This document shows positions 1 through 64,000 of a stretch of 64,000 nt of DNA, piece after piece (the stretch's first letter is position 1; the number at the start of each line of letters is the position of its first letter). A program made the position numbers and the translations under genes. This DNA comes from Polyangium mundeleinium (GTDB taxonomy: Bacteria > Myxococcota_A > Polyangia > Polyangiales > Polyangiaceae). Below the pieces are notes generated by a model, which was not told where the DNA came from, did not search any database, and saw only the letters and a program-made list of their open reading frames with translations. The DNA is taken from assembly GCF_028369105.1 (NCBI RefSeq), contig NZ_JAQNDO010000001.1, forward strand, positions 2,349,711 through 2,413,710, read 5' to 3'.

Positions 1-375
1 CGCCGAGAGACGTACCGGCAGGCGGGCGTACTGTATTATGCGCCCTGGCTCTGGTGCATCACCGACGGGCGCCCGACGGACTACAACGATATCCCAGCGG
101 CCGTCACGCGCGTGCAGCAAACTGCCCGCGACCCGGCCACCGGAAAAACGAGAGTCGATCTGTTCATGGTGGGCGTCGAGACCCCGGATGACCCCGTCGA
201 TCTCAAGATCCTTCGTCAGCTTTCACCACAGCGCGAGCCGCTGATGCTTCGCGGAATCCATGCGTTCCAGGGGATGTTCAACTGGATCTCGCAGAGTCTC
301 ATTGCCGTATCCCAATCGAACCCAGGGGCACAGGTCTCGATGCCACGCGTCGACGGCTGGGGCACGGTCGGATGA
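1..375 (+). CDS. vWA-domain protein (TerY-like), 3' part only
   Basis: The window opens inside this gene; about 124 C-terminal codons are present, ending at TGA 373-375. The visible part reads YYAPWLWCITDGRPTD and ends with a segment about running PQREPLMLRGI, ISQSLIAVSQSNPGAQVSMP and DGWGTVG. This matches the second half of TerY/YegL-type von Willebrand factor A proteins, where a TDG motif follows the central strand and a PPLKLKG...FxWLSxSLxxVSxSxPG tail ends the domain. Family members are soluble metal-binding adaptor proteins. The stop overlaps the next start (ATGA at 372), so it is translationally coupled to the PP2C and kinase genes. The N-terminal MIDAS residues lie outside the window. 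Confidence 0.85.
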   Translation, partial: RRETYRQAGVLYYAPWLWCITDGRPTDYNDIPAAVTRVQQTARDPATGKTRVDLFMVGVETPDDPVDLKILRQLSPQREPLMLRGIHAFQGMFNWISQSLIAVSQSNPGAQVSMPRVDGWGTVG

Positions 376-1499
376 GGGAGGATGCGACGGTAGCGGCTTG
401 GCGCGTCACGCGCGTATCCGTAGCGGGCACGAGCCATATCGCTCGGGGGGTACCGTGTCAGGACGCCTCGTACCACGATGTGAACGGCGATCTATGCGTG
501 ATTGCGGTCGCGGACGGTGTCGGCTCTGCCCCACGCTCCGAGGACGGCGCGCGCGTCGCGTCCGAGATGGCCGTTCGCTTTCTCATCGAGAAAGCCGTCG
601 CACGCGACGCGAGCGAAGCAGAGTGGCGCGCGCTGCTGCAAGAGGCGGCAGAGCGGGCGTTGCTCGAGGTCCGTGCGCTGGCAGAGCGCGAGACGGAAGA
701 ACTTCGTGCCTTCGCCTCGACCTTGTTGATCGTCGCCGCGACAGGTGAAAGTGCCGCAGCCTTTCAAGTTGGCGACGGGGCGATCGTCGCTCTCTTCGGC
801 ACTGCGGATCTGCAAGCGCTCACCTTGCCGAAGAAGGGGGAGTATGCAAACGAGGTGCTTCCCTTGACGTCGAGGGGGGCACTCGAAAGTGCGCAGTTCA
901 CGTTCGTTCCGCAATCACCCACGGCGGTCGCGGCTTTCACGGACGGTCTCGAGGCCTTGGCACTGTCACTTCCGCGTGGAGAGCCCTACGACAGGTTTTT
1001 TCTTCCCATTTTCGATCTCGGGGCGAGGGTCGACGAGACGAAACTCGCGGCAGAGATAGGCGAGCTTTTCGAGCAGCGGGTCAAGAAGCGCTCGGATGAT
1101 GATCTGACGCTCGCCGTCGCCATTCGCGCCGCTGGCAAGACGGTCGAGCCGATCCCCGCGAAACCGGAATCGGCTCCGGGCACCGCGGCTTCCCGTGCAC
1201 GGGAGATCGCCTCGGCGAGAGGAGAGAGCGATCCGTCGCCACCCGCGGAGCCGCCACCTCCAGCGACGCCACCTCCAGCGACGCCCCCCGCGCATAGAGG
1301 ACCGAATCCGCCCACTTCCAGGCTCCGGTCGGTCGTTCTCGGGATGTTTCTCCTCCTCCTGGTTGGCTCCGCCGCGAGCGTCCTCCTGGCGAAGACGTGG
1401 TTTCGGTCCGCAGAGGGCATCGCGTGTGCTCGAAGCTCCGATTGTGAGGAGCCGCTGCACTGCATCGGTGGATTTTGCCGGTTCGAGAGGAAGCGATGA
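372..1499 (+). CDS. PP2C-family Ser/Thr phosphatase with C-terminal membrane helix and Cys-rich tail
   Basis: This 375-aa protein removes phosphate from Ser/Thr and is presumably the partner of the downstream kinase. Metal-binding PP2C motifs are visible: CQDAS near residues 29-33, VADGVGSA near 46-53, FTDGLE near 190 and DDLTLAV near 240. A Pro-rich linker (about 265-315) leads to a membrane helix (about 320-342) and a short tail with four cysteines (CARSSDCEEPLHCIGGFC). The catalytic domain should be cytoplasmic and the Cys tail outside the inner membrane. The start ATG overlaps the upstream vWA stop (ATGA), and its own stop overlaps the kinase start (ATGA at 1496), so the three genes form one operon. 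PP2Cs of TerY-P triads are usually soluble; the membrane anchor is unusual. Confidence 0.88.
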   Translation: MREDATVAAWRVTRVSVAGTSHIARGVPCQDASYHDVNGDLCVIAVADGVGSAPRSEDGARVASEMAVRFLIEKAVARDASEAEWRALLQEAAERALLEVRALAERETEELRAFASTLLIVAATGESAAAFQVGDGAIVALFGTADLQALTLPKKGEYANEVLPLTSRGALESAQFTFVPQSPTAVAAFTDGLEALALSLPRGEPYDRFFLPIFDLGARVDETKLAAEIGELFEQRVKKRSDDDLTLAVAIRAAGKTVEPIPAKPESAPGTAASRAREIASARGESDPSPPAEPPPPATPPPATPPAHRGPNPPTSRLRSVVLGMFLLLLVGSAASVLLAKTWFRSAEGIACARSSDCEEPLHCIGGFCRFERKR

Positions 1500-3571
1500 A
1501 CGGCGGGTTTCAAGGCTCGTATCGCCTTGCGCTCGGCGGAGAACGCATCGAGGTAGGGAATCGAATCGGCCGCGGGGGAGAGGGCGAGGCTTACTTTCTT
1601 GCGAGCCATCCGCGTCTGGCGGCGAAGTTTTTCTTCGAGCACAAGCGCGCTGCCATCGTGCCGAAGGTGCAAGAGATGCTGGTGCACAGGCCCAGGCAAA
1701 CGAGCTTTCAAAGCCACACGATCTTCACGTGGCCCGAGGACCTGATCCTGGACGCCGCGGAGCAGCCCATCGGCTACGTCATGCCGCGCATCCACGACGC
1801 CGAGAAGCTCTACAAGCTCAAGCATCCGGCATCCAGAAAGAACGACAGGAGAACGCGCGCCTTTTTCTACGATCGTCTCGTCAGCATTGCTCGTAACCTT
1901 GCCAAAGCCGTCGATTTCGCTCACGACCAAGGGCTGATCGTGGGCGATCTCAATGCACAGAACGTGCTTGTCCTCGGCAACACGAACGTTTCGCTCATCG
2001 ATGTCGATTCGTTCCAGTTCGTCGACGGGAGAGGACAATACCATCCGTGCACCGTCGGAACGCCGGAGTACCTCGCACCCGAGCTCATTGGCCAGAACCT
2101 CGCGAGCGTGCGGCGGGACCCATCGAGTGACTTGTTCTCTCTCGGCATCCTTCTCTACGAGCTCCTGATGGAGGGCCAGCATCCTTATGCGGGCATCGAC
2201 AAGGGACGTCCTGGGCCGGCCGACGTCGCGAGCCGTATCAAGCACGGACTCTTCCCTCGCGCAGCGTCGAGGCAGGTCGACGTCGAGCTCCCGCGCGCGA
2301 GCCCTCCGAGGGAGATGCTGGGGCCCGAGGTACTGGCATTGTTCCATCGCTGCTTCGACGAGGGGCACTTTCAGCCGGCGCTACGTCCGACCGCGCGCGA
2401 ATGGCGCTCGGTATTGAAGGCATGGAGCCAGATTCTCCGCGCCGGTTGCCCTGCGAACCCAGAGCATATCTTCGATCGGCGCTTGTCTTTCTGCCCGTGG
2501 TGCTGGCGGCAGGCTGCGGGGGCGCGTACGCCAACGCCGGCTCCGGTGGCGGCGCAGACGCAAGCGCCGCCGATGCCTCGGCCGCAACAGGCTTCGCACC
2601 ACGGTGGGGCATCGAGCGGGCCGACGACGGTCCGCACGGCGCAATCACGCCCCTCGCTCCCCACGCCGCGTGCCCGCTCGCGTGCGTGGAGCTACCTGGC
2701 GGTCCCTGCGACGGCACTCCTCGTGGTCCCTGTCGGTTATCAGGTCTATTCCGCGGTCGGGCCTCGTGGCCTCGGCGAGCCCTGCGTGAGCGCGAACGAG
2801 TGCGGCTCCGGGATCTGTACGGCGCGGCGCTGTGCTCTGGCGAAGAGTGTCATGGGCGAGCGGTGTACGGCGAACGAGGACTGCGCGACGGGCGTATGCA
2901 CGCTCCAGGCATGTCGTGAATGTCGCCAATCGTCGGACTGCCCGGCGACACGGATCTGCAAGGACAACACTTGCGTGAAGGCAGCTCTCGGCGATTCCTG
3001 TGAAAAGGATACCCAGTGCGAGGGCGCGCTCGTCTGTGTCAGTGGGGGCTGCGCAGAGCGGGTGAATGCGCCAGCGATCGTCGATACCCCTCCGGCTCCG
3101 ATTCCGACTCCGTTTCCCTCTCCCGAGACGCCCGAGGGGTCTCGACCCGTTCCGGAAGACCCGAAAAGGACGTGCCCGACGCCGGAGCCCTGGGACAATC
3201 AGGTTCGCGGGTGGGCCAAAGACGGATCCTCGGTATGCACGAGCGGTTCCGATGTGAGGCGCGGATATTATCTGCGGATCGCGGTCGACGAGGGGCCGGA
3301 CGTCAGCAAGGAGGCGATCCGGCGAGCGTGGCGGAAGTACGTGGATGAATACCTGGGCTCCGCTTCATGTCCGGAAGCCATGGAGATGGTGTTCTTCGAT
3401 CCTGCCCGGAGCGTGGGAGCCGGAATCCTGTTTCGGAACAGGCCGCCAAACTGGAGCAAGGTCGCAAAGGGAGAACCCGACTGGCTCCTCCGCGACAACA
3501 GCCTGAACATGGTTGACGAGCAGGTGTGCTTTTTCGGGGCGAACGACGAGCGACGACGGCTCGGATGGTAG
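1496..3571 (+). CDS. Atypical kinase of a TerY-P-like triad with Cys-rich ectodomain
   Basis: Start chosen at ATG 1496 (ATGA overlap with the phosphatase), giving 691 aa. The kinase domain covers about residues 10-300: Gly-rich loop GRGGEGEAY (24-32), lysine in LAAKFFF (about 43), catalytic loop IVGDLNAQNVLV in place of HRDxxxxN, and IDVDSFQF in place of DFG. This VGD/DxDSF pattern is that of the kinase in vWA-PP2C-kinase triads. A disordered P/A-rich linker is followed by one membrane helix (about 398-420), then about 90 residues with many cysteines in CxxxxxC...GxC units, a Pro-rich stalk, and a unique C-terminal domain of about 130 aa with no family I recognise. The tail is presumably periplasmic or surface-exposed and could sense a signal. 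Confidence 0.85.
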   Translation: MNGGFQGSYRLALGGERIEVGNRIGRGGEGEAYFLASHPRLAAKFFFEHKRAAIVPKVQEMLVHRPRQTSFQSHTIFTWPEDLILDAAEQPIGYVMPRIHDAEKLYKLKHPASRKNDRRTRAFFYDRLVSIARNLAKAVDFAHDQGLIVGDLNAQNVLVLGNTNVSLIDVDSFQFVDGRGQYHPCTVGTPEYLAPELIGQNLASVRRDPSSDLFSLGILLYELLMEGQHPYAGIDKGRPGPADVASRIKHGLFPRAASRQVDVELPRASPPREMLGPEVLALFHRCFDEGHFQPALRPTAREWRSVLKAWSQILRAGCPANPEHIFDRRLSFCPWCWRQAAGARTPTPAPVAAQTQAPPMPRPQQASHHGGASSGPTTVRTAQSRPSLPTPRARSRAWSYLAVPATALLVVPVGYQVYSAVGPRGLGEPCVSANECGSGICTARRCALAKSVMGERCTANEDCATGVCTLQACRECRQSSDCPATRICKDNTCVKAALGDSCEKDTQCEGALVCVSGGCAERVNAPAIVDTPPAPIPTPFPSPETPEGSRPVPEDPKRTCPTPEPWDNQVRGWAKDGSSVCTSGSDVRRGYYLRIAVDEGPDVSKEAIRRAWRKYVDEYLGSASCPEAMEMVFFDPARSVGAGILFRNRPPNWSKVAKGEPDWLLRDNSLNMVDEQVCFFGANDERRRLGW

Positions 3572-3756
3572 GAAGGCCGTTGGTGTCGGGGTCAGGGTCG
3601 GCGACACGTATCGCTCGCCGGGGGAGGGGCCGATGGGGTGGAGAAGCGGCCCGACGTGACGTGATAGGCGCGCGGAATGGGCCCCCTCCCTCCAGTCGCC
3701 GCCTGCCAACCCCAACAACTTCCCCTTCTTCACCCGCCCAACTACACTGCTCCACG

Positions 3757-5007
3757 ATGTCCTCCCGCGTCCTCGGCGCCGCTGCGCTCGGCCTCTCTCT
3801 CCTCGCCCCGCGCCCCTCCCACGCTCAGACCTCCGGCGGGATCGCCCTCAATCAACTCGATCCTGCGCCCGCCGGAGACACCTTCTTCAGCGTTCCTTCC
3901 CCCCAGACGAACGGCCATCTCGTCCCCCGCGGCCTCGTCCTCTTCGACTACGCTCACAACCCGCTCGTCGCCGCCCTCGCCGACGGCGGCACCGAGACCT
4001 CGCAGCGCGCCATCGTCGGCGCCCAGGCGTTTCTCCACATCGGCGCCTCCCTCGCCCTCTGGAATCGCCTCCTCGTCTCCGCCTCCTTCCCCCTCGCCGT
4101 CCTCCAGCAAGGCGAGAGCCCCATCCTCGGCAACACCGTTTTCCCGTCCCCCACGGGCGTTCAGGCCGGCGATTTGCGTCTCGGCGCTCGCATTCGGCTC
4201 TTCGGCGAAACCGAGGATGCCTTTCAGATGGCCGCCGGCGCCACCCTCCACGCGCCGACCGGGCCCGCGGGGGCCTTCGTCGGCGACAACGGCGTTCGCC
4301 TCTCGCCCGAATTGCTCTTGGGCGGTCGATTCTGGCATGTCGCCTGGAGCGCCGCGGTTCGGCCCGTCTTTCGTACCTCGGACAACCCCTCGACGCTCTC
4401 CTACGGCGCCGGCATCGCATTCTTGCTCCTCGACGATCACCTTCGGATCGGTCCGGAGCTCTCGGCGTCCACGCCGCTCCAGGAGGGGCTGGTCCGGTTG
4501 GGTGAAAACCGGACGATTCCACGGAGCCTCGCGACGAACGCGGAGCTCTTGCTCGGGATCCGCGGCAATGCCATCGGCGGGCTCTGGGTCGGCGCCGCGG
4601 TCGGGCCAGGGCTCAGCGAGGCGATCGGCACGCCCACCTTTCGCGCCTTGGGCCTCGTGGCCTGGTCGCCCGAGACCCCGAAGCCGAAGAGCGTCGCGCC
4701 GAAGGTCACCGATACCGACGGCGACGGCCTGATCGATACGGCAGACGCTTGTCCTCACGCGTTCGGCGAGAAGAGCGACGTGCCTGGACGCAATGGCTGC
4801 CCGAAGGTCGACCGTGACGAGGACGGCGTCGTCGACCTCGACGACGTTTGCCCGGAGGAACCCGGCGCTGCGAGCGGAGATCCCAAGCGATTCGGATGCC
4901 CGCCCGATCGGGATGGCGACAACGTGCCCGATGCGATTGATGTCTGCCCCGACACGAAGGGGGAGGCAGAGAAGAACGGTTGTCCGACCACGCCCCAAGG
5001 CGGTTGA
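3757..5007 (+). CDS. Outer-envelope beta-barrel-like protein with C-terminal thrombospondin type 3 repeats
   Basis: An open frame runs upstream, but ATG 3757 begins a clear signal peptide (MSSRVLGAAALGLSLLAP..SHAQ), so it is chosen; 416 aa. The central about 280 residues alternate polar and hydrophobic stretches with many Gly and aromatic residues, as in OmpA-like or transporter-type barrels of myxobacteria. From about residue 315 come calcium-binding TSP3-type repeats: DTDGDGLIDTADACP, DEDGVVDLDDVCP and DGDNVPDAIDVCP. It ends NGCPTTPQGG with no OmpA peptidoglycan-binding domain, so it resembles an OmpA-type barrel-plus-linker missing its C-terminal domain. It stands alone between the triad and a convergent operon. 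Confidence 0.75.
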   Translation: MSSRVLGAAALGLSLLAPRPSHAQTSGGIALNQLDPAPAGDTFFSVPSPQTNGHLVPRGLVLFDYAHNPLVAALADGGTETSQRAIVGAQAFLHIGASLALWNRLLVSASFPLAVLQQGESPILGNTVFPSPTGVQAGDLRLGARIRLFGETEDAFQMAAGATLHAPTGPAGAFVGDNGVRLSPELLLGGRFWHVAWSAAVRPVFRTSDNPSTLSYGAGIAFLLLDDHLRIGPELSASTPLQEGLVRLGENRTIPRSLATNAELLLGIRGNAIGGLWVGAAVGPGLSEAIGTPTFRALGLVAWSPETPKPKSVAPKVTDTDGDGLIDTADACPHAFGEKSDVPGRNGCPKVDRDEDGVVDLDDVCPEEPGAASGDPKRFGCPPDRDGDNVPDAIDVCPDTKGEAEKNGCPTTPQGG

Positions 5008-5031
5008 GGGCGAGCCGGACGTCGTGAAAGG

Positions 5032-5054
5032 CCGCGGGGGTTCGTCCCCCGCGG
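5032..5054. terminator. GC-rich hairpin between convergent genes
   Basis: A perfect 9-bp stem (CCGCGGGGG at 5032-5040, CCCCCGCGG at 5046-5054) closes a 5-nt loop TTCGT. It lies in the 49-nt gap between the convergent stops at 5007 (+) and 5057 (-). There is no clear U tract, but position and stem strength suit a bidirectional transcription end. Confidence 0.6.
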
Positions 5055-5056
5055 GC

Positions 5057-7093
5057 TCATGGCATCGGCGGCTTGGGCGCCTTGAAGATGGCGCCCTCCT
5101 TCGTGTTCGGCGTGCCCCCTTCGACCCAGTACACGAATGCGTCGTCGACCGCGATGGCGCTCGGATTGTTTCGTTTCGAGGCGACCTCGAACGTCGTTTT
5201 TTGCACGACGTCGTACCCCTTCACGCTCCCGTCTCCGGCGTTCGTGTAATACAAGATCGGGCTCGGACCGCTCCGGTCGAGCGCGAGCCCCGCGGGGCGC
5301 GATACGGCCGCGAGGATGGGCTGGCCCTGCGAGAAGCCCACCCCTGGCGTGTAGACCGCGCGGAAGATCGAGCCCTGGGGATCGAACTCCGCCCAGGAGA
5401 GGGACACGGGGTTCTGCTCGGCATCGAGCTCGAACGTGAGCGAGCGTGGAGTCTTTTGCCCGGTCGCGACGACGAAGCTCGACGCACCGTCGTTGCAGGC
5501 CACCACGCCGTCGGCATTGCCTGTCGTCCCCTGGTACCCGAAGCAGACGAGCGTCTTCATGCCGCTCTGGACCATGGCCGTGGCCACGCTGAACGGCGCG
5601 ACCCCCGCTGGATTCACGTTCTCGATCGCAATCGCGACGCCCTTGGTCAGCGCCCCGGAAGCATCGACGCCCGACTCCACGCCGCTCACGCGATCTCCGC
5701 CGAGCTCCGTGACGAAGACGCGCTTGCCATGCACGGCGACGCCCGCGGGCTGGAGGAGGCCCTGGATCAGGGCATTTTCCGACGGCGCGCTCGGCTCTCC
5801 GAACGGCGCCCAGCCGAGGCTCCCATTCGCATTGTCCGTGGCATCCGTCCAGAGAACGAATCCACGAGGATCGATCGTGAGCCCCTGCGGCACACCCTTC
5901 GTGACGGCCACGACGGCAGGGGTTCCGCCGGTCTTCGGCACCATCTTCACGGCCCCGGGGACCTCCTTCGTCGCGAGATCACCCTGGATCGTCCAGTAGA
6001 TTCCCGTCGTGTCGACCGCCATCGCATTGGGGTTCACCTGACCCCCGACCACGATCGTGGGGTCCTTCGGGTCCGGCGGCGTGTACAGGCCCGTCCCCGC
6101 GGACGACCACGGCCCGCACGTCGGAATCGACGTGCGCTTCTGCTCGCAAGGCGCGGGCCCCACGGGTGTACCGACGACACGGGCGATCTCCGCCTTTTTG
6201 AACTTCTCGCAGACGGCGGACGGGAGCACGACCGCGGTCTCGCTCTCGGCCTTCCACCCGCCGTCGCTTTGGGCGTCGAGCGCCACGAAACAACCCTTTG
6301 CGGTGCACATGCCGCTGCCCTGCGTCTCGAGTCCGACATTGAAGACGCCGGCCGTGAACATCCCGCTCGGGACCGCCGCGCGGCACGTTGTGCCATCCGC
6401 GTCGAAGGCTGCAAGATCGAGCGCGAGCCCCGTCGCTCCCTCGAAACACGTGCCCGTATCGAAGCACGTGCCGTCCCCGTTCCCCGTGCCTCCCCCGAAT
6501 GTCTCCTCGGGCTCGTACGTGACGAGCTCCGTTTCGGGGACGACCTCGGTCACGCACTTGCCCGCCTTGCACGTGAGCCCATCGCCGCACGTGCTCTCGT
6601 AGATCAGCTTGCCGTCGTCGTCGCGAACGGGTTTGCCCGAGGGATCGGTCTTCGGTTTGGCCGCGCCGTCACACAGGAATTCGATGGGCACCGGCAGCGT
6701 GGCCACACGGTCCCTGGGCACCGTCGTCACCGCGTCGCGCACGACGCGGATGATTGGATCCACGAAGTTGCCCTGCGTCAGGAGCCCTCGGAACGCGAGC
6801 ACCTTCACCCGGATCGGTCGGTTCTCTTCCTCGTTGGCGATGATGCTCAGCGTGGCGGGCAGACGGATGGGGCTCGGATTGCCGGGATCCACGATTCGAT
6901 CGTAGTTCTCCTGGAACACGATCCCGCCCGTATCCTCGTAGCTCACGACGATACGGATCCGATCGATGTCCTTTGGCAAGGACATGTCCGTTTGCAGCGC
7001 CAGGATGACCTGACCTCGCGGCTGCGCCGAGCACGAGAGCAAAGACCCGAGGGCGAGCGCGAGAAGGGCACAGGTCGCGTGAGACCTTTTCAT
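5057..7093 (-). CDS. Cys-rich lipoprotein with beta-propeller-like repeats
   Basis: A 678-aa predicted lipoprotein: the N-terminus has a charged start, a hydrophobic stretch and lipobox LLSC with Cys21. The middle holds CxxGLxCxxGxC-type disulfide motifs (STCGDGLTCKAGKC). The C-terminal half has repeats such as VYWVEGG, ILYYTNAGDGSVKGYDV and VLWTDATDNANGSLGW, like NHL/LDL-receptor YWTD-type beta-propeller blades. It is anchored at the envelope; no enzyme motif is seen. The start ATG overlaps the stop of the PEGA gene (ATGA at 7090-7093), so it is the last gene of a kinase-PEGA-lipoprotein operon. It may be the surface output or sensor part of that operon; its molecular role is unknown. Confidence 0.82.
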   Translation of the reverse strand: MKRSHATCALLALALGSLLSCSAQPRGQVILALQTDMSLPKDIDRIRIVVSYEDTGGIVFQENYDRIVDPGNPSPIRLPATLSIIANEEENRPIRVKVLAFRGLLTQGNFVDPIIRVVRDAVTTVPRDRVATLPVPIEFLCDGAAKPKTDPSGKPVRDDDGKLIYESTCGDGLTCKAGKCVTEVVPETELVTYEPEETFGGGTGNGDGTCFDTGTCFEGATGLALDLAAFDADGTTCRAAVPSGMFTAGVFNVGLETQGSGMCTAKGCFVALDAQSDGGWKAESETAVVLPSAVCEKFKKAEIARVVGTPVGPAPCEQKRTSIPTCGPWSSAGTGLYTPPDPKDPTIVVGGQVNPNAMAVDTTGIYWTIQGDLATKEVPGAVKMVPKTGGTPAVVAVTKGVPQGLTIDPRGFVLWTDATDNANGSLGWAPFGEPSAPSENALIQGLLQPAGVAVHGKRVFVTELGGDRVSGVESGVDASGALTKGVAIAIENVNPAGVAPFSVATAMVQSGMKTLVCFGYQGTTGNADGVVACNDGASSFVVATGQKTPRSLTFELDAEQNPVSLSWAEFDPQGSIFRAVYTPGVGFSQGQPILAAVSRPAGLALDRSGPSPILYYTNAGDGSVKGYDVVQKTTFEVASKRNNPSAIAVDDAFVYWVEGGTPNTKEGAIFKAPKPPMP

Positions 7094-8136
7094 CGACGAC
7101 CTCCGAACGAGAGAGGCACGGTCCCGATCGTCCCGTCAATCGGCGGCACCTCGGTGGGTCTGAAGAGCACGGCGCCCCCGATCGCGGCGCCCGCGGCGAG
7201 CAGGACCCCGCCCCCGATCCAGAGCCATTTCGACGTGTCCGACGGCGCGGGGAGCGGGTTCAGCGTGATCGGCACGCGGCGCGTCTCGCCGTCCTGCACG
7301 ACCACCTCGTTTTGATACACGGCCATTCCCGGCGCGCTCACCCGCACCGAATGGCCACCGGTCTGCACGTACCCTTCGTACCGACCGAGCCCCATGACCT
7401 TGCCGTCAATCGCGATGAGATCCTTCGGCCCCGCCTCGATCACGATCCGGCCGCGACGCCAGTCGCGCTCGAGTTTTGCCACCAGCGTCAGCGAGGTGCC
7501 GCCGTCGATGGTCTTCTTGATCTCGAGCGGCTTGTAGCCCTGCTTCTCGACCGTGATCTTTCGTTCGCCCACATCCATTCGAACGGGCTTGGCGATGGGC
7601 GCGGTCCCGATGGGCTCGCCGTCCACCGAGACCCTGGCGTCCGCTTCGCTCACGACGAGGGTCACCTCGCTCGTCAGCGTTCGGAGCGCGGCCTCCAGCG
7701 CCTTCAGGGACTCTTCCTCCTCCGGCGTGATCGCATCTCCCGCCTTGCCGCGGTACTCCTCCAGCAGCGCGAGGGCGCGGCTGTAATGGCGAAGATCTTT
7801 CTCGCAGACGGCGATGTTCTTGAGCAGCCGCGGCTCGGGCGTCAGCGAATAGGCTTTGCGAAACTTCACCAGCGCATTGGCGAAGTCCTTCGTTTCGTAA
7901 AGCATCTTCCCGCCGATATACTCGTCCTTCGCGGCGCCCGTGAGCACGTCCGCGAGCGGCGGAGGGGGCGGCTTCGGCGCCGGCGCGGCGTCGGCCTTCT
8001 TGGGGGTTGCCGTCTTCTTGGCCGCCGCGACCGGGGGCTTTGCGGCGGGTTGTGCCGACGTGGCTCCGGCGACCAGCACGGTCGCTGCGGCAACCAGCAG
8101 GCTTCGCGCCAGGGTTTTCTGAAACGGACGCGCCAT
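7090..8136 (-). CDS. TPR and PEGA-domain exported protein
   Basis: The 348-aa product starts with a signal peptide (ARSLLVAAATVLVAGATSAQ), then a K/A/P-rich linker, a TPR-like helical stretch (YIGGKMLYETKDFANALVKF, about residues 70-140) and at least two PEGA-type units (SVDGEPIG and AIDGKVMGLG with GGHSVRV, about 150-285). A C-terminal membrane helix (WLWIGGGVLLAAGAAIGG, about 298-318) follows. PEGA modules are extracytoplasmic beta-sandwich repeats that often sit beside Ser/Thr kinases in myxobacteria. Only 13 nt separate it from the upstream kinase, and it overlaps the next gene by ATGA, so the three are probably co-transcribed. Confidence 0.85.
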   Translation of the reverse strand: MARPFQKTLARSLLVAAATVLVAGATSAQPAAKPPVAAAKKTATPKKADAAPAPKPPPPPLADVLTGAAKDEYIGGKMLYETKDFANALVKFRKAYSLTPEPRLLKNIAVCEKDLRHYSRALALLEEYRGKAGDAITPEEEESLKALEAALRTLTSEVTLVVSEADARVSVDGEPIGTAPIAKPVRMDVGERKITVEKQGYKPLEIKKTIDGGTSLTLVAKLERDWRRGRIVIEAGPKDLIAIDGKVMGLGRYEGYVQTGGHSVRVSAPGMAVYQNEVVVQDGETRRVPITLNPLPAPSDTSKWLWIGGGVLLAAGAAIGGAVLFRPTEVPPIDGTIGTVPLSFGGRR

Positions 8137-8149
8137 CGGCGGTGTGCTC

Positions 8150-9712
8150 CTACTCGATTCCGATCGTGAGAGGATTCTTCGAAGAACTCTTGGTCGTCGG
8201 GGTCGGCGGCGGCGAGGCTTTTTCGGGTGTGCCGCTCTTCGTCCCCGGAAGGGAGGACGGCGGGCGTGTCGCCGCGGGCTGGGACGACACCGCGGCGGAA
8301 GCGGATGCGCTCGCCGCCACGGAAGCGCTCTGCGCCGGAGCTTCGGTATCCACGAGCGCCGCTGCAGGTTTCACCTCGGGCTCGGAGGCGGCGGACGGTT
8401 TCGCGGTAGGTGCTGCGACGGCGTTGTCCGGTGTCACGGTGGATTCGACGCGATTCTCTGGAGAACCTCGGAACAAGAAGATACTCCCGACCGCGACGAG
8501 CCCGACCAGCGCGACCGCACCCACGACGAGACCCGTGCGTTTCCCGGACGAACCCGATTCGCCGGCGACATCCTGTCCCGCCTTCGAAACCGCCACCGTC
8601 GGCAGGCTCGACCCGGTATTCCCGTCCGCCGGCATCAGCGGCGGCGGCGGCACGCTCGCCCCCGGCTGCGTGTTCGCGGGGGCGCTCGTCGCGGCGGTTA
8701 CGGCAGGCATCGCGGCTGGGATCGACGATGTGGAGCTCCGGCTCGGCCCGGAGGGCGCCTGCACGGCGACGCCCGAGGCCTCGAGGACACGCTTGGCTTT
8801 CTCGGCCGAGATGCGCGCGGTCGGCGGACCGAATTCGGCAATGCTCAAGGCGAACTCGGCGATGTTGTTGAATCGGTGCTCTCGCTTCTTTTCGAGGCAC
8901 CTGACGATCGCAGCCTCGAGCTCGGCCGGGATGTCGCTCCGGTATTGCGAGAGGGGCGACGGAGGTTCGAGGTTGACCTTGAGGACGAGCTCGGAGAAGG
9001 CCGACCCATGAAAAGGGACTTTCCCGGCGAGGAGCTGGTAGAGGATCACCCCGAGCGCCCAGATGTCGCTCCGCGGATCCACGGCCTTGCTCGATTTGAG
9101 CTGCTCGGGCGACATGTAAAGCGGCGAGCCGAGGACCATCTCGGTCTTCGTGAGCTGCATCCCGTCGCCGCCCTCGGACTCGTTTTCGCTGACCTTCGAG
9201 ATGCCGAAGTCGAGCACCTTGACGCTCTTCGAGCCGTCGGGCGTCGTCGTCAGGAAGAGGTTGGCCGGCTTGAGATCGCGGTGGACGATGCCCGCGGCGT
9301 GCGCCTCGGCGATGGCCTCGCAGGTCTGGAGGATGTAGTCGATTGCCTCGGGGATCGGCAGCGGGCCTTGTGTCTTGAGGTGACGCAGGAGATCGCCGCC
9401 CTCGAGGTACTCCATGACCATGTACGGGGCGCCGCTCCCGAGCTCGCCCACGTCGAGCACGCGCGCCACGTGCTCGCTTTTCAGCCGCACCGCGGCGCGC
9501 GCCTCGCGCAGGAAGCGCGCGACGATATCCGTGTTGTCCGGCTGGAGCAGGTACTTGATGGCGACGCGCTGCCCGAGCTGCAGGTGCATGGCCGCGACGA
9601 CCACGCCCATGCCCCCCTTTCCGAGGATGGATTCGACGCGGTATTTGCCCGCGAGCACGTCCCCTTCGTGAGGGTTCGCGAGGCTGGGCTGCGGAGGCTC
9701 GGTCACGCTCAT
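8150..9712 (-). CDS. Eukaryotic-type Ser/Thr protein kinase, membrane-anchored
   Basis: The 520-aa protein has all canonical kinase elements: Gly loop GKGGMGVV (31-38), VAIK lysine 53, HRDLKPANLF (145-154), DFGISK (169-174), and a SPEQ/SDIWALG segment matching the APE/DxW region. It should therefore be active, unlike the triad kinase at 1496. A disordered A/P/S-rich linker precedes one membrane helix (about 390-411), followed by a low-complexity extracytoplasmic tail without a recognised sensor domain. It heads an operon with the TPR-PEGA gene (13-nt gap) and the lipoprotein, a common myxobacterial arrangement. Likely role: Hanks-type kinase signalling at the cytoplasmic membrane; the substrate is unknown. 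Confidence 0.92.
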   Translation of the reverse strand: MSVTEPPQPSLANPHEGDVLAGKYRVESILGKGGMGVVVAAMHLQLGQRVAIKYLLQPDNTDIVARFLREARAAVRLKSEHVARVLDVGELGSGAPYMVMEYLEGGDLLRHLKTQGPLPIPEAIDYILQTCEAIAEAHAAGIVHRDLKPANLFLTTTPDGSKSVKVLDFGISKVSENESEGGDGMQLTKTEMVLGSPLYMSPEQLKSSKAVDPRSDIWALGVILYQLLAGKVPFHGSAFSELVLKVNLEPPSPLSQYRSDIPAELEAAIVRCLEKKREHRFNNIAEFALSIAEFGPPTARISAEKAKRVLEASGVAVQAPSGPSRSSTSSIPAAMPAVTAATSAPANTQPGASVPPPPLMPADGNTGSSLPTVAVSKAGQDVAGESGSSGKRTGLVVGAVALVGLVAVGSIFLFRGSPENRVESTVTPDNAVAAPTAKPSAASEPEVKPAAALVDTEAPAQSASVAASASASAAVSSQPAATRPPSSLPGTKSGTPEKASPPPTPTTKSSSKNPLTIGIE

Positions 9713-9795
9713 GATGTGCCGCAGCGCATGCTACATGCTTTTCCGCCGGCTGCACAGTTTCCTGGGGGGAACGCGCGCCGCGGGGCCGCGAGACC

Positions 9796-12700
9796 CTAGC
9801 GGCTCATGCGACGGCGTCGGACCCACCAGACAAGGCCGAGGGCCACGAGCCAGGGGTTCGAGGCGCCGTCGCCGCTGGCCGCACAGGAGAAGCCGTCGCC
9901 GCGGACGTGCGGGTCGCCGCCGGGGCTTCCGTTTTGGGCGCCGCCTCCGCCGTTGCCGGTTCCGCCACCATTCCCGCTGCCGCTCGCGCCGCCGGCGCCG
10001 CTCCCGCTGCCGCCGGAGCCGCCGCCGCTGCCATTGCCACCGCTGCCATTGCCGCTGCTGCCGCCGGCGCCGCTGCCGCTTTCGATGAAGCAGCTCCCGG
10101 CCAGGCAAACGCCTTGGGAGTCTCCATCTTTGCAGGGCGTGTTGTCTGCGACGGGAGCGCCGAGGCAGTTGCCGGTGCTCGGGTCACACAGCCCCACCTG
10201 GCAGGGCCCCAGCGCGGGGCAGTTCTTGGGCTGTGCATCCACGCAGGCGCCATTCTGGCACGTGCCGGTCACCGTGCACAGGTTGCCGTCGTCGCAAGGA
10301 ACGCCGTCGCTCAACGTCGTCGAATTCGTCTTGCAATCGCACCCGTCGCCCGCGCCATCGCCGTCGCCGTCGCCGTTCTGGCTGCCGTTCGGAATGGTGG
10401 GGCACAGATCCAGCGGGTTGCCCGCGGGATCGAAATCAGGGATGCCGTCGTCGTCGTCGTCCGGATCGCAAGAATCCCCGAGCGGATCGAGGTCGCTGTT
10501 CGTCTGGTCCAGGTTTGGCACCTTGGGGCAGTTGTCCTCGACGTTCGGTTTGCCGTCTCCATCGGCGTCGTTCGAGCACTGGCCCAGGCCTTCGATGCAG
10601 AGCGCCCCCGTGGCGCACTCCTGATCGACCGCGCACTCGTTGATACAGGCGCCGCCAAGGCAAGCATAAGGCGCGCAATCAATCCCCTTCGGGGGAGCGC
10701 ACGTGCCTGCTCCGTCGCATTGCGATTCCGGGTAGGCCACCGAGCCCTCGCAGACGGGCGCCGCGCACTTGGTCCCCGCGGGCAGCGGGGGGCCCTCGCA
10801 GGACCCGGTGGCAGGCTCGCACGCCCCGGGACCATGGCACGCATCGGGCGCAGGGCAAACCACGGGCGTCGCGCCGGGCGCGCAGACACCTGCCTTGCAC
10901 GCGTCGCCCGTCACGCAGAGATTCGCGTCGACACAGGGCGCGCCGTCGGGTTTGGTGGGGTCCGAGCACAGGCCGCTCACGGGATCACACTTTCCGACCT
11001 CGTGGCATGAATCGATCGCCGTGCAGACGACCGGATTGGTCCCGCTGCACGTGCCCGCCATGCAGACATCCGTCTGCGTGCACGCGTTCTGATCATTGCA
11101 GCTGGAACCATCCAGCTTGTTCGGGGTGGAGCAGATGCCGCTCGTGGGATCGCAGGTCCCCGGATCATGGCACTGATCGAGCGCCTTGCACACGATGGGG
11201 CTTTCCCCGATGCACACCCCCGATTGGCACGCGTCGATCTGCGTGCAGAGATTGCCATCGGAACAAGCCGCGCCATCGGGCTTGTTCGGGTTGGAGCAGA
11301 GGCCCGTGTCGACGTCGCACGTTCCCACGTCGTGGCATGGGTCGACCGGCTCGCACGGGACCGGGTTCGTCCCGACGCACTTGCCGGACTGGCAGACGTC
11401 CGTCTGCGTGCAGGCATTGCCATCGACGCAACTCGTGCCGTCGGGCTTGATCGGGCTCGAGCAGAGGCCCGTCTTGGGATCACACGCCCCTGCGTCGTGG
11501 CATGAATCGAGCGGCTGGCACGGGACCGGATCCGCGCCGACGCACACGCCGACCTGGCACGTATCGGCCAGCGTGCAGGCGTCGCCGTCGTCGCAAGGCT
11601 TGTTGCTGAACGTGGAGCAGACGCCATCCGTCGCGCTGCCCGAGGCCACGGAGCAGGCGTCACACACGCCCGCATTGCAGGCCGTGTTGCAACAGACCCC
11701 GTCCACGCAAAAGCCGCTCTGGCATTCCACCCCGGCGGCGCACGCGACGCCGTTCACGCCCGGGGAGAGGATCTCCACGCTGGAGAGGCTCGCCGCATTG
11801 AAGCCGCCCACCACGAGCAGCCGCCCGTCGTCGAGCAACGTGGTCGTATGCAGATTGCGTGCGATCGTCAGAGCGGGCCCGGCGGCCCACGTGCCGAAGG
11901 GGCTGCCAGCCCCCGTGTACTCCGTGGTCGCCGTGAAGGTCGACGAGAAGCCGGCCACCGCGAGAATGCTGCCATTCGGCATCAGGGTCGCGGTATGGGC
12001 GTATCTTGCGGTCGCGAGGTTGCCGAGCGCCGTCCAGGTATCCGTGGCCGGGTCGTAGGCCTCCGTCGTCGCCTGCAACGCGCCATTCGTCCTGCCTCCG
12101 ACGACGAGCACCTTCCCATCCGCGAGCTGCACCGCCGTGTGCTGCTCGCGCGCGGTGATCATGTTCTTCGGCGTGGTCCAGGTGTCCGTGGCGGGGTTGT
12201 AAATCTCGTACGTCTGCAGGGTCGCCGTGTTCCTGCCGCCCGTGACGAGCACGCGACCGTCCTGGAGCAGCGTCGCGGCATGGCGCTGACGGGTCGCGCT
12301 CATGGGGGGCTTGATCGTGAAGGGGCCCGCTGCTGCCGCATCGAGCAGCTCGACCGAATTGAGGACGGCGGCGTTCGTGCCGCCGACGACGAGGATCCTG
12401 CCGTCTGCGAGGACCGTCGTCGTGTGATAAGCGCGTCCGGTCGCAAGCGAGGGACTGGTGGTCCAGACGTTGCTCTTGGCGTCGAGGCTTTCGGTGATGA
12501 GCGGGTAGTTGCCGGCATTCGTGCCGCCGACGACGAGAACCAGGCCATTCTGGAGGAGCGTCGCCGTGTGTCCAGTACGCGCGACGCTCATGGCTGCCTT
12601 GGCCGTCCACGTCGCTGTGGCCACACTCCATTGCTCGACCGACGCGGTGGGTGTGCTTCCCGTGCCGCCGGTGACGACGATATCACCGGTGGCGAGCTTC

Positions 12701-13401
12701 GTCGTTGCGTGATCGCGGCGCGCCGTGCCGAGGGCCGTGCCGGCGACCCAGCCCGGATCGACGAGCACCTCCTCGCCGTCCGTCTCGAGGAAGAGTTCGA
12801 TACGCTGATCGCGTGCGACCATCCGCGCAGGGACCTCGCGGCCATCTCTGGCGAACGCAAAGGGCGCGGTGACGCGGAGGGCGGGAATCCCTTTGGCGTC
12901 CAGGACCACGATGGAGGGACCATCCTGCGCGATCGGGGCTCCGGAGACGTCCCAAGCGAGGACAGGGGTATTCCTTCGAGCGACGCCTGCCTCCAGGTGA
13001 ATCCATTCCTCGAAGCCGTCGGGCGCGGCCGTCCAGAAGGCGGTGCCGCCGGCGCGGGCGTAGGCGACGGCGTGGGATTCGACGACGGCGGGGCCGGAGG
13101 TGTCGAGCTCGCGGACGTCAATTTCAACGCCGGAAGGCGCGCGGAAGTGGAGGGGGGCGTCGCCGCGGTCGGGGAGGGTGAGGTCGATGCCCGCGGGGCG
13201 GTTTGCCGATGCAGCAAGGAAGCCGGACGCAGCGCGGACGAAGCCGGGGCCGCGGTCGAGGACGAGAGGGGCGTGGTCGGGGAAAGAGACGCGGATTGCG
13301 GAAGCGGATGCGGGGGTCGAAGAGGATTCGGGCGCGGAAGCGGGATCGGCGCAGCCGAGAGCGAGGAGGAAGGGGGCGAGGAGGAGGGGGCGTCGGCGCA
13401 T
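9796..13401 (-). CDS. Large surface lipoprotein: kelch repeats, Cys-rich repeats, TSP3 repeats, MYXO-CTERM-like tail
   Basis: The 1201-aa product starts with a lipobox-like LALGC (Cys17). Residues about 225-560 hold six or more kelch-type repeats ([31 protein letters not shown]), which form a beta-propeller. Residues about 570-960 are tandem Cys units of the form DGxxCxDxNACTQTDxCxxGxCxG followed by DxCHDxGxCDxxTGLCSxPxKP. TSP3-like [15 protein letters not shown] follows at about 985-1060, then a Gly/Ser-rich linker. The end has a Cys, a hydrophobic stretch ([13 protein letters not shown]) and RRRR, resembling the MYXO-CTERM sorting signal. Carrying both a lipobox and a C-terminal sorting tail is odd; one may not be used. 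Probable cell-surface binding protein. Confidence 0.85.
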
Positions 13402-13479
13402 GGTAAGGCGGTGGAGGATAGCGGGGTGGTGGTGGGATCCTACAGGACGCCCGAGATGGAGGACAAGTATTGGATGTGC

Positions 13480-13831
13480 TCAAGGTGTAAACTTGGCGAG
13501 GAACAAGCCTGACTGGCCAGCGCTCATGACAGGGCCTACGCCGAAGTCGATGGCGTCCACAGAGTATCCTGCAATAACGATGCTATCCGTTACCGTTTGG
13601 ATCAAGCTTCGCCGTGAAAATGGACCTGAAGGAGGAGGCTCGTGCCCTGGGGCTCATGAATGGGGGGAGCCTCGGCTTCCGCCTGCGGCTGCGCCTCCGC
13701 TGCCCCCTGAAGCCGCCGTCGCCCCGGCTCCCCCCGAGGTCGGCTCGCCGCCACACGCGGCGAGGTGCAAACCCGACGAGCGTAAGAAGACAGCCGGGAC
13801 CGATGGCCCAAAACGACAGGCGAGAGCGCAT
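13480..13831 (-). pseudogene. Fossil of a myxobacterial Gly-rich repeat lipoprotein
   Basis: A decayed gene on the minus strand. ATG 13831 follows a good ribosome site (GGGAGG) and starts a signal peptide (MRSRLSFWAIGPGCLLTLVG). One frameshift inside it moves the reading to LHLAACGGEPTSGGAGA, that is a lipobox Cys and a Gly/Ala/Ser linker. Further on, pieces of the repeat body survive in different frames: IFTAKLDPNGNG near 13583-13620 and IVIAGYSVDAIDFGVGP...GLFLAKF near 13485-13581. These match the repeated GYFxGTxDFGGGPLxSAGxxDxFxAKLDxxG units of Polyangiales lipoproteins. Most of the gene has been deleted. The flanking parts of 13402-13925 hold nothing else I recognise. Confidence 0.6.
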
Positions 13832-13925
13832 GGGAGCCTCCCACTGTACGAGAGAGCAGGATCGTGGCCAATAAACACGCGCCCATCGGTCCCGGCGTAT
13901 TCGCGGAGCTACATTGGAAGCGGGG

Positions 13926-16448
13926 TCAAGGTGTTATCCTCATCGATACCGTATGGGGCACTCCGTCCCCGAGATCGATCCGCAATTGGTATGTCCCCGG
14001 GGTGAGATGTTTCGTGGCAAGCTTGAGCTGATACGTCCCCCAGGGGCCGACCGGCTTGAAGACGTTCCCCGCGCCGTTCACGCTCACCGCCGGAGACTCC
14101 GGCTCCACGACACCGCCCACGACCCGCGCCACGAAGAGCTGCGCGTCCAGCGTCGAGATGCCCGCGCTCGCCCCCGCGAGATCGAACCGTACGGTGACGA
14201 CGTGGTTCCTTTTGAACGTATTCGTCCCGCACTCCGAGAGCGGCGGCAAGACACCTCCCCAATCGAACGTCACGCGCACGTCGAACGAGCCAGGCGTGAT
14301 GTTCCCGCTCGCGTCCGTGGCCTGGCACGACACCGTCGTTTCGCCCGGCGGGAAGGTCGTTCCACTGGAAGGTACACAGGACACCACGACCGCGCCGTCG
14401 ACGGAATCACCGGCCGTGGCCTGATACGACACGATGGCCCCGGAGGCGCTTGTCGCGTACGCCTCGATCGTTGCTGGGAGCGAAAGCGTGGGCGTCGTCG
14501 TATCCGCGACCGTCACAGGGAATGCGAGCGTCGCGACGTTCCCGTACGAGTTCATGGCCTCGCACGTCACCATCGTCGTGCCGAGCGGGAAGAGGGCGCC
14601 CGAAGCGGGCGCGCACGTCACCTCCACCGGGCCGTCGGCCGCATCGACGGCGCTCGCCTCGTACACGATCGCGGCGCCGGAGCTGTTCGTCGCCTCGGCC
14701 GTCACCGACGTCGGCGCCGTGATCACAGGAGGAGGCACCGCGCTGCAATCGAGGCGAAGATCGAGGTCGGTCACGGGCGGAGGCACGGGCAAGACGTCCG
14801 TTTCGGCGTACGGGATCGCAGGATCGTCGATCGCCGTGCATCCGGGCTTCTCGGCGCGCACGATATAGTATCCGGCGAGGGTATCCCACCCGAAATGGCC
14901 GCGCTCGTTCGAGTACATCGGGTTCTGTCGGTTCGCCGGGGACATGATGGTGCTGCCGTCGGGCACCACCTGGAAAGGCCCCCAAGGATCATCCGAGCGG
15001 TACAACGTGACGAGCGCGTTCGCGATCCGATTGCCATTCGTGTTGTTCACGTGCCCGCTGGGATCGATGTAGACGTCGAGCGGCGGCGCTGGAATGGAAC
15101 AAGCGGTTCCATCCACCGCCGAGGACGTGAAGACGATGCTCACCCAGCCATGGTTGGGGTAAAATGGGCCGACGGCCCCCTGGAACAACCCCGAGCCCGG
15201 GAAGCTCTCGGTCAAACAGCCGGATTCGATGGCCGTGCCCGATGTCGAACCAAAACCGGTAAGGACGTCGTAACATATGCTCCCCCCGGTACAACCGTTG
15301 ATCATGAGCGTCAGCGGATCTTGCCAGAAGACGGCGGGGGAATCGGGAACACCGCTTTCACGCGACGGCGTAAGGACAGCCTGGGACGGGCCCGTGCCCC
15401 CCAGGAAAAGCACGTCTCGCCCGGTGTAGGCCTGCCCGACCGCGGGCGTCACGGATATCGGCGTCGAGGGGGGAATCCAGGTGGATCCTGCCGGAGCACT
15501 GGCCGTCATCGTCAGCGGTCCGCCGTCCGTGGCGCCGACATCGATGGGAACCGTGTAGACCCCGTCGGCGTCGGTGGTCGCAAAGAAGCACGTCCCGCTG
15601 CTATCGCAGAACTGCACGGTCGCCCCCGCGAGCGGTGTGCCCGCGGGAGAGTAGAGGGTGCCTGAAACCGCCGCCGCTTGGGGAGGAAGACCGCCCCGAG
15701 GACGATGAATGTATCGACCGAGGGTGGGGGTATTCAGGCTGCCGCCGACGAGCGCGTTCGCCTCGCCGTCACGAAGCTCTCCTGGATCCACGCCGGATCC
15801 GGGAAACCCCGTCCAGAAGCCCTCGGAGGCCCCGATCCAGACGGGAAGGTTGCTCGGGGGCGTCGGATCCTGCCCGTCCCACCCGATGTGATCGTAATTC
15901 ATGATGATGTCGAAGTCGCCGAACCCCACGTCGGATCGATCCACGAGGAGGAGCTGGAATCGATTGAGCGCAGCGACCCCCATGTCGTAATACCCGACGC
16001 CGTTCGTGTTTCCCCAGTTCACGCAGAACGCGGATCGGCCCCCGTAGGTCGTGTGTCCATACGTGACCTCGTCCGACGCCACGTTCCGCGTATCGATGTC
16101 GGCCATGAACGGCGCGATGACCGCGCGTGACGTCGTGTCGAGCCGAAGGTTCGTGTAATCGAAGTACGCCGGTGGCGCGGCGCCGAACGTGACGTACCCG
16201 TTGTTGTTCACGTGGACGGTGGTGTACGTGCCTCCGTTGATCAGCACGGGAAACCCGAGCGGCACGTCGGTCGCGGATGCGTCGTCGTTATGGGCCAGTA
16301 CGTTCGTTCCACAATTGAGATCGTTGACCATCGCCCCCGCGTGCGCATGCCGAGCGCCGAGCCCGAGAGCGGCAGCGCAGAGAAGAGAGGCAACGAAGGG
16401 CGAACGCGGAGCGAGGAGACGGCGCAAGGGAATGATTCGAAGACGCAT
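13926..16448 (-). CDS. Secreted multidomain protein: nidogen-like (NIDO), carboxypeptidase-regulatory-like and HYR domains
   Basis: Start chosen at 16448 (AGGTG ribosome site, then a signal peptide ending ARHAHA); an upstream in-frame ATG at 16550 would add 34 unlikely residues. The 840-aa protein has an N-terminal NIDO-like domain (TTVHVNNNGYVTFGAAPP, AVIAPFMADIDTRN, AFCVNWGNTNGVGYY, FGDFDIIMNYD). A carboxypeptidase-regulatory-like beta-sandwich follows (VSGTLYSPAGTPLAGATVQF), then an unassigned middle and at least two hyalin (HYR) repeats (FPLGTTMVTCEAMNSYGN; FPPGETTVSCQATDASGN). The last about 110 residues look like another beta-sandwich. It has no enzyme signature and is probably an extracellular adhesion or matrix protein. 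It is divergent from the lipoprotein at 16805. Confidence 0.82.
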   Translation of the reverse strand: MRLRIIPLRRLLAPRSPFVASLLCAAALGLGARHAHAGAMVNDLNCGTNVLAHNDDASATDVPLGFPVLINGGTYTTVHVNNNGYVTFGAAPPAYFDYTNLRLDTTSRAVIAPFMADIDTRNVASDEVTYGHTTYGGRSAFCVNWGNTNGVGYYDMGVAALNRFQLLLVDRSDVGFGDFDIIMNYDHIGWDGQDPTPPSNLPVWIGASEGFWTGFPGSGVDPGELRDGEANALVGGSLNTPTLGRYIHRPRGGLPPQAAAVSGTLYSPAGTPLAGATVQFCDSSGTCFFATTDADGVYTVPIDVGATDGGPLTMTASAPAGSTWIPPSTPISVTPAVGQAYTGRDVLFLGGTGPSQAVLTPSRESGVPDSPAVFWQDPLTLMINGCTGGSICYDVLTGFGSTSGTAIESGCLTESFPGSGLFQGAVGPFYPNHGWVSIVFTSSAVDGTACSIPAPPLDVYIDPSGHVNNTNGNRIANALVTLYRSDDPWGPFQVVPDGSTIMSPANRQNPMYSNERGHFGWDTLAGYYIVRAEKPGCTAIDDPAIPYAETDVLPVPPPVTDLDLRLDCSAVPPPVITAPTSVTAEATNSSGAAIVYEASAVDAADGPVEVTCAPASGALFPLGTTMVTCEAMNSYGNVATLAFPVTVADTTTPTLSLPATIEAYATSASGAIVSYQATAGDSVDGAVVVSCVPSSGTTFPPGETTVSCQATDASGNITPGSFDVRVTFDWGGVLPPLSECGTNTFKRNHVVTVRFDLAGASAGISTLDAQLFVARVVGGVVEPESPAVSVNGAGNVFKPVGPWGTYQLKLATKHLTPGTYQLRIDLGDGVPHTVSMRITP

Positions 16449-16804
16449 GGGAGCACCTCGATGAAAGCCGGTCGGGAGCATGATGCCCGCCGGTGGAGGG
16501 ATGTTCGTCAGGACAAAAAGCGGCGCCAAACGGTCGCGCGCGACGCGCAACGGCCTCGCGCAATTTGCGCAAGCCGGCGGTCCACGCGCACGACCGGATC
16601 ACGGTACTCTCCCACGCCGCGGACCACAAATCTTCGCATCAACGAGCCTTGTGGTAACAGTTCATTCCGCTGAACGGATCGACCGTGTGCGAGAACATTG
16701 CGTGCGGCATGGACGTTGCTGCACAATCCAACGGAAAGCCCACACGTCGGCCCGGCATTCGTCATGCCCCCGAGACGTGTCTCTTCATGAAGGAGCCTCC
16801 CACC
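16449..16804. other. Divergent intergenic region (356 nt)
   Basis: This gap separates two divergent surface-protein genes and should contain both promoters. A short perfect inverted repeat, GCGCAA-T-TTGCGC, lies at 16558-16570 near the middle and could be an operator. The plus-strand gene has an AGGAG ribosome site at 16791-16795. No further coding potential was recognised. Confidence 0.45.
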
Positions 16805-19576
16805 ATGACCTCCGTCCTCCGTCGTGCCTCCCTCGTCACGCCCTTGCTGGGCCTCGCAGCATGCAGCATCGGACCGCCCGATGAGCCCGAGGGCGCGCTC
16901 GCTGCCGCCCCAGGCGCGCTCGTATCGGCCCCAGGCGCGCTCCCCACCTGTGTCGTCCTCGAGCGAGGCGGCCCTGGTGACATAGCAGACGCAGAGATCA
17001 ACGCGAAGCAGCCGAACAAGAATTCGGGCACGGACAATATCAACCGCACTGGCAACACAGCGGGTATGCAGCGGCATACCTTGCTCCGCGTCGACACGAG
17101 CCCCATTCCACCCTATGCCACGGTGGAGTCTGCCACGCTCGCCTTGTGGCAATCGAACGACGGCGCCGCAGCGCTTCGCCTCCACCGCGCGAACGCGGCC
17201 TGGGACGAAGCCAAGGTGACGTGGAACAACTTCGCGGGGGCCTTCGACCCGGTCGTCCTGGCCTCGGCCTCCAACGGGGGAGCGAATCACACCGGTCCCA
17301 TCTTCTTCGACGTCGGGGCGATTGCACAGCAATGGATCAGTCACCAGAGCCCGAATCACGGGCTCCTGATCGAGCAAAAGGGTGAGGGCACGACGCAGAT
17401 CCGCGCCGCGGAGCATGGGAGCGCCAAGTTCCGCCCGCGGCTCCAGGTCTGTTACACGACGCCGGACCTGGAGCCTGACGTGCCCGAGGGGACGAGCGTG
17501 TTCCTTCGTGTCATGGACGTGAATGGTGCGCCCATTCCCTCCGCCGCGGTCACGCCTGCCGGCACGTCCTCGCCCCTTCCGACCAACGGAGTCGGGTATC
17601 TCCTCCTGGACAACCTCGCGGCCGGGCGATTCTCGGCGCGTGTCGAGCGCCCAGGGTATGCGCCCGCCGCGGTGGCGGTGGACGTCCCCAATGGGGTGCA
17701 TGGGGGCGTCGAGGTGCGCCTGCACCCGCTCCCGCCGCCGATTCCCTTCGACGCCGCGGTCGGGGCGGCGCTCGACGTGGGCAACGTGCATGTCACGATT
17801 CCCTCGAACGCGCTCGTGGATCGAAATGGCGAGCCCGTTTCGGGCACGGTGACGGCGACGATCGTGCCGCTGGATCCATCGGCCGGGCTTACCACGATGC
17901 CGGGGCCGCTCGAGGCGCTCACGGGATCGGGCGACCTGGTCTCGCTCGAGAGCTTCGGGATGGCGGAGGTGACGATCTGGCAAAATGGTTTGCCCTTGCA
18001 GCTTGCCCCGGGCAAGAAGGCGATGCTGGAGATCGTGCTTTCCCCGACGCTCGCGTCGAAGGTGACGCTCGGAGATACCATGCCCGCATGGTGGCTCGAC
18101 CTCGACGACGGGATCTGGCGCGAGGACGGCGCGGGCGTCTTCCAGTCCTCGCTCGTGGAGGTGGGCAAGACGGCGTGGAAGGCAGAAGTGGAGCATTTCA
18201 CGTGGTGGAATGCGGACAGGCCGTGGACCGACAAGAATTGCTTCATCCTGCCGGTGCAGGAAGATAGCGGCGTGGGGATCCCGGGCGTCCCCGTGCAGGC
18301 CTACGGCGTGAGCTACGCGGGAGCGTCGACCCCGCAGGTCACGGACGGCAGCGGGTATGCGTGCGTCGACATCATGCTCGGAGGCACGGCGAACCTCTAC
18401 GTCGGCAATCCGCTGAGCCCCTTCACGGTCGTTCCGGTGACCGGATCGGGTCCGGCCGGCGATTGCGCGGGAAATGGAGCGGGCTGCACCGTTCTCGCCA
18501 CGACGCTCATCCCGTTCACGAACATCTGCCTTGGTGACGTGCAATCGACGACGTGCGCATACACCGGCCTTCTCGGCACCGAAGGCGTCGGCGCTTGCCA
18601 CGCGGGCACGAGGACGTGCGACTGGACGGGCACCGGCTGGATGCCCTGCGCGGGCGAGGTGACGCCCACGCCCGAACTCTGCGCGACCCCCATCGACGAC
18701 GATTGTGATGGCCTCACGAACGAGGAAGGGGACGATTGCACCTGCACGCCCGGCGAGACGGTCTTCTGTTACGCGGGCCCTCCGGGAACGCTGGGCGTCG
18801 GTGTTTGTCAGAGCGGCATGCGCACCTGCGCTGCCGATGGGCTCGGGTATGGACCGTGCGTGGGGCAGGTCTTGCCGGCGCCGGAGGATTGCTCGACCGC
18901 GAGCATCGACGAGAACTGCGACGGCACGCCGACCTGCGCCTGCATGGACGGCGTGCCTGGGAAGGTCGCCTGCTGGCCCTTCGACGAGAACACAGGGCCC
19001 ACGAGCGTGGACGAGATTGGCGGATTCAATGGAATCTGGGCGAACGGCCCCACGCCCGTGCCAGGCGTCTTTGCCGGGGCGCTTTCCTTCGACGGGATCA
19101 ACGACTCGGTGAGCGTCCCGAGCGACCCGGGATTGAACTTCGGCGCGGGCGATTTTTCGTTCAGCTTCTACATCCGTACGGTCGCGGGCGGCGTGATCCT
19201 GGACAAACGTGTCGAGGTCTCCGGGCCCGTGCGAGGATTCGTCATCAGCTCATTCCCCGACGGTTTGATTTTTCAGCTCGCGGACGGGGGATGGGCGAAT
19301 TACTACACGGGAGTGCACGTCTCGGATGACCAGTGGCATCACGTGGTCGTGACGGTCGATCGGGATCAACCGGACGGTATCAAGGTCTACCGCGACAAGG
19401 TCCTCATGAGCACGCATAATCCCCTGTCCCGGCCGGGGAACATCTCGAACGACATCCCGTTGGCGTTTGGGCGTCGCTCGGATGCTCCGGGGTGGCCCGG
19501 CTACTTCCAGGGATCGCTCGATGCCGTGAAGCTGTTCAATCGAGCGCTCACGGCGGCGGAGGTGATGGTGCTCTGA
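16805..19576 (+). CDS. Mosaic surface lipoprotein: DNRLRE, regulatory-like, MopE-type Cys repeats, LamG-like
   Basis: Start chosen at ATG 16805, ten nt after AGGAG, giving a lipoprotein signal (SLVTPLLGLAAC); 923 aa. In order: a DNRLRE/CBM96-like domain (DAEINAKQPNKNSG, HTLLRVDTSPIPP, ALRLHRANAAWDEAKVTWN, AIAQQWI); a carboxypeptidase-regulatory-like unit; a segment with VTIPSNALVDRNGEPVSGTV resembling ZU5-type sandwiches; MopE-type repeats (ELCATPIDDDCDGLTNEEGD, GVCQSGMRTC, EDCSTASIDENCDG); and a C-terminal LamG/concanavalin-like domain (ALSFDGINDSVSVPSD, FSFSFYIRT, GYFQGSLDAVKLFNRAL). All modules bind sugars, metal or protein, so it is probably an outer-surface adhesin. No catalytic residues were recognised. 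Confidence 0.82.
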   Translation: MTSVLRRASLVTPLLGLAACSIGPPDEPEGALAAAPGALVSAPGALPTCVVLERGGPGDIADAEINAKQPNKNSGTDNINRTGNTAGMQRHTLLRVDTSPIPPYATVESATLALWQSNDGAAALRLHRANAAWDEAKVTWNNFAGAFDPVVLASASNGGANHTGPIFFDVGAIAQQWISHQSPNHGLLIEQKGEGTTQIRAAEHGSAKFRPRLQVCYTTPDLEPDVPEGTSVFLRVMDVNGAPIPSAAVTPAGTSSPLPTNGVGYLLLDNLAAGRFSARVERPGYAPAAVAVDVPNGVHGGVEVRLHPLPPPIPFDAAVGAALDVGNVHVTIPSNALVDRNGEPVSGTVTATIVPLDPSAGLTTMPGPLEALTGSGDLVSLESFGMAEVTIWQNGLPLQLAPGKKAMLEIVLSPTLASKVTLGDTMPAWWLDLDDGIWREDGAGVFQSSLVEVGKTAWKAEVEHFTWWNADRPWTDKNCFILPVQEDSGVGIPGVPVQAYGVSYAGASTPQVTDGSGYACVDIMLGGTANLYVGNPLSPFTVVPVTGSGPAGDCAGNGAGCTVLATTLIPFTNICLGDVQSTTCAYTGLLGTEGVGACHAGTRTCDWTGTGWMPCAGEVTPTPELCATPIDDDCDGLTNEEGDDCTCTPGETVFCYAGPPGTLGVGVCQSGMRTCAADGLGYGPCVGQVLPAPEDCSTASIDENCDGTPTCACMDGVPGKVACWPFDENTGPTSVDEIGGFNGIWANGPTPVPGVFAGALSFDGINDSVSVPSDPGLNFGAGDFSFSFYIRTVAGGVILDKRVEVSGPVRGFVISSFPDGLIFQLADGGWANYYTGVHVSDDQWHHVVVTVDRDQPDGIKVYRDKVLMSTHNPLSRPGNISNDIPLAFGRRSDAPGWPGYFQGSLDAVKLFNRALTAAEVMVL

Positions 19577-19585
19577 GCGGAGGGC

Positions 19586-19625
19586 GCAGGAGCATCGAGC
19601 CGGGCGTTGGGCTCGGTGCTCCTGC
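19586..19625. terminator. Strong hairpin between convergent genes
   Basis: Arms 19586-19600 (GCAGGAGCATCGAGC) and 19611-19625 (GCTCGGTGCTCCTGC) pair over 15 positions, with one G-U wobble in RNA, around a 10-nt loop. It sits just past the stop at 19576 (+) and before the stop at 19663 (-), so it can act on both strands. No U tract follows. Confidence 0.6.
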
Positions 19626-19662
19626 GGCGAAGGGCCACTGCGTCGAGGTGCAGGGTGGATCG

Positions 19663-21141
19663 TCAGCCGAGACGGATCTTCTTGCCCTTCAACTGGATGT
19701 CGTGGTTGTTCGAGCGCAACATGAGCTGCGATTTGGCCTCGATCTTGATGATGGTGGTGTAGACCTGAACGGAACTCTTGCCGTGCATGATTCCCACCCG
19801 GCTCGAGTCGAAGAACACCTTCTTGTCGTCGTCGGGCCCGGGGCTACCCAGATTGGTGCCTGCGGTGAATCGGCCGAGATGAAGCTTGTCCGCCGTGGCG
19901 TGGAGCCCGTATCCCGTCGAGCCTCCGCTGCCGCAGTATACCTGGCGCTTCCCGTGAAGCATTGCTTTTTCACCTGCGCCGAGCTGCACGTTCTTCGCTG
20001 CGACGGCGGTTACGCTCGCCTTCTTTGAGCAGAGGTCGACATTCTTCTTACCCTCGATGCCGACGTTCCCCAGTGCGGACCCCACGTCCACGTTTCCGAG
20101 CGCCTCGACGCTGGTGCCGGCGCCGGCCCATATACCGGCGAAGAGCAGCGCCTTCATTCCCGTGGTCGGGCCCAGGATATCGACTGAGAAAGAAGAAGAG
20201 AGCGTCGCTCCCATGGTCCCATGGGCGGTCACGTTCTCGCCGAGGACCTTGGCGCTGTTCTTCGCCATGATATTGACGTCTGACGTCTCCTCCTTTTTTT
20301 TCTTCAATTTGTCAACTTCGCCATTGGCGAAGTTGACAAATTGATATGCATCGATCCCGAGCTTCGCGACGCCGGTGATCCCCTCCCATAGCTCGCCTGC
20401 CTCCCTGTCCTTGGCGTACGTGCGAAATGCGCGGTACGTCGTGATGCCGGCGACGACGCCGAGGATGACCTTCTGCAGATTGTCGACGTACGCGATCCAA
20501 TCGGTCTCGAACCCGCGATCACACGTCTCGCGTACGGCCCCCGCGACGGCCACTTCGTACGCTGGGTCCTCCATGTTCACCGCCTTGTCGGCGACGATCG
20601 ATACCGTGCCCTTCGTCCCGACACGGATGGCCCTTCCCGCCGACACGACGACCGTCCCGAGATCGGCCTGAACGAGGTTCGTCACGTTTGCGTTGCCTGC
20701 GGCGCGAAGCACGACATCGCAGCTCCGCGATACGATGTAATTTTGATCCTGAGCGTCGTGCCAGGCGGAGCGGCTGGTTACCATGGAGTACCCGTGCGAT
20801 TGCTTCGGTACTTTGGGATCGTGGCTCGGGATCGCCTCCTCGTCGCTCACGAAAGCAGTCGCTGGCCCTCCCAGCGAGAGAACCGTGGGAGCATGCTTCG
20901 TCACGTGAAAATGGACGTGGGTATCCGTGCGTCCGGTGATCCCTCTCTCGTGGATACGCGTCTTCTCCGGACCCGCCTCCCCCAAGCTCAACGTCGCATT
21001 GTCCGTCGGCACGTAAATCGTGTACCGATTCGGCCCGTCCGTCGGCGTCGCAGGGGCGTCTCCCGACAGATCCGTCTCGATGTTCCCGGTCAGCACCGGG
21101 TCCGTCAGCTTGATTGCCTTGTTCTTGACTCGAGGCGGCAT
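19663..21141 (-). CDS. VgrG-tail-like beta-helix protein with inserted segment, type VI secretion cargo
   Basis: The 492-aa product starts 6 nt after the VgrG stop, so the two are coupled. Much of it is short beta repeats with Val/Gly/Asn alternation (NVDVGSALGNVGIEGKKNVD, GVAAKNVQLGAGEKAM-like stretches, KSQLMLRSNNHDIQLKGKKI), as in the VgrG C-terminal needle and gp5-like beta-helices. About residues 205-345 break this pattern with helix-prone and hydrophobic stretches (VILGVVAGITTYRAFRTY, MKALLFAGIWAGAGTSVEAL) joined by a Lys/Glu-rich piece; this could be an effector or membrane-active insert. A 41-nt near-perfect DNA palindrome lies inside codons about 266-279. No known toxin motif was recognised. 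Confidence 0.72.
   Translation of the reverse strand: MPPRVKNKAIKLTDPVLTGNIETDLSGDAPATPTDGPNRYTIYVPTDNATLSLGEAGPEKTRIHERGITGRTDTHVHFHVTKHAPTVLSLGGPATAFVSDEEAIPSHDPKVPKQSHGYSMVTSRSAWHDAQDQNYIVSRSCDVVLRAAGNANVTNLVQADLGTVVVSAGRAIRVGTKGTVSIVADKAVNMEDPAYEVAVAGAVRETCDRGFETDWIAYVDNLQKVILGVVAGITTYRAFRTYAKDREAGELWEGITGVAKLGIDAYQFVNFANGEVDKLKKKKEETSDVNIMAKNSAKVLGENVTAHGTMGATLSSSFSVDILGPTTGMKALLFAGIWAGAGTSVEALGNVDVGSALGNVGIEGKKNVDLCSKKASVTAVAAKNVQLGAGEKAMLHGKRQVYCGSGGSTGYGLHATADKLHLGRFTAGTNLGSPGPDDDKKVFFDSSRVGIMHGKSSVQVYTTIIKIEAKSQLMLRSNNHDIQLKGKKIRLG
20304..20344. repeat. 41-nt palindrome with 20-bp arms inside a coding region
   Basis: Left arm 20304-20323 and right arm 20325-20344 are exact reverse complements around one centre base (T at 20324); read outward the right arm is TTGGCGAAGTTGACAAATTG less its first T. 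Its A/T content is well above the surrounding gene. On the coding (minus) strand it specifies QFVNFANGEVDKL and is followed at once by an eight-A run (20294-20301) and GGAGG. Because it is followed by A rather than U, it is not a normal terminator for the gene. Confidence 0.9.
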
Positions 21142-21147
21142 CTTCGA

Positions 21148-22638
21148 TCACCCCTGTCGATCTTCCATCTCGACCCGGATCCCCGAATGGGTCTGGATCA
21201 CCGACTGCGTGGCGTTGCTCGACGTGGACGGGCTCAACGTGTGCGGGTTCGGCACCGAGCCCACGATGAGCGGACGATCCGGATCGCCATCCACGTGCGC
21301 GATCAGCACCTCGGCCCCCTTGTGCAGCGGGAAATGCGTCCCATACCCGGACCCGCTGTACGGCTGCGCCATTCGCATCCACCGCGATGCCTTCGTCCCC
21401 CGACGCCCGCTCGCGTCGAACGGAAGTCGCACCTTGTACCGCCCCTGATCATCAATCTGCGCCGTCTCGCCCTCCGTATCCGCGGCGATGTGCGCGTGAA
21501 GGACACCGTGAATGCTCGGCCACGGCGTCACCCGCTCCGGCCGGAATGGCACGTCGAGCGGAATCGCCTCGAAGCGCGCCACGTAGCGCGTCTTCGCCTT
21601 CGGTTGTTCCTCTTCGTTCGCGCGCACGGGATACCCGACACGATGTTCGATCGACGTCACGAGGTACATCCCGTCGTTCGCGTCGTCATGATGATCGAGG
21701 AGCTCGAAGGTGTGCCCCACGCGAAACCGTGCGCAATCTGTTCGCGCGGAGTACGTCCGCCGCTCCGCCAGGATCCGCTCTGCCCGCAGTTTCGCGATGG
21801 TCTTTCCCTCGCCCACCGTCTTGAAATGCTCGCCGTACGAGAACAGGCTCCCGAAGCCACGCTTCGTGTCGATGTCCACCTTGGCGGCGAGCGTGACGGC
21901 AGGCGTGCGGTAATTGTAATCGACCACGGCCAGGCGCGCCGGGATCCTGCGCTGCACGAGTCCCCAATCCCATATCGTCGGAAGCCCACCGGTCGACAGG
22001 TTGTTCCGCTCGCGGTAGCTCAGCTTCCTGGGGTCCTCGATGGGCGTGGCGTCGTCGTTCGCATCGGCAATGATGAGCTTCTCGCCCTCTTCGCCATGCT
22101 CGAACCAGTAAAAGAACCCCTCGTGCTCGAGCCATCGCTGCACGAAGTCCCAGTCGCTTTCCTCGTACTGGACGATATAGTCTCGTTTCGGGCTCTTGCC
22201 GCTCACGAGGATTTCGAAATCCTCTCCCTTCGCCAGACCATACTCGACCAGCACGGCCTCGACGAGCTCTGGCACGTTCACGTCCTGGAAGACTCTGTTG
22301 CTGGCCCCTAGCGTCAAGAGCCACACGGAGGGGACCAATCGAGCGATGTAGCGTGCCGCGACGCCCCGCGTAGCGTCGAGCATCTCGATTCGCTCGAGGA
22401 TTCCGTGCACCACGTCGCCGTCCTTGGGGCCCATCGAGATGGCGCACGGCGTACGCAGAAGCGAGTCCAGCTCGTCGTCCGTGAGAGGCCCCTCGGGGCT
22501 CGCGATCAGCAAATCGAACTCAAACAGGCGCGAGAGTCGTTCCCTTCCGCAGACGCCGTGCAGCTCGATCGTTCGATCCTCGAGCCCCCCGGACACGAAG
22601 GAGAGCTCGACCCCCTCGAGTCGTTTGTCTTCCGTCAT
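21148..22638 (-). CDS. vgrG: Type VI secretion spike protein VgrG (TssI)
   Basis: The 496-aa protein has the gp27-like base (residues about 1-330) with family hallmarks: CGRERLSRLFEFDLLIASPE, DYIVQYEESDWDFVQRWLEH, EGFFYWFEHG and VVDYNYRTP. The gp5-like OB-fold follows (GRYKVRLPFDASGRRGTKAS, RMAQPYSGSGYGTHFPLHKG, GAEVLIAHVDGDPDRPLIVG). It ends soon after HSGIRVEMEDRQG, so it lacks the long beta-helix needle of classical VgrGs (600-750 aa). The needle-like material is supplied by the separate gene 6 nt downstream. It forms the trimeric tip of the Hcp tube and carries cargo. The PAAR-like and DUF3540 genes lie just upstream in the same operon. Confidence 0.95.
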   Translation of the reverse strand: MTEDKRLEGVELSFVSGGLEDRTIELHGVCGRERLSRLFEFDLLIASPEGPLTDDELDSLLRTPCAISMGPKDGDVVHGILERIEMLDATRGVAARYIARLVPSVWLLTLGASNRVFQDVNVPELVEAVLVEYGLAKGEDFEILVSGKSPKRDYIVQYEESDWDFVQRWLEHEGFFYWFEHGEEGEKLIIADANDDATPIEDPRKLSYRERNNLSTGGLPTIWDWGLVQRRIPARLAVVDYNYRTPAVTLAAKVDIDTKRGFGSLFSYGEHFKTVGEGKTIAKLRAERILAERRTYSARTDCARFRVGHTFELLDHHDDANDGMYLVTSIEHRVGYPVRANEEEQPKAKTRYVARFEAIPLDVPFRPERVTPWPSIHGVLHAHIAADTEGETAQIDDQGRYKVRLPFDASGRRGTKASRWMRMAQPYSGSGYGTHFPLHKGAEVLIAHVDGDPDRPLIVGSVPNPHTLSPSTSSNATQSVIQTHSGIRVEMEDRQG

Positions 22639-22660
22639 CTGGAGCCGTCCTTTTTCGACA

Positions 22661-23065
22661 TCACATCGCCACGAGAACCTTCGTTTGCGAAGGCTTCACC
22701 TGGCTGCCCACTGGCGCGTTCGAGTTGGATCCATTCTGCGAGGTCGTCGAGAGGTGGTGCACCACCTTCTTCCCCTTCGCATACACCTTGGAGCTTCCCT
22801 TCTTGAACTTGACCGAGCTCTTGTGCGTATTCGAGACGAGTCCCTTGAGCACGCCCGGATCGTCGCCGCTCGAGTTCGGGATCTTCGACGAAAGGACCAC
22901 GGTATCCTTGTTCTCGATGAGCACGACGTTGATGGTCTTGTCCGCGCTCGATACGCTGCCCATGTTCGGATACGGGACCGGCACGCCTGGTGCAGGCGGC
23001 GTCTTGCATGCGTCGGGGAACGCAAACGCTTGTCCCCCCTTCTTGCTGGAGCCGGGCATGTGCAT
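22661..23065 (-). CDS. PAAR-like DUF4150 tip protein
   Basis: Start chosen at 23065 (GGAGAG about 8 nt upstream); 134 aa. The sequence begins MHMPGSSKKGGQAFAFPDAC and continues KTPPAPGVPVPYPNMGSVSS, the signature start of DUF4150/PAAR-like proteins. The rest is a small beta-rich domain with DPGVLKGLVSNTHKSSVKF and the PVGSQVKPSQTKVLVAM ending. Such proteins cap the VgrG trimer and sharpen or arm the type VI spike. It lies 22 nt upstream of vgrG in transcription order, consistent with assembly on that VgrG. No C-terminal toxin is fused; it is the minimal form. Confidence 0.88.
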   Translation of the reverse strand: MHMPGSSKKGGQAFAFPDACKTPPAPGVPVPYPNMGSVSSADKTINVVLIENKDTVVLSSKIPNSSGDDPGVLKGLVSNTHKSSVKFKKGSSKVYAKGKKVVHHLSTTSQNGSNSNAPVGSQVKPSQTKVLVAM

Positions 23066-23081
23066 GGTTCGCTCTCCTCGC

Positions 23082-23759
23082 TCAGCCGAGCAGCACTTTT
23101 TTGCCGTCCACCTTCGTCTCATCCTTCGAGACGAGCTGCGTCCGCCGCGCGCGGAGCAGGAATTGGCCGCGCACGAGCGTGCGAGCCCTGCCGATTTTCG
23201 TATCCGCGAGATCCGCTACCTCGCGGAATGCGTCCCGTGTCGTCTCCACGAGCTTCGTCGCCGAGAGCTCGTATTTCTCCACGCTCGTCGCGATCCGCTG
23301 CGCCGTCGTCACGATGTGCTGCGCCACCACCGTCGCCGCGCCCGTCACGAAATGGCTCGTCTTCGCTTCGAGCTCCGCCCGATCTGCTCGCAGCCTCGCA
23401 CCGTTTGGCGCGACAGTCCACGTCGTGCCCCCGGACGACGTTTCCACGAGACGTGCCGCACGTTGCGTCAGATCCCGCGCCGCCTCGATCGTCACGTCCG
23501 TCCCCGCGCGCATCACGACACGCCCGGCAGGGGCCGAGAAGACGAGATCCCCCGCTGGCGCTGCGATTTCCGCCGCTCCATTTTCGTACCGCACGAGGAG
23601 CCGTCCCTCGACGTCCCGCAGTTCGATCGCGTCACCGCGTTGCTCCGCGAATGCGCCGTCCGAGGACCGCAATACCTTTCGCGCGATGACGCCCGAAGGC
23701 GCCGCCTCGTCGTCACCGTCGTGCCAAGCCTCTGCCGCGCTCTCTTTTGTCGTGCTCAT
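23082..23759 (-). CDS. DUF3540 protein of the type VI module
   Basis: The 225-aa product has an acidic N-terminus, then ELRDVEGRLLVRYENGAAEI and APAGDLVFSAPAGRVVMRAG, short beta repeats typical of DUF3540, followed by a long helical C-terminal part (AQHIVTTAQRIATSVEKYEL) and a final VRGQFLLRARRTQLVSKDE stretch. DUF3540 genes are regularly found between pentapeptide/DUF2169 and PAAR-like genes in proteobacterial type VI cargo modules; their exact role is not established. Here the gene starts 6 nt after the pentapeptide gene stop and ends 16 nt before the DUF4150 start, so it is part of the same transcript. The alternating beta repeats suggest a small spike-associated or adaptor protein. Confidence 0.85.
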   Translation of the reverse strand: MSTTKESAAEAWHDGDDEAAPSGVIARKVLRSSDGAFAEQRGDAIELRDVEGRLLVRYENGAAEIAAPAGDLVFSAPAGRVVMRAGTDVTIEAARDLTQRAARLVETSSGGTTWTVAPNGARLRADRAELEAKTSHFVTGAATVVAQHIVTTAQRIATSVEKYELSATKLVETTRDAFREVADLADTKIGRARTLVRGQFLLRARRTQLVSKDETKVDGKKVLLG

Positions 23760-23765
23760 GACTCC

Positions 23766-25682
23766 TCACGCACCTGCCTTGAAATCCTCGGCCCGGGCCC
23801 GCTCCGCGTCCGTGCCTTCGCTCCGCGTGGTGCTCGCACCTCGAAGGATCGCGCCGTCCAGCGCCGTCCGGTGCATCTTCGTGTTCTCCAGATCCGCGTC
23901 TGAAAAATCGCAGACCTCGGCACGCGCATGCGATAGGTCGCAAAACTTCATCTTCGCCCCGCGAAACGTCGTGCCGCGCAGATCCGACCGGACGAGCCGC
24001 GCCTCCGCGAGCCGTGCGCCGTCGACCTTCGCCTTGCGCATCGTCGCCTCCTCGATACACGCGTCCTCGAGGATGGCCTCGCGCAGGTCGGCCTCGTCGA
24101 GATTTGCGCCGCGCAGGTGCGCGCCCTTCGCGTGGATACGGAGCATCTTCGCGCCACGTAGATTCGCGCCAGCGAAACCAGCGTTCGTCGCAACGACCTC
24201 GGCGAGATTTGCTCGTTCCATGGTGGCCCCGTCGAACGTGGAATCCAAAAGAACGCAGCCGCGAAAATCGACACCATCACAATGCGACGCGTCGAGCAAT
24301 GTGCGCACAAGATGCGCCCCTTGGATCCGCGCGCGCGAGAGGTCGACGCCCGTGAGCACCGCGCCCTCGATACGAGCGCCTGTGAGATCGGCAGCGTCGA
24401 GGGAGCACCCGTCCACCATGGCCTGCGTCAAATCGACGCCGGCGAGGACCGCGCCGTCGAGCCGCGTCCGTTCGAGCAAGGCTGCGGCGAGATTCGCACG
24501 CCGCAAATCGCACCCGCCCAGGTCGGCGTCTCCGAGGTCCGAGCGCTCGAGGTTCGTCCCGACGAGGGAGGCTCCGGCCAGCGAGGCCCCGCGCAAATCG
24601 CATTCCGACATGTCGAGTCCATCGAGTTTGGCGGGACCGAACTGCGCGCCTGCGAAGTGACCACCGGCGAGCGGCGTCGCGCCGAACGAGACCCCGGACA
24701 GATCCGTCCCCTGCCACGACACGCCGTCGAGGCGTGCCCTGTCGAGGTTCGCGCCTGCGAGCCTTGCGCCTGCGAGGTCCGCTCCTGAAAGAAGGGTGCC
24801 ACGCAGATCGCTTTGCGAGAGGTCGGCGCTGCCGAGGTGTGCCCGAGCCAGATTGGCTTTGCCCAGCCGGGTGCCCGCCATCGAGGCCCCCGAAAGCCGG
24901 GCGCCTTCGAGATTCGCTCCTTCGAGCCATGCATTCTCGAGGCACGCACCTTCGAGGTTCGCGTCCGCGAGCACGGTGCTCCGCAAATCGAGCCCATCGA
25001 GCCGCGCGCCCGGGGCGTTCGCGCCCGTGAGATTCGCGGGCGACCCGTGGGCTCGGAAGTCGAGCGTGGGAATCGTTGCTCCCGGCAAATGCGCGCCGAG
25101 GAAGCTCGTGCCTCCCAGGGTTGCGTCGCTCAGGTCCACGTTCGCGAGGGACGCGCTCCGGAGATCCGCGAGGCTCAGATCGGCCCCAGCAACCACGGCG
25201 CCGTCGAGCTTTGCCCTTGTGAGGTTCACCCCCGCGAGCTTCGCGCCATTGAGCAGCGCGCTGGAGAGATTCGCACCTTCCGCGCCCGTGTTCTCGAAGG
25301 TCGCATCCGTCAGGACCGCGCCGGAGAGGTCTGCCCCGTCGCAGGTTGCCCCGGCGAAGTTTGCTTGCGAGAGCACTGCGCCCGAAAGGATGATGCCACG
25401 GAGCACATTCGGCATTCCACCTTCCGGCGTCGCCGCCACGAGGCCCGCTGCATTCGTTCCCAGCAGTTGCGCACCCGAGAAATCCACGTGAATGAGCCGT
25501 ACCCCTGTGAAGATGCACCGCTCGAACCTGGCGCCCCGCGCGCTCGTGGCACGGAACTCGGCGCGGCTGAAGTCGAGGTTTTCTCCGGAGAATCCGTCGA
25601 GGCAAACGCCTTCGATGACCTCGCCTGCAAATGAGCCACCGGAGGAGGCACGGGCCTCGAACGCTTCGCGTGTTCGGATCAT
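23766..25682 (-). CDS. Long pentapeptide-repeat protein
   Basis: Start chosen at ATG 25682, which overlaps the TGA of the preceding DUF2169 gene (ATGA). The 638-aa product is almost entirely A(N/D)LxG-type pentapeptide repeats, for example GADLSLADLRSASLANVDLS, LSQSDLRGTLLSGADLAGAR and GANLDRARLDGVSW. Such repeats fold into a right-handed quadrilateral beta-helix; at about 120 repeats this would be a very long rod. There is no catalytic domain or membrane segment. In type VI modules pentapeptide proteins with DUF2169 partners are thought to be adaptors or structural cargo. The C-terminal about 20 residues (TRSEGTDAERARAEDFKAGA) leave the repeat pattern. Confidence 0.88.
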   Translation of the reverse strand: MIRTREAFEARASSGGSFAGEVIEGVCLDGFSGENLDFSRAEFRATSARGARFERCIFTGVRLIHVDFSGAQLLGTNAAGLVAATPEGGMPNVLRGIILSGAVLSQANFAGATCDGADLSGAVLTDATFENTGAEGANLSSALLNGAKLAGVNLTRAKLDGAVVAGADLSLADLRSASLANVDLSDATLGGTSFLGAHLPGATIPTLDFRAHGSPANLTGANAPGARLDGLDLRSTVLADANLEGACLENAWLEGANLEGARLSGASMAGTRLGKANLARAHLGSADLSQSDLRGTLLSGADLAGARLAGANLDRARLDGVSWQGTDLSGVSFGATPLAGGHFAGAQFGPAKLDGLDMSECDLRGASLAGASLVGTNLERSDLGDADLGGCDLRRANLAAALLERTRLDGAVLAGVDLTQAMVDGCSLDAADLTGARIEGAVLTGVDLSRARIQGAHLVRTLLDASHCDGVDFRGCVLLDSTFDGATMERANLAEVVATNAGFAGANLRGAKMLRIHAKGAHLRGANLDEADLREAILEDACIEEATMRKAKVDGARLAEARLVRSDLRGTTFRGAKMKFCDLSHARAEVCDFSDADLENTKMHRTALDGAILRGASTTRSEGTDAERARAEDFKAGA

Positions 25683-28600
25683 GCGCGCCTCCCGAGCTTG
25701 GTCTGCGTCACAATGGCAAAATCGAGATTGGCGCCGTCGAGCTTCGCCTTCCACGTCTCGGCGCCATGAAGGTTGCACTTGCGGAGGTCGGCGCCGGAGA
25801 GATCCGCGCGCTCGAGGATCGCTTCCATGAGGTTTGCTCCGAGAAACGCCGTCTTCTCCAGCTTCGCACGGCGCAGGTTCGCCTCCCTCAGGTCGGCGCC
25901 GGAAAAGCTCCCGCGTCGACACGACGCACGGGCGAAATTGGAGGACGACAGGTTCGCGCCAAGAAAAGACGTCTCGTCGAGCTTGGCGTTTTCCCACGTC
26001 GAGCCCGCGGCGTTCGTTTTGCGGAACTTCGCGCGTGATAGCTCGGCGCCGTCACAGCGCGCATCTTTCATGCGCGCCTCCTCGAACAAAACGGAGGCGC
26101 CGCGCGCGTCGTAAAGCGTCACGTCGGAGAGATCGGCGCCATTGAACACCGCATTCGATATCGATGCCCCCGTGAAGTCGGCCTTGGGAAGGAGGGCCCC
26201 GTCGAACCTGGCTCCATCCCACGTTCCCCCGGCAAAAAGGGCTCCTTCCCCGCGAATGCCATCGAGGCGCGCCCGCGCTCCGCGGGCATTCGACAGGTCC
26301 GCACCATCGACCTTCGCCCCTTTCAAGGTTGCGTTTTCGATGCACGCGTCCGTCAAATCGGCCGCCTGGAGCTCGGCGCCGTCGAGCACGGCGCCCGCGA
26401 GATCCGAGCCGGAGAGCAAGGCCTCCGTGAGGTTGGCCGCGACGAACCGGCAGCCGCGGAGCTTCGCGCCGCGCAGGTCGACTCCGACCAGGGACCGGTC
26501 GGAGAAATCGAGGCCCGACAGATCCGCACCTTCGAGTTCCATTCGATCGAAGGGCTCCTCCGACGCGAGCATGGCGATCACGCGGGCGCGCAGCGCGGGC
26601 TCGGGTTGAACCTGGTCATTCGCCGGCTCGGGGGCAAAGAGAGCGGCCATTTCGGCGACCTGCTCTTCGGTCGCGCCTGCCTTGCGCAATGCCTCCAGGA
26701 CATGCGCAGGATCGGGCGGGGAAGCCGGCGGGGATGCGAGGCCCTCGATGCCTGCGGCGCGCATCTCCTGCGTGATCTTGGCACTCCGTCGTTCGGCCTC
26801 GGCAAGCAGCTCCGCGAGCTTGGCTTCCGCAGCGGCCTCGTCCGGATCCTTCTCGGGCGCGGGTGGGGCCTCGGTCCCCTCGGCCTCGCTCTCGGTCGGT
26901 TCTTCTTCTGCGTTCTCCTCGTTTTCGGCCCGCAGCGCCTCCAGGAAGGCCTCCCGCGCGTCGGGAAGGGCGGCGCTCGGATCGGCGAGGGACTCGGCAA
27001 AGGCAAAAAGCGCGGCGATCTCGGGCGCATCGTCGTCCTCGACCTCGAGCAACCCGCGCCATACGAGCTGGATCTTCATCGCCTCGACGTCGAAGTGGAC
27101 CGTATCGAGCACGAGCCTCACCTCGCCGAATTGTCCACCAGCCTCCTCGGTGCGCTGATAAAAGCACCGCGCGCGCATCGCGGGGAGGGTTCCTTCGAGG
27201 CGCGGGTGATCTTTGCGCATTCCGCGAATATCAAAGGGTTCGTCCCCGGCGAGGTGGTCGAGCTGCTGGCCAGCAGGTGCAGCCTGAAAATACGCCCAGT
27301 CGAAGTCTTCCGGAAAGTAGGGCCACCGCCGCTGGAGCCAGCGCGCATCGTACGTACCGAGCTTCGACCAGCGTTGTTTCCAGAGCGCTGGAATCGGCCC
27401 GAGACCGGCAGGCCGGGGGCTATCCGAGGGGCCCTTGATCAAGCGCTCGGGATCCTCGATATGGGGGAGCCGGGCCATTCCATCCGGTCCCTCCGCTGCG
27501 CCATGTCCTGTGCCCAGCGGATTGTCGTCGAAGCCGGAACCGCCATAGGCGCGCTCCCAGCCGAGCGGAATGGAGTCGAAGCTGCGCGGGGCCGTCGGGG
27601 CCAGTGTGACGAGGCCCTTCTCCCAGTGCCTGTCGCCAAATACCGCGAGGCGGCGCGCAAATGCGTTTTTCCCTCGCCCGAAGCGGAAGGAGACTTCGCA
27701 CGCGGTCCCCTTGCCGCCCGGCGCGTAGGCACGGCCTGCGAGCGTGACGTCCGCCTTGGGCTTGAAGATCGCGATATCGGACGCGTGGAGCAAGCCTTTC
27801 TGCGGATCATCGTCGTGGTGGATGTCTCCCGTGGGAAGATCGGGTTCGGGCAAGAGCTCCGCTGCGCCTCCCGGTACGATGGCGCAGGTCGCTTTGACGA
27901 TGACCGTGATCGAGTCGCGCGGGGGACGAACTTGCCAGGGTGAGGTGACGACGGCGAGGCGAGCCTCCCCGAACGTGGGAATCGTATCGCCGGATCGACG
28001 CGGGATCTCCGGCGGCGGAGGGGGCGCATCCGGCGGCGGAGGCAGGGGAGGCGCCGTGATGAAGGGCAATACCGGGCCGCGGGATTGTTGGGCTTCCGCG
28101 GTGAGGTGGAGGGTGCCGCTCCATGGCTCCTCGTCCTCTGCGTCCACGATGCGCGGAGCTTGCGGGAGCGGCGGAGGAAGCGCGGCCGCGCCGCTGCCGG
28201 GGACGAACGGCAACGCCGGCTCTCGGGCCACGGGGAGGCCGCCTCGAGGAAGAATGTATGTGCCTGCCAAACGTTCTTCGTCGTCCGGCTCCGCCTGCCG
28301 GGGCGGCGCGACGAGCGGCTGCTTGGCGGGGGCCTCCACGATGGGGTTTGGCGGGGCCGCCGCGCTGGCGAAAGGTAGGCTCGCGCGCTTCACGGCGCTT
28401 GCCAGCGCGGTGAGATCCTGCGTTTCCCCAAGGTTCTCTTCCTCGGATTTCACGCGCTTCGGCGGCGCGGGCGGCGTCGGCAGGAGCGGCGGCGGGGTTG
28501 CGGCGATGCGCGGGTTCGGGGTGAAGGGCAGCGCGGGCCCCTTGGTGCTGCTGCCCTGGTCGAGCATGAGCGTCGCGGCAAAACGCTCCTCGTCGTCCTC

Positions 28601-29734
28601 TGCGGACGCGTCTGGCGTCTTTCTCGGGGGGGTTCGTGTGCTGGGCGAGCTCCGGACGAGGGTGCGGGTCTCCGCCAAATCCTCGTCGTCATCGCTGTCG
28701 GGCATGACGGCGGGGTGCGTCGTGGTCATCGTGGGCAGCCGATCGGGAAAATCGATCGGGGTGCCGTGTTGCTCGAGTCCGGCCGCCACCACGAGGGTCG
28801 GGAGCTCGGCGTCCGTGACGGCGACATTGGAGCGGAAGACGAGGGAGCAGACCTGTCGATCCGTATCGATGAGAAGCGTATCCGCGAAGAGATCGAGCGG
28901 TTGCCCGACGGATGCGCCTCGATAGACGCAAGCGCGCGCTCGGATGCCGGGAAGGCGCGTGCGGAGGATGGGCAAGACAGGATGCATGCCGCCGAGCTGA
29001 ATGGATTCATCCCCGCGGAGGAAGGTGGTGCGCTGATCGGGGGGGGCGGCGTAGAAGTAATCGAACGAGACCTGCGGAGGGAGCTCGAGGCGAGCGCCGG
29101 AGGCATTGCGGGGATCGAGGCCCCGCAACCATTTCGAGCGGCAAGGCCACGTGGGCGCGAGGGGCCCAAAGCAAGCGGGGCGCGCGGGGTCGCGTGGATC
29201 GACGAGGTTGGGCGCGTGGCCACGCGCGGGGTCGAGACCGACGGGGTTGGTCTCGGGCTCCAGGACGGCGCGTTCGTACACGAGCGGCATTCGCTGGAAG
29301 GGCGCCGGATCCGTCGTGCGGCCGGTGCGGTCGATGCGTCGCTCGCCGTGAATGTCGATGGTCTTCTGGACGAGGACCTGACCCTCGCGGTGGAGCACGA
29401 GACGCGCTCCTGCAGAGGTCGCAGGTTTTCCAGGGGGTGCATAGGCGTGACCGACGACAAGCACCTCCGCGCCTGCACGATATGGGGCGAGGTCACTCGC
29501 GGCGGCAAGGCTGAAGCGCGGATCGCCCGCATGATGGATGTCATGGAGGACGAGCGCGTCGGGTGCGTGGGGGGTGACGACGCCCTCGCGGACCAGGGCG
29601 AACGTGGCCTTGACGAGGATCGTGAGACGCGCGTCGCTCGCTCCCTGCGAGCGCCACAACACGGCACCCGTGGAGACCGGTACCTTCCCAGCGCCCACGA
29701 GGCGTACGGGCCAAGGTCGATGATCGGTGGTCAC
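25679..29734 (-). CDS. Double DUF2169 protein with LPF-motif linker and pentapeptide tail
   Basis: The 1351-aa product has a layout I have not seen described: DUF2169 copy 1 (about residues 5-325: LTILVKATFAL, GDPRFSLAAASDLAPYRAGA, PFQRMPLVYERA), a disordered acidic/Pro-rich linker (about 345-585), DUF2169 copy 2 (about 600-905: ITVIVKATCAIV, KPKADVTLAGRAYAPGG, FDSIPLGWERAYGGSGFDDN), an acidic helical segment, and pentapeptide repeats (about 1065-1345). DUF2169 proteins are type VI adaptors/chaperones for VgrG-bound cargo. The linker repeats an acidic-T-x-x-L...ALPF unit. It is the first gene of the module, with downstream genes coupled by ATGA or gaps of a few nt. The start at 29734 has no clear ribosome site. 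Confidence 0.88.
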   Translation of the reverse strand: MTTDHRPWPVRLVGAGKVPVSTGAVLWRSQGASDARLTILVKATFALVREGVVTPHAPDALVLHDIHHAGDPRFSLAAASDLAPYRAGAEVLVVGHAYAPPGKPATSAGARLVLHREGQVLVQKTIDIHGERRIDRTGRTTDPAPFQRMPLVYERAVLEPETNPVGLDPARGHAPNLVDPRDPARPACFGPLAPTWPCRSKWLRGLDPRNASGARLELPPQVSFDYFYAAPPDQRTTFLRGDESIQLGGMHPVLPILRTRLPGIRARACVYRGASVGQPLDLFADTLLIDTDRQVCSLVFRSNVAVTDAELPTLVVAAGLEQHGTPIDFPDRLPTMTTTHPAVMPDSDDDEDLAETRTLVRSSPSTRTPPRKTPDASAEDDEERFAATLMLDQGSSTKGPALPFTPNPRIAATPPPLLPTPPAPPKRVKSEEENLGETQDLTALASAVKRASLPFASAAAPPNPIVEAPAKQPLVAPPRQAEPDDEERLAGTYILPRGGLPVAREPALPFVPGSGAAALPPPLPQAPRIVDAEDEEPWSGTLHLTAEAQQSRGPVLPFITAPPLPPPPDAPPPPPEIPRRSGDTIPTFGEARLAVVTSPWQVRPPRDSITVIVKATCAIVPGGAAELLPEPDLPTGDIHHDDDPQKGLLHASDIAIFKPKADVTLAGRAYAPGGKGTACEVSFRFGRGKNAFARRLAVFGDRHWEKGLVTLAPTAPRSFDSIPLGWERAYGGSGFDDNPLGTGHGAAEGPDGMARLPHIEDPERLIKGPSDSPRPAGLGPIPALWKQRWSKLGTYDARWLQRRWPYFPEDFDWAYFQAAPAGQQLDHLAGDEPFDIRGMRKDHPRLEGTLPAMRARCFYQRTEEAGGQFGEVRLVLDTVHFDVEAMKIQLVWRGLLEVEDDDAPEIAALFAFAESLADPSAALPDAREAFLEALRAENEENAEEEPTESEAEGTEAPPAPEKDPDEAAAEAKLAELLAEAERRSAKITQEMRAAGIEGLASPPASPPDPAHVLEALRKAGATEEQVAEMAALFAPEPANDQVQPEPALRARVIAMLASEEPFDRMELEGADLSGLDFSDRSLVGVDLRGAKLRGCRFVAANLTEALLSGSDLAGAVLDGAELQAADLTDACIENATLKGAKVDGADLSNARGARARLDGIRGEGALFAGGTWDGARFDGALLPKADFTGASISNAVFNGADLSDVTLYDARGASVLFEEARMKDARCDGAELSRAKFRKTNAAGSTWENAKLDETSFLGANLSSSNFARASCRRGSFSGADLREANLRRAKLEKTAFLGANLMEAILERADLSGADLRKCNLHGAETWKAKLDGANLDFAIVTQTKLGRRA

Positions 29735-29746
29735 GATGACAAGCCG

Positions 29747-29773
29747 TTATCAGCAGTCCGAGGCCTTTGTCAT
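29747..29773 (-). promoter_or_regulatory. Candidate promoter of the type VI cargo module
   Basis: On the minus strand ATGACA (29768-29773) and GATAAC (29747-29752) are spaced by 15 nt and resemble -35/-10 boxes. Transcription would start only a few nt before the ATG at 29734, where no ribosome site is visible, suggesting a leaderless mRNA. The pattern is weak evidence on its own. Confidence 0.3.
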
Positions 29774-29893
29774 CTTTTGTGCAGAACCGGGCGTACGGGT
29801 GCTCCGGGGCACGTCGGAGCGTTCAGCCGTTGTTCTTTTTTCTCCGAAGGGTTCGCTGCCGAGCGGGTAAGAAGGGGTGGAGTCCTCGCTGCA

Positions 29894-30784
29894 TTGACGC
29901 TGCCCACGACGCTTCTCGGCCTGAGCCTCTCGGCGATGCTCCCCACCCCGGTGAGCATGACGCCCCCGCAGCCGTGTACGCCGGCGCGGCTCGGGGCAAA
30001 CGTGTCTGCCCAGCCTGAGGCCTGGCGACACGCGGTCGAGGCGTTGGTCGCGGCGACCGGCACATCGGGGCAGCCCTGGAGCTGTGTGGGCGGCGAGGTC
30101 GATCTGGTCGTCGGGGAGGGAACGGCCAAGGTCACGGTGGTCGACGCGGATGGGCATGCCGTCACGCGTGAGGTCGTCTCGCCAGACGAAGTCGGGCCGG
30201 TTGGTGAGGCGCTCCTCGCCAAGCCGCTTCCTCCGAGCCCCGAGAGCATGCCGCCTCCTCCCACGCCGGAGCAGGAGCAACGGCCGCCGCGTGTGCTTCT
30301 CGGCGGCCTCCTCGGACCCCGTTACGCGGGGCCGGCGCACCGGATCTGGGGCGGGGCGACCCTCATGGCCGCGGTGCCGTTCCAGTCGTGGGGGGGCGGG
30401 GTTTGGCTCCGCCTCGATGGTTTGTCGATGTCGCTCGTCGAGGGGCTGCCGCAGACGGGCGAGCTGTGCATTGGCGCCTCGGCCTTTCGCACGTTCACCA
30501 TCGGATCCGTCGAGCTGCGGCCCGCGCTTCGGCCCTCCCTCGCGGTGGTGACGAGCGTGGTGCCGGAGGAGGATCTCGAAAGCGACAAGAAGTTCGACCA
30601 GGATACGCGTGTCAATTTCCGGATCGGCCTGGAGACCCAGGTCGTCGTCCCGCTCACCGACGCATTTCGCGCATTGATCGCCCTCGACGGCGAAATCTCA
30701 CCAAGCGCGCGCGTGTGGTCGACGGGGCCTTTTCCGGGCTACACGATCGGCCTCGGGGTCGGGATCGAGATGGCGATTCGATGA
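29894..30784 (+). CDS. Envelope protein of unknown function, first gene of a sigma-factor operon
   Basis: The start is uncertain. TTG 29894 keeps most of a hydrophobic signal-like stretch (LPTTLLGLSLSAML); ATG 29936 would give 282 aa and no signal. From TTG the product is 296 aa. After PEAWRHAVEALVAATGTSGQ and a VEVLV-like first domain (GEVDLVVGEGTAKVTVVDAD) comes a Pro-rich spacer (ESMPPPPTPEQEQRPP), then about 170 residues with the Gly/aromatic beta-strand pattern of an outer-membrane barrel (LLGGLLGPRYAGPAHRIWGG, FPGYTIGLGVGIEMAIR with a terminal-strand feel). The stop overlaps the sigma-factor start (ATGA at 30781). This is a common myxobacterial pattern of a periplasmic/outer-membrane protein ahead of an ECF sigma factor and FecR-like regulator. 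Confidence 0.6.
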   Translation: MTLPTTLLGLSLSAMLPTPVSMTPPQPCTPARLGANVSAQPEAWRHAVEALVAATGTSGQPWSCVGGEVDLVVGEGTAKVTVVDADGHAVTREVVSPDEVGPVGEALLAKPLPPSPESMPPPPTPEQEQRPPRVLLGGLLGPRYAGPAHRIWGGATLMAAVPFQSWGGGVWLRLDGLSMSLVEGLPQTGELCIGASAFRTFTIGSVELRPALRPSLAVVTSVVPEEDLESDKKFDQDTRVNFRIGLETQVVVPLTDAFRALIALDGEISPSARVWSTGPFPGYTIGLGVGIEMAIR

Positions 30785-31362
30785 GCACGCTCGCCACCAA
30801 GCGCCTCTCGAACGCCGCCGCGCTCAGCGATGCGGAGCTGCTCCTTGCAATCGCCGAGGGCGAGCTCGGGCCGCTGGGCATCCTCTTCGATCGTTACCAC
30901 GAGCCCTTGCGCCAGTTTCTCCTGCGCGCCGCGCCCAATGTCGCGGATGTCGACGATCTCGTGCAGGAGACGTTCCTCACGGCGACACGCGCGGCCGCCT
31001 CGTTCGACGGGCGTGCCTCGGCATTGCCCTTTTTGATGGGCATTGCGACGCAGCTCCTCCGGCGGCGCAAGCGCACGTTCGCGCGGCTGCGCGCGCTTTA
31101 CGATGCCTTTTGCGCAGCCCCGACGGCGTCGCGGCCAAGCCCGGAGGAGCGCGTGAACCAGGCCCAGGAGGAGGCGCTCCTGCAGGCCGCGATCGCGCGC
31201 CTCTCCGACGAGCGGCGGATCGTGCTGGTGATGGTCGAATACAACGGCATGTCCGGCCCGGAGGTCGCGCAGATCCTGGGCACGCCGGTCGGCACGGTCT
31301 GGCGGCGCCTGCACGAGGCGCGGGCCGAGCTTCGGCGAACGCTGCAAAGGGGGGAGCGATGA
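30781..31362 (+). CDS. ECF-type RNA polymerase sigma factor
   Basis: Start chosen at the ATGA overlap with the upstream gene; 193 aa, the usual ECF length. Sigma region 2 is clear (LFDRYHEPLRQFLLRAAP, DVDDLVQETFLTATRAAASF, ALPFLMGIATQLLRRRKR), followed by region 4 (LSDERRIVLVMVEYNGMSGP, EVAQILGTPVGTVWRRLHEA). It directs RNA polymerase to a regulon that normally includes its own operon. It is coupled on both sides, downstream by ATGA to a zinc-finger/FecR-like protein that is the likely anti-sigma factor. The inducing signal is unknown. Confidence 0.92.
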   Translation: MSTLATKRLSNAAALSDAELLLAIAEGELGPLGILFDRYHEPLRQFLLRAAPNVADVDDLVQETFLTATRAAASFDGRASALPFLMGIATQLLRRRKRTFARLRALYDAFCAAPTASRPSPEERVNQAQEEALLQAAIARLSDERRIVLVMVEYNGMSGPEVAQILGTPVGTVWRRLHEARAELRRTLQRGER

Positions 31363-32564
31363 CGTCTCCGGAGTGCCCGTGGATGAATCTCGTGGAGGCC
31401 CTCCGGGATGGGCGGCTCGGCCTGCAGGAGGGGGCGTCGATGGAGCGCCACCTCAAATCGTGCGCCGTATGCGCCGGTCTCGCGCGTGATCTCACGCGAA
31501 TCGGGGATGCCGTGCGCGCGCCACGCGAGCGGGCGACGCAGCTTTCGCACCAGCGGGCGCGTGTCTCCCTCCTGGAACGAGCGACGGCGCTCCCGACCCC
31601 ACGTGTCTCGTTCGAGAAGACGCGGTTCGTGCTCGCGGCGGCGACGCTGGGCATCGCGGTGGCGGGCGGCTTTTATGGCGGGCAATGGACCGCCGGGACC
31701 CACAGGGTCGCAATCGCGCTGCACATGAGCGCGCCGCCGCGCCTCGAAGGCGCGTTCGAGCCGCAGGTGCGCCCGTCGGACGACGCACGTTTCGCGCGCA
31801 ATCGAAGCGCGGGCCTCGACGAGGTGATCCTCGAGGACGGCGCCCTCGACGTGGCGCGGAGCCGGCACGCGGCGGGGGAGCGGTTCGTCGTGCGCACGAA
31901 AGACGCGCAGATCGAGGTCCGCGCGACCTCCTTGCGGATCGAGGCCAAGGAAGGCCGGATCCGCAGCGTGGCCGTGGAGCAAGGGACGGCCGAGGTTCAG
32001 TATGCGGGATTCACGGCGGTGATTCCGGCAGGTGGATCCTGGCGGGCGACGGGCGACGCGGTCGTCGAGGCGGCCGACCAGGAAAAACCCGTAGCGAAAC
32101 CCGCGCCGGAACCCACGTCGTCTGCGGTCGTCCCGAGTGCTCCGGTGAAAGGAAAAACGTCGGCGCGCACCGTGGCTGTGCGCGGCCATGGGGGGATGCC
32201 GGACCGCCCGTCGGACACCACGAACGAAAACGTCATGGAAGAGAGCTCCTGGGGGACGTCTCCTTCCACGCCCACCCTTGCGCCTCCGCCGCCTGCGCGT
32301 GTCCCTTCGGCCGCGTCGCGCGCGTTTGCCGACGCGATGGCTTCGCTTCGTCGCGGCAATTACGCCGACAGCGCCGACAGATTCGAGCTGTTCGTGTCGA
32401 CGTACCCGGCGGATGCGCGGACCGACGAGGCGGATTATCTGCGAGCTGTCGCGCTTCAGCGCGCCGGTCGTTCTGCGGAGGCCGTCGCCGCCGCCAAGCG
32501 ATACCTCGCGACGCGGCCCAGGGGCGCGCATCGCGTGGACGCGGAGCGCATGGCAGGAAACTAA
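31359..32564 (+). CDS. Anti-sigma-like membrane protein with zinc finger, FecR domain and TPR-like tail
   Basis: Start chosen at ATG 31359 (ATGA overlap with the sigma gene); 401 aa. The N-terminus has a zf-HC2-like motif (MERHLKSCAVCAGLARDL: H, C, C), one membrane helix (TRFVLAAATLGIAVAGGF, about residues 88-106), then a FecR-like periplasmic domain (HMSAPPRLEGAFEPQVRPSD...VEQGTAEVQYAGFTAVIPAG). A disordered linker leads to a C-terminal TPR/YbgF-like tail (SFAD-type FADAMASLRRGNYADSADRF, YPADARTDEADYLRAVALQR). It should bind the sigma factor in the cytoplasm and sense the envelope through FecR and TPR. The TPR tail is an addition to the usual anti-sigma layout. Confidence 0.85.
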   Translation: MTSPECPWMNLVEALRDGRLGLQEGASMERHLKSCAVCAGLARDLTRIGDAVRAPRERATQLSHQRARVSLLERATALPTPRVSFEKTRFVLAAATLGIAVAGGFYGGQWTAGTHRVAIALHMSAPPRLEGAFEPQVRPSDDARFARNRSAGLDEVILEDGALDVARSRHAAGERFVVRTKDAQIEVRATSLRIEAKEGRIRSVAVEQGTAEVQYAGFTAVIPAGGSWRATGDAVVEAADQEKPVAKPAPEPTSSAVVPSAPVKGKTSARTVAVRGHGGMPDRPSDTTNENVMEESSWGTSPSTPTLAPPPPARVPSAASRAFADAMASLRRGNYADSADRFELFVSTYPADARTDEADYLRAVALQRAGRSAEAVAAAKRYLATRPRGAHRVDAERMAGN

Positions 32565-32883
32565 CGCGGGTCTCCTTCGAGAAGAGCTGTTTTTCGACGA
32601 AGGGTCGGGCGCGGAGCGGGCAAAGAGGGGCGTGGGGGGACGGACGAGCGACCCCCATGCCGAGCAAGCGCCCTGAAGGTCATTCACGCCGCGGTCGTGT
32701 CACGCATGACCGAACCAAAACCGACGCGCCGGAGGTTTCTGCGCGCCTCTTGGTTCGTGGCCCAAAAGGGCGGGCTCGTCGGAGGGATCGGGCCGCTCGT
32801 CGGATCGAAGTGCCCAAGCGCCGCGTCAGTCCCCAGAAATCGAACGTGCGCAGCTTCCCTGCTGCCGAGAACCGAGGAGAGCC
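32565..32883. other. Intergenic region before the inositol-lipid cluster (319 nt)
   Basis: No gene recognised. It includes an inverted repeat CGAACCAA...TTGGTTCG near 32711-32758 and the ribosome site GAGGAG just before GTG 32884. An in-frame stretch from 32706 (TRRRFLRASW) looks like a Tat signal but is not followed by a protein. Confidence 0.4.
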
Positions 32884-34200
32884 GTGAGAGAACGCCCGCA
32901 GACGATTCGCCCCGCCACCGGCAAGCTCGCCGTTTTGCTCCCTGGCCTCGGCGCCGTGGCCACCACCTTCATCGCCGGCGTGCTCCTCGCTCGCAAAGGG
33001 CTCGCCAAGCCGATCGGCTCGCTCACGCAAATGGGCACCATTCGCCTCGGCAAGCGCACCGAGGACCGCTTCCCGCTTGTCCACGAGGCCGTCCCGCTGG
33101 CGTCGCTCGACGATCTCGTGTTCGGTGCCTGGGACATTTTCCCCGACAACGCGCTCGAGGTCGCGCGGCACGCGGAGGTGCTCGAAGCGCGCCACGTCGA
33201 CGCGGTGGCCGCGGAGCTCGCGCAAATCAAGCCCATGGCCGGCGCGTTTTACCCGGAATACGTGCGCCGCCTCCATGGTACGCACGTCAAGGCGGCCCGA
33301 TCCAAGGCGGAAATGGTCGAGCAGGTCCGCGACGACATCCGCGGGTTCATCCAGCGCCAGGGGGCCGAGCGCGCCGTGGCGATCTGGTGCGGCAGCACGG
33401 AGGTCTACATCGCCCAGGGCGAGGTGCACCAGAGCATCGCGGCCTTCGAGGCGGGCCTCGCCGCCGACGATCCGAGCATTTCCAGCGCGCAGATTTATGC
33501 CTGGGCCTGCCTCAAGGAGCGGGTCCCCTTCGCCAATGGGGCGCCGAACCTCTGCGTCGATTTTCCCGCTGCCTGGCAGCTCGCGCGGGAGATGGGCGTG
33601 CCCATCGCGGGCAAGGATTTCAAGACGGGACAAACGCTGATGAAGACCATCCTCGCCCCGGGGCTCAAGGCCCGCAGCCTGGGGTTGCAGGGGTGGTTCT
33701 CCACGAACATCCTCGGCAATCGCGACGGCGAGGTGCTCGACGATCCGAACTCGTTCAAGACGAAAGAGGTCTCCAAGCTCGGCGTCCTCGAGCAAATCCT
33801 CCAGCCCCCTCGGTATCCGGACCTCTATGGCAACATCTACCACAAGGTCCGTATCGAGTTTTACCCACCGCGCGGCGACGCCAAGGAGGGCTGGGACAAC
33901 CTCGATATCTTCGGGTGGCTCGGGTATCCGATGCAGATCAAGGTCAACTTCCTCTGCCGAGACTCGATTCTCGCGGCGCCGATCGTGCTCGACCTGGCGC
34001 TCTTGCTCGACCTCGCGTCGCGCGCGTCGATGCGGGGGACGCAGGAGTGGTTGAGCTTCTATTTCAAGAGCCCGATGACGGCGCCGGAGCTCTACCCGGA
34101 GCATGACCTCTTCATCCAATCGATGAAGCTCAAGAACACGCTGCGGTGGATGATCGGCGAGGAGCTGATCACGCACCTCGGCAACGAATACTACGACTGA
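32884..34200 (+). CDS. ino1: myo-Inositol-1-phosphate synthase
   Basis: The 438-aa product converts glucose 6-phosphate to 1D-myo-inositol 3-phosphate with NAD+. Family motifs visible: Rossmann start LAVLLPGLGAVATTFIAGVL, IKPMAGAFYPEYVRR, FANGAPNLCVDFPAAW, PIAGKDFKTGQTLMKTILAP, STNILGNRDGEVLDDPNSFK, FKTKEVSKLGVLE, and FLCRDSILAAPIVLDLALLL. The length matches the longer actinobacterial/proteobacterial MIPS form. GTG start with GAGGAG about 5 nt upstream. It is the first of four closely spaced genes (28-nt gap, then two overlaps) for an inositol-containing membrane lipid, and supplies the inositol headgroup. Confidence 0.95.
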   Translation: MRERPQTIRPATGKLAVLLPGLGAVATTFIAGVLLARKGLAKPIGSLTQMGTIRLGKRTEDRFPLVHEAVPLASLDDLVFGAWDIFPDNALEVARHAEVLEARHVDAVAAELAQIKPMAGAFYPEYVRRLHGTHVKAARSKAEMVEQVRDDIRGFIQRQGAERAVAIWCGSTEVYIAQGEVHQSIAAFEAGLAADDPSISSAQIYAWACLKERVPFANGAPNLCVDFPAAWQLAREMGVPIAGKDFKTGQTLMKTILAPGLKARSLGLQGWFSTNILGNRDGEVLDDPNSFKTKEVSKLGVLEQILQPPRYPDLYGNIYHKVRIEFYPPRGDAKEGWDNLDIFGWLGYPMQIKVNFLCRDSILAAPIVLDLALLLDLASRASMRGTQEWLSFYFKSPMTAPELYPEHDLFIQSMKLKNTLRWMIGEELITHLGNEYYD

Positions 34201-34228
34201 TCCCGGCGGCGACGTGGCGAGGCGAGTG

Positions 34229-35158
34229 ATGAAGCTACGGCCGACAGGCGAGGGGAGCGCGTGGGCGTGGGCGTCCCTCGGGGGCGCTCCGCTCCTGCTC
34301 CTGCTGATTCACGCGACGCTGGGGCTCCGGCCCGAGCACTTTTTCTTCGTGGGCATGTTCCTGGTCCTCGTCTGGACCGGGCCGCGCGCGCGGCGGTTCG
34401 CGGCGATCGCCGCGCCCTTCGTGCTCACCGGACTCGCCTACGATTTTCTGCGCCTGTTCATTCACCTGCGCGGGGAGGTCCACGTGGCCGATCTCTTCGA
34501 GGCCGAGCGCGCGCTCTTCGGTATCGGCACGAGCGCGGGACGGGTGCCCATTTCGGAGCTCGTCGCGCGCGCGATGCACCCGGCCGTCGATGCGCTCACC
34601 GGTGTCGTTTACCTCCTTTACCTGATCCAGGTCTTCGCGGTCGGGGCGTACCTATACGTTCGTGATCAGGAGCGCATGCAGCGGCTGGCATGGGGCTTCG
34701 CGGCCGCGAGCCTGCTCGGCTGGATCATCTGGATCGCCTGGCCGGCGGCGCCGCCCTGGTACGTCGACCTCTACGGCGCAGGTCCCGCGGTGCTCGACGC
34801 GCCCTCGAATCCCGCCGGAGGAGCGCGCTTCGACGCCCTGTTCGGGGTCCGCATTTTTCACACGTTTTATGCGCGCAGCTCCAACGTGTTCGGGGCCATG
34901 CCCTCGTTGCACGTGGGATATGCCGTGCTGCCCGCGTTCGTCTCCTGGTCCCTGGGCGGCCGGCTGCGCGCATTCACCGTCGCGTGGGCCGCGGTCATGG
35001 CATTCTCCGCCATGTACCTCCGGCACCATTACATCCTCGACATCATCGCCGGCGTCGCGGTGGCCTTCGCCGCCGATCGCTTGGTCCACCTCGCGCAGCG
35101 CGCGCTGCTCGAACCGGCGCCGCGCAAAGACGGCGCCTCCCCCGAGGTCTCGGTATGA
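34229..35158 (+). CDS. PAP2-type membrane protein, probable Aur1-like inositol phosphorylceramide synthase
   Basis: ATG 34229 is chosen (GAGG 6 nt upstream); GTG 34214 is possible. The 309-aa protein has about six membrane helices and three PAP2 catalytic segments: APPWYVDLYG preceding the pocket, GAMPSLHVGY (with the S-x-H) and YLRHHYILDIIAGVAVAF (second His and Asp). The FYARSSNVFGAMPSLHVGY arrangement is typical of Aur1-type inositol phosphorylceramide synthases, which move phosphoinositol from phosphatidylinositol to ceramide, rather than of simple phosphatases. The neighbouring MIPS and CDP-alcohol transferase genes support this. Substrate is inferred; a phosphatidylinositol-phosphate phosphatase is an alternative. 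Confidence 0.78.
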   Translation: MKLRPTGEGSAWAWASLGGAPLLLLLIHATLGLRPEHFFFVGMFLVLVWTGPRARRFAAIAAPFVLTGLAYDFLRLFIHLRGEVHVADLFEAERALFGIGTSAGRVPISELVARAMHPAVDALTGVVYLLYLIQVFAVGAYLYVRDQERMQRLAWGFAAASLLGWIIWIAWPAAPPWYVDLYGAGPAVLDAPSNPAGGARFDALFGVRIFHTFYARSSNVFGAMPSLHVGYAVLPAFVSWSLGGRLRAFTVAWAAVMAFSAMYLRHHYILDIIAGVAVAFAADRLVHLAQRALLEPAPRKDGASPEVSV

Positions 35159-36423
35159 GCGTGCTCTCCGACTGGTTCACCGGCAGTCTCTCGGCCGCCC
35201 TGCGCATCTGGACCGCGGCCGCGCCCGCGCTGCTCCTCATCGCGTACGCGTTGATCGGCCTCGCCGCTTATGTGGTGCGCACCCTGGCCTGGGGCCGCTT
35301 CCACGACGAGGAGGCCGACGGGCGTGGGCTCGGCGGGCTGACCACTGCGCGCGCGCGCCACTTCTTCGCCTGGCTGATGCGTCCGCTCTGGCAGGGGCTG
35401 GCTGCCGCGGGGGTGCCTCCCAATGCCATCACCACGCTGGCGGTGGGCCTCGCGGCGGGCGGCGGGGTCGCCATTGCGGCGGGACGCTTCGCGCTGGGCG
35501 GGTGGCTCTACGTCAGCGCGGGCGCGCTCGATTATCTGGACGGGCGGGTCGCGCGCGCCACCGGGCAGGCCTCGCCGAGCGGCGCCGCGCTCGACTCGGT
35601 GCTCGATCGTTATTGCGAGTCGGCCGTGCTCGTGGGCCTCGCCTGGTATTACCGCGAGAGCTGGGTGCTCCTGCCCTGCCTGCTCGCGCTCACCGGCTCG
35701 CTCTTCGTCCCTTATGTGCGCGCCCGCGGCGAGGCGCTCGGCGCCACCATGAAGGACGTGGGCTTCATGCAGCGCGCGGAGCGTATCCTCGTGCTCGGCC
35801 TCTCCGTCGCGCTCAGCCCCATTCTGGAGGCCGTCGTCTCGCCGGAGGACCCGCGCCCGCCGCATTGGATCGCGGCCGCCGGCGTCACCCTCATCGCGCT
35901 CACGTCACACGCGACCGCATTCCAGCGGCTCGCGTTCCTGGTCCGCGCGTTGAGCGGCAGCTTGCCACGCGACGACCGCCGGTCGTTGCCCCGGACCATT
36001 GCCGTGAGCGCGCTCGCCACGGCGCTCGATTTTGCCGTTGTGCAGATGCTCATGATCGGGACCGGCGCGCCGCCGCCGCTCGCCACGGGCGTGGGCTGCG
36101 TGGCGGGTGGGATCGTGGCCTTCACGCTCTCGCGCGTGTGGGCCTTCGAGGCCGAGGCCGGCCCGCGCGGAAGCCAGGCCATGCGCTTCCTGTTCGTCTC
36201 CGGATCGAGCGCCGCCCTCAATGCGGGCGGCGTCGCCGTGCTCCTCTTCTTGCCTGCCATGAACGACCGCCTCGCCTGGGTCCTCACCCGCCTCGTCGTG
36301 TTCGTCACCTGGAACTACCCTCTGCTCCGCGACCACGTGTTCGCGCTCGGGCCCGCCGCGAACGACGCGAACGACGAGGTCCCCCTGAGCGACCCGAGGG
36401 AGCGTGATGTCAGCCGCGCCTGA
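35155..36423 (+). CDS. CDP-alcohol phosphatidyltransferase fused to a GtrA-like domain, probable PI(P) synthase
   Basis: Start at the ATGA overlap (35155) with the PAP2 gene; 422 aa. The N-terminal about 280 residues are a CDP-alcohol phosphatidyltransferase: DYLDGRVARATGQASPSG followed by AALDSVLDRY, an exact D-x2-DG-x2-AR-x8-G-x3-D-x3-D match. The C-terminal about 130 residues have four membrane helices of the GtrA type (AVSALATALDFAVVQMLMIG, FTLSRVWAFEAEAGPRGSQA, RFLFVSGSSAALNAGGVAVL, VTWNYPLLRDHVF). With MIPS upstream, the transferase most likely joins CDP-diacylglycerol to inositol or inositol phosphate. GtrA proteins are thought to move polyprenyl-linked sugars across membranes; here the fused domain may flip the lipid product. 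Confidence 0.85.
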   Translation: MSVLSDWFTGSLSAALRIWTAAAPALLLIAYALIGLAAYVVRTLAWGRFHDEEADGRGLGGLTTARARHFFAWLMRPLWQGLAAAGVPPNAITTLAVGLAAGGGVAIAAGRFALGGWLYVSAGALDYLDGRVARATGQASPSGAALDSVLDRYCESAVLVGLAWYYRESWVLLPCLLALTGSLFVPYVRARGEALGATMKDVGFMQRAERILVLGLSVALSPILEAVVSPEDPRPPHWIAAAGVTLIALTSHATAFQRLAFLVRALSGSLPRDDRRSLPRTIAVSALATALDFAVVQMLMIGTGAPPPLATGVGCVAGGIVAFTLSRVWAFEAEAGPRGSQAMRFLFVSGSSAALNAGGVAVLLFLPAMNDRLAWVLTRLVVFVTWNYPLLRDHVFALGPAANDANDEVPLSDPRERDVSRA

Positions 36424-38908
36424 TCACCACGGCGACGCGCGCCTCGGCCCCGTGCCCGCCGCCATCCGCGCGGTCCTCGCGCGCGTGGCGGTCGCCGCGT
36501 TTCGGCACGCCGGCCTCGCCATCGTGCTTGTGGCCCTCGCCGCCGCGCTGGGCACCTGGTCCGCCGGCCGGCTCAAGCTCGATCCCGACATCACCCAGCT
36601 CCTGCCGCCCAGTTACCCGAGCGTGCAGGGCATCGAGGCGCTGCGGAAGCGCTTCGGCGGGGTGGGGTACGTGGTGCTCCTCGTCGAGGGCGGGGACCAG
36701 GCCGCGCGACGGCGCTTCGCGGACGAGATCACGCCCCGCCTCGAAAAGCTCGAGACGGTGCAGTACGTCGACCACCGCTTCCCGGCGGAGTTTTTCGAAG
36801 ATCGCGCCCTCTACTTCGCGGACCAGCCCGACCTCGCCACGCTTCGGGATCGCCTCGCTGCGCGCCAGCGCTGGGAGATCGAGCGCTCCTACATCGACAT
36901 CGACGACGAACAGCCGCCCCCGGTCGACGTCGCGGACTTCGAAGCCAAGTACAAGAAGCGCCTCGAAGACACCGGCGGCGCGCGGCGCGGGCCGTACCAC
37001 GAGGACGAGACCGGCAAGACCCTGGCCGTCCTCGTCCGCCCGACCCGGCTGGCCTCCGACCTCACGTTCGCGAAGCAGGTCGTCGCGGACGTGAAGCGCG
37101 TGCTCCAGGAGGCGCAGCCCACGGCCTACGCGCCGGATCTCCGCGTCGAGCTCACCGGCCGCTACCCGAAGCGCGTCGACCTCCAGGCGGTGCTCGGGCG
37201 CGACCTCGCGCTGACGTCCTCGCTCGCGCTTGGCCTCGTCATCGCCTACCTGGCCTTCCATTTTCGGCGCGTGCTCGCCATCGGCCTGGTGCTCGCGCCA
37301 CTCTACGCGGGCCTCGCGCTCGCATACGGCGCCGCGGGCGCGCTCTTCGGGACGCTCAACATCCTGACCGCCTTCATCGGCGCCATCCTCGTCGGCATCG
37401 GCATGGACCACGGCGTCCACCTCCTCGGCCGCTACGAGGAGGAGCGACGCGCCGGCGCAGCCGAGGAGGAGGCGATCCGTCGCGCCTTCGGCGAAGCGGG
37501 CCGCGTCTCGCTCGCCGCCGCGCTGACCACTGCTGCGGCGTTCGGCTGCCTCACCTGGACGGACTTCCGCGCCTTCCGCGAGTTCGGCCTGCTCGCCGCG
37601 CTCGGCACGCTGTTTGTCCTGCTCGCGTACGTCACGCTGCTCCCCGCGCTGCTCGGCGTGCTCGCGCGCCACGCGCCACGCCTCTCGCCCGTGCGCGCCG
37701 GCGTGGAGCTCCCCGGCGTGCGCTTCATGCACCGCGCGGCCCCGGTGCTCTTTTGGGGCCTCCTCGTCGCGTGTGGCCTTGCGCTCACCCAGCTCCCCCG
37801 CGCCCGTTTCGACGCCGACTTCTCCCACCTCGACGACGCCGACCTGCCGAGCTTCCGCCGCGACCGCGAGGTCAACGCGCTGCTCGGCCGCTCGCAGACC
37901 CCGATGGTCGTGCTCGCCCGCAGCGAGGCCGAGGCGCGCGAGGTCTCTGCCGCTGTGCGCGCGCGCATGGACGCGCTCGGCCCCGACGCCTCCATCGGCC
38001 TGATCGCCACGCGCGCCGATCTGCTCCCGACCGACCAGGAAGCGAAGCGCCCGCTCCTGCGCGACATCGCCCGAATCACGTCCCGGATTCGCCCCGAGAG
38101 CCTCGACGCGGACACGCGCGGTCGGCTCGAACGGCTTCAGCGCATGGCCGCGGCCGAGCCCTTCGGCCCTCCCGACCTGCCGCCCGCGCTGCGCCACACC
38201 TTCGAGCCCCACCCCGGCGCCGACCCCGTGCACTTCGTCCTGCTCTACCCGACGGTGAGCATGGGCGAAGCCGCCGGGATCAAGCGGCTCGCGGCGCAGC
38301 TCCGTCGCATCGATCTGCCTGGGGGCGAGGCGCTCGCGGCCGCCGGCGAACCGATGGTGCTCGCCGACGTGCTCGAGACGATCGAGCGCGACGCACCGCG
38401 CATCCTCGTGGCCACCGGCGTGTTTGTCCTGATCGTCCTTTACATCACGCTCGGCCGCTTTCGGCTCGCGCTGCTCGCGCTTGCGCCGGCCGTCCTCTGT
38501 CTCGCGGTGACGATCGCGCTGCTCCCCGTCTTCGGCGCCCAGCTAAATTATCTGAACATGATCGTGCTGCCGATCCTTCTCGGGATCAGCGTGGACGACG
38601 GCGCGCACCTGCTCGCGCGTGTGGACGCGGGCGAGTCGCTCGAAAAAGTGTGGCAACACACGGGCTGGGATGTCACCGGCGCCATTCTCACCGACGGCTT
38701 TGGCTTCGGCGTGCTCGCGCTGGCGACGCACCCAGGCCTGGCAAGCGTCGGCACGCTGTCGCTGCTCGGCCTTGGCGTGAACCTCGTCGCCTGTGTCGTC
38801 CTGCTCCCGGCCGGGCTCGCCCTGTTGCATGCCTGGAAAGCACGGCCTCGCGCAGCCGAACGTGCATCCGAGCCTTCGACGGCGCCGCCCCCGCAAGCCG
38901 ACTCCTGA
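36407..38908 (+). CDS. RND/MMPL-family lipid exporter
   Basis: ATG 36407 is chosen over GTG 36404 (GAGGGAG site); 833 aa. The product has a duplicated RND fold: helix 1, a large periplasmic loop (about residues 55-260), helices 2-6 with GIGMDHGVHLLGRYEEERRA, then a second half with another loop and GISVDDGAHLLARVDAGESL. The GxxxD motifs are the proton-relay regions of RND/MMPL proteins. This single-chain form, without adaptor or outer-membrane genes, resembles hopanoid and lipid transporters of the HpnN/MmpL type. It overlaps the phosphatidyltransferase gene by 17 nt, so it probably exports or positions the inositol lipid made by the three upstream genes. Substrate is inferred. Confidence 0.88.
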   Translation: MSAAPDHHGDARLGPVPAAIRAVLARVAVAAFRHAGLAIVLVALAAALGTWSAGRLKLDPDITQLLPPSYPSVQGIEALRKRFGGVGYVVLLVEGGDQAARRRFADEITPRLEKLETVQYVDHRFPAEFFEDRALYFADQPDLATLRDRLAARQRWEIERSYIDIDDEQPPPVDVADFEAKYKKRLEDTGGARRGPYHEDETGKTLAVLVRPTRLASDLTFAKQVVADVKRVLQEAQPTAYAPDLRVELTGRYPKRVDLQAVLGRDLALTSSLALGLVIAYLAFHFRRVLAIGLVLAPLYAGLALAYGAAGALFGTLNILTAFIGAILVGIGMDHGVHLLGRYEEERRAGAAEEEAIRRAFGEAGRVSLAAALTTAAAFGCLTWTDFRAFREFGLLAALGTLFVLLAYVTLLPALLGVLARHAPRLSPVRAGVELPGVRFMHRAAPVLFWGLLVACGLALTQLPRARFDADFSHLDDADLPSFRRDREVNALLGRSQTPMVVLARSEAEAREVSAAVRARMDALGPDASIGLIATRADLLPTDQEAKRPLLRDIARITSRIRPESLDADTRGRLERLQRMAAAEPFGPPDLPPALRHTFEPHPGADPVHFVLLYPTVSMGEAAGIKRLAAQLRRIDLPGGEALAAAGEPMVLADVLETIERDAPRILVATGVFVLIVLYITLGRFRLALLALAPAVLCLAVTIALLPVFGAQLNYLNMIVLPILLGISVDDGAHLLARVDAGESLEKVWQHTGWDVTGAILTDGFGFGVLALATHPGLASVGTLSLLGLGVNLVACVVLLPAGLALLHAWKARPRAAERASEPSTAPPPQADS

Positions 38909-39160
38909 TCGTCGCATTGCAACAAGGCCGGGCCCTTCGTGTGCCCGTGACAACGAATACGGCATCAATGCCGCGTCGGTCGTCCTGCCAAACCACGTCG
39001 ACGTCACGGCGCATAGAAGCGAGAAGCCGGGCAAATCGGGGCTCCTGTCCGGTCCTGCGCGGCTCGTCCCCGGCAGGACCCGGCTCGTCCGGGGAACACG
39101 GCCACTCGTCCGATCCACGTTTTCCCCGCGCGGGACGGCCGGTAGCTGTATAAGTTGCAT

Positions 39161-40330
39161 ATGAGCGTTCCCGAGCCCGAGCTGTCCAGAGGCGCGCCTT
39201 CCGCGAGTGATTCGCCCCCCTATGTGTATTTCTTCGGCTGGAAGCGCTTCGTGGCGACGACGGCCGTCATCCTGGCCATCTTCTTTTGGCCCCTCACGCC
39301 CTCCGACCCACAACGAAACAACACGGCCAACCTGCTTTTCTTGACGACGGGCGTGCCTGCGCTCCTGCTCGCGCTCTCGGGGGTCTTCCACTGGGCCACG
39401 CGCCGGCGCCTCAGCTCGGCGAAGACCCTGCTCGTGAGCCTCGCCGTCGCCTCCATCGCGGGCACGATGCTCATCGTGGGCTTCTGGTTCGTGCAGCAGT
39501 GGTTGCATATCCCACCGCCCGCCGGGCAGCCCCCCGCGACGTATCCGCGCGTCATCCGGTTTGGTATCACGTTCGGCCTCTTCATTTGCGCCATATGGGC
39601 GCTGGCGTTCTTGTATCCCTTCGCCACGGAGGATGCCCGGCGGCGCGCGTTCGAGGCCGAGAAGCTCAAGCTCGAGGCCGACAGGCTGCGGACCGCGGGC
39701 GAGCTCGTCCGGCTGCGCGCGCAGCTCGAGCCCCATTTCCTGCTGAACACCCTCAACGCCATCGCGGGCCTCGTCACGCAGGATCCTCGCGAAGCCCGCC
39801 GCCTTCTCGCTTGCCTGGCCGACCTCCTGCGCGACGCGCTGCACGATGTCGACGAGATGCGTACGCTGAGGGAGGAGATCGCCTGGCTTCAACGGTATGC
39901 CGAAATCCTGGAATCGCGCCACGCCGGGATGCTGCGCTTCCAATGGGACATCGCGGATCGAGCGACCGATGTCCTCTTGCCCCCGCTGCTCCTGCAGCCG
40001 CTCGTGGAGAATGCCGTGAAGCATGGCGCCCTGCGACGAGATGGGGGCGGAGAGGTGCGGGTGTGCGCGGCGATCACGGAGAGCGGTGACGGGGCCTTGC
40101 GGCGCCTCGTCTGCACGGTCGAGGACAATGGCCCTGGCATACCGGCCAAGCCGACGCGCTCGGGGGCATTGGGTCTGCACGCGGTGCGCCGGCGCATGGA
40201 GCTCAAGTACACGGATGCGAGCTTGCAGATTGAATCGTCGGCCGAGGGGACACGATGCACCGTCGAGCTCCCCTGCGTCCTTCTGCACGCGCCGCGCACG
40301 ATGGGCGCGACCCTGGAGGTTTCTCGATGA
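39161..40330 (+). CDS. LytS-type sensor histidine kinase
   Basis: ATG 39161 is preferred over TTG 39155; 389 aa. Three to four membrane helices (about residues 25-155: VATTAVILAIFFW, LLFLTTGVPALLLALS, TLLVSLAVASIAGTMLIVGF, FGITFGLFICAIWALAF) are followed by a His-kinase segment with RLRAQLEPHFLLNTLNAI and the HATPase motifs PLVENAVKHG, EDNGPGIPAK and GALGLHAVRRRM. It phosphorylates the response regulator whose start overlaps its stop (ATGA at 40327). A TATAAG box at 39149-39154 lies only 7 nt before the ATG, suggesting a leaderless transcript. The 252 nt upstream hold no gene but a TCCTGC...GCAGGA inverted repeat. The small sensing region suggests a membrane signal. Confidence 0.9.
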   Translation: MSVPEPELSRGAPSASDSPPYVYFFGWKRFVATTAVILAIFFWPLTPSDPQRNNTANLLFLTTGVPALLLALSGVFHWATRRRLSSAKTLLVSLAVASIAGTMLIVGFWFVQQWLHIPPPAGQPPATYPRVIRFGITFGLFICAIWALAFLYPFATEDARRRAFEAEKLKLEADRLRTAGELVRLRAQLEPHFLLNTLNAIAGLVTQDPREARRLLACLADLLRDALHDVDEMRTLREEIAWLQRYAEILESRHAGMLRFQWDIADRATDVLLPPLLLQPLVENAVKHGALRRDGGGEVRVCAAITESGDGALRRLVCTVEDNGPGIPAKPTRSGALGLHAVRRRMELKYTDASLQIESSAEGTRCTVELPCVLLHAPRTMGATLEVSR

Positions 40331-41127
40331 ACATGGTTCCCACGGCGGGGGATGCCTACCGGCTCCGTGCGCTCGTCGTCGAGGACGAGTGGCCTGCCCG
40401 CAATTACCTGGTCGAGCTCATCGAAGCGTCGGGCCTCGCGGAGGTCGTCGGCGCCGTCGCCAGCTTGGGCGAGGCGCGACAGGCGCTGCAGCTCGCGGCG
40501 GGCGGACCCGAGCTGGATGTCGTCTTTGTGGACATCGCGCTCACCGGCAGCGACGACGCCACGGGGCTCGATCTGGTGCGCGCCTCGGTGCACGATCCCC
40601 GCCGGCCGATGTTCGTGCTGGCCACGGCATTCAAGGAGCATGCAATCGAGGCTTTCGCGCTGGGCGTCGACGATTACCTGCTCAAGCCCTTCACGCAGGA
40701 GCGCGTGGACCAATGCTTGCGCCGCCTCCACGCGCGCAAGCGCCCGTCGCCGGCCGCGGGCCCGCTGCGAATCGTCGCGCGCCGGGGCAAGAACCTCGTC
40801 TTCCTCGAGCCCAGCGAGGTATGGGCGTTCGAGGCCGCCGATCGGCTCACGTCCGTGCACACGCCCCACGGCACGTTCGACCTCGACCTCTCCTTGGCGT
40901 CGATCGAGGCGTCCTTCGGGCGAGCGCTCACGCGCGTCCACAGAAACTGGCTCGTCAATGCGGCTTACATCAAGGAGCTCGAGCGCGACGGAGGGGATAC
41001 GCGCATATTCGTCGGCGTGGGCATCGGCCCCGAGCGGCGCGGCGTGTGCGTGCCCGTCTCGCGTGACCGCGCCCAATCCGTGCGCGATATGCTGCTCGCC
41101 AGCGCCACCGGCCTCCGCCGCGGCTGA
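40327..41127 (+). CDS. LytTR-family response regulator
   Basis: Start at the ATGA overlap with the kinase stop; 266 aa. The receiver domain has LRALVVEDEWPARNYLVELI, the phospho-acceptor Asp in VVFVDIALTG, and the ATAFKEHAIEAFALGVDDYL segment ending LLKPF. The C-terminal LytTR DNA-binding domain reads RIVARRGKNLVFLEPSEVWA, TPHGTFDLDLSLASIEASFG and RVHRNWLVNAAYIKELERDG. It should bind DNA as a dimer at direct repeats upstream of target promoters. With the LytS kinase it forms an autonomous two-component system. Its targets are not evident; the inositol-lipid cluster 250 nt upstream of the kinase is one possibility. Confidence 0.92.
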   Translation: MNMVPTAGDAYRLRALVVEDEWPARNYLVELIEASGLAEVVGAVASLGEARQALQLAAGGPELDVVFVDIALTGSDDATGLDLVRASVHDPRRPMFVLATAFKEHAIEAFALGVDDYLLKPFTQERVDQCLRRLHARKRPSPAAGPLRIVARRGKNLVFLEPSEVWAFEAADRLTSVHTPHGTFDLDLSLASIEASFGRALTRVHRNWLVNAAYIKELERDGGDTRIFVGVGIGPERRGVCVPVSRDRAQSVRDMLLASATGLRRG

Positions 41128-41288
41128 ACCGCCCCGTCTGCGGCGTGTTCCCGCATACCGGGGCGCGCTTTGGAGGGCGCTTCTGGAGCCATTTCGCCTT
41201 GTCCTTGATCTTTGCGACGGTCCGTCGTAAAAACGAGCGAGCGCAAAGCGATCCATTGTAGTCTGTCCAACAAGCGTGGGAGCTTCCC

Positions 41289-42491
41289 ATGAGCAGACAA
41301 CGTTCAGCCTTGGTTGTCGGACTTGGCGTCGCCGGCATGGCATCGGCGATTGGACTGCGGAGAGCGGGATGGCAGGTGACCCTGATCGAGCGGGCGCCGC
41401 AACGTCGTCTCGGCGGCTATTTCATTGGACTCTTCGGCACGGGGTTGAGCGCCGCCAAGCGGCTCGGCGTCATGGCCGATCTCCACACGCGCACGCCCAA
41501 GAACGCAAAGACCTGGGACGTGACGCGCGCCGGCGACCGGCACAGGATCAATGGATTTCTCGAGCAACCGGGCGACCCGCAAGGCGTGCTCCGTGGTGAC
41601 ATCGAGGCCGCGTTGTTCGAGAACCTGGGCGACGTGGAGGTGCGCTACGGAACCGTGCCCACGGCCATCGTCGATGTCGGCGGCGGCGCGATCGTCACGA
41701 CGCAGAACTCGCAGACGGGCGAAGTGCGGGACGAGCGATTCGACCTCGTCGTGGGCGCCGACGGGGTGCGCTCGACGGTGCGGCGCCTCGTCTTCGGCCC
41801 GCACGAGCGCTACCTGAAGCCGCTCCATGCGATGATCTGCGCGTTCCAGCTCGACAAACAGGTGCCGTACTTCCCGGTCAACGATGGGCATCGTGCTCGC
41901 CGAGCCGGGCCGCTCGTTGTGGGTGTTTCCGTTCGAGGACCGCCCGCCGACCGCCCTCTTTTCCTACCGCACCCGTGATATCGACGCGCAGTTCGCGCGC
42001 CGGTCGGGACCGTGCTCAGGCGCGCGTATGGCCCCGAGCCGCTCGGCGAGACCCTCGCGCACGTCTTCGAGCAGTTCGAGGGTGCCAAGGACTTCCTCTT
42101 CGACTCCGTGAACCAGGTGAGCATGCGCTCTTGGCATTCCGGTCGCACGGTCCTTTTGGGGGACGCCGCGTGGTGCATGACGCTCTACTCCGGAATGGGC
42201 GCGTCGCTGGGACTCGCCGGTGGCTCGCTCCTCGGGGAGCTCCTTTCGCGACATCCCCACGAGATTGACACTGCGCTCCGCACGTGGGAGGACCGGCTGA
42301 TGCCCTTTGCCTGCCAGCATCAGCGGTCTGCGCTGATCAAAGCGCAGTTCTTCACGCCGAGCAGTCCGAGCATCGACATCCTCTGCAAGGGTTTGATGCC
42401 GCGGGCCCAGGGCAAGAAACGTTCGGAAGGCGCCCCCACCGCCCTGGAGCAGTTCCTCTCCGGACCGGTGAACGTCGAGTTTGCTGCCTAG
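41289..42491 (+). pseudogene. FAD-dependent monooxygenase with two compensating frameshifts
   Basis: A PHBH/TetX-type FAD monooxygenase of about 400 aa if repaired. The N-terminal frame (41289-about 41888) has ALVVGLGVAGMASAIGLRRA and the middle FDLVVGADGVRSTVRRL. Near 41888 the homologous reading shifts one base to GIVLAEPGRSLWVFPFED (41884-about 42003), and near 42003 it returns to the first frame with VLRRAYGPEPLGETLAHVFE, DSVNQVSMRSWHSGRTVLLG and DAAWCMTLYSGMGASLGLAG. The first frame alone stops at 41978. One base is extra at about 41888 and one missing near 42003, so sequencing error or a double mutation are both possible. It lies 13 nt before a TetR gene, which probably controlled it. 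Confidence 0.8.
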
Positions 42492-42504
42492 GATGACCAC
42501 ATAA

Positions 42505-43146
42505 ATGCCCAGGATCGACGCGCCTACGATCGCCGAGCATCGGGACATCATCTGGAAACGGCTGCGTGACAGCTTGCTCGAGGCGATCGAAGAAGAAGGC
42601 TACGCGTCGTTGTCCCTCGCCGCCGTCGCGAGGCGCGCCGGAATCGCGCGGAATACGATCTACAACTACGCGCCCACGAAGGATGCACTGCTCGTCGCCG
42701 TCGTGAAGTCCGAAGTCGAGCCCTTCGTGGCCGCGCTCGTCGAGGCGTGCGCGGGGATCGACGACCCGGAAGACCGGCTCGCGCTCGTCGTTCGGCGCCA
42801 GTTGGCGGCCCTCGTCCCGGGCGTCCGCGGGCTCCCGATCGTCAACATGACGGAGACCCTGTTGCCCGCGGAGGTGAGCGCATCCCTCACCGCATGCTTC
42901 GCGCCCGTGCTCACGATCGTCGCAGGCATCGTGGAGCAAGGCATTGCAGCGGGCGTGTTCCGTCCCGTCGCCGATGTGCCGCGCCTCGTCGACATGATGG
43001 TCGGCGTCATGGTCGCTGCGCGCCGAGCAATCGTCTCGGGGGAGCCGCCGGACCTGATCGCGGACGAAACGACCGAGTTTTTGATCGGGGGCCTACGTGG
43101 ACGCAAGGCCCGCGGCCAGGCCGGGCAGAAACTCGTCAGCGCCTAG
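42505..43146 (+). CDS. TetR/AcrR-family regulator
   Basis: The 213-aa product has an N-terminal helix-turn-helix (LEAIEEEGYASLSLAAVARR, AGIARNTIYNYAPTKDALLV) and a helical ligand-binding C-terminal domain. It is placed 13 nt after the broken FAD monooxygenase and about 134 nt before the P450 gene, in the same direction. It is likely a repressor released by a hydrophobic ligand. The palindromic AAGTCA/TGACTT sites in front of the P450 are candidate operators, either for this protein or for the TetR at 44498. Confidence 0.92.
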   Translation: MPRIDAPTIAEHRDIIWKRLRDSLLEAIEEEGYASLSLAAVARRAGIARNTIYNYAPTKDALLVAVVKSEVEPFVAALVEACAGIDDPEDRLALVVRRQLAALVPGVRGLPIVNMTETLLPAEVSASLTACFAPVLTIVAGIVEQGIAAGVFRPVADVPRLVDMMVGVMVAARRAIVSGEPPDLIADETTEFLIGGLRGRKARGQAGQKLVSA

Positions 43147-43227
43147 AAAACTCGCTCGCCCGCGCCCTGTTCCCTGCGCGGCGCCCCCCCCGGCGCATCC
43201 CCGCATCAGAATTTCCCGTCCTTGTTT

Positions 43228-43262
43228 AAGTCACTTGACTTCATAAGTCGCGTGCCTTAGAA
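43228..43262 (+). promoter_or_regulatory. P450 promoter with overlapping palindromic operator
   Basis: TTGACT (43235-43240) and TTAGAA (43257-43262) are spaced by 16 nt, and GGAGG (43271) precedes ATG 43281. Overlapping the -35 box are three half-sites: AAGTC (43228), GACTT (43237) and AAGTC (43245), forming AAGTCA-CT-TGACTT and GACTT-CAT-AAGTC inverted repeats. This is the expected layout for TetR-type repression of the P450 operon. Confidence 0.5.
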
Positions 43263-43280
43263 CCGTGGCTGGAGGTCTTG

Positions 43281-44495
43281 ATGAGCACTGATAGCAGCGA
43301 GCAGGTCTTGGATTATCCGTTGCGCGCCCCCACTGCCGTCGACCCGCCGGAGGAGTGGGCAAAGCTCCGCCAGGGTTGCCCGGTTGCCCATATTCGGCTG
43401 CCGAGCGGCGACAAGGCGATGCTGGTCACGCGTTATGACGACGTGCGCCAGGTGCTCTCGGATCCGCGGTTCACCCGCAACCTCGCTGAGGAAGGCGCGG
43501 CGAGGATCACGACGAACGAGGGCGGCAGCGTGTTCGAAAACAAGGACGCGGCCGAGCTCGCGGGCGGCGAGCAGCACGAGAAATGGCGGCGCTTCATCAT
43601 GCGGTGGTTCACCGTCAAGCGCATCTCCGCCATGCAGCAGAGCATCGAGGCGATGGCCCATCAGCTCATCGACAAGATGGTCGCCAAAGGCCCGCCCGCC
43701 GACCTCGTGAGTGAGCTCGCCTTCCCCTTGCCGGTGTGGGTGATCGCCGAGATCCTGGGCATCTCTGTGGACGACCGAGACAAACTCGCCCACTGGTCCA
43801 ATTCGATGCTCACCATGACGCAGTTCACCCAGGAGGAGGTCGACAAGGCCCAGATGGAGTTCGTCCATTACCTCATGGGCCACATCGCGAAGAAGCGCGC
43901 CGAGCCCGGGGATGATCTGCTCAGCGATCTGATCCGCGCCGCCGACCAGGGCGAGCAGATCAACGAAAAGATCCTCCTGATGACGGCGCAAGGCATCCTG
44001 GTGGCCGGGCACGAGACCACCTCGAACATGATCGGCAAGATGATGGGCATGCTGCTCTCGGATCGGAGGCGCTGGGAGCAACTCGTGGCCGAGCCCTCCC
44101 TCATCCGCAGCGCGGTGGAAGAGGTGCTGCGCTTCGACGCCAATGCGGGCTTCGGGCTGCCGCGCTTCATCAGCGAGGAGATCGAGCTCTCGGGCACGAA
44201 GGTGCCGAGTCGCTCGACGATCATTTGCAGCATGGCCGCGGCGAACCGGGACGAGCGGGCGTTCGAGCGGGCCGACGAGATGGTGCTGAACCGCTCGCCG
44301 AACCCGCACCTCACGTTCGGCGCGGGGGCCCATTCCTGCGTGGGTCAGGCGCTCGCGCGGACCGAGCTGCAGACGGTGCTGAGCGTGCTCCTGCGCCGTT
44401 TGCCCTCGCTCGATCTCGCAGTCGCGCCGAGCGAGTTGCCGCGCCGCGAGGGCTTGCTCGTCGGCGGAATCGAGAAGGTCCTGGTACGCTGGTGA
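43281..44495 (+). CDS. Cytochrome P450
   Basis: Start at ATG 43281, after GGAGG; an in-frame TTG lies one codon earlier. The 404-aa soluble bacterial P450 has the I-helix AGHETTS, an EEVLR K-helix (ExxR), and the heme loop FGAGAHSCVG with the axial cysteine. It hydroxylates a small organic substrate using electrons from the [3Fe-4S] ferredoxin and ferredoxin reductase encoded 0.7-2 kb downstream in the same direction. A TetR gene starts 3 nt after its stop, so regulator and redox partners share the transcript. Substrate not predictable from motifs; family not assigned. Confidence 0.95.
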   Translation: MSTDSSEQVLDYPLRAPTAVDPPEEWAKLRQGCPVAHIRLPSGDKAMLVTRYDDVRQVLSDPRFTRNLAEEGAARITTNEGGSVFENKDAAELAGGEQHEKWRRFIMRWFTVKRISAMQQSIEAMAHQLIDKMVAKGPPADLVSELAFPLPVWVIAEILGISVDDRDKLAHWSNSMLTMTQFTQEEVDKAQMEFVHYLMGHIAKKRAEPGDDLLSDLIRAADQGEQINEKILLMTAQGILVAGHETTSNMIGKMMGMLLSDRRRWEQLVAEPSLIRSAVEEVLRFDANAGFGLPRFISEEIELSGTKVPSRSTIICSMAAANRDERAFERADEMVLNRSPNPHLTFGAGAHSCVGQALARTELQTVLSVLLRRLPSLDLAVAPSELPRREGLLVGGIEKVLVRW

Positions 44496-44497
44496 GC

Positions 44498-45148
44498 ATG
44501 GCCAGCTCGAGAATGAGGCATTCGCAGGGGAGCGATACGCGAGAGGTCATCCTGGACGCGGCGGAGAGGCTCTTCGCCGAGCACGGGGTGGCGGCGGTCT
44601 CGAACCGCCAGGTGAGCGAGGCGGCCGGCCAGGCGAACAACTTCGCGGTCGGTTATCACTTCGGCACCAAGAGCGATCTGGTGCTCGCGATCGTGCGGCG
44701 GCATGTCCCATTCATCGAGCGGCGGCGGGAGGAGATGCTGGCGGAGATCAAGGGTTCGTCGGACCTGCGCGATTGGCTCGCGTGCCTCGTGCGGCCGACG
44801 GTCGACCATATCGCCTCGCTCGGGAACCCGAGCTGGTTCGCGCGTTTCTACGCGCAGGTCATGACGGACCCTGTTTTACGCAAGCTCGTGACGGACGAGA
44901 TGATGGGCACGCCGGCCATGCAGAAGAGCATCGCGGGGCTCGAGCGGTTCATGCCGATCTGGCCCGAGGGCGTGCTGGAGGAGCGCGGCGACATGTGCCG
45001 GCACCTCGTCGTGCACATGTGCGCGGAGCGAGAGCGCGCGCTGCAAGCGGGAAGCGCCACGCCGCGGGCCACGTGGGACGCGGCGGCGGAAGGGCTCCTG
45101 GACGCGCTGGTCGGGCTCTGGACGGCTCCGGTGACCCTGACGAAATGA
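44498..45148 (+). CDS. TetR/AcrR-family regulator in the P450 operon
   Basis: Start chosen at ATG 44498, 3 nt after the P450 stop (ATG 44513 is possible); 216 aa. Helix-turn-helix: LDAAERLFAEHGVAAVSNRQ then VSEAAGQANNFAVGYHFGTK. The C-terminal domain (DLRDWLACLVRPTVDHIASL, NPSWFARFYAQVMTDPVLRK) resembles TetR proteins linked to P450/oxidoreductase loci. It lies between the P450 and its ferredoxin, so it is co-transcribed, and probably autoregulates through the operator at 43228-43262. Confidence 0.9.
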   Translation: MASSRMRHSQGSDTREVILDAAERLFAEHGVAAVSNRQVSEAAGQANNFAVGYHFGTKSDLVLAIVRRHVPFIERRREEMLAEIKGSSDLRDWLACLVRPTVDHIASLGNPSWFARFYAQVMTDPVLRKLVTDEMMGTPAMQKSIAGLERFMPIWPEGVLEERGDMCRHLVVHMCAERERALQAGSATPRATWDAAAEGLLDALVGLWTAPVTLTK

Positions 45149-45167
45149 AACGGAAGCGGAGAAACGC

Positions 45168-45383
45168 ATGGAAACCAATTCGAAGCTCAAAGTGATCGTG
45201 GAATACGACAAATGCTGCGGCGCGGGCCAATGCGTGATGGTCGCGCCGAGCGTCTTCGATCAGCGGGAGGATGGGATCGTGATCGTGCTCGACGACGAGC
45301 CGCCGCCGGCGCAGTATGGGGCGGTTCGGGAGGCGGTCGCCGTTTGCCCTGGCGCTGCGATTCGGCTGGGCGAGAGCGCGTGA
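45168..45383 (+). CDS. [3Fe-4S] ferredoxin, P450 electron donor
   Basis: The 71-aa protein has cluster ligands Cys16, Cys22 and Cys60 (DKCCGAGQCVMVAP and VAVCPGAAI); a neighbouring Cys17 is additional. This three-cysteine pattern is that of the small 3Fe-4S ferredoxins that serve bacterial P450s. It lies 19 nt after the TetR stop and overlaps the ferredoxin reductase (TGA 45381-45383, ATG 45383). It should carry electrons from that reductase to the P450 at 43281. Confidence 0.93.
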   Translation: METNSKLKVIVEYDKCCGAGQCVMVAPSVFDQREDGIVIVLDDEPPPAQYGAVREAVAVCPGAAIRLGESA

Positions 45384-46582
45384 TGAAAACCCCGTCGCGC
45401 GTGCTTGTCGTTGGCGCTTCCCTTGGAGGCCTCTCGGTCGTGGAGGCGCTCCGACGTGAGGGGTACGCGGGCGGGGTGACGCTGCTCGGGGCGGAGCGGC
45501 ACCTGCCTTATGATCGGCCGCCGCTCTCGAAAAAGGTCCTGTCGGGCGCGATGGAGCCGGAAAAGACATTTCTGCGCTCGGAGTCCGCGGTGGCGCAGCT
45601 CGAGGCGGAGGTGATCCTCGGTGATCCGGCGGTTCGTCTGGACCTCACGGCGCGCGAGGTGCACACGGCGGCGGGGCGGGTGCTGCGCGCGGACGTGATC
45701 GTGCTGGCCACGGGCATCGAGCCGCGGCGTTTTCCTGGGCAGGACAAATGGGCGGGCGTGCACGTCTTGCGGACGATGGACGAGGCGGTCGCATTGCGCG
45801 CGGACCTGCTCAGGAACCCGCGTCTGGTGGTGGTCGGTGATGGCGTGCTGGGGACGGAGATTGCGGCGACGGCGCGGAGCATGGGCCTTACGGTGACGCT
45901 CACGGGGCCGCAATCGGCGCCGCTCGCGGGCCAGCTCGGGTCGCTCGTGGGCGGGGTTCTGGCCAAGCTGCATGCGGACAAAGGCGTCGAGCTCCGGCTT
46001 GGCGTGGCGGTGAAGGAGCTCGTCGGCGGCGACGACGGCCGCGTCTCCGGTGTGCTCCTGGAGAATGGCGAGGTGTTACCTGCGGAGATGGTCGTGGTGG
46101 CGATTGGCTCGCGCCCCGCGACCGGCTGGCTCGCGGGCAGCGGGCTCGATCTCTCCGACGGAATCGTATGCGACGCGCGTTGCCGAGCGGCAGAAGGCGT
46201 GTATGCAGTGGGTGACGCGGCGAGCTTTCATCACGAGGGCATCGGGGCGCGGCTGCGCCTGGAGAACCGCAGCAACGCGGTCGAGCAAGCGATGGCCGTG
46301 GCCGCGAACATCGTCGGGAAGGACAAACCTTACACGCCGGTGCCGTTTTTCTGGACGGACCAATACGAGACGAAGATCCAGACATTTGGCGTCCTCCTGC
46401 CGGAGGCCGAGGTGGCCGTGGTGGAGGGGGATCCCGAGAAGCGTCAGTTCGTCGCTTTGTACGGGAACAACGGCAAGGTGATCGGGGCGCTCGGGTGGAA
46501 TGCGATCAAGGCGATACGATCATACCGGCAGTTCGTCGTGGATGGGAAGCCTTGGGCGGAGGTGGGGGCTCAGGCTTCCTGA
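45383..46582 (+). CDS. NAD(P)H-dependent ferredoxin reductase (FAD/NAD-binding)
   Basis: Start chosen at ATG 45383, sharing its A with the ferredoxin stop; 399 aa. FAD motif SRVLVVGASLGGLSVVEALR, substrate region RHLPYDRPPLSKKVLSG, second nucleotide motif LVVVGDGVLGTEIAATARSM, and GVYAVGDAASFHHEG. The C-terminal domain (PFFWTDQYETKIQTFGVLLP) is that of rhodocoxin/putidaredoxin-type reductases. It passes electrons from NAD(P)H to the ferredoxin and so completes a three-component P450 system. Confidence 0.93.
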   Translation: MKTPSRVLVVGASLGGLSVVEALRREGYAGGVTLLGAERHLPYDRPPLSKKVLSGAMEPEKTFLRSESAVAQLEAEVILGDPAVRLDLTAREVHTAAGRVLRADVIVLATGIEPRRFPGQDKWAGVHVLRTMDEAVALRADLLRNPRLVVVGDGVLGTEIAATARSMGLTVTLTGPQSAPLAGQLGSLVGGVLAKLHADKGVELRLGVAVKELVGGDDGRVSGVLLENGEVLPAEMVVVAIGSRPATGWLAGSGLDLSDGIVCDARCRAAEGVYAVGDAASFHHEGIGARLRLENRSNAVEQAMAVAANIVGKDKPYTPVPFFWTDQYETKIQTFGVLLPEAEVAVVEGDPEKRQFVALYGNNGKVIGALGWNAIKAIRSYRQFVVDGKPWAEVGAQAS

Positions 46583-46964
46583 GGTCCTTTCCTGCAACAC
46601 CTGCACGAGGTTCAACGCCTGCAGGGACCCAAGGGCTGCGTCTTCTGCTCGCCTGTTTCCGTTGATTCCGTTCCTGGTGTAACGAACGCAGCCGCGATTC
46701 GCGCTGGCCCTCCAGGAGCGAATCGCCGAGGGGGGCCGTGAAACGTGGGAGGCGGGCGCGAACCGTGGCGAACCGGTCCAGACACCCTTCGATACGCTGC
46801 ACGGGTACCCTCCAAGCGTGGCCGCTTGCTCAGCGCGTGGGGGGCGTTCGGGGAGCCTTCTGCCTCGTGGCCTGAGCGTCCGGCCAACCTCGTGAACCTC
46901 CGCACGTCTCTCTGGACAAGCGAGCGTGTCCTCGCTTAGCATCCTGGGCACTTGAGGAGGATTC
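46583..46964. other. Intergenic region (382 nt)
   Basis: No gene recognised. A minus-strand open stretch around 46640-46800 (RFATVRARLPRFTAPLGDSL) has coding-like third positions but no start, ribosome site or family. A strong GAGGAGG site lies immediately before ATG 46965. Confidence 0.4.
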
Positions 46965-48176
46965 ATGGCGTTCCAGGATGATCTGGCGACTCACATCGAT
47001 CGGATCCGCAACCGCATCCCGCACGTGCAGGGTGAGGAAGCTACCAAGCAGGCCCTCGTCGTTCCCCTGCTGCAGGTGCTTGGCTACGACGTCTTCGATC
47101 CGCGCGAGGTGCGGCCGGAGTACGTCGCCGACTTCGCCGTGAAGAAGGCCGGGCAGTTCGAGAAAATCGACTACGCCATCTGTATCAATGGTGCGCCTGC
47201 GATTTTCATCGAGTGCAAGCCCGTCGGCGCTGTTCTCGAAGACCACGGCGGACAGGTCAGCCGATACTTCAACGCGACTCCGTCCGTGCGTGTGGCAATG
47301 ATCACGGACGGCGTGAAGATCCGCGTGTTCACGGACCTGCAACAGCCGAATATCATGGACCAGAATCCATGGCTCAGCATCGACTTGCTTTCGGTCAAGC
47401 CTGCCGAAGTGGATGTCCTTCGTCGTTTTCGGAAAGCCGACTTTTCCCCGGGAGACATCTCCGCGCTCGCCGAGGAAATGGTCTACTACAACGCGATCCT
47501 CTCCTTCGTGTCCACGCAACTTCGCGAGCCGAGTGATGCATTCGTCCGGTTCATCGCCGGTGAGATTCCTGCCGTGCCGCGCGTGACCGCCAAGGTCGTG
47601 GAGCGATTGACCCCGATCCTTCGCAAGGCTCTGCAATCCGCCATCGTTGATCACGTCGCGCGATCTTTCGACCGCTCCGCCGAGCCGGACCCCGAGCCGC
47701 CGCCTCCGCCTGCCAAGGCGCAATCCCCGGCTCCCGCGAAGCCGCAGGCAGAGCCAGCCCAGGCAACCGCACAGCCCGCGGCCGACCAGCGCGCCGGCAT
47801 CGTCACGACGCCCGAGGAGCTCGAGGCGATGAAGATGGTCGTCGTTTGGGTGCGCGAGGCCGTTCCCAATGCTCCGATTGGTCATCGCGACTCCAAGACG
47901 TATTTCACGATCCATCAGGACAACACGCGCAAGTGGTTCGTCCGACTCGGGCTCGAAGAAAAGCCGATGTGGGTTGCCCTGCGGCACGTGAAGCCCGAGG
48001 AGGCGAAGAAGCTCGCGCCAGGTATCGAGATCGCCGAGAGCGCGCGGTTCGGCGACAGTCGGCTCCTCCTCCCGACTCTCTCGGACCTGCACAAGATGCG
48101 GACGGCGATCATCTCCGCGTACGAGCGCGAGGCAGCTCGGAAGGGGGACGACGGCGGGGAGCCGGCAGAAGCCTGA
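46965..48176 (+). CDS. HsdR N-terminal-like PD-(D/E)XK protein with Pro-rich middle
   Basis: The 403-aa product resembles the type I restriction HsdR N-terminal/COG4748 nuclease-like group: QGEEATKQALVVPLLQVLGY and VFDPREVRPEYVADFAV precede KIDYAICINGAPAIFIECKP, giving the catalytic pattern D...E-C-K. A Pro/Ala/Gln-rich linker (about 230-275) leads to a C-terminal domain (KMVVVWVREAVPNAPIG, WFVRLGLEEKPMWVALRH) common in orphan family members. No helicase, specificity or methylase gene is adjacent. It has an excellent ribosome site. It may be part of a defence system or housekeeping; activity is not proven. Confidence 0.8.
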   Translation: MAFQDDLATHIDRIRNRIPHVQGEEATKQALVVPLLQVLGYDVFDPREVRPEYVADFAVKKAGQFEKIDYAICINGAPAIFIECKPVGAVLEDHGGQVSRYFNATPSVRVAMITDGVKIRVFTDLQQPNIMDQNPWLSIDLLSVKPAEVDVLRRFRKADFSPGDISALAEEMVYYNAILSFVSTQLREPSDAFVRFIAGEIPAVPRVTAKVVERLTPILRKALQSAIVDHVARSFDRSAEPDPEPPPPPAKAQSPAPAKPQAEPAQATAQPAADQRAGIVTTPEELEAMKMVVVWVREAVPNAPIGHRDSKTYFTIHQDNTRKWFVRLGLEEKPMWVALRHVKPEEAKKLAPGIEIAESARFGDSRLLLPTLSDLHKMRTAIISAYEREAARKGDDGGEPAEA

Positions 48177-48366
48177 GCGGACCTCGGAGGGACGATCGGA
48201 GCACGCGCCAAGCTTCATGGGAGGGAGCCAGACGTGGACACCATCGCGCATATCGAAGGGCCACGGAGGGTGAGGGGGCGAGCAGGCAAGCACAAGGTCC
48301 CGGTGAGACCCTATCGACGCGCCAGTTCCTGAGCGCCGCTGCCCGGGATAGGTTATCCTCGCCGGG

Positions 48367-48831
48367 ATGCCCCCTCGATCCCCCAGCATAGAAAAGGACT
48401 GGCTTCGCCTCCCAGTGGTCTCCCTCGCTGCGGAATACCTTGTGATGGGGCATCTCCTCCGGCGAAACATCCTCACGTACAAGGCTCCTCCGGGGAACGA
48501 GGGCTACGACCTCCTCTGCATTCACCCCGCCCCGCGCCCCACCCCGCACGGCTCGCAGTGCCCCCAGCTCCGCGTGCAGGTCAAGAGCCGCTACGCCACG
48601 GATTGCGACCGCGGTGTTCCCATCAAAGAAGCGAGCTTCGACGCCTTCGATTTTCTCGTCGTCGCCTTTCTCAATATCGGCAAGTTCTCGGGGAAGCACG
48701 ACGGGACCACCGGAGAGGCCCAGCCCGAGTTCTACACCTTGCCACGCGATTTTATTCGTGAGCATCACGATATGTCGTCATCCTGGCAGAAGGTGCGGCT
48801 CCGTGGCCTCGAGACGGAAATCGAAGCCTAG
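48367..48831 (+). CDS. Small PD-(D/E)XK nuclease-like protein
   Basis: A 154-aa protein with AAEYLVMGHLLRRNILTYKA, NEGYDLLCI (Asp) and QLRVQVKSRY (E/Q-x-K position), then AFDFLVVAFLNIGKFSGKHD and PEFYTLPRDFIREH. The order (E in an early helix, G-x-D, then Q-V-K) is that of Holliday-junction-resolvase or DUF4365-like folds. The ribosome site is weak. It stands between two other nuclease-like genes in the same direction, separated by 190 and 117 nt, so it may belong to one defence island, but it is not tightly coupled. Catalytic Glu is replaced by Gln in QVK. Confidence 0.7.
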   Translation: MPPRSPSIEKDWLRLPVVSLAAEYLVMGHLLRRNILTYKAPPGNEGYDLLCIHPAPRPTPHGSQCPQLRVQVKSRYATDCDRGVPIKEASFDAFDFLVVAFLNIGKFSGKHDGTTGEAQPEFYTLPRDFIREHHDMSSSWQKVRLRGLETEIEA

Positions 48832-48948
48832 CGCAATGAAAAGGGCTTCGAGTTGATCGCGCGTGCGCTGGGCGTCCCTCGGCCAACCAGGACGAGAGGC
48901 TGCTGATGTCATTTCCTGCCGACCCGATTCACGCTACCCTCCCAGCCT

Positions 48949-49962
48949 ATGTGGATGATCCGCGCTGGCCGCGGGAGCGAAAACATCGAGGACTTCGTTC
49001 GTCACGGCATCGTCGCGCTCGGGGACAAGCTCCTCGGCGCGGTGCCGCCGACCATCAAGAAGGAAGCCTTGCTCGAGCTCTATGCCGAGAAGTACCCCGA
49101 CGAGAAGGAGGGCAGCCGCGCGTCGTGGGCGGGGCAGCTCCTCCGGTTCATCGGAGAGATCAAGCTCGGCGATGAGGTCGTTACGTTTGACCGGGAGCGT
49201 CGCAAGTATCTCCTCGGCAAGGTCACCTCGGAGTACTACTGGGACGACAAACTCATCGAGGACCTGCCCGCCGTTCGTCGCGTCGAGTGGACCCACGAGG
49301 TCAGCCGTGATCTCCTGAGTACGAAGACACGCAACACCCTCGGCGCGATTCAGACGTTGTTCAAGCTCAGCGCCGACGCCGAGAAGGATCTCCGCGCGCA
49401 CGCCGTCCCCTTTGGTGCATCCGTCCCAGCCCCGAAACCCGTGCCGAAGCAGAAGCTCGAGGCCGAGCAGGAGGAGCAGGCGGCGCTGCTCGCAGAGACG
49501 TTCGAGCGCGCGGACGAGTTCATCGAGGACGCGATCAACGCGCTCGACTGGCGCCAGATGCAGGAGCTCGTCGCGGGGCTGCTCCGCGCGATGGGGTATC
49601 GAACGACCGTCGCGGAAGGCGGGCCCGACCGAGGCGTCGACATCTTCGCGTCACCCGATGGCCTCGGCTTGCAGGAGCCGCGGATTTTCGTGGAGGTGAA
49701 GCATCGCGGCCAGGTCATGGGCGCGAAGGAGATCCGCGCGTTCCTTGGTGGGCGCAAGCGCGGGGACAAGTGCCTCTACGTGAGCACGGGCGGGTTCTCG
49801 AAGGACGCGCACTACGAGGCGGATCGCGCGGACGTGGCGACGACGTTGATCAGCCTGCCGGCGTTGCGGAAGCTTGTCGTGGACCACTACGAGAGTTTGG
49901 ACGCGGAGACGCGGGCGCTCGTGCCGTTGCGGAGGCTCTACTGGCCGGTGGGGAAGAAATAA
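48949..49962 (+). CDS. Mrr-like restriction endonuclease
   Basis: The 337-aa protein opens MWMIRAGRGSENIEDFVRHG, the conserved N-terminal domain of many Mrr/McrB-associated proteins, and ends with an Mrr_cat-type PD-(D/E)XK fold: LDWRQMQELVAGLLRAMGYR, GGPDRGVDIFASPDG (Asp) and RIFVEVKHRG (E-V-K), followed by YVSTGGFSKDA and HYEADRA. This is a type IV-style, modification-dependent endonuclease; no methylase is near. The mRNA may be leaderless because ATG 48949 has no ribosome site and a TACCCT-like -10 lies just upstream. It is the third nuclease-type gene in the run from 46965. Confidence 0.85.
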   Translation: MWMIRAGRGSENIEDFVRHGIVALGDKLLGAVPPTIKKEALLELYAEKYPDEKEGSRASWAGQLLRFIGEIKLGDEVVTFDRERRKYLLGKVTSEYYWDDKLIEDLPAVRRVEWTHEVSRDLLSTKTRNTLGAIQTLFKLSADAEKDLRAHAVPFGASVPAPKPVPKQKLEAEQEEQAALLAETFERADEFIEDAINALDWRQMQELVAGLLRAMGYRTTVAEGGPDRGVDIFASPDGLGLQEPRIFVEVKHRGQVMGAKEIRAFLGGRKRGDKCLYVSTGGFSKDAHYEADRADVATTLISLPALRKLVVDHYESLDAETRALVPLRRLYWPVGKK

Positions 49963-49997
49963 GGCGATCCGGATCGGGCGGGGCCGCACCCGGGACG

Positions 49998-51200
49998 TCA
50001 GGCCGCCGCCACGTCGGCAGAACACTGCGGGCCGGGCTGGAATTTCACGCGCAGTTGCTTGAGACCGTTCAGATGCACCGCGCCACCATGCTCGATCGGC
50101 GCTGTGTCGGCTCGCTCCAGATGAAGACACCGGTCGAGGATCACGTCCAGCGCGGCCCGCAGCTCCTGCCGGGCGAGGGCTGCGCCGAGGCAGAAGTGGA
50201 TCCCATACCCAAAGGACAGATGCGGGTTCGGATCGCGGGTGATGTCAAATCGGTCCGGATGCGGAAACACCTTTTCGTCTCGGTTCGCGGTGGCCGCGAC
50301 GTAAAGCAGCCGATCTCCCTTTTCGAGCGTGTGCCCTGCGAGCTCCACCGAGCGCGTCACGACGCGCGGCACCATGTACATGGGCGGATCATAACGAAGG
50401 ATTTCTTCCACGGCCGTGGGGAGCAGGCGACGTTCACGCCGGAGTTTGTCCATCTGATCCGGATGGGCGAGGAGCCAGCGGATTCCTTGTGCGATCCCGT
50501 TCGCCGTGGTGCCGTGGCCCGCTGAGACGAGGAGCATCGTGAGGGATAGAACCTCCTCCGTGTCCAGCCGTGCTCCTTCCACGTTGGCGTGAACGAATCG
50601 GCTCAAGAGATCCTCCGTGGGTCGCGTGCGGCGGTCCTCGATTTCCGCGAGCAAATACCGGCGCATCTCCAGGAGCGGCACCCGGTGGTCGGTCCCTTGC
50701 TCTCGGGTCACGGTCGGGGCGGCGGCGGCCGCGATGCAATGCGACCAGCGGAGGAAGTGTTCCCAATCGTCGAGGGGAAGGCCGAAGATTCCCGCGATGA
50801 GCATCAGGGGGATCTTGTCGCTGATGTCGGCGACGACATCCATCGCGCCGGCCTCGATCACCTCGTTCAGAACCCGATGGGCGATCTCGTAGGTACACCG
50901 CCTCAGCCTCGCGATGGTCTGCGGAGTGAACGCGCTTGCGGCGAGAGCGCGCAGGCGGGTGTGGTCCGGGGGATCCAATCCCAGGAGCGCCGGGGCCGGT
51001 GTCGCATCCTTGAATACGTCTTCGATCCCGTTTCGACAGGAGAATGTATGCGGATCGGTGAGCACCTTTCGGACGAGCCGGTGCGAAAGGACCAGGTACA
51101 TCCCCCTGGAATTTTCGAAGTGAACCTCGCCTTTTCGCGCCAGTTCTTGGTAGTAGGGCAGAAAGCTCGAATGAGGTTCGCTGAAGGTCGATGAGGTCAT
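49998..51200 (-). CDS. Cytochrome P450 with non-acidic I-helix
   Basis: A 400-aa P450 (heme loop FGYGIHFCLGAALAR, K-helix EEILRY). The I-helix reads SAGHGTTANG, where the usual AGxETT acid next to the active-site Thr is a Gly; most bacterial P450s keep Glu or Asp there for proton delivery, so chemistry may be unusual. No redox partner is adjacent; it could use the ferredoxin at 45168. The gene faces the Mrr-like gene (convergent, 35-nt gap) and is divergent from the APH-like gene. Substrate unknown. Confidence 0.93.
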   Translation of the reverse strand: MTSSTFSEPHSSFLPYYQELARKGEVHFENSRGMYLVLSHRLVRKVLTDPHTFSCRNGIEDVFKDATPAPALLGLDPPDHTRLRALAASAFTPQTIARLRRCTYEIAHRVLNEVIEAGAMDVVADISDKIPLMLIAGIFGLPLDDWEHFLRWSHCIAAAAAPTVTREQGTDHRVPLLEMRRYLLAEIEDRRTRPTEDLLSRFVHANVEGARLDTEEVLSLTMLLVSAGHGTTANGIAQGIRWLLAHPDQMDKLRRERRLLPTAVEEILRYDPPMYMVPRVVTRSVELAGHTLEKGDRLLYVAATANRDEKVFPHPDRFDITRDPNPHLSFGYGIHFCLGAALARQELRAALDVILDRCLHLERADTAPIEHGGAVHLNGLKQLRVKFQPGPQCSADVAAA

Positions 51201-51572
51201 GTGCTTCTGTAGATGTTTTGTAGACCACGCTCATCGAGCGTCAGCGCACGCGAGCCGCGTACCTTAGCGCAGCCTCGCTTTGGCGAGCAACGCGGGCGCC
51301 GGCGAAAGGGTGGCTCGTGCACGATTACGACGCGGCGGCGTGGGTGCTTTGAGGGGAAAGGATGCGCGTAGGGACCGGCACGTGGATGGGCGCGTGGGCG
51401 AAGGCCAACCTGGGCGATCCTGTGGATGCTGCGGGACACCGTGCGCGCGCATGCATTGCTCGTCCAGCGCGGCGGGCGGCTGTTCATTGCCGACTGATTT
51501 GGGACCACCGATGCCGGGCATATGCTATGCACGGTGCGGCCTGCCAAAGCATTGGCGCCCGCGGAGCCGATC
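51201..51572. other. Intergenic region (372 nt)
   Basis: It should hold the P450 promoter (-) and that of the APH-like gene (+). A 30-codon in-frame stretch ending at TGA 51499-51501 (WAILWMLRDTVRAHALLVQR then GGRLFIAD) looks like the end of a lost gene, with no start or family recognised. Nothing else is evident. Confidence 0.35.
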
Positions 51573-52514
51573 ATGACCCTCGAAGACCTCCTCCCCTCGG
51601 ACCTCAGAGGACCCACCACCACGATCACGCCGATCGCCGCGGGGCTCTCGGGCGCCGGCGTTTACCGCGTCGAGGCCGCCGGCCAGGCGTTCGTGCTCAA
51701 GGTCGCCGCGGAGAGCGAGAGCGCCGACGATTGGCGCAATACGCTCCACATCCAGCGGCTCGCCGCCGACACGGGCCTCGCGCCTCGTATCGTCCACGTC
51801 GACGAGCCGCGGCGCGCGGTCCTGACCGCCTTCGTCGCCGACCGTTCGTTCGCAGCCTTCTATCGGGACCCGCGCACCCACGATGCCGCGCTCACCCAGC
51901 TCGGCCATACCGTGCGCCGCATCCACGCGCTCCCCGTCCCCGAGGGCGCGCGCGAGCGGGATCCCCGAGCATTCCTTCTCCAGATATGGAACGGATTCCA
52001 GGCTGGCATCGCCCTCCCGGCCTTTGCCGGCGAGGCGGTGCAGCGCGCGCTCGCCGAGGAGTCGCCGCCCCGCGAAGGCGCCCTGGTCCTCGGCCACAAC
52101 GACCTCAATCCCTCGAATCTCATCTACGACGGCGCGTCGATCCTGGTGCTCGATTGGGCCACGGCCGGGCCCATGGATCCCGATTACGATCTCGCGGTGC
52201 TCTCCGTCTTCCTGCGCATGGACGAGGGCACCTGCCTGCGCCTGCTCTCGGCTTACGACGGTCGCCCGTTCGTCGAGCTTCCCCGTCGCTTCAGGTACAC
52301 CCGCCGGCTGGTCGCGGCGCTCGCCGGCGTGATGCAGCTCGACCTTGCCCGCCAGAGGCAACACGCGGGGGCCACCGGCGCGGAGACGCTCGACGCGACG
52401 CCCTCGCTCGGCGAGTTCTATCAGCGAATGGCAGCCGGCGCGCTGAAGCTCGGCACAGCCGACGGCCACTGGGCGTTTGGCCTCGCCCTGCTGAAGGAGT
52501 GCCTCGCGTTTTGA
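51573..52514 (+). CDS. APH-fold phosphotransferase (aminoglycoside phosphotransferase/choline kinase-like)
   Basis: ATG 51573 is chosen (MTLEDLLPSD; AGGCGGAGC-type site upstream), giving 313 aa; ATG 51522 would add 17 residues. The nucleotide loop reads ITPIAAGLSGAGVYRVEAAG with AFVLKVAAES (Lys); the catalytic region is LVLGHNDLNPSNLIYDGASI (H-N-D-x-N) and LVLDWATAGPMDPDYDLA (Asp for Mg). The fold is shared by antibiotic, choline, methylthioribose and homoserine kinases, so the substrate cannot be named. It stands alone between two other transcripts. Confidence 0.85.
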   Translation: MTLEDLLPSDLRGPTTTITPIAAGLSGAGVYRVEAAGQAFVLKVAAESESADDWRNTLHIQRLAADTGLAPRIVHVDEPRRAVLTAFVADRSFAAFYRDPRTHDAALTQLGHTVRRIHALPVPEGARERDPRAFLLQIWNGFQAGIALPAFAGEAVQRALAEESPPREGALVLGHNDLNPSNLIYDGASILVLDWATAGPMDPDYDLAVLSVFLRMDEGTCLRLLSAYDGRPFVELPRRFRYTRRLVAALAGVMQLDLARQRQHAGATGAETLDATPSLGEFYQRMAAGALKLGTADGHWAFGLALLKECLAF

Positions 52515-52615
52515 GCCGCGGCCTCCCCGGATCCCGCGGGTGGCGCTGCCCGAGAGCGCGCGGGGGATAACGATGCAACCGCCGAAAAGTTGGCCCACGG
52601 CGCGCGCCTGTCGTC

Positions 52616-53179
52616 ATGCACGTGCAGGTGGATCTGCGCGCGCTCCCGCCCGATGTCCTGATCGTCCTCCTCGCGGCGGCGGCGCTGCTCGCTTTGGTGC
52701 AGACCGCGCGTATTGCTTGGCGTGGCTTCTGGCGGCGGCGTACGATTACGATTCGCCGGGAGCGAGGGGCGGCAGGCGAGCTACGCGCCGAGGGCTTGCT
52801 TCGGGATCTCGGCTTCACCATTCTCGGTCGGCAGGTGGCCGTCACGTACGGCGTGCGGGTCGACGGGGATCCTGTGGCGATCGATCTGCGCGCCGATTAC
52901 CTCGTGGGCTGGGGCGACAAACGTTTCGTGGCCGAGGTGAAGACGGGCCGCGCCGCACCGCGTATCGACACACCCGGCACGCGCCGTCAGCTCCTCGAAT
53001 ACCGCATCGCCTTCGACGTGGACGGTGTTTTGCTGGTCGATGCCGAGTCCGAGAGGGTGCACGCGGTGGAGTTTCCCCTCGGCGCAAGTGAATCCCCGCG
53101 CCCCTCGCGCCTGGCCTGGCTGCTCGCGGGCGCGGCGATCGGCGCGGCCGCCGCGGCGGCTGCGCGGTTCGTGCTCTAA
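52616..53179 (+). CDS. Membrane-anchored PD-(D/E)XK nuclease-like protein
   Basis: The 187-aa product has an N-terminal membrane helix (VLIVLLAAAALLALVQTARI), a soluble core and a C-terminal helix (LAWLLAGAAIGAAAAAAARF). The core reads ERGAAGELRAEGLLRDLGF, AIDLRADYLVGWGDKRFVAE and VKTGRAAP, giving E...D...E-x-K of PD-(D/E)XK nucleases, followed by RRQLLEYRIAFDVDGVLLVD. No anchor of this kind is expected for a restriction enzyme, but Gln/Arg Cas4-like cores of this form occur. It lies 101 nt after the APH-like gene in the same direction. Confidence 0.72.
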   Translation: MHVQVDLRALPPDVLIVLLAAAALLALVQTARIAWRGFWRRRTITIRRERGAAGELRAEGLLRDLGFTILGRQVAVTYGVRVDGDPVAIDLRADYLVGWGDKRFVAEVKTGRAAPRIDTPGTRRQLLEYRIAFDVDGVLLVDAESERVHAVEFPLGASESPRPSRLAWLLAGAAIGAAAAAAARFVL

Positions 53180-53200
53180 ATCAGGCGCTCCGCCCGTCTT

Positions 53201-53404
53201 TCAAGCCGGGGCCACGAACACGGTCGCCAGGAGCTCGCCTCCGGGGGCGGCCTTGTACATCACCCGGATGACGCGATACTTGGTCTCCTGCCCGCCCTGT
53301 TCGAGCAGCAAGAGCTCCCCTTCACGCGGGATCGTGGGCCCCCGGAAAACCTGTATCAGCTCCCAGGATTCGTGGCAGATGCGGTGAAACGACGAAGACA
53401 ACAT
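53201..53404 (-). CDS. Small hypothetical protein
   Basis: A 67-aa open frame (MLSSSFHRICHESWELIQVF to VMYKAAPGGELLATVFVAPA) with plausible third-position bias but no clear ribosome site. It fits between a convergent nuclease-like gene and a divergent EEP-family gene without overlap. It has no membrane helix or recognised motif; the alternation of hydrophobic and charged residues (EGELLLLEQGG, TKYRVIRVMYKA) suggests a small beta domain. It could be noise. Confidence 0.5.
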   Translation of the reverse strand: MLSSSFHRICHESWELIQVFRGPTIPREGELLLLEQGGQETKYRVIRVMYKAAPGGELLATVFVAPA

Positions 53405-53509
53405 GACGTGCGCCGGAGGCTACCACGTCTTCGTGACGACGGGGATGCCTGCTGCTTGCTCGGTTCGGCGGGGTCTGGTCGGCCCTCCTGGACGGTGGTA
53501 AGGTATGCC

Positions 53510-54337
53510 ATGTCGAAGGCGCCGAGCCCCACCGTCATCCAGCCTCACGCCTTCGCCCGAGCGGAATGGCAGGCCGCCGGGCCTGCGAGGCCAATGGCCG
53601 CCGGCCCCTTGAAGCTTCTCACGTGGAACGTGTGGTTTGGCGCCCACAAGTTCCGCGCGCGTCAGGAAGCGCTTCTCGCGGAGATCTCACGCCGGAGCCC
53701 CGACGTGATCTTGTTGCAGGAGGTCACCCGCAAGCTCCTTGCCGCAATCGTGGATGCCCCCTGGGTTCGCGCCGGTTATCAGGTCTCCGACGTCGACGGC
53801 AGCACCTTCGGGCGTTACGGCGTCTTGCTGCTCTCGAGGGTCCACATTCGGCGCCTCGTCATGCTCGATTTACCGACCGAAATGGGTCGACGCCTCCTTT
53901 CGGCCGAGCTTTCCTGTGGGATCACCGTGGCAACGGTACACCTGGAGAGCACGTCCGAGTGCACGTCGACGCGTGTTGCGCAGCTCGGGATCATCCAGCC
54001 CTACCTCGCGGCGTCGAACCCCGATGTGGTCTTTGCGGGCGACATGAACTTCGCGCCGGACGCCGCAGCCGAGAACGCCGCGCTCGACCCCACGTTCGTC
54101 GATGTCTGGCCTGCATTGCACGGCGATCGTCCGGGCTACACGGTCGACACGAACATCAACTTCATGCGTTACGTGACGCATGGCAAGCATTCCCACAAGC
54201 GCATCGACCGCGTTTTTCTGCGCAGCCGCGCCTGGTCGCCCCGCGCGGCGACGCTCGTCGGCGTCGAGCCGATCGACGAAGAGGGCACGTTCGTCTCCGA
54301 TCACTTCGGAATGGAAGTCGAACTCGCGCCTTCGTGA
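53510..54337 (+). CDS. Endonuclease/exonuclease/phosphatase-family phosphodiesterase (TDP2-like)
   Basis: Start chosen at ATG 53510; an open frame continues upstream but has a stray N-terminus. The 275-aa product shows the EEP signature: LKLLTWNVWF, SPDVILLQEVT (Glu), VATVHLES, VFAGDMNFAPD (Asp/Asn), KRIDRVFLR (Asp) and SDHFGMEVEL (catalytic His). The spacing best matches tyrosyl-DNA phosphodiesterase 2-like proteins, which cut 5'-phosphotyrosyl-DNA, but sphingomyelinase or deoxyribonuclease activity cannot be ruled out. It is cytoplasmic and without signal peptide. Confidence 0.85.
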   Translation: MSKAPSPTVIQPHAFARAEWQAAGPARPMAAGPLKLLTWNVWFGAHKFRARQEALLAEISRRSPDVILLQEVTRKLLAAIVDAPWVRAGYQVSDVDGSTFGRYGVLLLSRVHIRRLVMLDLPTEMGRRLLSAELSCGITVATVHLESTSECTSTRVAQLGIIQPYLAASNPDVVFAGDMNFAPDAAAENAALDPTFVDVWPALHGDRPGYTVDTNINFMRYVTHGKHSHKRIDRVFLRSRAWSPRAATLVGVEPIDEEGTFVSDHFGMEVELAPS

Positions 54338-54402
54338 ATTCACGCTACATCGCTCCGCCCCGGGTGTCTCCGCTCCCAGCATGATCCTGAGAAGGTGACT
54401 TC

Positions 54403-54629
54403 ATGGTCCTCGACCTCTGGCCGCCATCGCCAACGAGAAGCGCCTCGTCAAGCAGGCGGAGCCAGAGGCGGAAGCTGCCAGGGAGTGTGCCTTTTGCCGT
54501 AATCTGGCACAGTTAGCGCAAATCCTGCACAACCCCGAGAGCCTGGAACCCTGGAGTGATGCCTCTCCCAAGGCCGGCGCGGTTCTTGCCAAGCGCGCTC
54601 CGTCATCCTACCGAGAGGTAACATCTTGA
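54403..54629 (+). pseudogene. Frameshifted small gene ahead of the secreted hydrolase
   Basis: ATG 54403 follows AAGGTG and starts MVLDL; a one-base deletion near 54416 then shifts the strongly G/C-biased frame to LAAIANEKRLVKQAEPEAEA, then ECAFCRNLAQLAQILHNPES and AKRAPSSYREVTS, stopping at TGA 54627-54629. That stop overlaps the TTG start of the hydrolase by TTGA. Repaired, the product would be a helical protein of about 75 aa with a Cys-x-x-Cys pair; no family recognised. It may be a sequencing slip or a recent loss. Confidence 0.45.
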
Positions 54630-55966
54630 TCCGACATACCATTCTTTCGATTTTCGCCTTCGCGCCTATCCTTGCGCTTTCCTCGACCGCCGACGCCGGA
54701 CCGAGCCTGGCCCGAGCGCTTGCCATTGCCTGTGAGTCGAACGAAGCTGATTGTGATGCGCCGCAAAAGAGCCTCTCTGCCGCGATCTCGCGGCGGGTCC
54801 TCGTGGGGGACATCGTCGAATACAGCGTCGATCTCCGCGTCGGCCCCGGCTCTTACGACGTCATCGGCCTCCACCGTGTCGTGCGCGAATCTGCGCCGAA
54901 CGTGCCTGCTCCCACCAGCAAGGCCATCATGATGGTCCATGGCGACGCCTGGGATTTCGAGGCGGCCTTCCTCGCCGCGGGGCCCTCGCCGGACGGCGCG
55001 AGCCTGCCGGTTCATCTCGCCTCGAACGGCATCGACGTATGGGGCATTGATCTCGGCTGGACCCGCGTCCCCGCGAGCGAGGCCAATCTCTCGTTCATGC
55101 AGAACTGGGGTTTTCAGCGGGACGTGCGCGACATCGGCACGGCGCTCGGCGTCGCCCGTGTGGTCCGCGCGCTTTCGGGGCAGGGGCACGGCCGTCTCCA
55201 TTTGCTCGGCTGGAGCCGCGGCGGGCAGCTCGCGTATGCTTATGCGGGCGCAGAGAGCCAGCGGCCCCCCGGTCTGCGCCACGTGGGTGGCCTGATTCCG
55301 GTGGACATCTACCTCGAAACGGACGACCCGGATTTCCGCGCGGGCGCCTGCCAGCGTCGAGCCGACGAGCGCGCGCTCGTCGCGTCGGGGCAATATGCAA
55401 ACAATCTCGGCGGGTCGGTGGGGCCGCTCGGTTTCCTCGCCCAGATCGACCCCACGGGCCCGTCGCCCGCGTTCCCTGGCCTCGACAACGAGCACGCCGC
55501 CATGACGCTCGGCGCGGCCACCTTTCTTTTGATGCCCCAGCCCCCGGTGCCCTCGTACCACCTTACGGGCGGTCTATGGGATGCGGCCGGCGTGCAGGAT
55601 CTCGCGTATGCCGATCCGGCCGTCTGGTTCGACGTGCTCGCCCGCGCCAAACCCTGGCAGCCCTGGGCCATGATCGCCGACGCGGACGCGGCCACCTGTG
55701 ACGACCCGCAGGATGACGTGCCGTTCGACGATCACCTCGCCGACATCACGGTCCCGACCTTCTACGTCGGCGCCGGCGGCGGGTTTGGCGCGGCCGGCAT
55801 TTACACGACCTCCTTGCTCGGCAGCCAGGACGTGTCGAACCACGTCGTTCAGCATTACCCGGAGGAGTACCGCCTCCTCGACATCGGGCATACCGACATC
55901 TTCCAGGGCTACGACGCGGAAACGCTCTTCTGGGAGCCGATCCGGAGCTGGATCACGGCACACTGA
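54626..55966 (+). CDS. Secreted alpha/beta hydrolase
   Basis: TTG 54626 (after CGAGAGG) starts a signal peptide (IRHTILSIFAFAPILALSST then ADAG), 446 aa. The alpha/beta-hydrolase core has the oxyanion region MMVHGDAWDF, the nucleophile elbow LLGWSRGGQLAYAY (Ser in G-x-S-x-G), a late acid region after TFYVGAGGGFG and the catalytic His in LLDIGHTDIFQGYDAETLF. It could be an esterase, lipase or acyltransferase; substrate unknown. The upstream frameshifted gene shares its start site. Confidence 0.85.
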   Translation: MIRHTILSIFAFAPILALSSTADAGPSLARALAIACESNEADCDAPQKSLSAAISRRVLVGDIVEYSVDLRVGPGSYDVIGLHRVVRESAPNVPAPTSKAIMMVHGDAWDFEAAFLAAGPSPDGASLPVHLASNGIDVWGIDLGWTRVPASEANLSFMQNWGFQRDVRDIGTALGVARVVRALSGQGHGRLHLLGWSRGGQLAYAYAGAESQRPPGLRHVGGLIPVDIYLETDDPDFRAGACQRRADERALVASGQYANNLGGSVGPLGFLAQIDPTGPSPAFPGLDNEHAAMTLGAATFLLMPQPPVPSYHLTGGLWDAAGVQDLAYADPAVWFDVLARAKPWQPWAMIADADAATCDDPQDDVPFDDHLADITVPTFYVGAGGGFGAAGIYTTSLLGSQDVSNHVVQHYPEEYRLLDIGHTDIFQGYDAETLFWEPIRSWITAH

Positions 55967-55989
55967 TCCGGAAGAGCTCGCCGCGGGCC

Positions 55990-56391
55990 TCAATCCCAGA
56001 CATGAGGCGTTTCGAGCTTCGAGACGTTCCCGTTCGGATCGTAACGAACCACGAACGAGGCCCGCGGCGGGATCGGGATGGAGGGGAAGACATGCACGGA
56101 GAGCTCCGTGCAAGGCGCGACGATCTCATGCCGATCCTCGTACGAAAACGTCACACGATCATGCTCGGCGGTCGCGGTCAGGCACGGCTTCTGATCGTCG
56201 TGCCGGAATGAAATGTGGGTGCGCCCGGCCGGTTCGAGAGAGAACGGGATCACCGGGGCGCCCACCGCGAATTGCTGGAACATGGTCTGCGACGCCTTTT
56301 CGATCTGCCGCACGCTGACGTGGACGGCTGCGATCGAGATCCCAAGCAACACGAGCAAGATCCCCGCACATCCGAACGCAGCCTTTTTCAT
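55990..56391 (-). CDS. Small membrane-anchored hypothetical protein
   Basis: The 133-aa product has an N-terminal signal-anchor (KKAAFGCAGILLVLLGISIA) with a Cys that is possibly lipidated (FGCAG), followed by a soluble beta-rich domain (PVIPFSLEPAGRTHISFRHD, DRVTFSYEDRHEIVAPCTEL, IPPRASFVVRYDPNGNVSKL). The final domain may be extracytoplasmic with one disulfide. It is 9 nt downstream of the gene at 56401, so the two are co-transcribed; a link to type VI secretion is possible only by context. No family was recognised. Confidence 0.65.
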   Translation of the reverse strand: MKKAAFGCAGILLVLLGISIAAVHVSVRQIEKASQTMFQQFAVGAPVIPFSLEPAGRTHISFRHDDQKPCLTATAEHDRVTFSYEDRHEIVAPCTELSVHVFPSIPIPPRASFVVRYDPNGNVSKLETPHVWD

Positions 56392-56400
56392 GCGTTGCCC

Positions 56401-57798
56401 TCAACGTTCGGAAAACATCCGATAGAGCCGCTGCCATTCCTGGTAGAGCGCCGGGGCCTTCCGGAGCCGCTCCTTCCACGCCTCGTCCACGGCCTTCCTC
56501 GCGTGCGGTTCCGCCAAACCAAACTGCGCAAAGATCTGTTCGGCATCGTCTGGCGACGCCGCGAGCTTCGCGCACAACTCCGCGTGGGCTTCGAGCGACA
56601 GCTCGGGCGGCGCAGAGCCATCGAGGGGGGTTGTCGCCGGCCCCGTATCCTCGTTTGTCGATTCATCATGTTTCGGTTCAAAAGGCAATGCCTCCCCGGG
56701 AACGAAGACCGGGAGTGGCTGCGTGACGGCCCTGGCCTGGTTCTTCGTGGCCGCGGGTTTGCCTTTGATTGGCTCCTGGAATGGCAACGCCTCGCGCGGC
56801 GCGACGAATCCAACGGGCAACGTCGAGCCCAGATCCAAGCCCTTCGTGTCGCCCGTGGCCAGTGTCGCCTCACGCTGGAACGGAAGGGGATCCGTCGGAA
56901 CGAAGACCGGCGCGGGGAGCGTCTGCGCGAGCCGATCCACGGGCTCCGCCTCCGCGGGCTCCGGCGCAAACGATACCAGCGGCTGCGGCAGCGGGAGCTT
57001 TTGGAACGGCATCGACGGCGCCCCCGCAATAGATCCTGGCGGCAGCGTATCCACGGGCCGATCCGGATCCGGCGCCGGGGGTTGGGGCCGCGGCTCGATG
57101 GCAGCAGCGGGAGCCATCGGCTTTGCGTCTCCCTCGTGCGGCAACGGCGCGAAAAAGTCGGCCGGATCCGCCTCGGGCGCGTCGTCGTCATCGCCGACAT
57201 CCTCGTCGTCGATCGGCTCCTCGTCCTCCGGAAGATCCACCATCTCCCCCAGCGGCGCCGGCGGACGCAGGATGCCTTGTCCCGGCCGAGGCGTGGGCAC
57301 GTCGCCCGGCGTCGCGGCGAGCAAACGATGCGCATGCTCGCGGAGGGACGGCTCCTCCGCCAAGCGCTTTGACCACCAACGATGGAGCGTGAACACGTCG
57401 GCGAGGCGGAGCCCGAACCCGGCGAGCCAAGGCAGAGGTTCCTCCTGCGCGGCGAAGTGCCTGGCGAAATCGAGCCAAGCACCGATGTCCTCGTCGAGCG
57501 GCGGAACGGGCCTTCGGTAGCGTTCTGCGGCGTCCGCCTGGCACGTGTCGAAGAGATGCTGTAACTCCTCGGCGTCGTCCTCCGCCAGGCGCTCGTCCCA
57601 CGCGGCCTCGGCCTTGGCGTAGCGCGCTGGATTCACGCCCTCGTTTTGCAGCGCGTCTTCGAGCGGAAAGCCCGCCGCGAGGCCCGCGCGCACGCCGGCG
57701 AGCTGCGCGAGCGCCATGCCCGCGAGCCGAGGATGCGCGCGAGGGGGCTCGCCCGAGGCGTCGACGGGGGGCGTCGTCGCGGGGGAGGGCGGTTGCAC
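56401..57798 (-). CDS. Type VI-associated adaptor-like protein with LPF-motif repeats
   Basis: The 465-aa product has an N-terminal helical part (about 25-160: LDFARHFAAQEEPLPWLAGF, LADVFTLHRWWSKRLAEEPS), an acidic/Pro-rich middle and a C-terminal helical part (LCAKLAASPDDAEQIFAQFG, HARKAVDEAWKERLRKAPAL). The middle (residues about 250-378) repeats an LPxxFVPxxxLPF unit: APVFVPTDPLPFQ, VGFVAPREALPFQ and PVFVPGEALPFE, with a divergent PSMPFQK. The same LPF motif occurs in the DUF2169 protein at 25679-29734. Such proteins sit beside DUF2169 genes in myxobacteria. It probably links cargo to VgrG; the function is inferred. Confidence 0.65.
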   Translation of the reverse strand: MQPPSPATTPPVDASGEPPRAHPRLAGMALAQLAGVRAGLAAGFPLEDALQNEGVNPARYAKAEAAWDERLAEDDAEELQHLFDTCQADAAERYRRPVPPLDEDIGAWLDFARHFAAQEEPLPWLAGFGLRLADVFTLHRWWSKRLAEEPSLREHAHRLLAATPGDVPTPRPGQGILRPPAPLGEMVDLPEDEEPIDDEDVGDDDDAPEADPADFFAPLPHEGDAKPMAPAAAIEPRPQPPAPDPDRPVDTLPPGSIAGAPSMPFQKLPLPQPLVSFAPEPAEAEPVDRLAQTLPAPVFVPTDPLPFQREATLATGDTKGLDLGSTLPVGFVAPREALPFQEPIKGKPAATKNQARAVTQPLPVFVPGEALPFEPKHDESTNEDTGPATTPLDGSAPPELSLEAHAELCAKLAASPDDAEQIFAQFGLAEPHARKAVDEAWKERLRKAPALYQEWQRLYRMFSER

Positions 57799-57949
57799 GT
57801 GGACATTCTAGACACGCCGCGCACGCGTCGACCAGCACGAAGGACAATACGTCGTTTTATTGCGCCCGGATTGAATTCGCTCGTGTCTCGTGGGCATTCT
57901 ATCTTGTGAACACGCGAAGGATCCGCGAAGATGCGTACACAGGTCGACG

Positions 57950-58852
57950 GTGACGATCGAACTCCAGCTCGCAAGTGACGCCCTCCCCGAAGGCACCCGC
58001 ATCCTGCGGGCGCGCGGCGTCGAGGCGATGAACGAACTGCCCGCGTGGACCCTCCACCTCGTCTCGTGGGGCAGCCCCTCTCGCCGGTGCCCGTGCTGCA
58101 CGAGGAGGACGGCAAACCGTTTTTCTACGTCACCGATCACCTGGGCACGGCGAAGGACCTCATCGATACGCGGGGCGAGGTCGCGTGGACGGCGGAGCAC
58201 TCGGTTTTCGGCCGTGTACTTCAGGAGAAAGGCAATGGCGCAGGAGGGCACCCCGCCGCGAGGACCCCGCTGCGGCTCCTCGGTCAATATGCCGATGACG
58301 AAACCGGTCTCACGGCGACGCGGCATCGCATGTTCGATCCACGCGTCGGCCGCTGGCTGAGCCCCGATCCGCTCGGTCTGCACGGGTCTCCGGACCTGTT
58401 TGGTTTCGGTGGCAATCCGACGACCACCATCGATCCGCTTGGTCTCGCCCCTTGTCCGGGGCTCGGGTTCGTCAAGTTCACGACCGACGCCAATGGCTAC
58501 ATCAAGCATGCAGGCCAGGATCACGAAAGACATGTGTCAATCCGGGCTCGGAACCGATGCGTACGGCGCGATCCTCCCGCCCGGATAGATCAGCCCGGGG
58601 TACGACCGGGCGCACCTCTGGCCGAACCGGATGGGCGGCCCCGGGGATTGGGAGCAAAACCTCGTCACGATGAAAGCCGCAGCGAACCAGACGGACATGC
58701 GGATGTTCGAGGATCGCGTGTTTCAAGCTGCGCAGAATGGGCCGGTCGACTACAACATCTCCATCACGAACTACGGCAACGGTCGGCCCAAGTCGGTCAC
58801 GCTCAGCGCCAACCCTAGCAGTGGCAGCCCGTTCAGCCTCCCGCTCCTTTGA
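57950..58852 (+). pseudogene. VgrG/RHS/nuclease-toxin fossil
   Basis: Three pieces in different frames. From GTG 57950 a VgrG-like N-terminus reads TIELQLASDALPEGTRILRA and GVEAMNELPAWTLHLVS, then breaks near 58065. From about 58066 an RHS repeat core reads GKPFFYVTDHLGTAKDLIDT, LLGQYADDETGLTATRHRMF and DPRVGRWLSPDPLGLHGSPD. Near 58520 a frameshift moves to ITKDMCQSGLGTDAYGAILP, a TAG follows at 58586-58588, then ISPGYDRAHLWPNRMGGPGD and WEQNLVTMKAAANQTDMRMF to TTT-less stop at 58852. DRAH...N is the NUC endonuclease-type catalytic motif. The gene is dead as it stands but its immunity genes are intact downstream. Confidence 0.75.
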
Positions 58853-58861
58853 GGACAAACC

Positions 58862-59464
58862 ATGGCAAGCTCGATGGCGTCTCTCACAAAATGGCTGCTT
58901 CCGCCGAAGAAGCCCGAGGAGGCTCCGGCGAAGAACGACTGGGCGCCTGCGGAATCGCTCCTGAGAACGGAGCTGCCCGGGGATTACAAGCAGTTCGTCG
59001 GGACGTACGGCACCGGCTGGATCAACAGGTACCTCCACGTCATGAATCCATTCTCGGCGAAGCTGCCGTGGATGGAGCGCATGCGGCTGATGCTGTTTGC
59101 GCTGCATCTCGTGCGCCGGAACGCGCAGGTGCCGGGTGCGCGAGATCTTCCGGTGCCGTTCGGGGAGGTCAACAACCTGCCGTATCCCGTGTTTCCGGAG
59201 CCCGGGGGGCTGCTGCCGTGGGGGTATACCGTCAACGGCGATGCGCTCTGCTGGCTGACGAAGGGCACGCCGGACAAGTGGACCATCGTCGCGGATTCAC
59301 GTGGCCAGTACGCGGAGTATGTGGGGCCGATGTCGGTGTTTCTGTACGACGTCCTTTCGGAGCGTATCTCCTGGGGTATTTTCCAGGCGGGCGTGAACGA
59401 GGAGCCGGTTCGGCCAGCGTTTGCATTGCACGAGCCGACGTCGCGCGCGGGGAAGGGGAAGTAG
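58862..59464 (+). CDS. SMI1/KNR4 (SUKH) immunity protein
   Basis: The 200-aa product reads NDWAPAESLLRTELPGDYKQ, FVGTYGTGWINRYLHVMNPF and LPWGYTVNGDALCWLTKGTP, the SUKH superfamily pattern of antitoxins against RHS/T6SS or contact-dependent nuclease toxins. It begins 9 nt after the toxin fossil, in the place expected for its cognate immunity gene. No membrane helix. The second SUKH gene begins 3 nt downstream. Confidence 0.85.
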   Translation: MASSMASLTKWLLPPKKPEEAPAKNDWAPAESLLRTELPGDYKQFVGTYGTGWINRYLHVMNPFSAKLPWMERMRLMLFALHLVRRNAQVPGARDLPVPFGEVNNLPYPVFPEPGGLLPWGYTVNGDALCWLTKGTPDKWTIVADSRGQYAEYVGPMSVFLYDVLSERISWGIFQAGVNEEPVRPAFALHEPTSRAGKGK

Positions 59465-59467
59465 GCC

Positions 59468-60166
59468 ATGTCGATCGCCAGCGTGATCAAGCTGCTCCCC
59501 AAGCCGGCGCGCCCCGAGGGCGCGTCCGCCAAGTTCGGATGGGCCGAAGTGGAGGGCCTCTTCGGGCATGGTTTTCCGTCGGATTACAAGGCCTTCATCG
59601 AGGAATACGGGGCAGGTTGCCTCGGCGGGTTCGTCTGGATCCTGAGTCCATTCACCGACGAGCCGGGCGCGCAACTCGGCAGGCAATCACTCGCGCGGCT
59701 CGAACACCTCGCGCTGCTCGGGAGTGATTCGAGGTTCCAGATGGAAACAAGCGACCCGGTGGTCGCACCGCTGCTCGCGAAGCAGGCGGAGCGGCACGCG
59801 GCGCTCGCGGCCTACCCGCCCCGCGGGCAGAAATGGGTCGCCTGGGCCGTGCTCGGGGATGGCAGCGCGCTTTTTTGGCTGGGGGCAGGGGCGCCGGATC
59901 GGTGGAAGGTCGTGCATCTCGGGCCTCCGGGGGAGGACGGGGGTTGTCCGCTGCCCGTGGACCTCGGCGGGTCGACGAGCGCCGTGCTTGCGGCGCTGCT
60001 TTCGGGGAAAACCCAGCTTCCGGGGGCGCCGGAAGGGTTTCCGGGAGCGTCGCCGGGGTATGTGCCGGTCTCGAAAAAGAAGCCGCCGAAGTGGAAGGCG
60101 CCTGCGCCCGTGCCGGTGAACAAAGCCACGATTCACGTCGTGAAATTGAAGAAACCCCGGAGGTAG
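59468..60166 (+). CDS. Second SUKH-family immunity protein
   Basis: The 232-aa product (FGWAEVEGLFGHGFPSDYKA, FIEEYGAGCLGGFVWILSPF, AVLGDGSALFWLGAGAPDRW) is a SUKH homologue, only distantly similar to its neighbour, with a Pro/Lys-rich tail (KKKPPKWKAPAPVPVNKATI). Two paired immunity genes may protect against different toxins. The GGAGG in its last codons serves the following VgrG fragment (GTG 60170). Confidence 0.83.
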   Translation: MSIASVIKLLPKPARPEGASAKFGWAEVEGLFGHGFPSDYKAFIEEYGAGCLGGFVWILSPFTDEPGAQLGRQSLARLEHLALLGSDSRFQMETSDPVVAPLLAKQAERHAALAAYPPRGQKWVAWAVLGDGSALFWLGAGAPDRWKVVHLGPPGEDGGCPLPVDLGGSTSAVLAALLSGKTQLPGAPEGFPGASPGYVPVSKKKPPKWKAPAPVPVNKATIHVVKLKKPRR

Positions 60167-60169
60167 ACC

Positions 60170-60913
60170 GTGCACAACGTGCGGTTTCTCGTCGACGGCG
60201 CCGAAACCCTCTCCTGCCGGAGTCTGCGCGGGACGGAGCGGCTCGGGCAATCCACCGAGCTGGCGCTCGACCTCTTTTCGACAGAAGGAGTCACCCCGGC
60301 TGATGTCGTGGGCAAACCCTGCGCGGTGGTGCTGGAGGGAGGGAACGGGGCGTGCGTCGTCGGGGAAATCGTCACGCGGTTTTCGGCCGTGGTCACGGCG
60401 AATCCGAACGGTGAGCGGCGCTACCGCGCCACGGTGCGCTCGCGCCTCGCGGCCGTCGAGCTCCGGACGCGGTCGCGCATTTTCCAGAAGATGACGATTC
60501 CCGACATCGTGAAGAAGGTGCTGCTCGAAGCCGGGTACGATGGGAGGCAGGTCGAGCTCCGGCTTTACGAGTCGCACCTCGAACGGGAATACGTCGTCCA
60601 GTATGCCGAGAGCGACGCGGCCTTCGTGCAGCGGATGTGCGAGGACGAGGGGCTCGTGTTTCGGTTCGACGCCGACGAGGAGGGCGTCGAACGGATCGTG
60701 CTCGAAGACTCCACCACGTATTCGCTCGCCGCGCTGGGGGAGCCGCTGCCGCTGGTCGACGTGTCGGCGCTCGGCATGTTCGAGATGGCGGCCTTCGACG
60801 CGCGTATCCTCGCCAAGCGCAGGCCCGGGAAGGTGACGCTGCGCGATTACAATTACGAGAAGCCGGATCTGTCGCTCTCCCCGACCTCGAAGGCCGGCAC
60901 GAACGTGGAGTAA
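60170..60913 (+). CDS. Truncated VgrG N-terminal domain
   Basis: GTG start after CCGGAGG; the 247-aa product covers only the gp27-like half of VgrG: LAVLGLDLF-like start HNVRFLVDGAETLSCRSLRG, IVKKVLLEAGYDGRQVELRL, EREYVVQYAESDAAFVQRMC, EDEGLVFRFDADEEGVERIV and LRDYNYEKPDLSLSP. It stops at TAA 60911-60913 exactly where KAGTNVE should lead into the gp5-like domain. It could have been cut by a deletion and may be inactive or act as an adaptor. The next gene begins 9 nt on. Confidence 0.8.
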   Translation: MHNVRFLVDGAETLSCRSLRGTERLGQSTELALDLFSTEGVTPADVVGKPCAVVLEGGNGACVVGEIVTRFSAVVTANPNGERRYRATVRSRLAAVELRTRSRIFQKMTIPDIVKKVLLEAGYDGRQVELRLYESHLEREYVVQYAESDAAFVQRMCEDEGLVFRFDADEEGVERIVLEDSTTYSLAALGEPLPLVDVSALGMFEMAAFDARILAKRRPGKVTLRDYNYEKPDLSLSPTSKAGTNVE

Positions 60914-60922
60914 TCCGTCGGC

Positions 60923-61945
60923 ATGCGGGCGGCGGTGTTCACGCTCGCGTGTTTTTCCGGGGGCGACGCGCTCGACGCCATGGCGCACGGTTTGACGGCG
61001 CTTTTGCCGACGGCGGTGGACCACGCGCGCGCGGCCGCGGAGGCTCTCCTGGTCGCGCCGCATCCCGATCGGAATGGCGTTTGCAGGACGTTGCTCGTCT
61101 CGCCGCATCCGGTTGTGCGCGCCGTGGGAGTGCTCGTGCTCGGGCGGCAAGACGTGCTTGGGGTCGATGAGATTCGTGGGTTTCTCCTCGACCCGAATTC
61201 GTCCGTCGCAGCGGCGGCTGCCGAGGTGGTGGATGCACTGCCCGCCGAGGACGCGGCGCGCCTCGTGCCGCTGCTCGGGAAGTGCCTCGGGCATCCTGCG
61301 CCCGCAGTGGTATGGGCGGCTGCGCGGACGATGCTTCCTGCGGGTCATCAGGAGCCGTATTTCGAGTTGCGTGACGGCGGGCCACATGCGGCCCGGTTGC
61401 AGTTGTTTGGCGCGGAGATTTTCGTGCTCGCGGGCGATGTATCGGATCGTGCCGCGCTCGCGGCATGTCTCGCGCGGACGCCTCCTTCGGCGGCGACGCT
61501 GTCGGCGCTCGCGCGATTTGGGCATGCGGGGACGTGGCCATACCTTCTGCGGCAACTCGCGAACGAGGATCTCGCGGATGCCGCCGAGGCTGCGCTCGCT
61601 ACGTTGTTCGGCGAGCGGGTGGCGCCTTCGCTGCGTCAGGATGCGGGCGCTTGGCGGAAGGCGATCGAGGCGATGCGATTGGATTCGAGCGTTCGATATC
61701 GCGGCGGCGAGCCGTGGACGGCGGAGCGGGTCGCCGAGGAGTGTGCTTCCGGTGCGCTCGATCGGAGCGAGGTCGAACGGCGGCTCGACGAGCTGGCGGT
61801 GCGCGCGGGAATTCGCGCGCCCACGAATGGGGCCGCGTGGGGGGAGGAGCTCGATCGCGCGCTCGCCGGGCTCGTGCACGCGGCGCGGGAGCGGGATCAC
61901 GCGGCGATGCGGGGGACGTGGTGGCAGCCGCGATGGGCCGTATAA
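60923..61945 (+). CDS. HEAT-repeat-like protein, possibly TIGR02270-type, type VI-associated
   Basis: The 340-aa product is built of helical HEAT-like repeats (LLVSPHPVVRAVGVLVLGRQ, PNSSVAAAAAEVVDALPAED, GHPAPAVVWAAARTMLPAGH, AGTWPYLLRQLANEDLADAA). Its end (LDRALAGLVHAARERDHAAM then RGTWWQPRWAV) recalls TIGR02270-type proteins, which are found with VgrG and DUF2169 genes in myxobacteria and other proteobacteria. It follows the truncated VgrG at 9 nt and faces the DUF2169 gene. The function of the family is not known; HEAT rods often bind other proteins. Confidence 0.65.
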   Translation: MRAAVFTLACFSGGDALDAMAHGLTALLPTAVDHARAAAEALLVAPHPDRNGVCRTLLVSPHPVVRAVGVLVLGRQDVLGVDEIRGFLLDPNSSVAAAAAEVVDALPAEDAARLVPLLGKCLGHPAPAVVWAAARTMLPAGHQEPYFELRDGGPHAARLQLFGAEIFVLAGDVSDRAALAACLARTPPSAATLSALARFGHAGTWPYLLRQLANEDLADAAEAALATLFGERVAPSLRQDAGAWRKAIEAMRLDSSVRYRGGEPWTAERVAEECASGALDRSEVERRLDELAVRAGIRAPTNGAAWGEELDRALAGLVHAARERDHAAMRGTWWQPRWAV

Positions 61946-61961
61946 GAAGGACACTCCGAAA

Positions 61962-62954
61962 TCAAGTGCTCAGATCCACCTGAAGCTCCCGCAATACCCG
62001 CTTCCCGCGGCCCGTGCGGAACGCCTTGCGCGCGATGACCTCGAAGCGCCGTTCGTTCGGATGAACGACGAGGGTATCAAGGACGGGACGTTCGACGACC
62101 TTGTCCCCACCGTCGAAGCGTCCTCGCACGATGACCGGAAATGCAGGGATCTCGAACGAGATCACGCCCTCCTCGTGCATCCCCAGGATGGATAACAGGT
62201 CCCCCGGCGCGAGCGGAACGTCGAGCTGCAAATCCGGATGCGCAGCATTGTTGTGCCGGATGTCGAAATCGATCGGCATCAGGGGTATTCGAGTTTTCTG
62301 CCACGCCTCGTCGAACGTCCCGGCCCAGGTTCGACGCGGGAGCCAATGCGTCATGATGGGACCGAGGCCCACGGGCGGGTGCTTGTCTCCGGCGTCCTTG
62401 TGCGGACGGAGCGGGTGCTCGATTTGTGGGGCGGGTCGATCGAGGAGGTCTCGTTTGCGCTTGGCGACGCCCACGCCGGCAGGGTTTCGCTCTTCGATGA
62501 GCGTGAGGTCCTCGCTCATGCCCCCATAGGCGCGTTCGTAGACGATCGGCATGCGCTCGAAGGGAACGGCAGGTCCCACGACGACGCCGGCGACGCCCTG
62601 GGTGAAGCGCCGCTCGCCGTGGACGCGGAGCTGGACCGTGCGGTCTTTCACCTTCACGACGACGTCCATTGATTCGGCGCGGCGCTTCGAGACGGCGTCG
62701 CCGGTGACGATGACGTCCGCGCCGTGTTTTTCGATGCTGAGGTCCGACGGGAGCACGATGCTGCCGTTCGGGTTTTGGGCGTCGAGCGGAATGTCGTTCG
62801 GGCGCAGCGGGATGGGGTCGTCCGAGGGGGCGATACGTCCGCCGGGGAGGATGTCGAACGTCGCTTTGACGACCGCGACGACGAGGGCGTGGCCGTCAGG
62901 GCCGGTCGTGGGGACGTCGAGCGCGACGTAGGGGGTGGCGTTGCTGAAGCTCAT
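61962..62954 (-). CDS. DUF2169 protein, type VI cargo adaptor
   Basis: A 330-aa stand-alone DUF2169 protein: LVVAVVKATFDILPGGRIAP, GSIVLPSDLSIEKHGADVIV, FERMPIVYERAYGGM, PPVGLGPIMTHWLPRRTWAG and DLLSILGMHEEGVISFEIPA. The domain is the same as in both halves of the 1351-aa protein at 25679, but with neither linker nor pentapeptides. DUF2169 proteins act as adaptors that load cargo onto VgrG. Its location in the second VgrG locus, convergent with the HEAT-like gene (16-nt gap), is consistent. Confidence 0.88.
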   Translation of the reverse strand: MSFSNATPYVALDVPTTGPDGHALVVAVVKATFDILPGGRIAPSDDPIPLRPNDIPLDAQNPNGSIVLPSDLSIEKHGADVIVTGDAVSKRRAESMDVVVKVKDRTVQLRVHGERRFTQGVAGVVVGPAVPFERMPIVYERAYGGMSEDLTLIEERNPAGVGVAKRKRDLLDRPAPQIEHPLRPHKDAGDKHPPVGLGPIMTHWLPRRTWAGTFDEAWQKTRIPLMPIDFDIRHNNAAHPDLQLDVPLAPGDLLSILGMHEEGVISFEIPAFPVIVRGRFDGGDKVVERPVLDTLVVHPNERRFEVIARKAFRTGRGKRVLRELQVDLST

Positions 62955-62990
62955 GCGCGGCGGGTCCTTGGCCCCTTCATTCTCGCACGA

Positions 62991-63566
62991 TCAGGGCTTT
63001 ATCGTCACCTTCGTGCCGACGGGGACGAGGGCATAGACCACGTCGACGTCTTCATTGGCGAGCCCGATGCAGCCGTCCGTCGGGCCCCATACCTGCCCGA
63101 GCCCGGTCGCGCTGGAGAGGCGGATCCACGCCCGCGCGAGCGCCACGAGCTTCCGTTTCGTCCCGTGGATGCCAATGCCGCCGCCAGGTTTGTCGATCCC
63201 ATTCTTCTTCGCCCGCGCGAGGTCGACGGGCTCCGGATAGGAGATCCCGAGGAATCGATGAAATCGCTCGCTCTCCGATTTGCTCGTGATGCGATAGGCC
63301 CCCTCGGGCGTGCGCTCGTCCCCCTCGCGCTCCTTCTGCCCGACGGGCTGCGCCCCGAACGTGGCCGAGAAGGTACGGAACAGCTTTCCGCCGCAGTGCA
63401 GATCGAGCGCGGCGTCCTTCTTGCGGATGACGATCTCGGGCTTCTCGCAGGAGGCGGGCTTCGCGAGGCTCGAAGGCGGCAGGAAAAGCACGAGGAGGGC
63501 GACCGCCGCGAGGACGAGGGCGGCGAGGAGGATCGGGCGTTTCGCGAGGGGGCGGGGGCGAGGCAT
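62991..63566 (-). CDS. L,D-transpeptidase (YkuD-type)
   Basis: Start at 63566 (MPRPRPLAKRPIL) is preferred; ATG 63581 and GTG 63596, which overlaps the upstream stop (GTGA), are alternatives. The 191-aa product has an N-terminal signal-anchor (ILLAALVLAAVALLVLFLPP) and the YkuD catalytic pattern GIGIHGTKRK and GPTDGCIGLANEDVD, with catalytic His and Cys. It would make 3-3 cross-links in peptidoglycan or anchor proteins. It lies just downstream of a PfkB-type kinase gene. Confidence 0.88.
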   Translation of the reverse strand: MPRPRPLAKRPILLAALVLAAVALLVLFLPPSSLAKPASCEKPEIVIRKKDAALDLHCGGKLFRTFSATFGAQPVGQKEREGDERTPEGAYRITSKSESERFHRFLGISYPEPVDLARAKKNGIDKPGGGIGIHGTKRKLVALARAWIRLSSATGLGQVWGPTDGCIGLANEDVDVVYALVPVGTKVTIKP

Positions 63567-63592
63567 GGGGCGGAGTCCCATCTTGCCACACG

Positions 63593-64000
63593 TCACCCGT
63601 GCGCGCCGCCGCGAAAGGGGTTCTCCTGCATATACGCGAGCACCACGTCGCGGCTCGGAATTCCGGCCACCCCGACGGCCTCGACGCCGAACGAGGCGGT
63701 GACATTGGCGAAGCGCGCCGCTTCCACCGGATCACCGGTCTCCTGGAAACGAATCATGAAGGCCGTCGCGAAGACGTCTCCGGCGCCGGTGGGGTCGATC
63801 TCCCGGGCTGGGCGGGGCGGGATTCGCGTCACGGAGATCGACCCGTCGTCGCGGCGTCGGTACAGCGTGCTCCCGTCCCGGTATTCGGTGACGACCACGA
63901 GGGGCACCTGCGCGACGATCGGGTCGAGGCGGCGGAGATCCGCGTTGATGTCTTCGAGCGAGAGCACGACGGCATCCACGTGCGGGAGAATCTCGGGCGC
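63593..64000 (-). CDS. PfkB-family carbohydrate/nucleoside kinase, C-terminal part
   Basis: The 5' part lies beyond the window; 135 codons are visible. The PfkB signature 2 with the catalytic Asp is present (REIDPTGAGDVFATAFMIRF), preceded by VVTEYRDGSTLYRRRDDGSI and followed by FANVTASFGVEAVGVAGIPS. Family members phosphorylate sugars or nucleosides (ribokinase, fructokinase, adenosine kinase); the substrate-binding N-terminus is missing so no substrate is assigned. Confidence 0.85.
   Translation of the reverse strand, partial: APEILPHVDAVVLSLEDINADLRRLDPIVAQVPLVVVTEYRDGSTLYRRRDDGSISVTRIPPRPAREIDPTGAGDVFATAFMIRFQETGDPVEAARFANVTASFGVEAVGVAGIPSRDVVLAYMQENPFRGGAHG

Follow-up and report, generated by a model that had tools for sequence, protein, structure and literature searches.

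A Polyangium mundeleinium gene cluster predicted to make and export inositol phosphorylceramide

Four genes at positions 32884-38908 of the window, a 64,000-nucleotide stretch from the genome of the soil bacterium Polyangium mundeleinium, encode a MIPS, a PAP2 protein, a CDP-alcohol transferase, and an MMPL protein on the + strand and probably form an operon for the synthesis and export of inositol phosphorylceramide (ceramide phosphoinositol), a reading to which a probability of roughly 0.7 is given. Sequence, fold, and gene context establish the families of the three enzymes and their coupling, the presence of SPT-like and GNAT genes in the genome, and the recurrent association with MMPL. 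What is new in this proposal is the exporter; the inositol sphingolipid pathway itself is already known from gut Bacteroides and yeast.

Gene order and packing of the cluster

The first-pass annotation had described the four genes as lying next to one another with tiny gaps or overlaps, and all were found in that arrangement with Pfam support (Table 1). The intergenic distances are +13, -4, and -20 bases. The start of the PAP2 gene is uncertain (GTG at 34214 or ATG at 34229), and an alternative ATG start is possible at 36407 for the MMPL gene. A promoter and terminator scan returned 0 promoter-like sites and 8 terminator-like sites, and none of the latter were inside the short gaps of the four-gene set. 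The grouping was considered to be beyond chance because the same gene set was found together again in other genomes and because nine query proteins had no match in 20 arbitrary 20-kb stretches drawn from the same genome and four single-contig relatives.

Table 1. Features of the cluster (window coordinates)
Feature	Position	Strand	Evidence
MIPS	32884..34200	+	PF07994 9.1e-96, PF01658 2.5e-30; closest solved relative 7nwr
Aur1-type PAP2 protein, predicted inositol phosphorylceramide (phosphoinositol dihydroceramide) synthase	34214..35158	+	PF14378 1.7e-25
PAAPPWY motif, residues 177-183, common to yeast Aur1	34742..34762	+	alignment to Aur1
GAMPSLH motif with H233	34892..34912	+	alignment to Aur1
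HHYILD motif with H272 and D276; HHY same as yeast Aur1	35024..35041	+	alignment
CDP-alcohol phosphotransferase-GtrA fusion, predicted PIP (phosphatidylinositol-phosphate) synthase	35155..36423	+	PF01066 1.5e-11, PF04138
Catalytic signature DYLDGRVAR...GAALDSVLD of CDP-alcohol phosphotransferases (D-x2-D-G-x2-A-R...G-x3-D-x3-D)	35530..35607	+	
GtrA/DPMS membrane domain, counterpart of free-standing BT1524	about 36001..36330	+	PF04138 8.4e-13, residues 283-392
MMPL/RND transporter, HpnN kind, predicted exporter	36404..38908	+	PF03176 3.3e-39

Neighborhoods were compared in two sets, one of 51 loci (including the window and a second locus of the same genome) and one of 80 named loci kept from 177 relatives, with some loci present in both. 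Domains were called at E <= 1e-4 (sequence E 1e-5 in the 51-locus set). Only 13 of the 51 loci and 40 of the 80 have MIPS no further than 5 kb from the PAP2 gene, and contig ends conceal neighbors in some loci of both sets.

Enzymes of the cluster and their known counterparts

The PAP2 protein is of the Aur1 kind, and its sequence and structural model predict phosphoinositol transfer. Yeast Aur1 was the only significant match among PDB sequences (1.3e-24), and the sole NCBIfam match was NF052609, phosphoinositol dihydroceramide synthase (7.7e-52), at 176.6 bits and thus below the curated equivalog cut-off of 480 bits. An AF2 model (pLDDT 94) matched the Aur1 fold with Z 24, and the next fold was LpxE with Z 16.3. 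The first-pass annotation had read the protein as Aur1-type and had proposed a profile comparison with Aur1; the protein falls together with Aur1 and the BT1522 model and apart from plain phosphatases, and a plain-phosphatase reading was rejected on fold and sequence. The Aur1 fold, the His-His-Asp residues, and the PAAPPWY motif of an Aur1 or IPC synthase are all present. Yeast Aur1 (PDB 9vj4, 9ivc) shares the fold and the motifs PAAPPWY, GAxPSLH, and HHY..D, whereas identity over the aligned structure is 27-28%. In 44 aligned sequences, window included, A179-Y183, P230, S231, and H233 are invariant and P177 is almost so. We take H233 to be a PAP2 catalytic histidine, and H272 and D276 are presumably catalytic as well.

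A PAP2 tree was built from 117 rows (131 loci minus the short L091, 13 near-copies, and the fusion L076, plus a yeast segment). A 38-row clade supported at 100/97 unites the window protein with those of Myxococcus and Corallococcus, and the HHY portion of the tree, where the window protein is found, also holds Bacteroidota and M. xanthus. A second group, which carries HHW, is common in polyangial genomes. The yeast segment had a long branch and an unsure placement, and therefore no claim is made on the origin of fungal Aur1.

The transferase is a predicted PIP synthase, with PIP as its likely product. The catalytic signature, called exact in the first-pass annotation, is complete and is followed directly by the conserved Arg, R94 (M. 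tuberculosis numbering); the PIP-synthase arginines R94, R155, and R195, whose roles are described in the accessible portions of PMC4634129 and PMC6506517, are all retained. The top PDB matches were the PIP synthases 6h5a (1.5e-16) and 5d91 (6e-14), and the NCBIfam matches, all below their cut-offs, were an archaetidylinositol-phosphate-synthase model (9.6e-39), NF045883 PIPSynth (3.4e-31), and NF052561 PIPSynBT1523 (8.4e-28). A PgsA or PssA reading was rejected on the PDB and NCBIfam matches, and the protein stands apart from the PgsA-type enzymes that the first-pass annotation had named as the alternative. Actinobacterial PIP synthases (MtPgsA1, 6h5a; RsPIPS, 5d91) share the signature and the inositol-phosphate-binding arginines, but the window protein has Arg in place of K135, an additional N-terminal stretch, and the GtrA domain. 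This C-terminal domain had been overlooked earlier. The PIPS-GtrA fusion was counted in 44 frames, some from loci present in both locus sets, of which three (window, L099, and L103) were checked with Pfam. The top solved relative of the window MIPS was 7nwr, an inositol-3-phosphate synthase (1.4e-167).

In the Bacteroides inositol lipid operon BT1522-1526, the genes BT1522, BT1523, BT1524, and BT1526 were examined by knock-out, and a PgpA-like enzyme is the PIP phosphatase, according to the accessible portions of PMC9246714 and PMC8791184; in the same portions, loss of BT1524 gave no lipid change by TLC in PMC9246714, contrary to PMC8791184. One report on BT1524 describes less of the inositol sphingolipid and more PI. 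The window MIPS, PIPS, GtrA domain, and Aur1-type protein correspond to BT1526, BT1523, BT1524, and BT1522. As in B. thetaiotaomicron, the MIPS, the PIP synthase with its signature and arginines, GtrA, and the Aur1-type synthase are clustered, and SPT is encoded elsewhere in the genome. The window, which belongs to another phylum, differs in the fusion of its PIP synthase with GtrA, in its additional MMPL pump, and in the PgpA-type PIP phosphatase, which was found neither in the cluster nor in the genome.

Ceramide phosphoinositol, the lipid predicted for the window, has already been reported in Myxococcus xanthus (Lorenzen 2014, as cited in the accessible portion of PMC9246714), and a literature search found no published gene assignment for it. 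The gene order MIPS, Aur1-like, PIPS-GtrA of the window is repeated in M. xanthus strain AM003 (L103), but there the closest MMPL genes, which form a divergent pair, lie about 7 kb further on, and the cluster is followed by a PTPase-type gene. The myxobacterial inositol-lipid route put forward in the first-pass annotation stands as to its enzyme families and the SPT in the genome, with the qualifications that PgpA was not found there and that an inositol sphingolipid was already on record in M. xanthus.

Ceramide supply, the phosphatase step, and alternative products

The genome contains an SPT-like gene outside the window (L016, 7296-9152), as the first-pass annotation had suggested checking. 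Its best family is NF047600 at 468 bits, under the cut-off of 640, and the next model, 80 bits lower, is also SPT. A single-copy CerS-like (ceramide-synthase-like) GNAT is present in the same genome; NF047601, tried as a ceramide synthase model, was rejected since it is the MscS family. In the order-level sample, window-type PAP2 and SPT occurred together in 6 of 6 PAP2-bearing genomes (G000, G003, G004, G005, G032, and G036). Across 116 genomes, an SPT ortholog (68% identity or more, two partial matches among them) was found in 23 of 41 PAP2-bearing genomes (E <= 1e-20; the weaker matches G042, G049, G080, and G088 were placed among the others) versus 23 of 75 other genomes (Fisher 0.0099, kinship ignored). 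A close ortholog was missing from the remaining 18 of the 41, and a rule that the cluster implies SPT was discarded as not clean.

The comparison with the SPT model was made for 34 of the 80 named loci, and an AOS enzyme above 360 bits was missing from 11 of these 34 cluster-bearing genomes, which include 4 of the 15 examined from the window's own 38-row clade (L101, L128, L129, and L137). AOS enzymes of the SPT-negative genomes (four L177-type proteins and two others examined) lack a clear NCBIfam assignment, and therefore SPT absence is not established there. A GNAT search of 24 genomes found the CerS-like protein in 11 of the 12 SPT-ortholog-negative genomes examined. In L150, a single-strand gene run contains SPT, GNAT, an epimerase, MIPS, PgpA, GtrA, PIPS, FA_hydroxylase, and an Aur1-like protein.

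PgpA (PF04608) gave 0 matches in the whole genome and was found in 0 of 6 genomes of the genus. It is present in the clusters of many relatives, in which the same PAP2 protein is retained beside PgpA or even fused to it. The PTPase-type gene of Myxococcaceae, searched in 26 genomes as a candidate PIP phosphatase, had a weak 29% match in the P. mundeleinium genome.

From these families we infer the substrates of the pathway. MIPS would provide inositol phosphate, which the PIP synthase half of the fusion would combine with CDP-diacylglycerol to give PIP; some phosphatase, none of the PgpA type having been found in this genome, would convert PIP to PI; and the Aur1-type protein would transfer phosphoinositol from PI to ceramide, the product of an SPT and a GNAT ceramide synthase whose genes lie outside the cluster. 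Substrate placement is a possible role of the GtrA domain, as a single report on BT1524 suggests, and the HpnN-like MMPL pump would carry either the finished lipid or PI away from the inner membrane in the direction of the outer one.

Since some phosphatase is needed where PgpA was not found, the operon could instead make only glycerolipid PI (e.g. ether PI), with the PAP2 protein replacing PgpA as PIP phosphatase and ceramide uninvolved. Phosphatases, LpxE and PgpB among them, share the PAP2 fold, and some cluster-bearing relatives are without a clear SPT; nevertheless, this is improbable given that fold and sequence favor Aur1 well above phosphatases, that PAP2 and PgpA coexist in relatives' clusters and so are not alternatives there, and that the genome has both an SPT-like enzyme and the GNAT. 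Slightly less probable still is a different acceptor in place of ceramide, for example some other hydroxylated lipid or a glycan carrier, to which the Aur1-type protein would pass the phosphoinositol; for this, the HHW group in polyangial genomes, many without recognized SPT, and the SPT-lacking members of the window's own clade may be cited. Against such an acceptor are the position of the window protein in the HHY part, its constant company with SPT in the order-level sample, and the CerS-like GNAT in nearly all of the SPT-ortholog-negative genomes examined. A soluble product, di-myo-inositol phosphate, in place of any membrane lipid is very improbable: a DIPP-synthase model matched the transferase weakly (1.4e-12) and an IPCT-like gene adjoins the second MIPS of the genome, but the PIP and archaetidylinositol-phosphate-synthase models are far stronger, an IPCT domain is neither fused nor adjacent in the operon, and the Aur1-like and MMPL partners are lipid families. 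Inositol phosphorylceramide is regarded with good confidence as the product.

The MMPL transporter and its link to the pathway

The best PDB match of the MMPL protein was HpnN (5khn, 2.9e-28). Its match to the NCBIfam HpnN model TIGR03480 (9.3e-84) reached 282 bits against a cut-off of 751.85, and it was accordingly classed no further than as an HpnN-like member of the MMPL family. The hopanoid transporter HpnN and the sterol transporter BstA are MMPL/RND lipid-transporter kin, but the window protein is far under both cut-offs and is linked to inositol-lipid genes. Of the 51 loci, the window among them, 30 have an MMPL gene no more than 5 kb from the PAP2 gene, versus 0 of 20 arbitrary 20-kb stretches (Fisher 1.5e-6, kinship among loci ignored). 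This neighborhood recurs with altered gene order, and MMPL-PgpA fusion proteins are encoded at two MAG loci. MMPL relatives were searched in 20 genomes. The two best homologs of M. xanthus, Corallococcus, and Pyxidicoccus are on the contig of the inositol cluster, and the third-best adjoins SPT in those three and in a fourth Myxococcaceae genome (G123), whose two best MMPLs are on a different contig from the cluster. Neither the window-type PAP2 gene nor its MMPL was found in G001 and G002. No MMPL was within 5 kb of PAP2 in 14 Bacteroidota or 5 Verrucomicrobiota loci, and the transporter is therefore not needed everywhere; the second PAP2/transferase pair of the P. mundeleinium genome (L042) also has no nearby MMPL.

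An unrelated pump (for drugs, hopanoids, or another lipid) that is co-transcribed by chance is a doubtful explanation, although less so than the alternatives above. It would suit the several MMPL relatives in G000 (nine matching stretches), the known association of HpnN with hopanoids, and the Bacteroidota loci without a nearby MMPL, but not the recurrence in changed gene order with 0 of 20 in arbitrary stretches, the two MAG fusions, or the SPT-adjacent relatives in four Myxococcaceae genomes. The export link, which the first-pass annotation had offered as an inference, has gained comparative support from these neighborhoods, PgpA fusions, and SPT-adjacent homologs. On balance we lean towards the MMPL protein as the exporter of inositol phosphorylceramide, with both direction and cargo predicted.

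The accessible portion of PMC11324152 describes the route of bacterial sphingolipids to the outer membrane as not known. Caulobacter LptC2/F2/G2 and a flippase, presented there as candidates, are likewise a proposed answer to sphingolipid arrival at the outer membrane, but they are of another transporter class than the window MMPL.

For the ceramide phosphoinositol of M. xanthus, the cluster provides candidate genes. In this genome, which lacks the PIP phosphatase of the established route, that step must have been taken over by another enzyme or circumvented. The PIPS-GtrA fusion offers a clue to the function of BT1524, on which reports disagree. For sphingolipid export, the cluster supplies a single candidate gene that recurs beside the pathway and forms a fusion with PgpA in two MAGs; its M. 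xanthus relatives are both near the inositol cluster and beside ceramide genes. The chances are about even that Myxococcota and some neighboring diderms have an HpnN-like MMPL protein dedicated to the export of inositol sphingolipids, coupled to synthesis genetically and, in the two MAGs, physically. Such an exporter would give a bacterial sphingolipid a defined, non-Lpt way out of the inner membrane and might pick the lipid up on its release from the Aur1-type active site.

The predicted inositol lipid gene set

The gene set lies in the window (2,349,711-2,413,710 of contig 1; genome 13.25 Mb), and its product is predicted, at a probability of roughly 0.8, to be inositol phosphorylceramide. 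The four genes, described in the first-pass annotation as separated by tiny gaps or overlaps, were each confirmed using Pfam and are spaced, in order, by +13, -4, and -20 bases. Pfam also identified a GtrA domain on the transferase, which that annotation lacked. Among the matches listed, Polyangium fumosum was the closest named relative at the locus, and its PAP2 protein was 94% identical. The set is flanked upstream (~30767-32564) by a gene identified by eye as that of an ECF-type sigma factor and by one for a FecR-domain protein, and downstream (~39155-41127) by genes for a LytS-type kinase and a LytTR regulator, all possible regulators.

Genes of the predicted inositol lipid set (window positions)
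Feature	Position	Strand	Evidence
MIPS (inositol-3-phosphate synthase)	32884-34200	+	Pfam
PAP2 protein	34214-35158	+	Pfam
CDP-alcohol phosphotransferase with fused GtrA domain at C-terminus	35155-36423	+	Pfam
MMPL transporter	36404-38908	+	Pfam

By sequence and model comparisons, the PAP2 protein is Aur1-like. Only yeast Aur1 chains matched its sequence significantly in the PDB (1.3e-24 and 1.6e-24); the third hit was noise, at E 2.1 to an antibody chain. The Aur1-type motifs noted at first pass were borne out, with PAAPPWY, GAxPSLH, and MYLxHHYxxD in register with yeast Aur1. At 1e-5 the single NCBIfam match was NF052609 (phosphoinositol dihydroceramide synthase; 7.7e-52), at 176.6 bits and thus below its 480-bit cut-off. 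APPWY, D207, P230-S231-H233, H271-H272, and D276 were invariant across a 44-sequence alignment. The proposed comparison with Aur1 came out the same way in structure: the AlphaFold model (mean pLDDT 94) matched two Aur1 structures in Foldseek (E 1.7e-11 and 2.5e-11) and aligned with them at Z 24.0-24.1 over 269-286 residues, versus Z 16.3 (162 residues) for the phosphatase LpxE and 14.0 for PgpB. In a 117-row tree, the protein fell inside a 38-row clade with Myxococcus and Corallococcus (support 100/97).

For the transferase, grouping with PgsA-type enzymes had been named as the alternative. Its closest solved relatives were M. tuberculosis PgsA1 (1.5e-16) and R. salmoninarum PIP (phosphatidylinositol-phosphate) synthase (6e-14), both counted as PIP synthase structures, and the top NCBIfam models, all below cut-off, were archaetidylinositol phosphate synthase (9.6e-39), PIPSynth (3.4e-31), and PIPSynBT1523 (8.4e-28). 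It retains R94, R155, and R195 (M. tuberculosis numbering), to which inositol-phosphate binding is attributed in passages of PMC6506517 and PMC4634129, and Arg replaces K135. Judged by sequence, it is PIP-synthase-like. Across loci of the pathway, PIP synthase was fused to GtrA in 44 open frames, an Aur1-like protein to PgpA in 2, and PIP synthase to an Aur1-like protein in 1, at least one open frame of each fusion type being confirmed with Pfam.

Ceramide supply

The serine palmitoyltransferase (SPT) sought elsewhere in the genome has a candidate in an SPT-like enzyme (locus L016, 7296-9152), whose best PDB match was SPT (1.8e-111). It scored 468 bits with NF047600 (cut-off 640, not reached), 388 with the next model, also SPT, and 349-362 with the best non-SPT models. 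A single-copy GNAT gene (C1:11172408-11173502) is homologous (1.4e-73) to that standing between SPT and epimerase in a Bacteroidota cluster, L150. That locus, where SPT, GNAT, epimerase, MIPS, PgpA, GtrA, PIP synthase, fatty-acid hydroxylase, and Aur1-like genes form one run, is the strongest single tie of the PAP2 family to ceramide. The SPT, GNAT, and SDR genes of M. xanthus AM003 stand together in a single run (L234 5805-9553). A connection with hydroxylated ceramides is possible for the fatty acid hydroxylase genes at L117 13604-14338, close to the Corallococcus inositol cluster, and at L150 9307-9933, inside the Bacteroidota one. In Opitutaceae, one frame (L139 4690-8790) combines AOS (SPT-like), ketoacyl synthase, and phosphopantetheine domains, adjoining CerS-like GNAT and Aur1-like genes.

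Among 34 cluster-bearing genomes, an AOS enzyme scored at least 396 bits to the SPT model in 23 and at most 360 in 11; the higher score was found in 20/26 genomes of the HHY motif group, 3/8 of the HHW group, and 11/15 tested from the 38-row clade. No AOS enzyme above 360 bits was found for L101, L128, L129, and L137, all metagenome-assembled genomes (MAGs) of that clade. Across 116 genomes, a close SPT orthologue was present in 23 of the 41 with a PAP2 match (1e-20 or better) versus 23 of the other 75, and it accompanied window-type PAP2 in 6/6 genomes of this sample (the own genome G000, and G003, G004, G005, G032, and G036). Since a CerS-like GNAT occurred in 11 of 12 SPT-orthologue-negative genomes tested (absent from G057), these possibly encode a divergent SPT; NCBIfam gave their AOS enzymes no clear assignment. 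The HHW rows of the tree (e.g. L059, L070, L083) are a polyangial Aur1-like group with HHW replacing HHY, and their genomes often have a CerS-like GNAT and no recognised SPT; the SPT there may have diverged, or the acceptor may be a different one.

PIP phosphatase and candidate exporter

Passages of PMC9246714 and PMC8791184 give the products of Bacteroides thetaiotaomicron BT1522-1526, for which knock-outs were made, as PI-dihydroceramide synthase, PIP synthase, GtrA protein, PgpA-like PIP phosphatase, and MIPS. Loss of BT1524 is described as lowering IPC and raising PI in part of PMC8791184, at odds with the unchanged TLC in part of PMC9246714. Four of the five genes have counterparts in the window, the fifth being PgpA, whereas the relative L059 carries all five plus MMPL in one row. 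PgpA was present in 39/116 genomes searched; it gave 0 matches in the whole own genome and was not found in 6/6 genomes searched in the genus. None was found among the Myxococcaceae cluster loci fetched. A PTPase-type gene follows the cluster in 23 loci, nearly all Myxococcaceae (e.g. L103 6906-7487, L117 13096-13677), and is a candidate replacement there; for two such genes put to Pfam, PF22741 passed and DSPc just missed. Its best match in the own genome was weak (29% identity, 49 bits).

We lean towards the MMPL protein as exporter of inositol phosphorylceramide, a prediction held less firmly than that of the product. Its nearest relative is HpnN (PDB 2.9e-28; TIGR03480 282 bits, below the cut-off of 752). 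MMPL genes lay no more than 5 kb from the PAP2 gene at 30/51 loci, counting the window (same strand in 27), and at 34/80 named loci (same strand in 21), counts that overstate independence because the lineages are related. Gene order varies among loci, and at two MAG loci (L099 and L101) a single open frame encodes MMPL and PgpA, each with its Pfam domain. No MMPL was found within 5 kb in 14 Bacteroidota or 5 Verrucomicrobiota loci. Of 20 stretches of 20 kb taken arbitrarily from five genomes, the own one and those of four single-contig relatives, none matched MMPL or the eight other queries. The two best homologues share the cluster's contig, ~7.5 kb from the cluster in M. xanthus (G116), ~2.5 kb in Corallococcus (G117), and ~20 kb in Pyxidicoccus (G121), and lie on another contig in the MAG G123; the third-best directly adjoins SPT in all four of these Myxococcaceae genomes. 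This adjacency is seen in L234 5805-12486 (Myxococcus xanthus AM003, C320) and L235-L237; in L235, SPT stands at the contig end. No window-matching MMPL was found in G001 and G002, genus members without window-type PAP2 (best 28-29% identity).

Further loci and relation to known systems

A second transferase/Aur1-like pair of the own genome (L042 7583-8473 and ~8605-9327; C1:7191582-7193326) occurs in 6/6 genomes of the genus, with no match to MIPS, GtrA, PgpA, or MMPL nearby in the stretches fetched; although its Aur1-like protein reads HHY, the tree places it on the HHW side. A second MIPS and a divergent nucleotidyltransferase (L018 5744-6598, -, and 7260-8573, +; own genome, ~C1:9.81 Mb), the latter best matched below cut-off by bifunctional inositol-1-phosphate cytidylyltransferase (4.7e-39), could form a route by CDP-inositol like the one that PMC9246714 proposes for Prevotella. 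At L020 7518-11249 (own genome, C1:9.64 Mb), a further CDP-alcohol transferase gene is divergent from an MMPL gene, possibly a second lipid-export pair. Two records are probably misnamed or contaminated: L104 (Comamonas sp. KCTC 72670), placed inside Myxococcus, and L150 (uncultured Bacteroides), nearly identical in the tree to Ohtaekwangia L159.

Ceramide phosphoinositol lipids are a known class in M. xanthus (Lorenzen 2014, cited in part of PMC9246714). Among the literature searched, mostly outside subscription journals, no paper assigned genes to the myxobacterial inositol lipid, and none among the matches listed tied MMPL to bacterial sphingolipid or inositol lipid export. The enzyme set is already known in Bacteroides; new to us are the tie to an exporter, the fused proteins, and the lack of the phosphatase.
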